From: Acidobacteriota bacterium
GTDB taxonomy: Bacteria; Acidobacteriota; Vicinamibacteria; Vicinamibacterales; Fen-181
DNA length: 36,027 nt
Direction of reading: 5' to 3'
NCBI GenBank assembly: GCA_017883185.1
Contig: JADGOB010000027.1
Location: 1 to 36,027, forward strand
Below, in pieces: positions 1 through 36,027 of this stretch. The translations under genes were made by a program, and so were the position numbers. The stretch's first letter is position 1. Each line of letters starts with the position of its first letter. The notes below the pieces were generated by a model. It worked only from the letters and a program-made list of their open reading frames with translations, did no database searches and was not told the origin of the DNA.

Positions 1-2
1 CC

Positions 3-65
3 TACCAGCACTTCTACGACGCGTACTTCGGAGAGGGCCGGAGCATCTACACGACGGCCGCGTAG
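3..65 (+). CDS. C-terminal end of an unidentified protein (partial)
   Basis: An open frame enters from the left edge and ends at TAG 63-65. Only 20 residues are visible, ending in GRSIYTTAA; they are rich in Tyr and Phe. The stretch reads like the tail of a folded protein rather than random GC-rich sequence, but it is too short to assign to a family. The next plausible start is more than 140 bases downstream, so it is probably the last gene of its transcript. Confidence 0.45.
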   Translation, partial: YQHFYDAYFGEGRSIYTTAA

Positions 66-211
66 AACCCGCAAAGGCCCAGACCACGGTTCGTTCCGAC
101 CGACGTGGTGAAGACGTGAGACGGCGGCGGCGGAATTGCCGAGGGTTCCGTCTGACGAAGGCGCTTCGGCCAAGCGGCAGACCGCAGCACCGAACAGATG
201 ATAGCCAACCT

Positions 212-970
212 ATGCCTGACGAACGCTCCGGAGTGTCGGTCGTGAGGGATCACTGGCGGTCCTTCGTCGCTGCCACCGCTGGCTGGGCGATTGGCGTGAC
301 GATCAGCGTGGTGCTGTTTTCCTCCGACCGATGGGACGCCGTGCGGAAATGGTCTGAGTTCTACGTCCTTGCAGCCACGCTAATCGGGCTCTGGCGGTAC
401 ATCCACTGGACCGCAAAGAGCGTCCTCCTACAGAAAGCGAGCATAGATCGTCAGTCCCGCCCTTTACCTGTTGTGGAGCGCATCGAGCAGGAATCCCAAC
501 GCGCAAACGTCCACTTCTATGCTGCGAACATTGGCCCGGCGGGAGTTGCGACCAATGTGGCGCTGCTTGTGGAAACTGAACTGGACCAGCCTGCTGAGCA
601 GAAGGAGCCGCCGCAGAGAGTCTTCGCCAAATTCCTGCTGAATCCGCTGGGAAGTCAACAGCGGATGTTGTTGCCCGACAGGGCCGAGACGCCGTTTCGC
701 GATGGAGTCGAAGTGCTCTTTGCGTTGATTGGCGAGGGCGCAATCGCGGGCTCGGTGTTTCGGACATTCGGGGTCTACAGGGGCGGGGGAACGATGGGGG
801 TGCCGACGGTGCTGCGCCACGTTCACGACGAGGCGGCCTTCGTCGGTAACCTCGAAGACCACTTGGATCTTCATCACGAGGAGCTACACGGTCCCCTAGT
901 CGAATTGCGGGCGGACGTGCTTGAGCGCCAACGACGGCAGCCGCGATCCGACGGAAAGGGCCTCTCCTAG
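212..970 (+). CDS. hypothetical two-helix membrane protein
   Basis: I do not recognise this 252-residue protein. I chose the ATG at 212 because the frame upstream of it (from 116) encodes an Arg-rich stretch unlike a real N-terminus. Two hydrophobic segments lie near residues 15-33 (FVAATAGWAIGVTISVVLF) and 47-63, separated by a short charged loop. A soluble domain of about 180 residues follows. It contains FYAANIGPAGVATNVAL, which resembles the beta-sandwich repeats seen after paired helices in many uncharacterised membrane proteins. The last 40 residues are rich in Arg, His and Glu and look less protein-like, so a late frameshift is possible. No ribosome-binding site stands out. It has no functional link to the neighbouring broken nuclease gene that I can see. 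Confidence 0.5.
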   Translation: MPDERSGVSVVRDHWRSFVAATAGWAIGVTISVVLFSSDRWDAVRKWSEFYVLAATLIGLWRYIHWTAKSVLLQKASIDRQSRPLPVVERIEQESQRANVHFYAANIGPAGVATNVALLVETELDQPAEQKEPPQRVFAKFLLNPLGSQQRMLLPDRAETPFRDGVEVLFALIGEGAIAGSVFRTFGVYRGGGTMGVPTVLRHVHDEAAFVGNLEDHLDLHHEELHGPLVELRADVLERQRRQPRSDGKGLS

Positions 971-1171
971 TGGCTCCGGGGCCGTGGCTCGTGCTCAGTC
1001 AATCAGTATGGACCACACCCCTGTGTCGTAGGTAGTTGAAGCCCCCAAGGTGTCGGCAAACGCGCTGCGGACGGCATGTGAAGCAGACCGGTTGGCCGCC
1101 GAACCCCCTTATCCACCAGGTAGGCTGTGGTCGCCGAATGTCGGTTCTGCCCTGACGAAGGGACGTGCGAC

Positions 1172-1835
1172 ATGATCCTGAATGATCTGTTGCTCAACAA
1201 GGGCATCGATCCACAGACGGTGTTGGTATTCCGCCATCGACATCACGAGCCGCAACTCAACAAGGTGCTTCCGTGGCTGGCTGCCGAGCAACCAGAGGTA
1301 TTCAACGCCTACCAGCAGACGCAGGGAGAGAAGGCCGAAAAGGCGATGTCTGCGGCCTCCTACGTCGCGTCATTCATCGGGCACGCGGCTGGAAAGGCGC
1401 TGTTCATCGGGTTGTACTCAATCGGCGCGTCGAGACCCCTGACACGCGCGGAATACCGGCAGGTTCCGGCCCACATTGAGTTGGAGAAGTTTGGCGCGAG
1501 AGGATTCACCGCGGATGACCCTCGCTCATCTGTTCTCTGGTTCGACCTCGCGCCGACACCGTTTCACGCTGAGTGGAAGGGCAAACTCATTGTGGACTGG
1601 CGGCTACGTGGGGACCGCTTACGGTGGCAACAACCTCCTCGGCCGATGGCTGAACTACACAGCCTCGGGGTACGGGGGGAATAGCCTGCTCCGCCAGCGT
1701 GATCCCCGACACTTCCGATTCAGCATCCTGCAGCGGGTGTCGCCGGATATGCACGCCGACGACGTGATCCGGCTGGAGGGAACATGGAAGGACCGTCTCC
1801 ACGCGCGGCAGCCGTACGGCCTGAACGAGAACTGA
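1172..1835 (+). pseudogene. GIY-YIG nuclease family gene with an internal frameshifting deletion
   Basis: Two reading frames together look like one GIY-YIG family protein. The first part (ATG 1172 to about 1598) starts MILNDLLLNKGIDPQ and includes LPWLAAEQPEVFNAYQQTQ and ALFIGLYSIGAS. It ends with WFDLAPTPFHAEWKGKLIVDW. The second part (about 1599-1835, in another frame) starts GGYVGTAYGGNNLLGRW and ends with DVIRLEGTWKDRLHARQPYG. It carries the YVG half of the motif and a Glu-containing helix. From memory of the family, roughly 60-70 residues that normally sit between the halves, including the GIY half of the motif, are absent. The frames meet near 1598-1602. Both halves keep good family wording, so the damage is recent or is an assembly error. 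An upstream in-frame ATG at 1127 precedes residues that do not fit the family. Confidence 0.75.
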
Positions 1836-1850
1836 GGTGGGGACTTGTGG

Positions 1851-1870
1851 TGAGCGGAGCGAGCCGCTCA
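1851..1870. other. short perfect hairpin after the broken nuclease gene
   Basis: TGAGCGG and CCGCTCA (1851-1857 and 1864-1870) form a 7-bp stem around the loop AGCGAG. It sits 15 bases after the stop of the nuclease pseudogene and 10 bases before the tandem array. There is no T-tract, so it would be at best a weak terminator for the upstream gene. Confidence 0.35.
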
Positions 1871-1880
1871 ATGCGCGGGC

Positions 1881-2190
1881 CCTCATCGCCAGTTCCGACC
1901 CCTCATCGTCAGCACCGACTCTTCATCGTCAGTTCCGACCCCTCATCGTCAGCACCGACTCTTCATCGTCAGCACCGACTCTTCATCGTCAGCACCGACC
2001 CTTCATCGTCAGCACCGACCCTTCATCGTCAGCACCGACCCTTCATCGTCAGCACCGACCCTTCATCGTCAGCACCGACTCTTCATCGTCAGCACCGACC
2101 CTTCATCGTCAGTTCCGACCCTTCATCGCCAGTTCCGACCCTTCATCGTCAGCACCGACCCTTCATCGTCAGTTCCGATCCTTCATCGTC
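1881..2190. repeat. tandem array of fifteen 20-bp units plus a partial unit
   Basis: Fifteen consecutive 20-bp units fill 1881-2180, followed by the first 10 bases of a sixteenth. The plus-strand unit is CTTCATCGTCAGCACCGACC. The variable positions are base 2 (C or T), base 9 (T or C), bases 13-14 (CA or TT), base 19 (C, or T in the last full unit) and base 20 (C or T). The units are contiguous with no spacers, so this is not a CRISPR array. The last full unit and the partial unit overlap the stop and final codons of the histidine kinase on the minus strand. Read on that strand, every unit repeats a version of those codons including the TGA. Long open frames across the array on the plus strand are artefacts of the repetition. 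Confidence 0.97.
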
Positions 2191-5100
2191 GCGACAGGAA
2201 GCGTGAGCGTCACGCACGTGCCCCGGCCGTGTTCACTCGCGACGGCAATCGTTCCGCCATTCAGCTCGACGTTTCGCCGCGCGATCGAGAGGCCAAGGCC
2301 GGTCCCGACGGCCTTGGTGGAGAAGTACGGCTCGAACAGCCGTCGAAGGGCCTCGTCGTCCATTCCAACACCTGTATCCGTCAGCGTCAGTTCCACCGAG
2401 GCGCCCTCGATCTGCCGGGCGGCTATCGTCACCCTGCCCCCGCCGGGCATCGCGTGCAGCGCGTTGTCGATGATGTTGGTCAGGGCGCGGCCGATCAGCG
2501 TGCGGTCGATGAGCAGCTTTGGGATCCTGGCGTCGATCTCCCGCGCGAACAGCCATCGGTCGCTGGCCCCGGCCTCGTAGGGTCGGACCACCTCGTCCAC
2601 TAGTTCGGGAAGATCCGCGGGCGCGAGCCGCGCGCTCGGTGACGAAGCGAAGCTGGAGAACTCGGATGCAATCTGGCGAAGCAGGCGGACCTGCGAAAGG
2701 ATCGAATCAACGCATCCTTCGAGAACCGGTCCGAGCGGCTTGCCGCGGTCGGCGTGGACACGCCGGAGATGCTCCGCGGACAGCTGGATGGGTGTGAGCG
2801 GATTCTTGATGTCGTGCGCGACCTGTCGCGCCATCTCGGCCCATGCCTCGAGACGGTGCGTGCGCTCGAGTTCCCCCCGCTGACGGAGGAGTTCGGCCGA
2901 CATCCGGTTGAACGCTTCGACCAGCCGCCGCAGTTCGTCTGACGAGGTCGCGGCCACCCGGGCGTCGAAATCGCCCCGGGCGATCCGTCGGGTCGCGCGC
3001 GTGAGGCGGTTGACCGGATCGGCAATGCGCTCGGCCATCGGATATCCAACCGCCGCGCCGATCAGGATGAACAACATGGCCGCGAGCACGATGCGGCGGT
3101 TCAAGTCGTCGATCTCGCGCTCGATCTCCTGTTGCCGGAGGGTCAACGGTACCGTGAGGATGGCATCCCGGTCCGCGGCCCTGAGCGGGGCGGCGGCCAC
3201 CATGTATCGGAACCCGGCCGCCTGTTCCTCGGCGATCACGAGTGGCATCCGGTCGAGCACGATCGCTCGATACACGTCGGCGGGGGTGCGGGCGGGGAGG
3301 AGTCCCGAGGCGAACAGGTCGCGCTCGCTCGTGGCCTGCAGCCGCGCGCCGCTGAAGATGTTGACGTCCTGGCCGACCACCCGGCTCAGCCCGACCATCG
3401 CGTCGTCGCTGAGCGTCGCCCGGGGTTGTACCCGGTAGTCCTCGATGATCTGGCGAGCGATCACCGTCGTCTTGTGGGCTGCGGATTCGACGTCGTGGCG
3501 GAGGCGATCGGCGATGTAGACCCTGGTCACGAGGGCCAGGGTGACGACCGGGATCACCGAGGCCGCGACAAACGCCAGGAACAGCTTGCGGTAAAAACTC
3601 TCGCGGATCTCGCGGAGAAACGCGCGGCCCGAGCGGATCCGCCGTGCGCCAATCGCTTGGAAGAGCGCGGCGCCCGACAGGATGCCGAAATAGGCGAGCG
3701 CCACGAGCACGGTCAGTTCGGCCAGGTTGATGAAGTGGCCGATCGGCGGGATCAGCGGGTAGCCCAGCGCGTAGAACCCGGAGCGGTCGTTCTCGATGTA
3801 CACGTGGTAGTCCACGCCTCCGAGGCTCAACCGTGTCCAGAACGGCCGGCGCGAGTCATAGATTCTTCCGAACAGGCCGTCGTCGATCGGCCAGGCGCTG
3901 TTGCCCGACACGTAGAGCGGTGTCCGGCTCCACCCGTAGACGACGAACTCGATGTCCCGACCGCGCAACTCCTCGCGGCGACTCGCCGATTGCCCGCGTA
4001 GCAGTTCCAGGTACGGGTTCTGGGACGAGATGAAGGACATCGTGCTGTTGTCGAGGATCACGTGAATAACGATCGTCCCGAGTACGCTGCCGTCTCGGCC
4101 GCAGACATTGCGTCCGGCGTGCAGCAACTGCCGTTCGTGCGAGCCGAACTGGCTGATCTGGCCGAACGTTCGCCAGGAACAGCTATCCTCGCGCCAGAGC
4201 TGGGCGGTCGTTTCCTCCGGCAGATTGAGGGCGAACCGGCTGACGAGCATCTGGGCGCTGTTGTACAACTCGATGGCCGACGAGACCCGGTAGCGCTCGA
4301 GCGCCGTTCCCTGCCACATGAGGAAGGCGCTGTCGGTCCGGACGTTCGTGCCCGGCGCGGGCGCCGGCACTGACAGGTACGCCTGGAGCGCCGCCTCGCG
4401 CCCGTCGATTTCCGCCTGCGCGGCACGCAGGCGCATCTGGAGGCTCTCGCGCTGGTCGAGCACTTCCGGGCCGTAGTCCGTTTCGACGATCCGCCGCCGG
4501 GCCCCTTCTTCGAAGAACACCAGCGACGGATACATGACGGTCGCGGGCGCGAGCAGGGCGAAGAATGCCACCACTAGCCGGTACCCCTGCGAGGCGTGAC
4601 GCAGGCGGATCAGGCCGCGCGGGCCGAAGAGCGCGGCGGCCGCGATGGCGCCGACGATCAACAGCGCCTCGATGCGCGGGAGGTCACTGAGCAGTCCGCT
4701 CCATGCCCATGCCCAGACCGTGGCGACCGGCAGCCCCCAGGACAGCACCAACAACAGCGCGACGCGGAGATCGCCCTGCCGGGACCGCCAGCGCGCGAAG
4801 AGCAGCCGCCACGCGAGCACGAGCGCCCACGCGAGCGCCGCGTGGAAGCAGACAAGGCCGAGCGCCATCGTCATCCGGTCCGTTTGCCACGGGTGCGGCG
4901 AGAAATGGAGGATATCGACGGTCGATCGTCGGAACGTCTCGGCCAGGAACCGCTCGTAGCCGATGACGATCAGCGCGAGGGCGGCCCCGCCGGCGGCCTG
5001 CGACAGGAGAAACGCCCATGAAGGTCTACGGCCGTTCAACACGGCCTGCCGGTGGCCGCGATAGAGCTGGCGGCGGCGCTCGATCGCCCCGGCAACCAAC

Positions 5101-6149
5101 GCGACCACCGCGAGCGCGGCCAGGGCCGTCAGGAGGAAATCGGCCGGATGCCGCATGACGATGCCCAGACGCGGCCAGTGATACACGTCGGGAGACAGCA
5201 CGGGCGTTAGGCCCACCGGCAGGGCGAGTCCCAGGAGCAACCGTGCGAGGACGACGAGGCCGACGGCCACGGCGGTGGCTGTCAGGTAGGCACGCCGGGC
5301 GCGCGCCAGAGCCCGCCGGTCGAGGACCGGACCCACCAGCAGCAGCGTCGTCAACGCCAGCACGACGACTACGAGGCTGAGCACGACCTGGCGGTGCTCC
5401 TGACGCGCCCGGACCAGCGACGCCGGATCCACGCTCGCCTCCACGAGGAGCTCGCCGGACGGCGACCAGATCACGAAACTGAAAGGGCGGACGTGCTCGC
5501 CCGCGCCCTCGTATCGGGTCCGGAGCGAAACGGGAGCCAGGGACGTCTCGATGCTGAATCGCTCGGATGAGGCGTTGCCGACCGTGGCCTGTTCGGAGAA
5601 CAGGCGCTCGGCCGCAACCACACCGAGCCGGGTCGGTGTTCGACCACCTCCGGCATTGAGGGGTTGCAGTTTCACGAGCCGGAAACCGAGTGGACCCGGC
5701 GCGACGAACAGCGCGGCTGGGCCGGAAATCCGGTCGAATCCCTGCGCAACACCGCCGCGCTGTCCCCCGGTCAGCTCCGACGGCCGTCCCGCCCAGGCCA
5801 GGGGAGTGCCGTCAGCGGCGTACACGGTGATGGCCGACGGTTCCGAGACGTCGGTGCCGATCAACTGCGCTGCTCGCTGGAACAAGGGCCGAAGGTCGCG
5901 TTCTTCGGGAGGCTGGCGCAGGATCGGCTCGGCGGTGGCGGCGGCGGCCTGGGCCACGCGGCTGAGCGACGAGGACATCCGTTCGAATTGGGACCGCACG
6001 TCCTGCTCGACCCTCGAGTAGGCGGCTTGGGCATCGGCGCCAAGGCGGGCCCGCTCCGCGACCCAGCCGCCCGCGGCCACGAGGGCAGCGCACGCGAGGC
6101 CGAGGGAGGTGATCAGGAGAGCGCGCCGCCGCCGTAGGTCGAGACGCAT
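2169..6149 (-). CDS. large NtrY-like transmembrane sensor histidine kinase
   Basis: This 1326-residue membrane kinase should autophosphorylate and pass phosphate to a response regulator. A first helix (about 10-30) is followed by a roughly 220-residue extracytoplasmic region. A cluster of about eight hydrophobic segments follows (254-273, 290-310, 338-356, 380-397, 427-449, 462-480, 493-508, 523-541), then a second sensor region, further helices near 800 and 840, and a third small sensor region. The C-terminus is canonical: HAMP (IADPVNRLTRATRRIARGDF), H-box EMARQVAHDIKNPLTPI with His1112, N-box NIIDNALHAM, and G-boxes DTGVGMD and GTGLGLSIA. The H-box wording is NtrY-like, but NtrY proteins are usually near 750 residues; the extra length is the N-terminal helix cluster. 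No response regulator lies downstream, where a repeat array and a pseudogene are found instead. Its stop codon lies inside the repeat array. Confidence 0.9.
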   Translation of the reverse strand: MRLDLRRRRALLITSLGLACAALVAAGGWVAERARLGADAQAAYSRVEQDVRSQFERMSSSLSRVAQAAAATAEPILRQPPEERDLRPLFQRAAQLIGTDVSEPSAITVYAADGTPLAWAGRPSELTGGQRGGVAQGFDRISGPAALFVAPGPLGFRLVKLQPLNAGGGRTPTRLGVVAAERLFSEQATVGNASSERFSIETSLAPVSLRTRYEGAGEHVRPFSFVIWSPSGELLVEASVDPASLVRARQEHRQVVLSLVVVVLALTTLLLVGPVLDRRALARARRAYLTATAVAVGLVVLARLLLGLALPVGLTPVLSPDVYHWPRLGIVMRHPADFLLTALAALAVVALVAGAIERRRQLYRGHRQAVLNGRRPSWAFLLSQAAGGAALALIVIGYERFLAETFRRSTVDILHFSPHPWQTDRMTMALGLVCFHAALAWALVLAWRLLFARWRSRQGDLRVALLLVLSWGLPVATVWAWAWSGLLSDLPRIEALLIVGAIAAAALFGPRGLIRLRHASQGYRLVVAFFALLAPATVMYPSLVFFEEGARRRIVETDYGPEVLDQRESLQMRLRAAQAEIDGREAALQAYLSVPAPAPGTNVRTDSAFLMWQGTALERYRVSSAIELYNSAQMLVSRFALNLPEETTAQLWREDSCSWRTFGQISQFGSHERQLLHAGRNVCGRDGSVLGTIVIHVILDNSTMSFISSQNPYLELLRGQSASRREELRGRDIEFVVYGWSRTPLYVSGNSAWPIDDGLFGRIYDSRRPFWTRLSLGGVDYHVYIENDRSGFYALGYPLIPPIGHFINLAELTVLVALAYFGILSGAALFQAIGARRIRSGRAFLREIRESFYRKLFLAFVAASVIPVVTLALVTRVYIADRLRHDVESAAHKTTVIARQIIEDYRVQPRATLSDDAMVGLSRVVGQDVNIFSGARLQATSERDLFASGLLPARTPADVYRAIVLDRMPLVIAEEQAAGFRYMVAAAPLRAADRDAILTVPLTLRQQEIEREIDDLNRRIVLAAMLFILIGAAVGYPMAERIADPVNRLTRATRRIARGDFDARVAATSSDELRRLVEAFNRMSAELLRQRGELERTHRLEAWAEMARQVAHDIKNPLTPIQLSAEHLRRVHADRGKPLGPVLEGCVDSILSQVRLLRQIASEFSSFASSPSARLAPADLPELVDEVVRPYEAGASDRWLFAREIDARIPKLLIDRTLIGRALTNIIDNALHAMPGGGRVTIAARQIEGASVELTLTDTGVGMDDEALRRLFEPYFSTKAVGTGLGLSIARRNVELNGGTIAVASEHGRGTCVTLTLPVATMKDRN

Positions 6150-6202
6150 GTGATGAGGTCAGCATACGTCAGGAGGGAGGCGGAGAAAAGGGGTCGCTTC
6201 AG

Positions 6203-6211
6203 TGGTATAGT
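6203..6211 (+). promoter_or_regulatory. candidate extended -10 promoter for the 6277 gene
   Basis: TGGTATAGT has the TGn extension followed by TATAGT, five of six matches to TATAAT. No convincing -35 is present at 16-18 bp upstream, which is tolerated by extended -10 promoters. It lies in the divergent spacer between the histidine kinase and the membrane protein and would give a leader of about 60 nt. It is a motif match only. Confidence 0.4.
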
Positions 6212-6276
6212 GTGCGGGCGGTTAGCGCGCAGCCGGCCCGCGCGCCCGCTGCGTTCACCGGGCCGCACTCCCGCAC

Positions 6277-7269
6277 ATGACCCATCCCGGGAAGGCTCGG
6301 ACGGCACTCAAGCGTGGCTCGCTGATGGCGGCCGCCAATTGGCAGGTCGTGGTCATCCAGTCTGTCGCCGACACCACTTTCAAGCTCCTCCTTGCCGTGC
6401 CCGTTGTCGGCGGAGCGGTCCTCGTGACCACGCTGTTGGGCCAGGACTCGAGTGACGTGCTGGCGGGCGACCTCCGGGAGATCCTGATTGGCGTCGCCGC
6501 CACGCTGGCCGCACGGCCGCTGGCGCTGGCGTCTTACGTGTTCGGCCTCGTCCTGGTGCTTGCCGGCGGCGCGGTGCTGATGTTCCTCGTGAAAGGGGGC
6601 ACTGTCGCGGTCCTCGTCCTTGCCGATCGTGTGGGCGGCCCGGTGGAACGTCCACCGCTGCGCATGGCGGGTGTCCGCCGGGCGATCCAGTTCTCGATCG
6701 AGACCTTCACGGGCGGCGCGGCCCGGCTCTTCCGCCGGTACCTCTCCCTTGGCATTATCCTGACTGTCGTGTACGCAATCGTCGCGGCCCTGTCTCTGCT
6801 CCTGGCGTATGGGCTGTACCGGCTCGGTGGCGACCGGCCTCTCCTGCTGGGCTCGGTGGCGGCGCTCGCGATCAGCCTGTTCGTGGCCCTGGTGACCATC
6901 GTGAACGTCCTCTACCTGCTCGCGCAGATCGTGGTGGCCGTCCACGACGGCAAGGTCGGAGCCGCGATTCGCGACGTGAGCCGGTTCGTGCGAGGGGAAT
7001 TCTGGAAACTCTCTCGCGTGTTTGGCGTGACCGTTCTCCTGCTGGTGCTGGGCATGATTCTATCGGTCGCGGCCACGTGGGGCTTCTATCTCATCGCATA
7101 CGTACCGCTGGCGGGTCTCATCGTGCTGCCCCTGCAACTGGGTGCCTGGTTGCTGCGTAACCTCCTGTTCCAATACCTTGGGCTGACCGTGCTGTCCGCG
7201 TACCTGTCCCTTTACCGATCGTTCGTCGGGGACGTGGCGGACACCGGGGCGGTCCCATCTTCCCGATGA
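6277..7269 (+). CDS. multi-pass membrane protein of unknown function
   Basis: I do not recognise this 330-residue protein. It has six or more hydrophobic segments, near residues 32-55, 70-105, 155-180, 187-217, 247-270 and 275-310, including long runs such as VFGLVLVLAGGAVLMFLV. It has no obvious catalytic motif, binding loop or ATPase signature. The overall pattern resembles generic bacterial membrane proteins with amphipathic linkers rather than a known transporter. The stop codon overlaps the start of the downstream aminotransferase (ATGA at 7266-7269), so the two are translationally coupled and probably work in the same process or share regulation. An in-frame ATG at 6325 (MAAANWQV) is an alternative start. 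Confidence 0.7.
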   Translation: MTHPGKARTALKRGSLMAAANWQVVVIQSVADTTFKLLLAVPVVGGAVLVTTLLGQDSSDVLAGDLREILIGVAATLAARPLALASYVFGLVLVLAGGAVLMFLVKGGTVAVLVLADRVGGPVERPPLRMAGVRRAIQFSIETFTGGAARLFRRYLSLGIILTVVYAIVAALSLLLAYGLYRLGGDRPLLLGSVAALAISLFVALVTIVNVLYLLAQIVVAVHDGKVGAAIRDVSRFVRGEFWKLSRVFGVTVLLLVLGMILSVAATWGFYLIAYVPLAGLIVLPLQLGAWLLRNLLFQYLGLTVLSAYLSLYRSFVGDVADTGAVPSSR

Positions 7270-8522
7270 GCCACGCCATGATTGACTACGATCGCTTTCT
7301 CTCGAAAGCCGCGCTGAAATCCCAGGGCTCGGCGATCCGCAAGATGGGCGTGATGGCGGTGCGCGTGCCCGACATGATCTCGTTTGCCCCCGGGTACCCG
7401 GATCCGGCGGTATACGCCTGGGAGGAGTTCCGCGAGATCGCATCGGAGCTGTTGACGGGACGGGACGGGACGGTGCTGCAGTACGGGCCCACGCGCGGGC
7501 ACAAGCCGCTCATCGAGGCCTGCCTGGAAATCCTGGCGTCTCGGGACATCAGGGCGACAATCGAGCAGGTGTTGATCACGACGGGTTCACAGCAGGGGAT
7601 CGACCTGATCGGCAGGGTCCTGCTCGATCCCGGCGATGTCGTCCTCCTCGAGTTGCCCGCCTACACCGGCGCGATCGCCGCGTTCAAGAACACCGGCGCG
7701 GCACTCGTGGGTGTCAGGCAGGAAGCGGACGGAATCGACATCGAAGACCTCGAGCGGGCCGTGGCCAGGGAGCGTGCCGCCGGGCGCACGATCCGATGCC
7801 TGTATCTCGTCCCGAATTTCCAGAACCCGACCGGCCTCCTGCTCTCGCTCGAGAAGCGGAAGCGGCTCCTGGACTGGGCGTCCCGCGCGAACCTACTGAT
7901 CGTCGAGGACGATCCCTACGGTGCGCTGTACTTCGAGGACTCGGCAACCTCAGTCGACACCCGACCCCTCAAGGCCGACGATGGGGAAGGGCGAGTGATC
8001 TACTTGAGTAGTTTCTCGAAGACCCTCGCTCCCGGCTTCCGCGTCGCGTGGATGGTGGCGCCCGAGCCGATCGCGTCGAAGCTGGACCTGTTCAAGCAGA
8101 CGCAGGACCTCATGACGCCCGCGCTCGATCAGCACGTCATCTACGAGGCGTACCGCCGAGGTATCCTGACCAGCCGGCTTCCGATGCTCCGGAAGTTCTA
8201 CCAGGAAAAGCGCACCGTCATGCAGGATGAACTGCGGGCCCAGCTGGGCGACCTGATCACCTGGCCGGAGCCGAAAGGCGGGTTCTTCCTGTGGGCCACC
8301 CTGCCGGCGCATTGCAGCACCAATGACATGCTGCCCCGTGCGATCGAGCAGCGGGTGATCTACGTGACCGGCAGCGCGTTCTTCATTGACGGCACCGGCG
8401 CCAACATCCTCCGCCTGTCGTTCTCGCTCCCCACGAAGGAGAAGATCGTCGAAGGCGTGCAGCGGCTGACGCGGGTGGTGAAGGAAGAACTGGCTGGGCA
8501 CAAGACGCCGCTGGAAATCTGA
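7266..8522 (+). CDS. PLP-dependent aminotransferase (class I/II, LysN/ARO8-like)
   Basis: This 418-residue fold-type I enzyme should transfer amino groups between an amino acid and a 2-oxo acid using pyridoxal phosphate. Visible marks are FAPGYPDP near residue 40, YGPTRGHKPLIEA (73-85), the cofactor-binding ITTGSQQGIDLI (104-115), PNFQNPTG (183-190), EDDPYGALYF (214-223) and the Schiff-base lysine Lys252 in SSFSKTLAPGFRVAW. The wording matches the 2-aminoadipate/aromatic aminotransferase group that also forms the C-terminal part of MocR regulators. There is no N-terminal helix-turn-helix, so this is an enzyme rather than a regulator. Substrate cannot be told from sequence. The start overlaps the preceding gene's stop; a second ATG at 7278 is possible. 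Confidence 0.9.
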   Translation: MSHAMIDYDRFLSKAALKSQGSAIRKMGVMAVRVPDMISFAPGYPDPAVYAWEEFREIASELLTGRDGTVLQYGPTRGHKPLIEACLEILASRDIRATIEQVLITTGSQQGIDLIGRVLLDPGDVVLLELPAYTGAIAAFKNTGAALVGVRQEADGIDIEDLERAVARERAAGRTIRCLYLVPNFQNPTGLLLSLEKRKRLLDWASRANLLIVEDDPYGALYFEDSATSVDTRPLKADDGEGRVIYLSSFSKTLAPGFRVAWMVAPEPIASKLDLFKQTQDLMTPALDQHVIYEAYRRGILTSRLPMLRKFYQEKRTVMQDELRAQLGDLITWPEPKGGFFLWATLPAHCSTNDMLPRAIEQRVIYVTGSAFFIDGTGANILRLSFSLPTKEKIVEGVQRLTRVVKEELAGHKTPLEI

Positions 8523-8573
8523 CAGCGGCCAGCAGGCGGCCGACAGCTGGCAGCCTGCCCGCGTCCAGTCCTC

Positions 8574-9836
8574 TCAGAACTCCGTCGGGGCGCCGGGATC
8601 GACCCACTCCGGCACGTCGCCCTTGATCTCAGGCGGGAGCGAGAACTTCGGCAGGCCCGGGATCGGTTTCCCGGGGAGCGTGGGTAGCCCGGGCACGAGC
8701 AACTGGGCCTGACCTTCCCCGGCGACGACCATCATTCGTCCCACCTTGCCGTCCGGGCCCTGCAGCCATGCCGGTGGGACCGCCGGTTCTCCAGGGAGCT
8801 TTGCACTCCCAGCTGCGCTGCCGTCGATGGCGTGAAACGCCGGCACCTCCGCCGACATCCCCGGCACCAGCAGCAGCCGCCCCGAGAGGAACGGCCCGCC
8901 GGTCGGGCGGTGGGGGAGCGGCACCTTCCACGCCTGGTGGCCGTTCGAGCGGTCCAAGGCGCGCAGCACGCCGTCGAGCGACACGAAGTAGACGAGGTCG
9001 TCGTCCACCGCCGCGGTGCCCACGATCGTGCCGCCGGTTCGCCATCGCCACTTCCTCTTGCCGGTGTCAGCGGCGAGGCAGTAGAAGAACTTGTCGGCGC
9101 TGCCGACGAAGATCCGATCGTCGAGGGGATAGATCATCGTGCCCCGGCCCGGCACGGTCGCTTCCCAGATCTTCTTGCCGGTACCGAGCGCCAGCGCCGC
9201 GACACGGCCGTCTTCGAGCAGGACGTACACGCGATCATCGGCGGCCGCTGGCTGAACGCGGACGGCCGATCCAAGCGCCTGTTTCCACAGCACCTCTCCC
9301 GCGGCGGCCCGGAACATGATGGCATCGCCCTGTTCGGTGGCAGCCAGCAGCCATCCGTTCTGCCACAGGAGCGGCGCAGAAATCGGTCCCTCAACCGTCG
9401 CGCGCCATCGCGATGCCGCCGTTCGCGCGTCGAGGGCCTCCACCTGCCGGGTGTGCGCGACGAACACGAGCCCGTCACCGGTGGCTGGCGGGCCGACGAC
9501 GTCCGTCAGCGGAACGGTCCATGCGACCGTGCCATCCTTGAGCGAGAGCGCGACGAGTTCCGACGAACGAGTGGGGACGTAGGCCTGCGTGGTGTCAAAG
9601 CCGGGGCTGCCCGCCGCGGGCGATGGAAGCGTGACGGTCCACGACGCGACCATTGACAGGGGCGGCGCTTTCTTCGCGTCGTTCTTCTTGTCTGGCGGAC
9701 GGCCTGGCGCCTCGGACCGCTGGCCTGGCGGTTGCGGTTGCGGCTGCGGCTGCGGCGCCGGCGTGGCGGCGGCGGCAGAGAGGAGGAGGAGGGCGATCAC
9801 GCCGGGAACGCGAGGAATGTGTCGGGCCAACTTCAC
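8574..9836 (-). CDS. secreted PQQ/BamB-like beta-propeller repeat protein
   Basis: This 420-residue protein begins with a signal peptide (MKLARHIPRVPGVIALLLLSAAAATP), followed by a Pro-Gln run and a Lys-rich linker. From about residue 60, WD-like blades repeat in the PQQ-binding/BamB style: SLKDGTVAWTVPL, DARTAASRWRATV, RAAAGEVLWKQALG, LGTGKKIWEATVPG, ADTGKRKWRWRTGG and DRSNGHQAWKVPLP. Such propellers act in the periplasm or at the outer membrane as scaffolds (BamB) or, with real PQQ ligands, as dehydrogenases. The dehydrogenase cofactor motifs are not evident, so a binding role is more likely. The start is GTG at 9836 and is placed by the signal peptide; no Shine-Dalgarno precedes it. It is divergent from dnaE and does not sit with bamA in this window. 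Confidence 0.85.
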   Translation of the reverse strand: MKLARHIPRVPGVIALLLLSAAAATPAPQPQPQPQPPGQRSEAPGRPPDKKNDAKKAPPLSMVASWTVTLPSPAAGSPGFDTTQAYVPTRSSELVALSLKDGTVAWTVPLTDVVGPPATGDGLVFVAHTRQVEALDARTAASRWRATVEGPISAPLLWQNGWLLAATEQGDAIMFRAAAGEVLWKQALGSAVRVQPAAADDRVYVLLEDGRVAALALGTGKKIWEATVPGRGTMIYPLDDRIFVGSADKFFYCLAADTGKRKWRWRTGGTIVGTAAVDDDLVYFVSLDGVLRALDRSNGHQAWKVPLPHRPTGGPFLSGRLLLVPGMSAEVPAFHAIDGSAAGSAKLPGEPAVPPAWLQGPDGKVGRMMVVAGEGQAQLLVPGLPTLPGKPIPGLPKFSLPPEIKGDVPEWVDPGAPTEF

Positions 9837-9841
9837 GCCGG

Positions 9842-9848
9842 TATAATA
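9842..9848. promoter_or_regulatory. overlapping -10 elements for dnaE and the divergent propeller gene
   Basis: The palindrome-like GGTATAATACC (9840-9850) holds TATAAT on the plus strand (9842-9847) and TATTAT on the minus strand (9848-9843). The first would serve dnaE with a leader of about 45 nt. The second lies only 6 nt before the GTG of the propeller gene, which would make that transcript leaderless. The -35 regions are weak on both strands. Confidence 0.5.
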
Positions 9849-9898
9849 CCGTCAGGTGTGCCTCTCCGTCTGTAACGATTCGACGAGAGACAGTCTCG

Positions 9899-12800
9899 AT
9901 GGCTGAGTTCATACATCTTCATCTCCACACCGAGTACTCGCTGCTCGACGGCGCGTGCAAGGTGGACGAACTGCTCGAGCAGGCCTCGCGCCAGAAGATC
10001 CCCGCGCTGGCCGTGACCGAGCACGGGAACATGTTCTCGTCCGTCGTGTTTCACGACAAGGCCCGGAAGAAGGGGGTCAAGCCGATCCTCGGGTGCGAGA
10101 CCTACGTGGCGACGAGCAGCCGGTTCACCAAGGGCGGCGCGAGCGGGGAGAGCAACAGAAGCGGGGAGAGCAACAATCACCTCGTCCTGCTGGCCGAGAA
10201 CCACGAAGGGTATCGAAACCTCATCAAGCTGGTCTCGGCGGCCTACACCGAGGGGTTCTACTACCGGCCGCGCATCGACAAGGAACTGCTGGCGCAACAC
10301 TCGCGTGGCCTCATCGGGTTGAGCAGCTGCCTGAAAGGCGAGGTCGCAGTCCACCTGCGCACCGAGCAGGAGCAGCGGGCCATGACCGCGGCAGCCACCT
10401 ACCGTGACATCCTGGGTCCCGGGAACTTCTTCCTGGAAATGCAGTACCAGGGGATCGACGACCAGCGGGTAGTGAACACCGGCCTGCAGCGGGTGGCGAA
10501 GGCGTTGGACCTGCCGCTCGTGTGTACCAACGACGTGCACTATCTGTACAGGGAGGACTTCAAGGCCCACGACATCCTGCTCTGCATTGGCCACGGCAAG
10601 ACCGTGAACGACCCCGGGCGCATGCGCTACCACGGCGACCAGTTCTACCTGAAGTCGCCCGACGAGATGGCGCAGGTCTTCGGCGACTTCCCGGAGGCGA
10701 TGGCCAATACGGTGCGGATCGCGGAGCGGTGCGACGTCGATCTCGGGAAGACCGTGCACCAGCTGCCCGAGTTCGACGTGCCCGACGGGTACACGCTCGA
10801 CGAGTACTTCGAGCGGATGGTCTGGGACGGGTTCACGCGCCGCTTGACTCGCCTCGAGGCGCTGTTGAGCGCCGGGCTGCTGCGGCACACGATGGTCGAG
10901 TACAAGGACCGCGTCGCCTACGAAATCGCGATGATCAAGCAGATGAAGTACGCCGGGTACTTCCTGATCGTCTGGGATTTCATCCGCTACGCCCGGGAGC
11001 AGCGGATCCCCGTCGGACCCGGCCGCGGGTCGGCTGCCGGCAGCATCGTCGCCTACTGCCTGAACATCACGGACGTCGATCCGCTGCACTTCGACCTGAT
11101 CTTCGAGCGCTTCCTGAACCCGGAGCGCGTGTCGCTGCCCGATATCGACATCGACTTCTGCGAGCGGCGCCGCGGCGAGGTCATCGAGTACGTGACGCGG
11201 AAGTACGGACGGGAGAACGTCGCGCAGATCATCACGTTCGGCACGATGAAGGCGAAGGCCGTCGTGCGGGACGTCGGGCGGGCGCTCGATATCGCCTACG
11301 CCGACGTGGACAAGGTCGCCAAATTGATCCCGCCGACGCTCGACATGACGCTCGACAAGGCGTTGGCCGAGAGCCCGGCGCTCAAGGATCTCGAGACCAA
11401 CGATCCCCGCGTGAAGGAGTTGCTCGAGGTGGCCCGGCGCCTCGAGGGGATGACGCGCCACGCCTCGGTCCACGCGGCCGGCGTCGTCATCGCGCCGAAG
11501 CCGATCACCGAGTTCGCACCGCTGCACAAGGGGGCCCGCGACGAAATTACCACCCAGTGGAGCATGAAGGAGATCGAGCGCATCGGCCTCCTCAAGATGG
11601 ACTTCCTGGGGCTGAGCACGCTCACGCTGCTCGATGACGCGGTCGCCGAAATCAAGCGGACGACCGGGCAGGAGATCGACCTCACCGCGCTCCCACTCGA
11701 CGATGCGAAGACGTTTCAGTTGTTCTCGGAGGGACAGACGCTGGGCATCTTCCAGTTCGAGAGCTCCGGCATGCGCGAGATCCTGCGGAAGGCCAAGCCG
11801 CAGCGCTTCGAGGACCTGATCGCGTTGAACGCCCTGTATCGCCCCGGGCCGCTCCGCGGCGGGATGGTGGACGATTTCATCAACCGCAAGCAGGGCCGCG
11901 TCGAGGTGAAGTACGTGTTGCCGCAGCTCGAGCCGGTCCTGCGCGAGACCTATGGCGTCATTGCCTATCAGGAACAGGTCATGCGGATCGCCTACGAGGT
12001 GGCGGGCTTCAGCCTTGGCGAAGGCGACCTGCTGCGGAAGGCGATGGGGAAGAAGAACGTCGAGGTCATGCGGGCGCAGCGCCAGAAGTTCCTCGACGGC
12101 TCGAAGGCGCGGAACGTGGACGCGAAGAAGGCAGGAGACCTGTTCGACCTCATGGAGGCGTTTGCCGGGTACGGCTTCAACAAGTCGCACTCGACGACCT
12201 ACGCGCTCGTGGCGTACCAGACGGCCTACCTGAAAGTGAACTACCCGGCCCACTTCATGGCCGCGCTGCTCACGATCGAGTCGCAGAACGCCACGAAGCT
12301 GGCGGTGTACCTGGGCGAGTGCCGAGACCTTGGCGTACCGGTCCTGCCGCCGGACATCAACAGCAGCGAGCTGGCGTTCACGGTCACCCCCGACGGCGTG
12401 CGCTTTGGTCTTGGCGCCGTGAAAAACGTGGGCGAGGCGGCGGTGCTCGCGCTGCTCGAGGTGCGGCGGCGCGACGGCCGTGTCCGGTCGCTGTATCGCC
12501 TCTCTGAGCAACTCGACTCGCGGCAGGTGAATCGCCGAGTGTTCGAGAGCCTGGTGAAGGCCGGGGCGATGGACTCGCTGGCGGCCGGATCGCCGGCCAC
12601 CGCCAGTCTCCCGGTCTCGTCGCTCCGGGCGCGCCTGTTTGCGGCGGTGGACAAGGCGATCGAGTACGGAAACCGCAGCCGGCGCGACCGTGACCAGGGC
12701 CAGGCGCAGCTCTTCGGCGGCTTCGACGAACCGGCGGAAGGCGCCGTGTCCTCCGACGTGGAGTTGCCGGATGCCCCTCCGTGGACCGAAGCGCAGCAAC

Positions 12801-13459
12801 TCGCCGGCGAAAAGGAGTCGCTGGGGCTCTACTGGAGCGGCCATCCGATCGAACGCTATTCCGCGGAACTGCAGGCGTTGGGCGCGCGAACGATCGCCGA
12901 CCTGACGGGCGGCGACGAGGACGGCGCGGAGGGCGGTGCGGCGCCACGGGCGTTCGAGGTCACCATCGGCGGTATCGTCGGGGCCGTCCGATCGCTGAAG
13001 ACACGGAAGGGCGACCGCATGGCCGCCTTCGCGCTGGACGATCCCCATGGCAGCATCGAGGTCGTGGTGTTTCCCGAGACGTTTGCGAAGTCCGCTGCGC
13101 TCATCCAGACCGACTCGATGGTCCTGGTGAAGGGCAAGTTCGAGCGGGACGACGACACGATCCGGCTGTTGGCGAGCGAGATCGTGGCTATTGACGTCGT
13201 CCGGGAACGGGCCGCGCGCGGCGTGGCGATCCGCCTCGCGATGCCGCCTCACGATCGGGCCACCGTGGAGGCGGTGCTCGACGTGCTGGCGCGTCACAAG
13301 GGCGACCGGAAGGTGTCGCTCGAGGTCGAGCTGCGGGGCGGGAAGCGGCCACTGGTCGTCCGCGCCGATGTCCTCGGCCCCACGCGCGTGAAACCGTCGG
13401 CCCAACTCGTGGCCGATCTCGAACGGATCTGCGGCGAAGGCGCCGTGGTCCTACGGTAG
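9899..13459 (+). CDS. dnaE: DNA polymerase III alpha subunit
   Basis: This is the catalytic subunit of the replicative polymerase, 1186 residues and typical of DnaE. The N-terminal PHP domain opens with FIHLHLHTEYSLLDGACK. The polymerase core has GPGRGSAAGS (from Gly373) and the metal-binding PDIDIDF with Asp415 and Asp417. NALYRPGPLRGGMVDDFI and FAGYGFNKSHSTTYALVAYQT are family signatures of the fingers and thumb region. An OB domain is visible near residues 1017-1095 (GGIVGAVRSLKTRKGDRMAAFALDD). I chose the ATG at 9899 because MAEFIHLHLHTEYS is the conserved start; the frame is open further upstream but overlaps the propeller gene. It is followed 14 bp later by accA. The PHP domain carries an 18-bp in-frame duplication (see 10142-10177). 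Confidence 0.98.
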   Translation: MAEFIHLHLHTEYSLLDGACKVDELLEQASRQKIPALAVTEHGNMFSSVVFHDKARKKGVKPILGCETYVATSSRFTKGGASGESNRSGESNNHLVLLAENHEGYRNLIKLVSAAYTEGFYYRPRIDKELLAQHSRGLIGLSSCLKGEVAVHLRTEQEQRAMTAAATYRDILGPGNFFLEMQYQGIDDQRVVNTGLQRVAKALDLPLVCTNDVHYLYREDFKAHDILLCIGHGKTVNDPGRMRYHGDQFYLKSPDEMAQVFGDFPEAMANTVRIAERCDVDLGKTVHQLPEFDVPDGYTLDEYFERMVWDGFTRRLTRLEALLSAGLLRHTMVEYKDRVAYEIAMIKQMKYAGYFLIVWDFIRYAREQRIPVGPGRGSAAGSIVAYCLNITDVDPLHFDLIFERFLNPERVSLPDIDIDFCERRRGEVIEYVTRKYGRENVAQIITFGTMKAKAVVRDVGRALDIAYADVDKVAKLIPPTLDMTLDKALAESPALKDLETNDPRVKELLEVARRLEGMTRHASVHAAGVVIAPKPITEFAPLHKGARDEITTQWSMKEIERIGLLKMDFLGLSTLTLLDDAVAEIKRTTGQEIDLTALPLDDAKTFQLFSEGQTLGIFQFESSGMREILRKAKPQRFEDLIALNALYRPGPLRGGMVDDFINRKQGRVEVKYVLPQLEPVLRETYGVIAYQEQVMRIAYEVAGFSLGEGDLLRKAMGKKNVEVMRAQRQKFLDGSKARNVDAKKAGDLFDLMEAFAGYGFNKSHSTTYALVAYQTAYLKVNYPAHFMAALLTIESQNATKLAVYLGECRDLGVPVLPPDINSSELAFTVTPDGVRFGLGAVKNVGEAAVLALLEVRRRDGRVRSLYRLSEQLDSRQVNRRVFESLVKAGAMDSLAAGSPATASLPVSSLRARLFAAVDKAIEYGNRSRRDRDQGQAQLFGGFDEPAEGAVSSDVELPDAPPWTEAQQLAGEKESLGLYWSGHPIERYSAELQALGARTIADLTGGDEDGAEGGAAPRAFEVTIGGIVGAVRSLKTRKGDRMAAFALDDPHGSIEVVVFPETFAKSAALIQTDSMVLVKGKFERDDDTIRLLASEIVAIDVVRERAARGVAIRLAMPPHDRATVEAVLDVLARHKGDRKVSLEVELRGGKRPLVVRADVLGPTRVKPSAQLVADLERICGEGAVVLR
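10142..10177 (+). repeat. 18-bp in-frame tandem duplication inside dnaE
   Basis: AGCGGGGAGAGCAACAGA at 10142-10159 is followed at once by a copy differing only in the last two bases (10160-10177). It adds SGESNR-SGESNN to the PHP domain, just before HLVLLAEN. The length is a multiple of three, so the gene is intact. Confidence 0.9.
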
Positions 13460-13473
13460 CGGGCAGGAGAGAC

Positions 13474-14454
13474 ATGAGCAAACCGAACGACGTGCTGGAA
13501 TTCGAGGCGCCGATCGCGGTGCTGCTGAAGGAAATCGAGGCGCTCTCGATGATGCCCCGGGCCGACCAGCGCGACCGGGATATCGAGCAACTGCGTCGCC
13601 GGGCGGACTCGCTACGGCGGGAGATCTACGCCAACCTGACACCGTGGCAGCGGGTGCAACTCGCCCGTCACCCGAACCGCCCCTGCATGCTCGACTACGT
13701 GGCACGGCTCTTCACCGAGTTCGTGGAGATCCACGGCGATCGCCGGTTCGGCGACGACCACGCGATCATCGCCGGCATGGCGCGCTATCACGGCGAGCCC
13801 GTCCTGGTGGTCGGCCACCAGAAAGGAGGGGCGAGCACGAAGCAGAAGATCTACCGGAACTTCGGGTACGCGAAGCCCGAGGGCTACCGAAAAGCGATCC
13901 GGGCGATGAGGCTCGCCGAGAAGTTCGGCCGCCCGGTCCTCGTGATCGTGGACACGCCGGCCGCCTACCCGGGAATCGAATCCGAGGAGCGGGGCGTGGC
14001 GGAGGCCATCGCGTTCAACCTCCGCGAGATGGCCGTCCTCAACACGCCGATCATCGTGTCGATTTGTGGCGAGGGGGGCAGTGGCGGTGCCCTCGGCCTG
14101 GCCATTGGCGACCGGATCCTCATCCAGGAGTTCGCGATCTACAGCGTGATTCCTCCCGAGGGATGCGCGGCTATCCTCTGGCGCGACTCGGGACGAAAGG
14201 TCGAGGCCTCGGAGGCGCTCAAGCTGACCGCGCCGGACATGCTGAAGCTGGGGATCGTGGACACGATCGTGCCCGAACCGGTAGGCGCCGCGCACAACGA
14301 CCCCGAGTCGGCGGCCGGGCTCCTCGACCGGGCCATCCAGAGCGCGCTCGGGGTGGTCAAGGCGCAGGCGCCGGAGGCGCGAATCAACAGTCGTTACGAG
14401 AAGTTCCGCAATATGGGACGGCTCGGCACGGACTTCGTCGAAACCGGCACGTAG
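13474..14454 (+). CDS. accA: acetyl-CoA carboxylase carboxyltransferase subunit alpha
   Basis: AccA, with AccD, moves the carboxyl group from carboxybiotin to acetyl-CoA, the first committed step of fatty-acid synthesis. The 326-residue length is typical. Family motifs are LTPWQRVQLARHPNRP near residue 56, FVEIHGDRRFGDD, GHQKGGASTKQKIYRNFGYAKPEG (as blocks), DTPAAYPGIESEERGVAEAI and the oxyanion-hole glycines in ICGEGGSGGALGLAIGDRI. SVIPPEGCAAILW and EALKLTAPDMLKLGIVD complete the carboxyltransferase domain. AGGAGA at 13465-13470 is a good ribosome-binding site for the ATG at 13474. accD, accB and accC are not in the window. The dnaE-accA order is common in several phyla. Confidence 0.97.
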   Translation: MSKPNDVLEFEAPIAVLLKEIEALSMMPRADQRDRDIEQLRRRADSLRREIYANLTPWQRVQLARHPNRPCMLDYVARLFTEFVEIHGDRRFGDDHAIIAGMARYHGEPVLVVGHQKGGASTKQKIYRNFGYAKPEGYRKAIRAMRLAEKFGRPVLVIVDTPAAYPGIESEERGVAEAIAFNLREMAVLNTPIIVSICGEGGSGGALGLAIGDRILIQEFAIYSVIPPEGCAAILWRDSGRKVEASEALKLTAPDMLKLGIVDTIVPEPVGAAHNDPESAAGLLDRAIQSALGVVKAQAPEARINSRYEKFRNMGRLGTDFVETGT

Positions 14455-14469
14455 TCGCGGAACACCTTC

Positions 14470-16206
14470 ATGTCTTCACTGCTCTGGGATTACCAGCCGT
14501 GCGACGAAGCGGCAGCCGCCGCGCTGTCCGAATCGCTGGGGATCGGCCTGGTCACCGCGCGCCTGTTGTGCCAGCGGGGCATCGTCAGCCCCGGGGAAGC
14601 GGCGCGCTTCCTGAAACCCTCTCTCGACCACCTGCACGATCCATTGGCGCTGGCCGACATGGGCGCTGCCGTGGAGCGGGTGCTCGCCGCAATCTCCCGC
14701 AAGGAGCGCGTCGCGATCCACGGCGATTACGACGTGGACGGCATCACGTCCACGGTGATCCTGGAACGCATGATCGCGGCGCTCGGCGGGCAGGTGACCC
14801 ACTTCATTCCCGAGCGTATTCGCGACGGGTACGGCCTCCAGGTGCCGGCGGTCGAGCGCCTGCACGCGGATGGCGTCCGCCTGATCATCTCGGTGGACTG
14901 CGGCATTCGCAGCATGGACGCCGCGCGGCGCGCCGCGGACCTCGGGATCGATCTCATCATCACCGACCACCACGAGCCCGAGCGGGAGTTGCCGCGCGCG
15001 CTCGCGGTGATCAACCCGAAGCGCCCGGACTGCTCCTACCCGGACAAGAACCTCGCCGGCGTCGGCGTGGCTCTCAAGCTCGTGCAGGCGCTGTGCGCGA
15101 GGTCGGGCCGGGAGAAGTGGCTGCCAAGCTTCGTGAAGATTGCCGCCATCGGCACGCTGGCAGACGTGGTGCCGCTGGTTGGCGAGAACCGCGTCATTGC
15201 GAAGATCGGCCTCGATCTGCTCTCGCGCGGCCCCCACAAGGTCGGCCTTCGCGCGTTGCTGGATGCGTCCGGCCTGACCGGCAAGACGATCGATAGCTAC
15301 CACGTGTCCTTCATCCTCGCGCCGCGCGTGAACGCCGCGGGTCGCATGGCGACCCCCGACATTGCCGTGCGACTCCTCCTCGCCACCGATGACGCGATGG
15401 CCGAGGAGGCCCGGGCCCTCGCCGCGCAGCTGAACGAGGAGAACCTGCGGCGGCAGGACCAGGAGCGGGAGATCCTGGCCGAGGCCCGCCGCGCGATTGA
15501 GAACGATCCCGACATCGGCGCCCATTCCGTCCTGGTGGTCGCCGGCGAGGGGTGGCATCGCGGCGTGATCGGCATCGTCGCCTCCAAGCTGGTGGATGCG
15601 TTCCACCGGCCGGCAGTTGTGATCTCGATCGAGGACGGGGTGGGGCACGGATCGTGCCGCAGCATCGGCGCCTTCGACATGCTCGGGGCGATCGAGGCCT
15701 GCGGAACGCACCTGGTACGGTTCGGCGGTCACAAGATGGCAGCCGGCCTCACGCTGGAGGCCGGGGCACTCAAGGCGTTCCGCTCCGCGCTGCAGGCGCA
15801 CGGGGACGACCATCTCGGACCGGACGACCTACGGCCCAGGCTCCGGATCGATGCCCGGTTGGGACTGGATGCCATCAAGGGCCGCCTGGTCGAGGACGTG
15901 CTGTCCCTCGAGCCGTTCGGCCTTGGCAACCCGAGGCCGGTGTTCTGCGCCGGCCCGGTCGAGATCGTGGACGGCCCGCGACGGATCAAGGAGCGCCACC
16001 TGAAGATGGCGGTGCGCCAGCACGGCCGCATCTTTCGCGCGATCGCGTGGCGGTCGGTCGAGCGGGAGCCGTTCCTCGTGGAGCATCGCGGCGCGCTGGA
16101 CGTGGCGTTCTCGCTCACGCAGAATACGTTCAACGGCGAGACGAACACCGAGCTGACGCTCGCCGACATGCGCGCACCGGCATTGAGTCCCGCGACCGCC
16201 GTGTGA
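14470..16206 (+). CDS. recJ: single-stranded-DNA-specific 5'-3' exonuclease RecJ
   Basis: RecJ degrades single-stranded DNA from the 5' end in RecF-pathway recombination and in repair. The protein has 578 residues, the usual length. The DHH domain shows HGDYDVDGITST (Asp86, Asp88, Asp90), SVDCGIRS, and the metal-binding ITDHHEPE (Asp166-His167-His168). The DHHA1 region follows, with LAPRVNAAGRMATPDIAVRLL, GWHRGVIGIVASKL and FGGHKMAAGLTLE. The C-terminal OB domain contains LEPFGLGNPRPVF. It starts 15 bp after accA with only a weak ribosome-binding site, so it may depend on readthrough from accA. Confidence 0.96.
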   Translation: MSSLLWDYQPCDEAAAAALSESLGIGLVTARLLCQRGIVSPGEAARFLKPSLDHLHDPLALADMGAAVERVLAAISRKERVAIHGDYDVDGITSTVILERMIAALGGQVTHFIPERIRDGYGLQVPAVERLHADGVRLIISVDCGIRSMDAARRAADLGIDLIITDHHEPERELPRALAVINPKRPDCSYPDKNLAGVGVALKLVQALCARSGREKWLPSFVKIAAIGTLADVVPLVGENRVIAKIGLDLLSRGPHKVGLRALLDASGLTGKTIDSYHVSFILAPRVNAAGRMATPDIAVRLLLATDDAMAEEARALAAQLNEENLRRQDQEREILAEARRAIENDPDIGAHSVLVVAGEGWHRGVIGIVASKLVDAFHRPAVVISIEDGVGHGSCRSIGAFDMLGAIEACGTHLVRFGGHKMAAGLTLEAGALKAFRSALQAHGDDHLGPDDLRPRLRIDARLGLDAIKGRLVEDVLSLEPFGLGNPRPVFCAGPVEIVDGPRRIKERHLKMAVRQHGRIFRAIAWRSVEREPFLVEHRGALDVAFSLTQNTFNGETNTELTLADMRAPALSPATAV

Positions 16207-16245
16207 GTTGACCGCCGCGCACGTGCCTCGTCACAGAACCATCGC

Positions 16246-18387
16246 ATGACACCCTGGCAACGCCGCCTCCGTCTCGGTCTGGGCTTCTTCATCGTCGCCT
16301 TGGCGGTGGTCCTCGTCGTGTCGCTCCGCCGACCGATGCCGACGTCCACGCCACAGCCGCTTCCCACCAAGAGCGACCCGGCAGCCGTGCTCGAGAGCAC
16401 CTCCGGCCGATCGGTCCGCGTGATCGGGGCGAAGCAGGACGTGACCGTCGAGCACTACGACAAGCTGGTGCAGTACGCGGATGGCCGGACGAAGATCTCC
16501 GGGGGGCGATTCAAGGTGCTGCAGCGCGGCGGTCGCGACTTCCTCATCACCGCCAGGGACGCGGAGGTGACGGGGCAGGCCCCGAATATGGACGTCGCCC
16601 TCAAGGGCGCCGTCGAGGTCACCTCGAGCGACGGCCTGACGCTGCGCACCGAAGAAGCGACCTACGTCAATGCCGAAGGGGTGGTGCGCGCTCCCGGCCC
16701 CGTCGCGTTCACGCGAACGCGGATGAGCGGCACCGCCGTCGGCATGACGTACGACAAGACCCGGGACGTCCTCTGGCTCCTCGACCAGGCCGCGATTCAC
16801 ATCGCGCCGGACGAGAAGGGTGAGGGTGGCGCGGAGATCGAAGCGGGCACAGCCGGCCTGGCCCGCGCCGACAAGTACATGCGGTTCGAGCGGGGCGTGA
16901 AAATCGTCCGCGAAGGGCAGACGATCCAGGCGGACGCCGCCGTGGCCTATCTCACCGAGGACGAGAAACGCATCCAGATGCTCGAACTGCGCGGATCGTC
17001 CCGCGTCGCTGGGACTCCCCGGGCCGACGGCGGCCTGAAGGCGATGAACGCGCGCGACATCAACCTGACGTACGCGCCCGATGGGCGCACGCTCCAGCGC
17101 TCGTTGCTCAGCGGCGACGGCGTCATCGAACTGGCGGGCTCCGCCGGGAGCGGCGGCCGTCGGCTGTCCGGCCAGTTCATCGATCTCGGGCTGGCCCCCG
17201 ACGGATCGACCCTGACATTGCTGATGGCCCGCGAGAGGGTCCAACTGGAGATGTTCGCCGACAAGAGCACGCCGGCGCGCACCATCCGGTCCGGCGCGCT
17301 GCAAGGGAGCGGGGCCCCGGGAACCGGGCTCACCGGCGCGAGTTTCAGCGAGGGGGTCGATTTTCGAGAGTGGCCGCCGGCGCCCGCGTCTCCCAGGGCC
17401 GCGAAATCCGACACGCTCGACCTGGCGATGAAGAGCGGCTTCGGGTCGATCGAAGTGGCGCGATTCGGCGGAGGTGTGCGTTTCGAGGAAGGGACGATGA
17501 CGGCGTTGGCGCGCGAGGCGCGCTACCTCATCACGGCCGGCACGCTCACCCTGGCGGGCGCGGACGAGAAGACGGGCCGCTCGCCCCAGGTGCTGGACGA
17601 GCAGGCCACCATCGAGGCGAAGCGGATCGAGATCCTGCTCGACGGCAAGAAGATCACCGCCACCGACTCGGTGAAGACCGAGATGCGTGAAGCAGCCGGC
17701 AGGAACGGCCAGCGAACGGGAACCGCTCCCAGGGAGAAGGCGCCGGGGCGGCGACCGGCGATGCTCAAGCAGGACAAGCCGGTCTACGCGACCTCCGACA
17801 GCCTGGTGTACGACAGTGCGGTGTCGTTGGCCACCTACAGCGGCAACGCCCAGTTGTGGCAGGGCGAGACGACGATCAAGGGAGACACCATCGTCGTGGA
17901 CGACCAGACAGGCGACCTGTCGGCTAGCGGCGGCGTGGTGTCGAGGATGATCCTCGACCAGGTGAACGAGAAGACGAAGGCCCGGGAGCAGGTGCGGTCG
18001 GTGGCGGCGGCCAAGGACCTGGCCTACGACGAGAAGAGCCGACGCTCGACCTATACCGGCGGGGCGCACCTGAATGGCCCCGAAGGGGACCTGGCGGCCG
18101 ATCGGATCGAGCTGTTTCTGAAGGAGGGCGGCGGCGAGGTGGAGCGGCTCGAGGCGTACACGAGCGTCACTCTTCGCACGCCGGACGGCCGAACGGCGAG
18201 CGGCAACCGCCTGACCTACGTCGCTGCCCGGGAGCAGTACGACATGGCCGGCGCGCCGGTGAAGCTCGAGGACCAATCTGGCGAAACTACAGGCAATTCT
18301 TTGACTTTCTTCAGATCGACTGATAGGATCATCGTCGACGGGAAAGAGCAGAGACGCACTGAACTCAAGCGCGGCATCAAACGCTGA
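16246..18387 (+). CDS. LptC-LptA fusion, periplasmic LPS-export bridge protein
   Basis: This 713-residue protein combines an LptC-like N-terminus with LptA/OstA repeats. One membrane anchor near residues 12-28 (LGFFIVALAVVLVVSLR) is followed by repeated short beta strands in the OstA pattern: ISGGRFKVLQ, LITARDAEVTGQ, DVALKGAVEVTSSDGLTLRTEEATY and EGVVRAPGPVAFTR. The C-terminal 200 residues show a second OstA block: YATSDSLVYDSAVSLATYSGNAQLWQG (in pieces), TIKGDTIVVDDQTGDLSASGGV and YTGGAHLNGPEGDLAADRIELF. In E. coli, LptC (about 190 residues) and LptA (about 185) are separate and form the bridge carrying LPS across the periplasm. Here one chain appears to hold both plus a middle region of about 250 residues. 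lptB follows after 19 bp, which supports the role. Confidence 0.8.
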   Translation: MTPWQRRLRLGLGFFIVALAVVLVVSLRRPMPTSTPQPLPTKSDPAAVLESTSGRSVRVIGAKQDVTVEHYDKLVQYADGRTKISGGRFKVLQRGGRDFLITARDAEVTGQAPNMDVALKGAVEVTSSDGLTLRTEEATYVNAEGVVRAPGPVAFTRTRMSGTAVGMTYDKTRDVLWLLDQAAIHIAPDEKGEGGAEIEAGTAGLARADKYMRFERGVKIVREGQTIQADAAVAYLTEDEKRIQMLELRGSSRVAGTPRADGGLKAMNARDINLTYAPDGRTLQRSLLSGDGVIELAGSAGSGGRRLSGQFIDLGLAPDGSTLTLLMARERVQLEMFADKSTPARTIRSGALQGSGAPGTGLTGASFSEGVDFREWPPAPASPRAAKSDTLDLAMKSGFGSIEVARFGGGVRFEEGTMTALAREARYLITAGTLTLAGADEKTGRSPQVLDEQATIEAKRIEILLDGKKITATDSVKTEMREAAGRNGQRTGTAPREKAPGRRPAMLKQDKPVYATSDSLVYDSAVSLATYSGNAQLWQGETTIKGDTIVVDDQTGDLSASGGVVSRMILDQVNEKTKAREQVRSVAAAKDLAYDEKSRRSTYTGGAHLNGPEGDLAADRIELFLKEGGGEVERLEAYTSVTLRTPDGRTASGNRLTYVAAREQYDMAGAPVKLEDQSGETTGNSLTFFRSTDRIIVDGKEQRRTELKRGIKR

Positions 18388-18406
18388 TGGGCTTCGTGTC
18401 GACTGA

Positions 18407-19132
18407 ATGGCCACTCTCCGGACGCACGAGCTGACGAAGTCCTACAGCGGCCGCACGGTGGTGCGTGGCGTCAGCCTCGAGGTGGCCTCCGGCGAAGTCG
18501 TTGGGCTGCTCGGCCCGAACGGGGCCGGCAAGACGACGACGTTCTACATGACGGTTGGTCTCGCGGCGCCGGACTCGGGGTACGTGCTGCTGAACGGCAA
18601 GGACGTCACCAGCGACCCGATGTACATCCGGGCGCGGAAGGGGATCGGGTACCTGCCACAGGAACCGTCGATCTTTCGCGGGCTGACGGTCGAACAGAAC
18701 ATCCTGGCCATCCTCGAGACGCTCCCGATCGACGGACCGACGCGGCGGGCGCGGCTGCGCGAGTTGCTCGCCGAACTGAATCTGACCCCGCTGGCCGGCG
18801 CGCCGGCCTACACGTTGTCCGGCGGAGAGCGGCGCCGGGTCGAAATCACGCGAGCCCTGGTCGTGTCGCCGCTGTTCATCCTGCTGGATGAGCCGTTCGC
18901 CGGCATCGATCCGATCGCGGTCGCGGATATCCAGAAGATCATCTTTCACCTGAAAGAGCGGGGCATCGGCGTGCTGATCACGGACCACAACGTGCGAGAG
19001 ACGCTCCGCATCACGGATCGGGCCTATATCGTAAGGGACGGCGCGATCTTCCGGAGCGGCACGCCGGACAGCCTGGCGAGCGACGAAGATGTTCGACGGA
19101 ATTACCTCGGGACCGACTTCAGGTTGGACTAA
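18407..19132 (+). CDS. lptB: LPS export ABC transporter ATPase LptB
   Basis: LptB powers extraction of lipopolysaccharide from the inner membrane with LptF and LptG. The protein has 241 residues and all ATPase motifs: Walker [10 protein letters not shown] (36-44), the Q-loop [17 protein letters not shown] (82-98), signature LSGGERRR (137-144), Walker [14 protein letters not shown] (157-169) and the switch histidine in [11 protein letters not shown]. The run [10 protein letters not shown] and the IDP after Walker B are typical of LptB. It lies between the LptC-LptA fusion and rpoN, as in many proteobacteria. lptF and lptG are not in the window. Confidence 0.97.
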
Positions 19133-19169
19133 TATGGACTACGGTCCCGTTGCGGCGGACCACTAGGCC

Positions 19170-20597
19170 ATGCCGATTCAGCAGAGACTCCATCAGAAGC
19201 TCGTTCAGAAGCTCATCCTGACGCCATCGCTCCAACAGGCGATCAAGCTGCTGCCGATGTCGACGCTCGAGCTCAGCGAACTGCTGACGCAGGAAATGGT
19301 CGAGAACCCGATGCTCGAGGAGGTGCCCGCCGAGGAGATCCAGGCGTCGGAAGCGGCCGGGGTCCCCGAGAAGGTCGAAGAGCCTCCGAAGGAACAGAAG
19401 CCAGACGCCTGGGACGATCAGGACTACGAGTATTTCTTCGGCGACTACCTCGACGACGGGTACCGCCCGCGCGCGCAGCAGGAAGTCAAGGAACTGCCGC
19501 CGATCGAGAACACCCTTTCGACCACCACGTCGCTCTCGGATCACCTCCTCTGGCAGCTCTCCATCCAGACCGACGACGATGCCCTGCGCGAGATCGGCAC
19601 GGCGATCATCGGGAACCTGGACGACGACGGGTACTTGGTGGCGTCGGTGGACGAGATCGCGGCGATGGGGACCTGGGAGGTCGCCGACGTCGAGAGCACG
19701 CTCAAGCTGGTGCAGGGCTTCGATCCGATCGGCGTGGCCGCCCGCGACCTCCAGGAATGTCTCTGGCTGCAGTTGCGCCTCCTGGGAGTCGAGGGGACAC
19801 CGACCGAGAAGATCGTCACCGAGCACCTCCGGCTGCTGCAGAACCACCAGGTGCCAGAGTTGGCGCGCAAGCTGGGCCTGTCGGTGGAGGAACTGAAGCA
19901 GCACATCGCGATCATTCAGCACCTCGATCCCAAGCCCGGCAGCCGGTACAACCGACCGAAGTCGCAGTACGTCACCCCGGACGTGACCGTCGTGAAGGTT
20001 GAGGACCAGTACGTCGTCCTGCTGAACGAGGACGGGCTGCCGCAACTGCGCGTCAGCCCGGCCTACCGCCGGCTGCTCGAGAAGGGCACCGAGAACAGCG
20101 ACGAGACGCGCGCGTACGTGAAGGACAAGTTCCGGTCGGCGCTGTGGCTGATCAAGTCGGTCGAACAGCGGCAGAAGACGATCTTCAAGGTCGCGACGAG
20201 CCTCGTGAACTTCCAGCGCGACTTCCTCGACCACGGCATCGAACACCTGCGCCCGCTCGTGCTGCGCGACGTCGCGAACGACATCGGGATGCACGAGTCC
20301 ACCGTGAGCCGCGTCGTCACGAACAAGTACATGCACACGCCGCAAGGCGTGGTCGAGATGAAGTTCTTCTTCCACAGCGGCATCAGCAGCTCGTACGGCG
20401 AGAGCGTCTCGTCGGTGACGGTCAAGCAGCACATCCGGAAGATCATCGACAACGAGGACCCGCACAAGCCCCTCAGCGATTCGAAGATCGTGAGCATGCT
20501 TCAGAAGGAAGGACTCGTGCTGGCGAGGCGTACCATCGCGAAGTATCGCGAAGAGCTGAGGATTTCTACGTCCAACCAGCGCAAGGTCATGTACTGA
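19170..20597 (+). CDS. rpoN: RNA polymerase sigma-54 factor
   Basis: Sigma-54 directs RNA polymerase to -24/-12 promoters and needs AAA+ activators. The 475-residue protein has the Gln/Leu-rich region I (LTPSLQQAIKLLPMSTLEL, about 17-35), an acidic region II (about 50-100), the core-binding domain (about 110-270), the helix-turn-helix region with MHESTVSRVVTNKYMHTPQG, and the diagnostic RpoN box ARRTIAKYRE at 452-461. The lptB-rpoN-hpf order is highly conserved. No activator gene is in this window, although the NtrY-like kinase at 2169 belongs to a family that usually pairs with one. A 37-bp gap separates it from lptB; there is no clear promoter in between. Confidence 0.98.
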   Translation: MPIQQRLHQKLVQKLILTPSLQQAIKLLPMSTLELSELLTQEMVENPMLEEVPAEEIQASEAAGVPEKVEEPPKEQKPDAWDDQDYEYFFGDYLDDGYRPRAQQEVKELPPIENTLSTTTSLSDHLLWQLSIQTDDDALREIGTAIIGNLDDDGYLVASVDEIAAMGTWEVADVESTLKLVQGFDPIGVAARDLQECLWLQLRLLGVEGTPTEKIVTEHLRLLQNHQVPELARKLGLSVEELKQHIAIIQHLDPKPGSRYNRPKSQYVTPDVTVVKVEDQYVVLLNEDGLPQLRVSPAYRRLLEKGTENSDETRAYVKDKFRSALWLIKSVEQRQKTIFKVATSLVNFQRDFLDHGIEHLRPLVLRDVANDIGMHESTVSRVVTNKYMHTPQGVVEMKFFFHSGISSSYGESVSSVTVKQHIRKIIDNEDPHKPLSDSKIVSMLQKEGLVLARRTIAKYREELRISTSNQRKVMY

Positions 20598-20610
20598 CAG
20601 ACGGCTGCCT

Positions 20611-21159
20611 ATGCGACTTGAACTGACGGGCCGACACGTCGACATCACGCCCGACTTGCGCAAACAGGTCGAGAAGAAACTCGCGAAACTCGATCGTCTC
20701 CTCGAGGGCGGCATCGTGTCCGTGCAGGCGGTACTGACGCTCGAGAAGTACCGCCACCAGTCGGAGTTCACCGTCCACACGCGCGGTGAGCACTTCCTGC
20801 ACGGCCTGGCTGACACGAACGCCTGGGAGACCTCCATCACCGACGCCGTCGAGAAGCTCACCCAGCAGTTGGCGAAGATGAAGGGCAAGTGGCAGGAGAG
20901 AAAGCGGCGCGCCACGTCCCCGCGGCTGCTGGCGGCGGAGGCTGCGGTCGCCCCACCCGCGCCCGCGGCGCCCAAGAAGAGGCGCGTCCGCCGCGTGCCG
21001 CGGTATCTCGTGAAGCCCATGACGATCGAGGAAGCAGCACTCTCGGTGGACTCGGGTGACGACACGTTCCTGGTCTTCCGCAACGCCAAGACCGATTCGA
21101 TCAATGTGGTGTACCGCCGTAAGGACGGGCACCTCGGGCTGATCGAGCCCGAGGGCTAG
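20611..21159 (+). CDS. hpf: long-form ribosome hibernation promoting factor
   Basis: This 182-residue protein belongs to the long HPF class that pairs ribosomes into 100S dimers during starvation. The N-terminal domain (about 1-100) has MRLELTGRHVDITPDLRKQVEKKLAKLDRLL and the ribosome-binding beta-alpha-beta pattern. A linker rich in Ala, Pro and Arg follows (about 100-128). The C-terminal dimerisation domain (about 130-180) reads YLVKPMTIEEAAL, FLVFRNAKTDSINVVYRRKDGHLGLIEPE. It starts 13 bp after rpoN, the usual arrangement, so stress-linked expression from the rpoN transcript is likely. Confidence 0.96.
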   Translation: MRLELTGRHVDITPDLRKQVEKKLAKLDRLLEGGIVSVQAVLTLEKYRHQSEFTVHTRGEHFLHGLADTNAWETSITDAVEKLTQQLAKMKGKWQERKRRATSPRLLAAEAAVAPPAPAAPKKRRVRRVPRYLVKPMTIEEAALSVDSGDDTFLVFRNAKTDSINVVYRRKDGHLGLIEPEG

Positions 21160-21180
21160 GCCCCGGATGGTCGCCACCCG

Positions 21181-22188
21181 ATGGCCCCCGCGACTACCGG
21201 CGTAACGATTGCCGCGCTCCTGCGCAGCCGCCCCGAGACGGTCGGGCTCCCGCTCGAGCTGGTCTCTGGCGCCGCGGGACTCGATCGCCGTATCACCAGC
21301 CCGCACATCCAGAAGACCGGCCTCGCGTTGGCCGGCTTCGACGCGTACCTGTCCGCCGGCCGGATCCTGATTTTCGGCGAGAGCGAGATCCGGTACCTCG
21401 AGAGCCTCGCCTCCTCGTCGCGCGTCGATGCGCTGCGGCGAACGTTCGCGCACGGCATCCCGGCCGTCATGATCACCGGCGGCTTGACCGCGCCTCCCGA
21501 GCTGACAATCGAGTCGGAACGCGCCGGCGTGCCGCTGCTCAGCACCGGAATCCCAACTCCGTTCGCCATTGCCAAGGTCAGCGCGATCCTCGAGGACTCG
21601 CTCGCGGCGCGCACGATCATCCACGCCGTCCTGATGGACATCATCGGCCTCGGCGTGCTCATCGTGGGCGAGAGCGGGATCGGCAAGAGCGAGTGCGCGC
21701 TCGATCTCATCGTCCGCGGGCACCGGCTCGTGGCCGACGATACCGTCGAGATCCGGCGACGCGCCGAGAGCGTCCTCATCGGGACCTGCCCGGACCTGAC
21801 GCGCCACCACATGGAGGTGCGCGGCCTGGGCCTGATCAACATCAAGGACCTGTTCGGCGTCGCCTCGACGCGCTCGTCAAAGCGCGTCGAACTCGTCGTC
21901 CAGCTGGAACGGTGGGAGCCGGGCCGCGAATACGAGCGCCTTGGCCTCGACGACGTGTACTACGAGATCCTGGGACTCCACGTGCCGCTGCTGCGCATGC
22001 CCGTCGCCCCCGGGCGCAACGTCTCGATCCTCGTGGAGGTGGCCGCCCGCAACCAGTTGCTGCGGTCGCGCGGCCATCACGCCGCCCGCAAGCTCGCGGC
22101 CCGCCTCGAACAACAACTTCGCGAACCGGAAGCCGAGGAGCTCGATCCCCATGCCGACCGCGATGAGCCTACGGAGGGGGAACCGTGA
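21181..22188 (+). CDS. hprK: HPr kinase/phosphorylase
   Basis: HprK phosphorylates and dephosphorylates Ser46 of HPr in response to metabolic state. In this 335-residue protein the N-terminal domain (1-130) is followed by the kinase core: His148 in TIIHAVLMDIIG, Walker A GESGIGKSE (163-171), HRLVADDTVEI and the family signature EVRGLGLINIKDLFG (212-226). The substrate HPr gene, with a matching Ser46, is 1.6 kb downstream in the same orientation. In E. coli this slot is held by ptsN. The C-terminal 30 residues are charged and low in complexity. The stop overlaps the GTG of rapZ, so the two are coupled. Confidence 0.97.
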   Translation: MAPATTGVTIAALLRSRPETVGLPLELVSGAAGLDRRITSPHIQKTGLALAGFDAYLSAGRILIFGESEIRYLESLASSSRVDALRRTFAHGIPAVMITGGLTAPPELTIESERAGVPLLSTGIPTPFAIAKVSAILEDSLAARTIIHAVLMDIIGLGVLIVGESGIGKSECALDLIVRGHRLVADDTVEIRRRAESVLIGTCPDLTRHHMEVRGLGLINIKDLFGVASTRSSKRVELVVQLERWEPGREYERLGLDDVYYEILGLHVPLLRMPVAPGRNVSILVEVAARNQLLRSRGHHAARKLAARLEQQLREPEAEELDPHADRDEPTEGEP

Positions 22189-23105
22189 CGTCGTCGTCGA
22201 CCCGGGCGGTCAGGGCCGGACGCGGGGCAGGTGGCAGCCGGTTCGTCGTGCTCACCGGGTTGTCGGGGGCCGGGAAGTCACAGGCGATCCGCGCGCTCGA
22301 GGACCTCGGGTACTTCTGCGTTGACAACCTGCCGACCACGCTGATCCCGACGCTGGCCGAGTTGTCGCAGCGCGCCGAGAGCGACCTGAAGAAGGTGGCC
22401 ATCGTCGTGGACGTGCGCGAAGGCGCCTTCCTGTCGCGCTTTCCGAAAGCGCTGCGGAAGCTCCGCGCCATGCGCGGCCTGAACCCGGCTCTGATCTTCC
22501 TCGAGGCGAGCGACGACGCGCTGGTGCGCCGGTTCAGCGAAACGCGCCGGCCTCATCCGCTCGCGCACGACCGGCCGGTCATCGATGGCATCCGCGAAGA
22601 GCGTGAACGCCTGGGATCGATCCGCGAGCTGGCCGACGAGATCGTCGACACCACCGACCTGACGGTGCACGAGCTGCGCGAAACGTTCATGTCGCTTTCG
22701 CGCGGCCGATCGCCCCGCGGGCGGATGCTGATTACCTTCACGAGCTTCGGGTTCAAGCACGGCGTCCCGGCCGAGTCAGACCTGGTATTCGACGTCCGGT
22801 GCCTGCCGAACCCCCACTTCGTGCCGGAGCTGCGCATGCGGACGGGGCGCGATCGCCTCGTCGTCCGGTTCATGAACGAGCACGAGGCGACAGGCGCGTT
22901 CCTCGAGAAGATCATCGAGTTCCTGCGCTTCGTGGTTCCCCATTACGTGGCCGAGGGGAAGAGCTATCTCACGGTGTCCGTCGGCTGCACCGGCGGGCGC
23001 CACCGCTCCGTGATGATGGCCGAAGCGCTGCGTCGTCACCTCGCGGACCTGGACGGCGTGCGGCTGCGGGTGCGGCACAGGGATATCGACATCGGCAATG
23101 AGTAG
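22185..23105 (+). CDS. rapZ: RNase adapter / nucleotide-binding protein RapZ
   Basis: RapZ family proteins bind nucleotides and, in enterobacteria, guide RNase E to the glmZ small RNA to control glucosamine-6-phosphate synthesis. This 306-residue protein has Walker A GLSGAGKS (25-32), ALEDLGYFCVDNLP, the FLEASDDALVRRFSETRRPHPL block, and the C-terminal RapZ motif VSVGCTGGRHRSV. I chose the GTG at 22185 because GGAGGGGG (22172-22179) sits at the right distance and the start overlaps the hprK stop. Whether a GlmZ-like RNA exists here is unknown; none is recognisable in the window. Confidence 0.96.
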   Translation: MTSSSTRAVRAGRGAGGSRFVVLTGLSGAGKSQAIRALEDLGYFCVDNLPTTLIPTLAELSQRAESDLKKVAIVVDVREGAFLSRFPKALRKLRAMRGLNPALIFLEASDDALVRRFSETRRPHPLAHDRPVIDGIREERERLGSIRELADEIVDTTDLTVHELRETFMSLSRGRSPRGRMLITFTSFGFKHGVPAESDLVFDVRCLPNPHFVPELRMRTGRDRLVVRFMNEHEATGAFLEKIIEFLRFVVPHYVAEGKSYLTVSVGCTGGRHRSVMMAEALRRHLADLDGVRLRVRHRDIDIGNE

Positions 23106-23148
23106 TCGGAGGACGGGATGATAGTCGACGGCCGGGCAGAGTAGTCGG
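23100..23148 (+). repeat. 10-bp direct repeat at the rapZ stop codon
   Basis: GAGTAGTCGG occurs at 23100-23109, spanning the rapZ stop, and again at 23139-23148. A related ATAGTCGACGG lies between them. The 95-bp spacer up to the EIIA gene contains nothing else recognisable. Confidence 0.6.
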
Positions 23149-23200
23149 TTGAGCGCACGGGGCACACTGGCCGGCGGTTGCTGGCCTCTGGAGTGAAACG

Positions 23201-23617
23201 ATGATCGGTGTAGTCGTCGTCACGCACGGGCAACTGGCAACCGAGTTGGTCAACGCGGCCGAGGCGATCGTGGGCGACCTCCCTCAGTTCGCCGCGGTCT
23301 CGATCGGTTGGCACGACGACGTGGACGATGCGCGGGAGGAGATCAAGCAGGCGATCGGCAGGGTGCAGGGCCCGGAAGGCGTCCTGATCCTGACCGACAT
23401 GTTCGGCGGGACCCCCGCCAACCTGGGCCTGACCTTCCTCGAGGCGGACCGGGTCGAGGTGATCACCGGCGTGAACCTGCCGATGCTCATCAAGCTCGCC
23501 GGCGCGCAGAAGTCCTCGGACCTGCTCGCGGTCGCCCGCGACATGCGGGAACACGGGCGCAACGCCATCTGGATCGCGTCGGACCTGCTGAGGTCCGAGA
23601 CGAAGACAGAAACCTAG
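23201..23617 (+). CDS. PTS EIIA component, mannose family
   Basis: This 138-residue stand-alone EIIA-Man domain normally accepts phosphate from HPr on His9, seen here in VVVVTHG. LTDMFGGTPANLGL near residue 66 and VITGVNLPMLIKLA near 88 are the family's other landmarks. No EIIB, EIIC or EIID gene is nearby, so it is unlikely to be a dedicated sugar importer. Placement with rpoN, hprK, rapZ and ptsH suggests a regulatory phosphocarrier analogous to PtsN. It follows rapZ after a 95-bp gap. Confidence 0.92.
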   Translation: MIGVVVVTHGQLATELVNAAEAIVGDLPQFAAVSIGWHDDVDDAREEIKQAIGRVQGPEGVLILTDMFGGTPANLGLTFLEADRVEVITGVNLPMLIKLAGAQKSSDLLAVARDMREHGRNAIWIASDLLRSETKTET

Positions 23618-23626
23618 TCCCTGAAT

Positions 23627-23780
23627 TCGCTCGAGTGGACGAACTCCGGCGCGAACAGGCCAAGCCGAAGCCTCGCCCTGCGACCGGCGCCATGGGTGAC
23701 CACTCGAGCGAGCGGTGGGACCTCAATCGAGGTGTCTTGCGATCTGACGATCGAGACGTCCTGGAAACGCGATCGCAAGA
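23627..23780 (+). promoter_or_regulatory. structured leader upstream of ptsH with two long inverted repeats
   Basis: The 192-bp gap between EIIA and ptsH holds two perfect inverted repeats one after the other. TCGCTCGAGTGG (23627-23638) pairs with CCACTCGAGCGA (23700-23711), a 12-bp stem with a 61-nt loop. TCTTGCGATC (23735-23744) pairs with GATCGCAAGA (23771-23780), a 10-bp stem with a 26-nt loop. The second stem ends 29 nt before the ptsH ATG. No T-tract follows, so a folding leader or a protein-binding site is more likely than a simple terminator. No known riboswitch class was recognised. Confidence 0.5.
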
Positions 23781-23809
23781 TATTCATTTCGCCACTTCGG
23801 GGCTGCTCT

Positions 23810-24088
23810 ATGGTGTCCAGAACTGTGACCGTCTGTAATCAGCTCGGGATGCATGCCCGGGCCGCGGCGCGCTTCGTTCATGCCGCCAGCGCCTTCCAGG
23901 CGCGCGTGCGCGTGGAACGGGGCGCCCGTGTCATGGACGGCAAGAGCATCATGGGCGTCCTGTTGCTGGCCGCTGCGCGGGGATCGGACATCACGATTTC
24001 GGCCGAGGGCACCGACGAGGTCGCGGCGCTCGACGCGCTGTGCCAGCTCGTCGAATCGGGATTCGGTGAGGAGCCGTGCACCGCCTGA
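23810..24088 (+). CDS. ptsH: HPr phosphocarrier protein
   Basis: This 92-residue HPr carries phosphate on His15 within LGMHARAAARFV and has a Ser46 regulatory site in DGKSIMGVLLLAA, the same numbering as classical HPr. The usual HARPA is HARAA here, a change common in regulatory (NPr-like) HPr proteins. Presence of Ser46 plus a linked hprK argues that serine phosphorylation is functional. The open frame extends upstream to 23696, but I chose the ATG at 23810 because MVSRTVTVCNQLGMHARAA is the family start. No EI gene follows in this window; the next gene is a cupin. Confidence 0.94.
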   Translation: MVSRTVTVCNQLGMHARAAARFVHAASAFQARVRVERGARVMDGKSIMGVLLLAAARGSDITISAEGTDEVAALDALCQLVESGFGEEPCTA

Positions 24089-24221
24089 CGGACGTTGGCG
24101 GGTCGCCTGCGCCTGAACCTCGGTCGGGCATGGGGACGCGGACCTGACCTGTGTCGCGGCGTGACACCCCAATCCGGGCGCGGCCAGTCTATACGCCGGG
24201 ATGCCGGCACGGGAGGCACGA

Positions 24222-24590
24222 GTGGACAGCGCTGATGTCGCGAAAGTGGAGAAACCCTGGGGCTACGAGCTGCACTGGGCGAAGACCGACCGCTACGTCG
24301 GCAAGATCCTGCACGTGAATGCGGGGCACGCTCTCAGCCTGCAGTACCACAACCGGAAGGAGGAGACGATTCTTCTCTGGGCCGGCCACCTGTTGTTCGA
24401 GATCGAGAAAAACGGCTCGCTGACGCGGCTGGAGATGAAGCCGGGCGACCGCGTGCACGTGGCGCCGAAGACCGTGCACCGCATGACGGCGATCGAAGAC
24501 TGCGACATCTTCGAAGTCTCGACACCGGAACTCGATGACGTGGTGCGGCTGGAAGATCGCTACGGCCGGGAAGACGCGCAAAGGACGTAA
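24222..24590 (+). CDS. small cupin, mannose-6-phosphate isomerase-like
   Basis: This single-domain cupin has 122 residues. KPWGYELHWAKTDRYVGKILHVNAG and LSLQYHNRKEETILLWAG form cupin motif 1 with His and Glu metal ligands, and MKPGDRVHVAPKTVHRMTA forms motif 2 with a further His. The wording matches the C-terminal cupin of type II phosphomannose isomerases, but alone it may be a sugar-phosphate isomerase or only a binding protein. I prefer GTG 24222 because GGGAGG (24211-24216) lies 5 nt before it. The in-frame ATG at 24201 lacks a ribosome-binding site and would add seven residues. It converges with ssb. Confidence 0.82.
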   Translation: MDSADVAKVEKPWGYELHWAKTDRYVGKILHVNAGHALSLQYHNRKEETILLWAGHLLFEIEKNGSLTRLEMKPGDRVHVAPKTVHRMTAIEDCDIFEVSTPELDDVVRLEDRYGREDAQRT

Positions 24591-24593
24591 CGC

Positions 24594-24692
24594 GATCAGG
24601 GATCAGGGATCGGGGACCGGGGATCGGGGACCAGAGGGCGGGGATCGAACGGAACGGGACACGCGTGATCCGCCCCTGGCCCCTGATCCCTG
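24594..24692. repeat. G-rich heptad repeat with flanking inverted repeat, between convergent genes
   Basis: Six 7-bp units of the form GAYCRGG run from 24594 to 24635, the last one degenerate. The plus strand then has G-tracts at 24612-24615, 24619-24622, 24626-24629, 24636-24638 and 24640-24643, which fits a G-quadruplex pattern with short loops. CAGGGATCAGGG (24597-24608) is matched by the inverted copy CCCTGATCCCTG (24681-24692). The element fills the gap between the cupin stop and the ssb stop and could end transcription from both sides, although no T-tract is present. Confidence 0.7.
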
Positions 24693-24693
24693 C

Positions 24694-25131
24694 CTAGAAG
24701 GGCACCTCGTCGTCGCCCGGCATCGGCACGCCGGCGTCGGCCCCGCCAGGTTCACGGCCCGCGTCGTCGTGCTCGGTGCTCTCGCGCCGGGCGCCGCCGC
24801 CGCCTCCGCCAAGCAGGACCACGCGGTCGGCCCGGACTTCCGTCGAGTAGCGGTCCTTACCCTCCTTGTCCTGCCACTTGTGTGTCTGGAGCCGACCCTC
24901 GACGTAGACCTGCTTCCCCTTGGTCAGGTACTGCTGAATTGTCTCGGCCTGCTTGCCCCAGAGATTGACCCGGTGCCACTCGGTCTCTTCACGCTTCTGG
25001 CCTTCCTTGTCCTTGAAGACCTCAGATGTCGCGAGACGGAATTTCGCCACCGCGGCCCCGGCGCCCGTAAAGCGCAACTCGGAGTCCGCACCCAGGTTAC
25101 CGACCAGAATCACCCGATTCACGGAGCCCAT
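24694..25131 (-). CDS. ssb: single-stranded DNA-binding protein
   Basis: This 145-residue SSB coats single-stranded DNA in replication and repair. The OB fold (about 1-105) starts [20 protein letters not shown] and includes [30 protein letters not shown] in pieces. A Gly-rich linker follows, and the acidic tip ends DDEVPF, close to the DDDIPF that recruits partner proteins. AAAGGA lies just upstream of the ATG at 25131. It lies downstream of cpoB in the same direction but beyond a strong hairpin, so it may have its own promoter. Confidence 0.96.
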
Positions 25132-25179
25132 CGAAGCATCCTTTCGTTTGCCGTCTGTCGTTCGGAAATGGTGACGGGG

Positions 25180-25210
25180 CGGCCGGTCGAAGGACGACCG
25201 GCCGGTCGTC
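25180..25210 (-). terminator. strong hairpin between cpoB and ssb
   Basis: CGGCCGGTCG (25180-25189) and CGACCGGCCG (25195-25204) form a 10-bp perfect stem with a 5-nt loop. The overlapping GACGACCGGCCGGTCGTC (25193-25210) is a perfect 18-bp palindrome. The palindrome ends 2 bp from the cpoB stop. There is no run of T, so it is a candidate GC-rich terminator or attenuator rather than a textbook intrinsic one. Confidence 0.5.
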
Positions 25211-25211
25211 C

Positions 25212-26249
25212 CTAGACATCTTCCAGGGCTGAGATCGTCACGGTTGAAGCACGTTTCTGTCGGTCTCCTGGAATCTGTCTTAGGCGCGGCCGGTTGACCG
25301 GCCGCGCACTACAGCGAAGATCCGCAAGACCGCCTCTCCGCTCTCGGCGGTTTGAGGCGGGGCTTCGCTGGGGTTCTCGCGCCGGATCGTCGTCGGCCGG
25401 CGGATCCCGACGGATGATCTGGTCGAGCCGCTGCCGCGCGAGGCGCCCGGCGTCGGAATTCGGGAAGTTCTTCACCACGTACTCCCAGCTCTCACGGGCG
25501 CGATCGGACTGGCCGAGCGCGTTGAGCGCCATCCCGCGCTTGAAGTACGTGTCGGGGATCCGCTTGCTGTTCGGGTAGTCGGCGATCCCGCGGTCGTAGG
25601 CCGTCGCCGCATCCTTGAACATCCCCTGCAGGTAGTAGCTCTCACCGATGAAATACTGGGCGTCGCCCGCCTGCTCGGTGCGCCCGTAGCTGCGGATGTA
25701 GTTCTCGAACCCCGAGATCGCGAGGTTGTACTGGGAGCCGACGTAGTCGGCCCATGCCATGTCGTAGAGCCGCTGGGGCGAGATCCCGGGATTTCCAGCG
25801 GCCGCCGGTGCCTGGCCGCCCGCGCCCGCCTGCGCCGCCGGCGGAATCGCCGGGGTTCCACCGACCGTCCCAGGCATGGCCGCGCCGCCCTGGGGCAGGG
25901 CGATCCGCACCGCCTCCAGTTCCTGCGAGAGCGAGCTGATGCGGACGTTGTTGTCGTCCACCTTTTCGCGCACGACGCGAAGGTCGGTCGAAATCGTGTC
26001 CACGAGCAGTTTCTGGTCGGCGAAGGCCTTCCGAGCGACGCCGGCCTGCTCGTCCAGCTTCACGCCGACGGCCCGCAAGGCATCGGTCAGCGCGACGAGG
26101 TGCGCCTGCAGCAGGAGCGTCTGCTCGTGCAGCATGCGGATGTCCGCCATCATCTGCTGATGCTCCTTGTTGGCCGCCGACGCCGCGCCGGATGCCGCAA
26201 GGACCAGTACCGCCACCAGGATGAATCGGAGCATGGGTTCTTTCGCCAT
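25212..26249 (-). CDS. cpoB: Tol-Pal associated protein CpoB/YbgF with an unusual C-terminal tail
   Basis: CpoB is periplasmic and links Tol-Pal action to peptidoglycan synthesis during division. The 345-residue protein starts with a signal peptide ([20 protein letters not shown]), followed by a coiled-coil region (about 27-115) with regular Leu spacing and a Gly/Ala/Pro-rich linker. A TPR domain runs about 160-281: [65 protein letters not shown]. The family ends there ([12 protein letters not shown]). Here about 64 further residues, rich in Arg and Pro, are encoded across a GC hairpin, so the tail looks like read-through of non-coding sequence. Starts at 26249 (MAKEP) and 26234 (MLRF) are both possible. 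Confidence 0.88.
25284..25307. repeat. perfect 10-bp hairpin inside the cpoB tail
   Basis: GCGCGGCCGG and CCGGCCGCGC form a perfect stem with the loop TTGA. It shares the core GGCCGGT...ACCGGCC with the hairpin after cpoB at 25180, as two copies of one palindromic element would. It lies within the part of cpoB that has no counterpart in the family. Confidence 0.7.
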
Positions 26250-26328
26250 AACATTCAACCTGCCTCGCAAACCGGACCGTGCAACCGCCTCACTCCACTA
26301 TCCCGATTGTCCCGTCGTCCGGCCAACC

Positions 26329-26913
26329 TTACTTCTGGGTGACCACGAAATGGTCGCGGCGATTCTTCCCCCACGCCGCCTCGCTGTGGCCCGGGTCGAA
26401 CGGAAACTCCTTGCCGTAGCTGACGGTGCGGATCCGGTCGGCCAGGATCCCGAGCGACACCAGGTAGGTTCTGGCCGACACCGCGCGGCGTTCGCCGAGC
26501 GCCAGGTTGTACTCAGCGGTGCCACGCTCGTCGCAGTGCCCCTCGATCGTGACGATCCACGGCGAGTTCTTCTTCAGCACCTCGGCGTTCCCGTCGAGGA
26601 TCTTCTGACCCTCGGACGAAATCTCGGCGGTGTCGTAGTTGAAAAAGACCGGCTTGAGCGGCGAGTTCTTGTTGATCTCGTCGAGCGACGCCGTCGAGAC
26701 GCGATCTTCGGCGAACGGCGCGGGCGGGACGACCACCGGCTCGCTGATCGGTTCGGGCGGCGCCGGCGGCTTCGTCGGCGACGCGAACGTGGTCGGAGGC
26801 GGCGGCTGAACCGGCCGCGCGACGGGCGGGACCTTCTTGTGGCAGGCGCCGACCGTCAGCGCCACGAACGCCACGATGACGACCATTCCGGGCAGACCCC
26901 AACGACTTCGCAT
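26329..26913 (-). CDS. pal: peptidoglycan-associated lipoprotein Pal
   Basis: Pal anchors the outer membrane to peptidoglycan and binds TolB. The protein has 194 residues: a lipoprotein signal peptide ending in LTVGAC with the lipidated Cys, a Pro-rich spacer (about 28-66), and an OmpA-like domain (about 85-194) with [32 protein letters not shown] and [14 protein letters not shown] lies 7 nt before the ATG at 26913; a GTG six bases upstream (26919) is in frame but closer to the ribosome-binding site than usual. It is the fifth gene of the operon, 19 bp after tolB. Confidence 0.96.
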
Positions 26914-26932
26914 GTGCACTCCTCCCGGATTG

Positions 26933-28300
26933 CTACTTCGACCAATCCGGCGTTTGATTGTTGCCAGCCTTTGTGAGCTGCCGCAGGTCCTTGCCCGTGC
27001 GCTCGATGGTATACAAGTGACGCTTGCCCGCCCGCGTGGAGCTGAAGGCGATATGCCGGCCGTTGGCGGCGTATGCCGGGCTCTCGTTGCTGCCTTCGCC
27101 GAACGTCAACTGCCGGCGCTCGCCGGTGGCCAGGTCGAGCACCTTGATGTCGAAGCCCGGTCCGGTTCGTGCCGAGTAGGCAATTTCGTTGTACGGCGCC
27201 GGTGACCACGTGGGCCGGTCGCAGTACGACTCGCGGGTGATCTGGCGCAGGCTCAACCCGTCGGCGCCGACGACGTAAATCTGGGGCGACCCCGACCGGT
27301 CGGATGTGAACGCGACCTGCGTGCCGGACGGCGACCAGGTGGGCGTGCCGTCGCTCGCCGGGTGATTCGTGAGCCGGCGGATGCCCGAGCCGTCGCGATT
27401 CATCACGTAGACCTCCGGGTTCCCGTCGCGGTTCGACTGAAACGCAATCTTCGTCCCGTCGGGCGACCACACCGGCAGGAAGTTCTCCTCGCCCTTGCTG
27501 TGGAGCGGGTTCTCGATCGTGCCCTGGTAGATCATCGAGATGAAGATGTCGGGCGCACCCCGGCGGTACGAGGTGTACGCGAGCGAACGCCCGTCGGGCG
27601 ACCACGTGGGATTGATGTTCAGCGACCGGTTCACCGTCACGCGGCGCTGGTTCGCGCCGTCGTAGTCGCAAATGTAGATTTCCTTCACCGTGCGCGTTTC
27701 CACGGTGCCCGTCAGGCGCTCGCCGTCGCGGTCCGACACGAACGCGATCTTCGTGCGAGCCACGCCGCGCAGCGCCAGTTGGGTCTGGAAGATCTCGTCC
27801 GCGATCGTGTGCGCGAACAACCGGGAGTTCGACGCCGGGGCCACGTATTCCCGCCCGAACGCGGACTGCTGCGCCTTCACGCCGAACAGGCGCACCTCCA
27901 CGCGAAGGGAGTCGCCCTGCCTCTCCACGGTGCCGACGACCAGGCCGTCTGCGCCCAGTTCGCGCCAGCGGTCGAACGGAAGGCTCGCGAGCGACCGCGC
28001 GGCGGGAATCGACGCGTAGGTGTCGCGCGGAATCATGTCGAACTCGCGTTCGAAATTCAGGTCATCCCACAGCGCCTGCCCGATCGTCTTCGCCGCCTCC
28101 ACGGTCTCGGCGTCGCTCGACAGCGCGATGAAGTCGGGCACCGCGTAGCGGGGCAGCGCGCCCGGCTCGCCGGTGATCGTGAGCGAGACGGCCGGCGGTT
28201 GCTGCTGTGGGGTCGCGGTGGACTGCGCCGCGTGGCCGGTGATGATCAGCACCGCGGCGGCGGCCAGGGACGTGGCCAGGACGAGGATCGTTCGGCGCAT
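26933..28300 (-). CDS. tolB: Tol-Pal system protein TolB
   Basis: TolB is a periplasmic protein that connects TolA to Pal. The 455-residue protein has a signal peptide ([25 protein letters not shown]), an N-terminal alpha/beta domain (about 45-190) with [18 protein letters not shown], and a six-bladed propeller marked by repeated [62 protein letters not shown] and RPTWSP blocks. The C-terminus QTPDWSK is typical. The ATG at 28300 shares one base with the stop of the TonB/TolA-type gene upstream, which implies translational coupling. Confidence 0.97.
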
Positions 28301-29097
28301 CAGCGTTGGTACTCGAATCTCAGGTACACCGTCAGGTTCGGAAACGTGTAGGCCGTCGGCAGCGGCGGCAACTGCCCGACCCGCTGCAGGGCCCGCTGCG
28401 CCGTGAGATCGAGCACGTACCCGGCCGATTGCTCCACCCCGATGTCCGTGATTCGGCCGTCGTGGAGGATCGTGAACCGCATCACGGTGATGCCCGTCAC
28501 CCCCTGACGCGAGTTCCAGTTCTCCGTGATCCGCCGCGTCATGATGCGGAGGTAGTCGGGACAGCAGAAATTGCCGACGTCCAGAGACGACCCGGTCCCG
28601 GCGCCACCCGTGGCCAAGCCGAGGCCGAGGCCGCTCACGCCCGTCTCCGCGAAACTCGACCCGAATTTCTCTTCAGGCCCCGTGGTCGGAATCCTGCCGC
28701 GCGCATCCTCGGGCGCTGCCTTCACCTCGGACCGCGGCGTCTCCGCGAGCGGCTTGGTTCGCGCTTTCGGCGCCGGCACGGGCACCGTCATCTCCGGCGT
28801 TTTCGCAGCCGGCGGTCTCACCGGTTGCGGCCGGGCTTCAGGCGCGGGCACTGCCTGCTGGACCGGCCGCCCACCGAGCGGATTCGAGCCCCCGTTATCC
28901 GGTCCGCGCCCGCCGCCCAGACTCACCGACATGACCACTTTCGGCACCTGCGTCGTCGTCCCCGCCAGCCACCGGCCAGGCCCGAACGCCACCGCGACGG
29001 CCACCAGCAGATGCAGCGCGAGCGAGCAGGCCAGCATCGGGCTCAGCCCGCGGGCCTCGCGCTCACGGTCGACCAGAACGGCAGTGACGGCTTCCAT
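28300..29097 (-). CDS. TonB/TolA-type energy transducer of the Tol-Pal operon
   Basis: By position this 265-residue protein fills the TolA slot. One N-terminal membrane helix (about 22-42, LACSLALHLLVAVAVAFGPG) is followed by a long Pro/Ala/Lys-rich region (about 60-165) suited to spanning the periplasm. A C-terminal TonB-like domain follows (about 178-265): YLRIMTRRITENWNSRQGV, MRFTILHDGRITDIGVEQSAG, LDLTAQRALQRVGQLPPLP and LTVYLRFEYQR. It lacks the long Ala/Lys helical domain of proteobacterial TolA. A Cys-Cys pair in NFCCPDYL precedes the terminal domain, an unusual feature. I leave the symbol open because TolA and TonB cannot be told apart by sequence here, though the operon favours a TolA role. 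Confidence 0.88.
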   Translation of the reverse strand: MEAVTAVLVDREREARGLSPMLACSLALHLLVAVAVAFGPGRWLAGTTTQVPKVVMSVSLGGGRGPDNGGSNPLGGRPVQQAVPAPEARPQPVRPPAAKTPEMTVPVPAPKARTKPLAETPRSEVKAAPEDARGRIPTTGPEEKFGSSFAETGVSGLGLGLATGGAGTGSSLDVGNFCCPDYLRIMTRRITENWNSRQGVTGITVMRFTILHDGRITDIGVEQSAGYVLDLTAQRALQRVGQLPPLPTAYTFPNLTVYLRFEYQR

Positions 29098-29112
29098 GGC
29101 GATCGCGAGAAC

Positions 29113-29577
29113 TCAGCGCGTTTCGGGGAACTTCGCCACGATCCCGACCTTGTCGACGCCCCCTTCCTTGAGCTTGTCCATCACGTCGATCATGTCCTGG
29201 ACGCCGAGCGCCGCGTCGATCTGCAGGAACGCCTGCTTTTCCGATCGCCAGCGCATCGCCTGGCGGACGCGCTCGGCGAGAAACTCGAAAGGCACGGCGT
29301 CCTGCCCGAGGTGAACCTTCCGGTCCTTGCGAAACGTCAACGGCACGGTGACGAACAACCGCTGGTCGTTGATCTCCTGCGCGCGGCGCGCCTGCGGCAG
29401 GTTCACGTCGAGACCGCGCTGCATCATCGGTGCCGTGACCATGAAGATGATCAGCAGCACAAGCATCACGTCCACCAGCGGAACCACGTTGATCTCGTTG
29501 AGCGTCGAGACGATCCGCCGCGTGCGCGCACGCCCGCCGCCGCCGCCGCCCGCTTCAATCGGCTGAATCTTCGGCAT
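29113..29577 (-). CDS. tolR: TolR/ExbD proton-channel subunit
   Basis: TolR is a small inner-membrane protein that, with TolQ, couples proton flow to TolA. It has 154 residues. After a Gly/Arg-rich cytoplasmic start, one helix (about 32-52) reads VPLVDVMLVLLIIFMVTAPMM, with the conserved Asp in PLVDVML that is the proton-carrying residue. The periplasmic part has LDVNLPQA, LFVTVPLTFRKD and KVGIVAKFPETR. It lies 16 bp after tolQ and 15 bp before the next gene. ExbD and TolR are alike; the operon supports TolR. Confidence 0.94.
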   Translation of the reverse strand: MPKIQPIEAGGGGGGRARTRRIVSTLNEINVVPLVDVMLVLLIIFMVTAPMMQRGLDVNLPQARRAQEINDQRLFVTVPLTFRKDRKVHLGQDAVPFEFLAERVRQAMRWRSEKQAFLQIDAALGVQDMIDVMDKLKEGGVDKVGIVAKFPETR

Positions 29578-29593
29578 CGCGTCTTTGGCCGTC

Positions 29594-30367
29594 CTACGTG
29601 AAGTTACGCTCGGCGATATTCAGGAACTCGAGCGAGAAGTCGTCCATCTGCGTGGCGAACAGTTTCACCCGGTGCGCGAGCAGGTTGTAGAAATACACGG
29701 CCGGGATCGCGGCGAACAGGCCCGCCGCCGTCGCGATCAGCGCCTCGGCGATCCCCGGCGCGACAACCGCCAGGCTCGTGGACGCCGTCTGGCCAATGCT
29801 GTCGAACGCGCTGATGATGCCCCACACCGTGCCGAACAGCCCGATGAACGGCGTGATGCTGGCCGTGGTCGCCAGGAAGGGCACCCGCTCTTCCAGTTTG
29901 TTGATCTCCTGGGTCGAGGCGCGCAGCAGCGCCCGGTCGACCGCCGGCAGGCTCTTCAACGTCGGCCGAACCTGGACGCCCCCGGGGGCAATCGTCTGCG
30001 CCGTCACCGACACGCCTCCGGTTTGCCGCAACTGCGTGTTCAGTTCAGCGTAGCCCGATTGAAAGACCCCGACCAGCGGGCTGTCGCTCAGCGTCTTGCA
30101 GACCGCGTGAACCTCGGAGAACTTGCTGCTCTTGCGGAACACGTCGAGGAAAGTCGTCGACTGCCGCTCGGCTCGGCGAAACGTCCAGAGCTTGTAGAGG
30201 ATGATTCCCCACGATGCAACGGAGAACAGTAAGAGGATCAGCAGGACGAACTGGGCGAGCCAACTGGAGCGGAAGACCAGGCGAAGCAGGTTTCCGCCCA
30301 ACACACCCTCAGGTGCGGCCGCGCCCTGCACCTGCAGTGCAAGCGCCAAGTATCCAAGCGTGCGCAA
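29594..30367 (-). CDS. tolQ: TolQ/ExbB proton-channel subunit
   Basis: TolQ forms the inner-membrane ring of the Tol motor. Hydrophobic segments include WLAQFVLLILLLFSVASWGIIL near residues 36-57 and two more: VPFLATTASITPFIGLFGTVWGII and VVAPGIAEALIATAAGLFAAIPAVYFYN. The GLFGTVWGI and EALIATAAGLFAAIP runs are diagnostic. The only ATG in frame is at 30523, but that start would place 50 odd residues before the family N-terminus and would lie upstream of the promoter at 30420-30448. I propose TTG at 30367, which has GGAGG a few bases upstream and gives 257 residues, the usual length. It is the first gene of the operon. Confidence 0.9.
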   Translation of the reverse strand: MRTLGYLALALQVQGAAAPEGVLGGNLLRLVFRSSWLAQFVLLILLLFSVASWGIILYKLWTFRRAERQSTTFLDVFRKSSKFSEVHAVCKTLSDSPLVGVFQSGYAELNTQLRQTGGVSVTAQTIAPGGVQVRPTLKSLPAVDRALLRASTQEINKLEERVPFLATTASITPFIGLFGTVWGIISAFDSIGQTASTSLAVVAPGIAEALIATAAGLFAAIPAVYFYNLLAHRVKLFATQMDDFSLEFLNIAERNFT

Positions 30368-30419
30368 ACGTGCCTCCGCTTCATAGACCTCGCGCCGCTG
30401 GGACAGCGCAGTTGTCTTT

Positions 30420-30448
30420 AGCCTAACACGCGCCGAAATGCCTGTCAA
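30420..30448 (-). promoter_or_regulatory. sigma-70 promoter of the tol operon
   Basis: On the minus strand TTGACA (30448-30443) is a perfect -35. It is followed after 17 bp by TAGGCT (30425-30420), which keeps three of the six TATAAT bases including the outer T and A. It lies about 53 bp before the proposed TTG start of tolQ. Just beyond it on the recN side is the palindrome ATGATATCAT. Confidence 0.6.
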
Positions 30449-30558
30449 ATGTATGATATCATTGCGCTTCCCGGCTTTCGCCAGCCGGCCACGATTTCTA
30501 TTCCCGGACGTCGAAGACTTCATCCGGAAGCGACTTATTCGTCCTCGTGGCGACGCGC

Positions 30559-32250
30559 ATGCTCCGATTCCTCGCCATCCAGAACCTGGCCGTCATCGAG
30601 GCGGTCGAGATCGAGTTCGACGCGGGGCTGACCGTCCTGACCGGCGAGACGGGCGCCGGCAAGTCGATTCTCGTCGAAGCCGTCGGCCTGCTACTCGGCG
30701 GCCGCGCGTCGCCCGACCTCGTCCGGACCGGCGAGGAGTGCGCCACGGTCCAGGCGATCTTCGATGCCGACGATGGCGGCGAGCTCCTCGTCCGGCGGGA
30801 GGTCACGGCGCAGGGAAGAAGCCGGGCTTTCGTCAACGGTTCACTCGTGACCGCAGGCGCGCTGCGTGAACTGGGTGCCAGGCTCGTCGACCTGCATGGG
30901 CAGCACGAGCACCAGGCGCTCCTCGACCCCGAAACGCACATCGACGTTCTCGACCGGTTCGCCGGCCTGGATTCGCAGCGGCAGCTGGTCGCGGAGGCGT
31001 TCAGCCAGCTGCAGTCCGCGCGCGGCGGGCTGGCGCAGGTTCGCGAGTTGTCCCGGCAGCGCGGATCTCGTCTCGAGCTGATCGAATTTCAGCTGGCCGA
31101 GCTCGACCGGGCGCAGCCCAGGGAAGGCGAGGACGAAGAACTCCTCGCGCTCCGCACGTTGCTCTCGAGCGCCGAGCGTGTGCGGCGGCTTTCCGACGAG
31201 AGTTATGCCATCCTGTACGACAGGGACGATGCGGTGCTGGCCGGGCTGGGGCAGGTATGGAGGAGAGTTGCGGAGCTGGCGACGCTCGACGGACGCTTCG
31301 CGACATTCCTCGACGGGCGTGACGGCATCAAGTCACAGCTCGAAGACCTGGCCGCCTTCCTCAGGGGCTACGCCGCCAGCATCGACGCGTCGCCGGCACG
31401 CCTGCAGGAAGTCGAGGACCGGCTGGCGCTCATCGAGCGTCTGAAGCGGAAGCACGGTCCGACTCTTGCTGATGTGGTCGGCAGGCAACGCGCGCTTCGC
31501 GAGGAACGCGTGGGGCTCGAGTCGCTGACGGACCGGCTGGCTGCGGCAGACGCTGACGTGTCACGAGCCGCTTCACGCTTCGTCGAGGCTGCGGGCAACC
31601 TTTCGCGCCAACGCCGAGCGGCAGCTACTCACTTTTCGTCCGCATTGATAGGTCAAGTGACCGAACTCGCCATGGAACACACGCGCTTCGAGGTGAGATT
31701 CGACGACGGCGTGCTGCCGGAAGAGCGGTGGACCAACCGCGGCATCGACGTCGGGGAGTTCTACCTCTCGCCGAATCCAGGAGAAGAACTCCGGCCTCTC
31801 GCGCGAATCGTCTCCGGCGGCGAGATGTCGCGAGTCATGCTCGCCATCAAGAGCCTCGCGTCACTGGACCAGCCCGGGAAGACGCTCGTCTTTGATGAGG
31901 TGGACGTAGGGATCGGTGGCCGAGTGGCGGACGCCGTCGGAGGGAAACTTCGCCACCTGGGGCGGACCTTCCAGGTGTTGTGCATCACGCACCTCCCCCA
32001 GATCGCCGCATATGGACGCCGGCAATACCGCATTCGCAAGGAAGTGCGGGACGGGAGGACCGCGACCGAAGTCGACACGCTCGATCGGGCGGGAAGGGAG
32101 GCCGAACTCGCACGTATGATAGGCGGTGCCGAAGTGACAGCGGCGGCCAGGGAGAGCGCGAGAGAGATGCTTCGCACCAGGCAAGACGAAAGCGAACAGA
32201 CCACGAAAGGCGAAAGCGAAAGGGCGAAAGCGAAAGCCCCCAGGCGATAG
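30559..32250 (+). CDS. recN: DNA repair protein RecN
   Basis: RecN is an SMC-like ATPase that acts in double-strand-break repair. The 563-residue protein begins MLRFLAIQNLAVIEAVEIEF, with Walker A GETGAGKS (29-36) and GQHEHQALLDPE in the head. The long coiled-coil arms occupy about 150-370. The C-terminal head has the signature VSGGEMSRVMLAIKSL and Walker B TLVFDEVDVGIGG with Asp446-Glu447. I prefer the ATG at 30559 over GTG 30547 because MLRFL fits the family. The last 25 residues are low in complexity and are encoded by a CGAAAG-type repeat. It is divergent from the tol operon. Confidence 0.97.
   Translation: MLRFLAIQNLAVIEAVEIEFDAGLTVLTGETGAGKSILVEAVGLLLGGRASPDLVRTGEECATVQAIFDADDGGELLVRREVTAQGRSRAFVNGSLVTAGALRELGARLVDLHGQHEHQALLDPETHIDVLDRFAGLDSQRQLVAEAFSQLQSARGGLAQVRELSRQRGSRLELIEFQLAELDRAQPREGEDEELLALRTLLSSAERVRRLSDESYAILYDRDDAVLAGLGQVWRRVAELATLDGRFATFLDGRDGIKSQLEDLAAFLRGYAASIDASPARLQEVEDRLALIERLKRKHGPTLADVVGRQRALREERVGLESLTDRLAAADADVSRAASRFVEAAGNLSRQRRAAATHFSSALIGQVTELAMEHTRFEVRFDDGVLPEERWTNRGIDVGEFYLSPNPGEELRPLARIVSGGEMSRVMLAIKSLASLDQPGKTLVFDEVDVGIGGRVADAVGGKLRHLGRTFQVLCITHLPQIAAYGRRQYRIRKEVRDGRTATEVDTLDRAGREAELARMIGGAEVTAAARESAREMLRTRQDESEQTTKGESERAKAKAPRR
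32203..32237 (+). repeat. CGAAAG short tandem repeat at the recN 3' end
   Basis: Five copies of CGAAAG, separated by 0-2 extra G, occupy this stretch and encode the KGESERAKAKA end of RecN. An imperfect relative (GACGAAAGCGAA) lies just before it. The recN stop is 11 bp downstream. Confidence 0.8.
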
Positions 32251-32255
32251 TCCCG

Positions 32256-33650
32256 ATGGCGCGAAAGTACCTGATAGAAACGTTCGGCTGCCAGATGAAC
32301 TTCCATGACTCGGAGAGGATGGCCGGGCTCCTTGAGCAGGCCGGCTTCGAGGCAACGGACGACCCCGAAGACGCCGAAGTCGTGGTGCTGAACACCTGTA
32401 GCGTCCGTGAGCACGCGGCGGAGAAACTCTTCTCCCGACTCGGCGAACTCCGGACGGCAGGAGGCTCGGAGGAGAGACGGCCTCTCATCGCGGTCGCGGG
32501 CTGCGTCGCGCAGCAGGAGGGAAACCGCATTCTCAAACGCGCCCCATACGTGGACGTCATCGTCGGCACCCATGCGGCCCGTCAACTCCCGGTGCTCATC
32601 GAACAGGCCGCGACGACCGGGCGGCAGCAGGTGGATCTGAATCCCTACGAGGACGTCAGCTTCCCGCTCGGGCTTGCGAGGCGCTCGGACCCGGTCAAGG
32701 CCTATGTCACGATTCTCGAAGGCTGCAACGACTTCTGTGCGTTCTGCGTGGTGCCCTACACGCGCGGCCACGAACGGATGCGGTCAAAGGCGGAAATCCT
32801 GGCGGAGGTCCGGGAGGCGGTGGCGTCGGGCAGAAGGGAAGTGCAGCTGCTCGGGCAGATAGTGAACCACTACGAGGCGCCGGACGATGCGTCGTGCGAT
32901 TTCGCGGCACTCCTCGAGGCGGTGAACGACGTGCCAGGGGTGGAGCGAATTCGCTTCGCCAGCCCGCATCCCCGTCACGCATCCGAACGCCTTATCGCCG
33001 CGATACGGGACCTCCCGCACGTGTGCAAGCACGTTCACCTGCCCGTTCAGTCCGGGTCTACGCGCGTTCTTCGGGCGATGCGGCGCCGGCACACTCGCGA
33101 GGATTACCTCGCGCTGGCCGATCGACTCCGCCAGGCTATCCCGGACATGGCCATTTCGACCGATATGATCGTGGGGTTTCCGGGGGAGACTGACCAGGAC
33201 TTTCGGGAGACGCTGTCACTGACGGAAGCCGTCAGGTTCAGCTCGATGTTTTCGTTCAAGTACTCTGAGCGTCCCAACACGCTGGCGGCGAGGCGCCTGA
33301 AAGACGACGTGCCGGAAGACGAGAAGGGGATGCGTCTGACGGAACTGCAGGAAGCCCAGAAGGCCATCCAGTGGGCCATCCACCGGTCCGAGCTGGGGCG
33401 TGTTCACGAGGTGCTGGTCGACTCACGGAGCCGCCGCCGTCAGCACGAACTGGCGGGCCGGACGACGGGCAACGTGGTGGTGAACCTGCCTGGCAAGCCG
33501 GAATGGCTTGGGCAAGTCGTGGCCGTGACAATCCTCCGGGCTGGGCCGAACAGCCTGTGGGGTGAGGTTCGTGGAGGAGCGCCGGTTGACACGACATCAG
33601 TTGGCGCGTACGTTGTAGACATGGGCGAATCAACAACCGTGGAGTCGTAG
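32256..33650 (+). CDS. miaB: tRNA 2-methylthio-N6-isopentenyladenosine synthase MiaB
   Basis: MiaB is a radical-SAM methylthiotransferase that modifies A37 of tRNAs. The 464-residue protein has the auxiliary cluster cysteines Cys12, Cys48 and Cys83 in the N-terminal UPF0004 domain. The radical-SAM motif GCNDFCAFC has Cys157, Cys161 and Cys164. SFKYSERPNTLAA and a TRAM domain (about 375-450) with RTTGNVVVNLPG complete it. The usual QNVNSY is QIVNHY here. The ATG at 32256 gives the conserved ARKYLIETFGCQMN start; the frame is open further upstream but only overlaps recN. It starts 5 bp after the recN stop, so co-transcription is likely. Confidence 0.97.
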   Translation: MARKYLIETFGCQMNFHDSERMAGLLEQAGFEATDDPEDAEVVVLNTCSVREHAAEKLFSRLGELRTAGGSEERRPLIAVAGCVAQQEGNRILKRAPYVDVIVGTHAARQLPVLIEQAATTGRQQVDLNPYEDVSFPLGLARRSDPVKAYVTILEGCNDFCAFCVVPYTRGHERMRSKAEILAEVREAVASGRREVQLLGQIVNHYEAPDDASCDFAALLEAVNDVPGVERIRFASPHPRHASERLIAAIRDLPHVCKHVHLPVQSGSTRVLRAMRRRHTREDYLALADRLRQAIPDMAISTDMIVGFPGETDQDFRETLSLTEAVRFSSMFSFKYSERPNTLAARRLKDDVPEDEKGMRLTELQEAQKAIQWAIHRSELGRVHEVLVDSRSRRRQHELAGRTTGNVVVNLPGKPEWLGQVVAVTILRAGPNSLWGEVRGGAPVDTTSVGAYVVDMGESTTVES

Positions 33651-33668
33651 TTCGGGCGGGGAGAGCCG

Positions 33669-34154
33669 ATGCAGATCGAGATGACGATTAAGGGGCTGAT
33701 GGTGGATCCGATCACCAGCATGCCCATCATCATCTTGTGCGACAAGGATGGGCAGCGCGTGCTCCCGATATGGGTGGGCATCTTCGAAGCCAACGCGATC
33801 GCGCTGCAGATGGAGAACATCTCCACGCCGCGCCCGATGACACACGACCTGCTGCGCAACATCATCGAGGACCTTTCCGGCGCCGTGACGAAGATCGTCG
33901 TCTCCGATCTCAAGGACAACACGTTCTATGCCCTCATCTACGTGGAGACGCGGACCGACACCGTTGCCATCGACGCCAGGCCGAGCGACGCGATCGCCCT
34001 CGCGCTGCGGACGCAGGCCCCGATCTTCGTCGAGGAGACGGTCATCGACAACGCGAAGGGGGTGGATTTCAGTACCGACAAGGCCGACACGGAACGACTG
34101 CAGCAGTGGCTCGAAGGTCTCGATCCCGAGGAACTGGGCAAGTACAAGATGTAG
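33669..34154 (+). CDS. bifunctional nuclease family protein (DUF151)
   Basis: This 161-residue protein belongs to the bifunctional nuclease (BFN, DUF151) family. Members have been reported with RNase and DNase activity, and the family role in bacteria is unsettled. MTIKGLMVDPITSMPIIILCDKDG opens the domain, and LPIWVGIFEANAIALQMENI, RPMTHDLLRNIIEDL and IDARPSDAIALALRTQAPIFV follow. The last 40 residues are an acidic helix ending EELGKYKM. It follows miaB by 18 bp and is a common neighbour of that gene. Confidence 0.92.
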   Translation: MQIEMTIKGLMVDPITSMPIIILCDKDGQRVLPIWVGIFEANAIALQMENISTPRPMTHDLLRNIIEDLSGAVTKIVVSDLKDNTFYALIYVETRTDTVAIDARPSDAIALALRTQAPIFVEETVIDNAKGVDFSTDKADTERLQQWLEGLDPEELGKYKM

Positions 34155-34231
34155 CTGACGTTACTGATCGGCAAAAAATGGCCTGTTTCAGAATCCTCAC
34201 TTCCACGCGGTCGCGTCCGAGCGTTCTTCAA

Positions 34232-34260
34232 TTGACAGCGTGCGCCGTGGTTCCTAGAAT
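34232..34260 (+). promoter_or_regulatory. sigma-70 promoter of parAB
   Basis: TTGACA (34232-34237), a 17-bp spacer and TAGAAT (34255-34260) make a strong housekeeping promoter match, six of six and five of six. Transcription would begin near 34267, giving a leader of about 46 nt before parA. It separates parAB from the recN-miaB-BFN unit. Confidence 0.8.
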
Positions 34261-34312
34261 AGTGGGGCCTACCGGATTACCCATTGCGCGAGCGCGCGCC
34301 TGAACGCCTCTG

Positions 34313-35068
34313 ATGATTCTTGCGATTGCAAACCAAAAGGGCGGCGTCGGTAAGACAACGACAGCGATCAACCTAGGCGCCGCCTTGGCCCTCCGGGGAC
34401 ATCGAACGCTCCTAATCGACCTGGACCCGCAGGCGAACAGCACCATGTCCTACGTGGACCCGGCCGCCGTCACGCGAAGCCTGTTCGATGCGTTGACCGA
34501 CCCAACCTGCTCCATCTCGGACATTGTCATTCCCACGACCGTCGAGCGGCTCTCCATCACCCCGTCGCGCATTGGACTGGCCAAGCTCGAGGGCAAGCTG
34601 GTGGGGGAGATGGACGCCCACTTCCGGCTGAAGGACAAGCTGGCGGCTGTCACGAAGAACCACGACATCATCGTCATCGACTGCCCGCCTGCCCTGGGGC
34701 TGCTGACGGTCAATGCGCTGGTTGCCGCGACGCACCTGCTGATTCCGATCCAGTCATCTTACTTCGCGCTCGAGGGAACGGACGATCTCCTCGAGACGGT
34801 GGAGAAGGTCAGAAGCCGGGCAAACCCAGGGCTCGAAATCATGGGGGTGCTGATCACGATGCACGACAAACGGACGTCGCTGGCGCGGGACATCCGGGGA
34901 CAGATCCAGAAGGTATTTGGCTCGAAGGTCTTCAACACGATCATCACGAAGAGCGTCCGGCTGGAGGAAAGTCCGGCGTACAAGGAATCGATTTTCACGT
35001 TTGCGCCAGACTCGAGCGGCGCCACCGAGTACTACTCGCTCTCTGAGGAGGTGATGGACCGTGCCTAG
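34313..35068 (+). CDS. parA: chromosome-partitioning ATPase ParA
   Basis: ParA forms DNA-bound ATP dimers that move ParB-parS complexes during chromosome segregation. The 251-residue length is typical of chromosomal ParA (Soj) without an N-terminal regulatory domain. The deviant Walker A is KGGVGKTT (9-16). LIDLDPQANSTMSYV, VIDCPPALGLLTVNAL and LIPIQSSYFALEGTDDLL are further ParA motifs. It is preceded by its own sigma-70 promoter and overlaps parB by 8 bases. Confidence 0.96.
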   Translation: MILAIANQKGGVGKTTTAINLGAALALRGHRTLLIDLDPQANSTMSYVDPAAVTRSLFDALTDPTCSISDIVIPTTVERLSITPSRIGLAKLEGKLVGEMDAHFRLKDKLAAVTKNHDIIVIDCPPALGLLTVNALVAATHLLIPIQSSYFALEGTDDLLETVEKVRSRANPGLEIMGVLITMHDKRTSLARDIRGQIQKVFGSKVFNTIITKSVRLEESPAYKESIFTFAPDSSGATEYYSLSEEVMDRA

Positions 35069-35885
35069 GCGTGGCTTGCCGGAAACCGTTCGGATGCGTC
35101 ACGACGAGCACTACGTCGAAGCGTTGGCGGCGTCGGCTGGGGCCCCGGTTGGCCGGATGGTTCCGATCGAGCAGATCGATCCTAACCCCACACAGCCAAG
35201 GCAGATGATGGGTGACCTCTCGGAGCTGATCGCGTCGGTGAGCGAGAAGGGGATCCTCGAGCCATTGCTGGTTCGCCAGCATGGCGATCGCTACCAAATC
35301 GTGGCAGGGGAGCGGCGCTACCAAGCCGCGGTGCAAGCCGGGCTCGAGGAGCTCCCGGTCGTGCTGCGCGACGCGGATGACACGGAGGTCATCGAACTTG
35401 CTCTCGTCGAGAATCTCCAGCGGAAGGACCTGACCCCGTTCGAAGAGGCCGACGCGTTGCACGGGCTGGCGGCCCGGTGTGGCTACACGCACGAAGAGCT
35501 GGCGAAGAAGCTCAGCCGCTCCAGGACATCAATTACCGAGTCTCTCGCGCTGGCCAAGATGCCTGATGATGTTCGAAACCTTTGTCGGCTGGCCGACATT
35601 TCCTCTAAGTCCATTCTTTTAGAGATAGTTAGACAGTCTGACACTCAGAAAATGATCGGCTTGGTCGAGCGGATCGTCTCCGGGCACGCCACTCGCGAAT
35701 CAGTGCGTCGCGAGAGGGCGAAGCCGCGGCCGGTAACCGCTGGACGACCGAAGGCCTACGTCTTCAACTATCGTCCCACCACGAAGGCGTTCACGATGAA
35801 ACTGCAGTTCCGGAAAGGCTCCGTCGAACGGCAGGAAATCATCGACACTCTCGAGGGCATCCTCAACGAGCTCCGACAGTCGTAA
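35061..35885 (+). CDS. parB: chromosome-partitioning protein ParB
   Basis: ParB binds parS sites and spreads along DNA using CTP in the N-terminal domain. The 274-residue protein shows IDPNPTQPRQMM, GILEPLLVRQHGDRYQIVAGERRYQAA (in pieces), ELALVENLQRKDLTPFEEA and the helix-turn-helix LAKKLSRSRTSITESLAL. The C-terminus ends IIDTLEGILNELRQS, a short dimerisation segment. GERRYQAA has Gln where Arg is most common. The GTG at 35061 has AGGAGG 9 nt upstream and overlaps the parA stop. No parS-like palindrome (consensus TGTTTCACGTGAAACA) was seen in the window. Confidence 0.95.
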   Translation: MPRRGLPETVRMRHDEHYVEALAASAGAPVGRMVPIEQIDPNPTQPRQMMGDLSELIASVSEKGILEPLLVRQHGDRYQIVAGERRYQAAVQAGLEELPVVLRDADDTEVIELALVENLQRKDLTPFEEADALHGLAARCGYTHEELAKKLSRSRTSITESLALAKMPDDVRNLCRLADISSKSILLEIVRQSDTQKMIGLVERIVSGHATRESVRRERAKPRPVTAGRPKAYVFNYRPTTKAFTMKLQFRKGSVERQEIIDTLEGILNELRQS

Positions 35886-35892
35886 GTGATCT

Positions 35893-35934
35893 GGGGGCAG
35901 GTCTTGAAACATCATTATTTCCAGGTCTGACCCC
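35893..35934. repeat. REP-like imperfect palindrome after parB
   Basis: GGGGGCAGGTCTTGAAA (35893-35909) and TTTCCAGGTCTGACCCC (35918-35934) form a 17-bp arm with four mismatches and an 8-nt loop. The end sequence GGTCTGACCCC is of the kind found in REP elements linked to single-tyrosine (TnpA-REP type) transposases. No transposase gene is in the window. It begins 8 bp after the parB stop; the remaining 93 bp to the window edge contain nothing I can identify. Confidence 0.6.
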
Positions 35935-36027
35935 GGCAGCACCGAGACCGTCCCGTTTCCCGTGATCCCAAGGTGGAAGCGGGAGGGGGGAGGTCGAGCC
36001 AAGCCGCTAGGTTAACATAACATACAT

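Follow-up and report, generated by a model that had tools for sequence, protein, structure and literature searches.

Loss of about 212 internal bases very probably disabled an anti-phage uzuA gene in an accessory stretch of an Acidobacteriota genome

The DNA analysed here (the window, 36,027 nucleotides from an Acidobacteriota genome) opens with an accessory stretch and continues into a conserved flank. The accessory stretch carries an open frame at positions 116-970 of the forward strand, for which Pfam, NCBIfam, PADLOC and PHROGs gave no family match at E 1, followed by a single UzuA-family gene at 1172-1835 that is split over two reading frames. An array in which a 20-base unit recurs in tandem about 15 times (1883-2190, forward strand) lies between this broken gene and a histidine kinase gene and marks the border of the accessory stretch. 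The kinase gene itself (2169-6149, reverse strand), with HAMP, HisKA and HATPase_c domains according to Pfam, forms the conserved flank.

Translation of both frames and comparison with relatives resolved the split gene into two halves. The N-terminal half comprises 143 codons in frame 2, from the ATG at 1172 to the TGG codon at 1598-1600 (1172-1600, forward strand). Its product ends in LIVDW and corresponds to a PUA/ASCH/YTH-like domain without its last strands. Past position 1600, the same frame adds 27 residues unlike the family before it reaches a stop at 1682-1684. The C-terminal half runs in frame 3 from the GGC codon at 1602 to the stop at 1833-1835 (1602-1835, forward strand; 77 codons and the stop), starts with GYVGTAYGG, ends with GLNEN and corresponds to a GIY-YIG domain minus its first, GIY-bearing strand. 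The junction (1598-1604, forward strand) is made up of the Trp codon at 1598-1600, the single base 1601 and the Gly codon at 1602-1604. A first-pass annotation of this DNA had reported a switch of frame from LIVDW to GGYVGTAYGG at 1598-1602, and indeed only one base separates the family-matching codons. The C frame holds TTG codons at 1476 and 1590, upstream of the junction, and neither of the remaining halves contains a further stop or frame change.

Both halves are well preserved. The residues of the N half are 56-66% identical to those of seven loci (the eighth locus is a fragment), and the best tblastn matches to a relative have E values of 2e-63 for the N half and 2e-40 for the C half. 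In the alignments, the C half keeps the YVG tyrosine and the Arg, Glu and Asn positions (GYVG, GRW, RLEGTW and GLNEN, within 1602-1832), whose catalytic role we assume from I-TevI and UvrC. The GIY strand with its tyrosine is absent from the window gene, and the equivalent residue, Y208 of the intact relative L005, is invariant in all 15 relatives.

The two halves match the PADLOC UzuA profile PDLC03973 in order and at complementary positions, the N half at 4-122 (E 2.1e-23) and the C half at 197-278 (E 3.1e-27), both far above chance level. Between them, about 74 profile positions have no counterpart in the window. L005, encoded in a draft Burkholderiales genome, aligns to this profile over 3-278 with an E value of 6.6e-78. 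Judged by sequence, the window gene is a broken copy of UzuA and no working member of the family. Neither Pfam nor NCBIfam yielded anything above threshold for the halves (GIY-YIG in the C half reached 14.1 bits against a threshold of 22.6), while PHROGs gave one match of unknown function for the C half (E 1.1e-5) and a chance-level match for the N half (E 0.23). Uzume is a single-protein defence system, and UzuA is listed by PADLOC as an anti-phage family. The earlier proposal that a defence or mobile function had been lost therefore holds in its first part; nothing was seen that pointed to a mobile function. Passages of the literature call the mechanism of Uzume unknown or poorly understood, and we found no publication pairing Uzume with GIY-YIG.

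To define what is missing, we compared the distance between the two points flanking the junction with the distance between the homologous points in 10 relatives. These are 210, 212, 213 (six times), 216 and 219 bases apart, the 212-base spacing belonging to a relative, L006, that is itself frame-shifted within the segment; in the window, the distance is 1. Relative to the commonest spacing, about 212 bases, some quarter of the gene's length, are absent from the window gene, a number that is not a multiple of three and hence changes the frame, even though the exact original length of the segment cannot be known. In an alignment of 15 relatives (L006 was left out and L022, whose start is cut by a contig end, was included), all 15 carry 70-74 residues and the GIY tyrosine between the two points. 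The first-pass annotation had described the GIY segment and the preceding linker as gone from between preserved flanks, which agrees with the presence of the segment in 15 of 15 relatives and with the E values of the two halves. It had also named full-length homologues without the segment as what would refute it: we found none among the 15 aligned relatives, and each of the 26 plasmid records with a coverage of at least 80% of an intact relative matches as one unbroken piece.

A search of the source genome for the missing middle piece returned nothing at match level (best E 0.66), and no second uzuA copy or paralogue was found there. When the 40 bases on each side of one breakpoint were compared with those around the other in nine relatives, exact matches reached at most 5-7 bases in length, and 0-3 bases in the register of the junction. 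The window gene differs at 3 of the 61 positions that are invariant in the other 11 sequences; intact relatives (n=11), when treated likewise, differ at 0-6 of 58-64 invariant positions. A programmed frameshift was ruled out because the segment itself is absent, and not the frame alone.

We then turned to a structural model of L005. Built from 15 sequences, it has a mean pLDDT of 90.6 and a pTM of 0.80, and replaces a first model with a pLDDT of 72.9. The I-TevI catalytic domain (1ln0) aligns with residues 203-294 at a Z-score of 12.0 and 1.6 Å over 85 residues; by sequence, the GIY-YIG domain matches I-TevI with an E value of 4.4e-5. The N-terminal part (residues ~1-176) matches the sensing domain of CMoRE (9u75; Z 6.9, 3.6 Å, 119 residues), YTH domains (Z up to 6.2) and ASCH domains (Z up to 6.1), all of them tied and within a range, Z 5-7, that is common by the tool's own warning. 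Among the 50 matches listed, those to the N-terminal part are CMoRE, 2p5d (whose title names no fold) and otherwise YTH domains or their proteins, ASCH domains and the DUF55 domain of THYN1. We take DUF55 to be the same as EVE. Foldseek returned THYN1 as the best N-terminal match (E 0.045); for neither model did it give a match at E 0.001 or better, the best for the second model being 1ln0 at 1.8e-3. The first, poorer model was matched by CMoRE only through the nuclease domain of the latter. PMC7641849 places the YTH, ASCH and DUF55 folds in or near the PUA/ASCH superfamily.

Three structures of the CMoRE sensing domain (9u75, 9u7u and 9u7z) rank beside the YTH and ASCH domains among the N-terminal matches of UzuA. 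According to PMC12923530, searches by sequence or by structure had found no homologues for the sensing domain of CMoRE. Its appearance here next to YTH and ASCH, at modest scores, hints at a fold common to all three.

Mapped onto L005, the deletion covers residues 147-217. In the model, this region takes in two strands of the first domain (154-156 and 163-167), the linker with two helices (187-191 and 195-201) and the GIY-bearing strand 205-212; the following strand with the second tyrosine (217-223, YVG) stays nearly whole. As the loss thus reaches into both domains, the damage goes beyond the active site. The missing part is as the first-pass annotation had described it, extended by the final strands of the N-terminal domain.

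The genomic setting was examined in four congeners. With window positions 1-6200 as the query, no match covering 1-1879 was among the matches listed for these genomes, from 40 candidate places each, and the frame at 116-970 was likewise missing from the matches listed (40 candidates per genome scored). Profile searches found uzuA in none of the four congeners and in neither of two further members of the genus's family (completeness 77-100%). The DNA of the kinase-gene flank is 97% identical in one congener, G297, and 73% identical in another, G300. In G300, pssA lies directly before the kinase gene with no insert. In G297, which is 97% identical over 2015-6200, the order is pssA, repeat units, an RHS-like piece, a repeat array and then the kinase gene. 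In G299 and G298, the matching DNA starts within the kinase gene, at or close to the beginning of a contig, which leaves the pssA-kinase junction covered in G297 and G300 only. In the source genome, pssA (NCBIfam TIGR00473, above cut-off) is found on contig C388. Downstream of it lie about two repeat units and a DDE_5 transposase frame that the contig end interrupts (L075 1-1100). The ends of contigs C388 and C50 do not overlap. The simplest reading, which we infer from the gene order in the congeners, is that a single accessory insert separates pssA from the kinase gene and that the window would contain its right part. The comparison with congeners also bears out the earlier description of this place as an accessory edge. 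The assembly is a draft of 395 contigs with the window starting at a contig end, and the broken gene is linked to the kinase gene across an array built of repeats dispersed in the genome, so this link could be a misjoin.

Two side observations concern the pssA region. The stretch downstream of pssA on C388 has only a 34-base match elsewhere in the genome among 40 of 115 candidates. In G297 (contig C161, L054 1219-1490), the RHS-repeat match scores 20.7 against a Pfam threshold of 22 bits and lies between 20-base repeat arrays in opposite orientations.

The 20-base repeat forms a family of its own. At up to two mismatches, it has 86 matches in the source genome, 70 in G297 and 0-2 in the three other congeners, two of which hold more diverged copies. 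Besides window 1883-2190, repeat loci are L065, L076-L080 and L086-L105. Among 26 arrays of at least three units, located in 25 stretches of the source genome, 15 begin near the 3' end of an open reading frame of at least 100 codons in a fixed antisense orientation and one in the opposite orientation. For the 17 arrays that were unseen when this orientation rule was formed, the counts are 10 antisense and none opposite. The stop codon of the kinase gene lies within the window array.

In a sample of the phylum (396 genomes, the source genome included), the UzuA profile matched 18 genomes at 20 places. Nine of these are full or nearly full copies, one of them (G112) with its start cut by a contig end, and two are the halves of the window gene. 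One copy (G290) breaks off at a contig end and also has a frameshift close to its 3' end, and three places hold C-terminal pieces only (G327, G381 and G333). The remaining five were set aside, four as weak (G243, G274, G275 and G364) and one (G253) as unconfirmed by tblastn with UzuA queries. The eight loci from a genome collection comprise six intact copies, one frame-shifted copy (L006) and one fragment (L008). Given the frame-shifted, fragmentary and partial copies elsewhere, broken uzuA genes are not rare and the window copy is an ordinary one. The frame change of L006 (3001-3875, from an Acidobacteriaceae draft genome) falls inside the same middle segment of UzuA. Phage records gave three distant matches, none over more than 80% of the query, and two viral contigs carry intact UzuA relatives.

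The neighbours of UzuA relatives were surveyed through 10 flanking proteins of seven loci. Four are defence-like (Mrr and an HsdS-like protein at L083, HNH_5 at L052 and DUF4231/SLATT at L004), one is a phosphopantetheinyl transferase outside defence (L009), one has only weak or sub-threshold matches (L002; DUF6884, DpdC) and four have no match.

Taken together, the comparison with relatives indicates that a uzuA gene beside the histidine kinase gene was disabled when it lost about 212 internal bases and with them its frame. For intact relatives, the prediction is an N-terminal domain of the PUA/ASCH/YTH type, a type known for reading modified bases, joined to a C-terminal GIY-YIG nuclease; the two would serve to cut modified phage DNA. 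What the deletion takes away is the end of the first domain, the linker and the strand that bears GIY and the invariant tyrosine. The N frame now encodes a truncated product of 170 residues, and any product of the downstream frame, lacking the first catalytic strand, would not be expected to have nuclease activity. The window gene very probably no longer works. The changes at invariant positions are within the range of intact relatives and no extra stop or frameshift has accumulated, which suggests that the loss is recent relative to protein change; this lends indirect support to the recent inactivation proposed in the first-pass annotation and, coming from the draft of one genome, gives no date. 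Overall, we regard this as ordinary gene decay at a spot of gene turnover.

A gene that is intact in the organism, with a gap introduced by assembly or sequencing, is an unlikely explanation. The draft state of the assembly, the position of the window at a contig end and the break of the same gene in another draft, that of L006, speak for it, but a collapse would need a repeat shared by the breakpoints, and the longest one found is 5-7 bases in nine relatives, or 0-3 in register. With no breakpoint repeat longer than 7 bases and no stray piece in the genome, repeat collapse in the assembly is improbable. Furthermore, no paralogue was found in the genome with which a chimera could have formed, and a loss of about 212 bases is too large for a slip of base calling.

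Still less probable is a natural two-piece variant that continues to work, for example as a free sensor domain and a separate small protein. Both halves are open and well conserved, and the C frame offers the two TTG codons before the junction. The lost part, however, includes strands from each domain as well as the GIY tyrosine that relatives never lack, the two-piece form is absent from all relatives examined, and the N frame closes with its 27 unrelated residues. A mobile element or programmed rearrangement, instead of a chance deletion, might be considered as the cause of the removal because a transposase frame and repeat arrays lie in or near the same insert, but this is hardly credible: no repeat of more than 7 bases is common to the breakpoints of the relatives, and the segment, which is coding in all 15 aligned relatives, was not found at any other place in the genome. 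Disablement of an anti-phage uzuA gene by one internal deletion with a change of frame is the reading that we hold with high confidence.

The broken copy is mainly of use for annotation, as one pseudogene in place of two hypothetical proteins. The confident model of intact UzuA offers a testable mechanism, a reader of modified DNA coupled to a GIY-YIG cutter. From the model and by analogy, intact UzuA would recognise modified DNA and cleave it. It is conceivable, at somewhat less than even chances, that intact Uzume proteins are modification-dependent restriction enzymes similar to CMoRE with a reversed domain order, and that the source genome shows one of them shortly after it was switched off. 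If so, the recent switch-off would fit a cost of keeping the enzyme when matching phages are absent.

Compared with known systems, the window gene resembles UzuA of Uzume (PDLC03973) in that its halves match the N- and C-terminal parts of the profile in order, and differs from it by the loss of about 74 profile positions and of a single uninterrupted frame. With I-TevI (1ln0), the L005 model shares the GIY-YIG fold (Z 12.0), whereas the window gene is without the first strand of this fold. I-TevI is a homing endonuclease and its other domains are different. The EVE-GIY-YIG fusions, which PMC7641849 lists beside predicted type IV restriction enzymes, also join a predicted modified-base reader of the PUA/ASCH superfamily to a GIY-YIG nuclease, although the tied CMoRE, YTH and ASCH matches do not single out the N-terminal domain of UzuA as EVE proper. 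Finally, CMoRE (PD-T4-3) is described in PMC12923530 as a shown type IV GIY-YIG restriction enzyme. Its GIYxY motif is absent from all 15 UzuA relatives, where the second residue after the GIY tyrosine is I, V or L, no match to it was found by sequence at E 5, and the nuclease of the window gene is, unlike that of CMoRE, broken. The L005 model combines a GIY-YIG nuclease with a domain that resembles the CMoRE sensor at a modest score, in reverse order: according to PMC12923530, CMoRE carries its nuclease at the N-terminus and its sensor at the C-terminus, while in L005 the sensor-like domain comes first.
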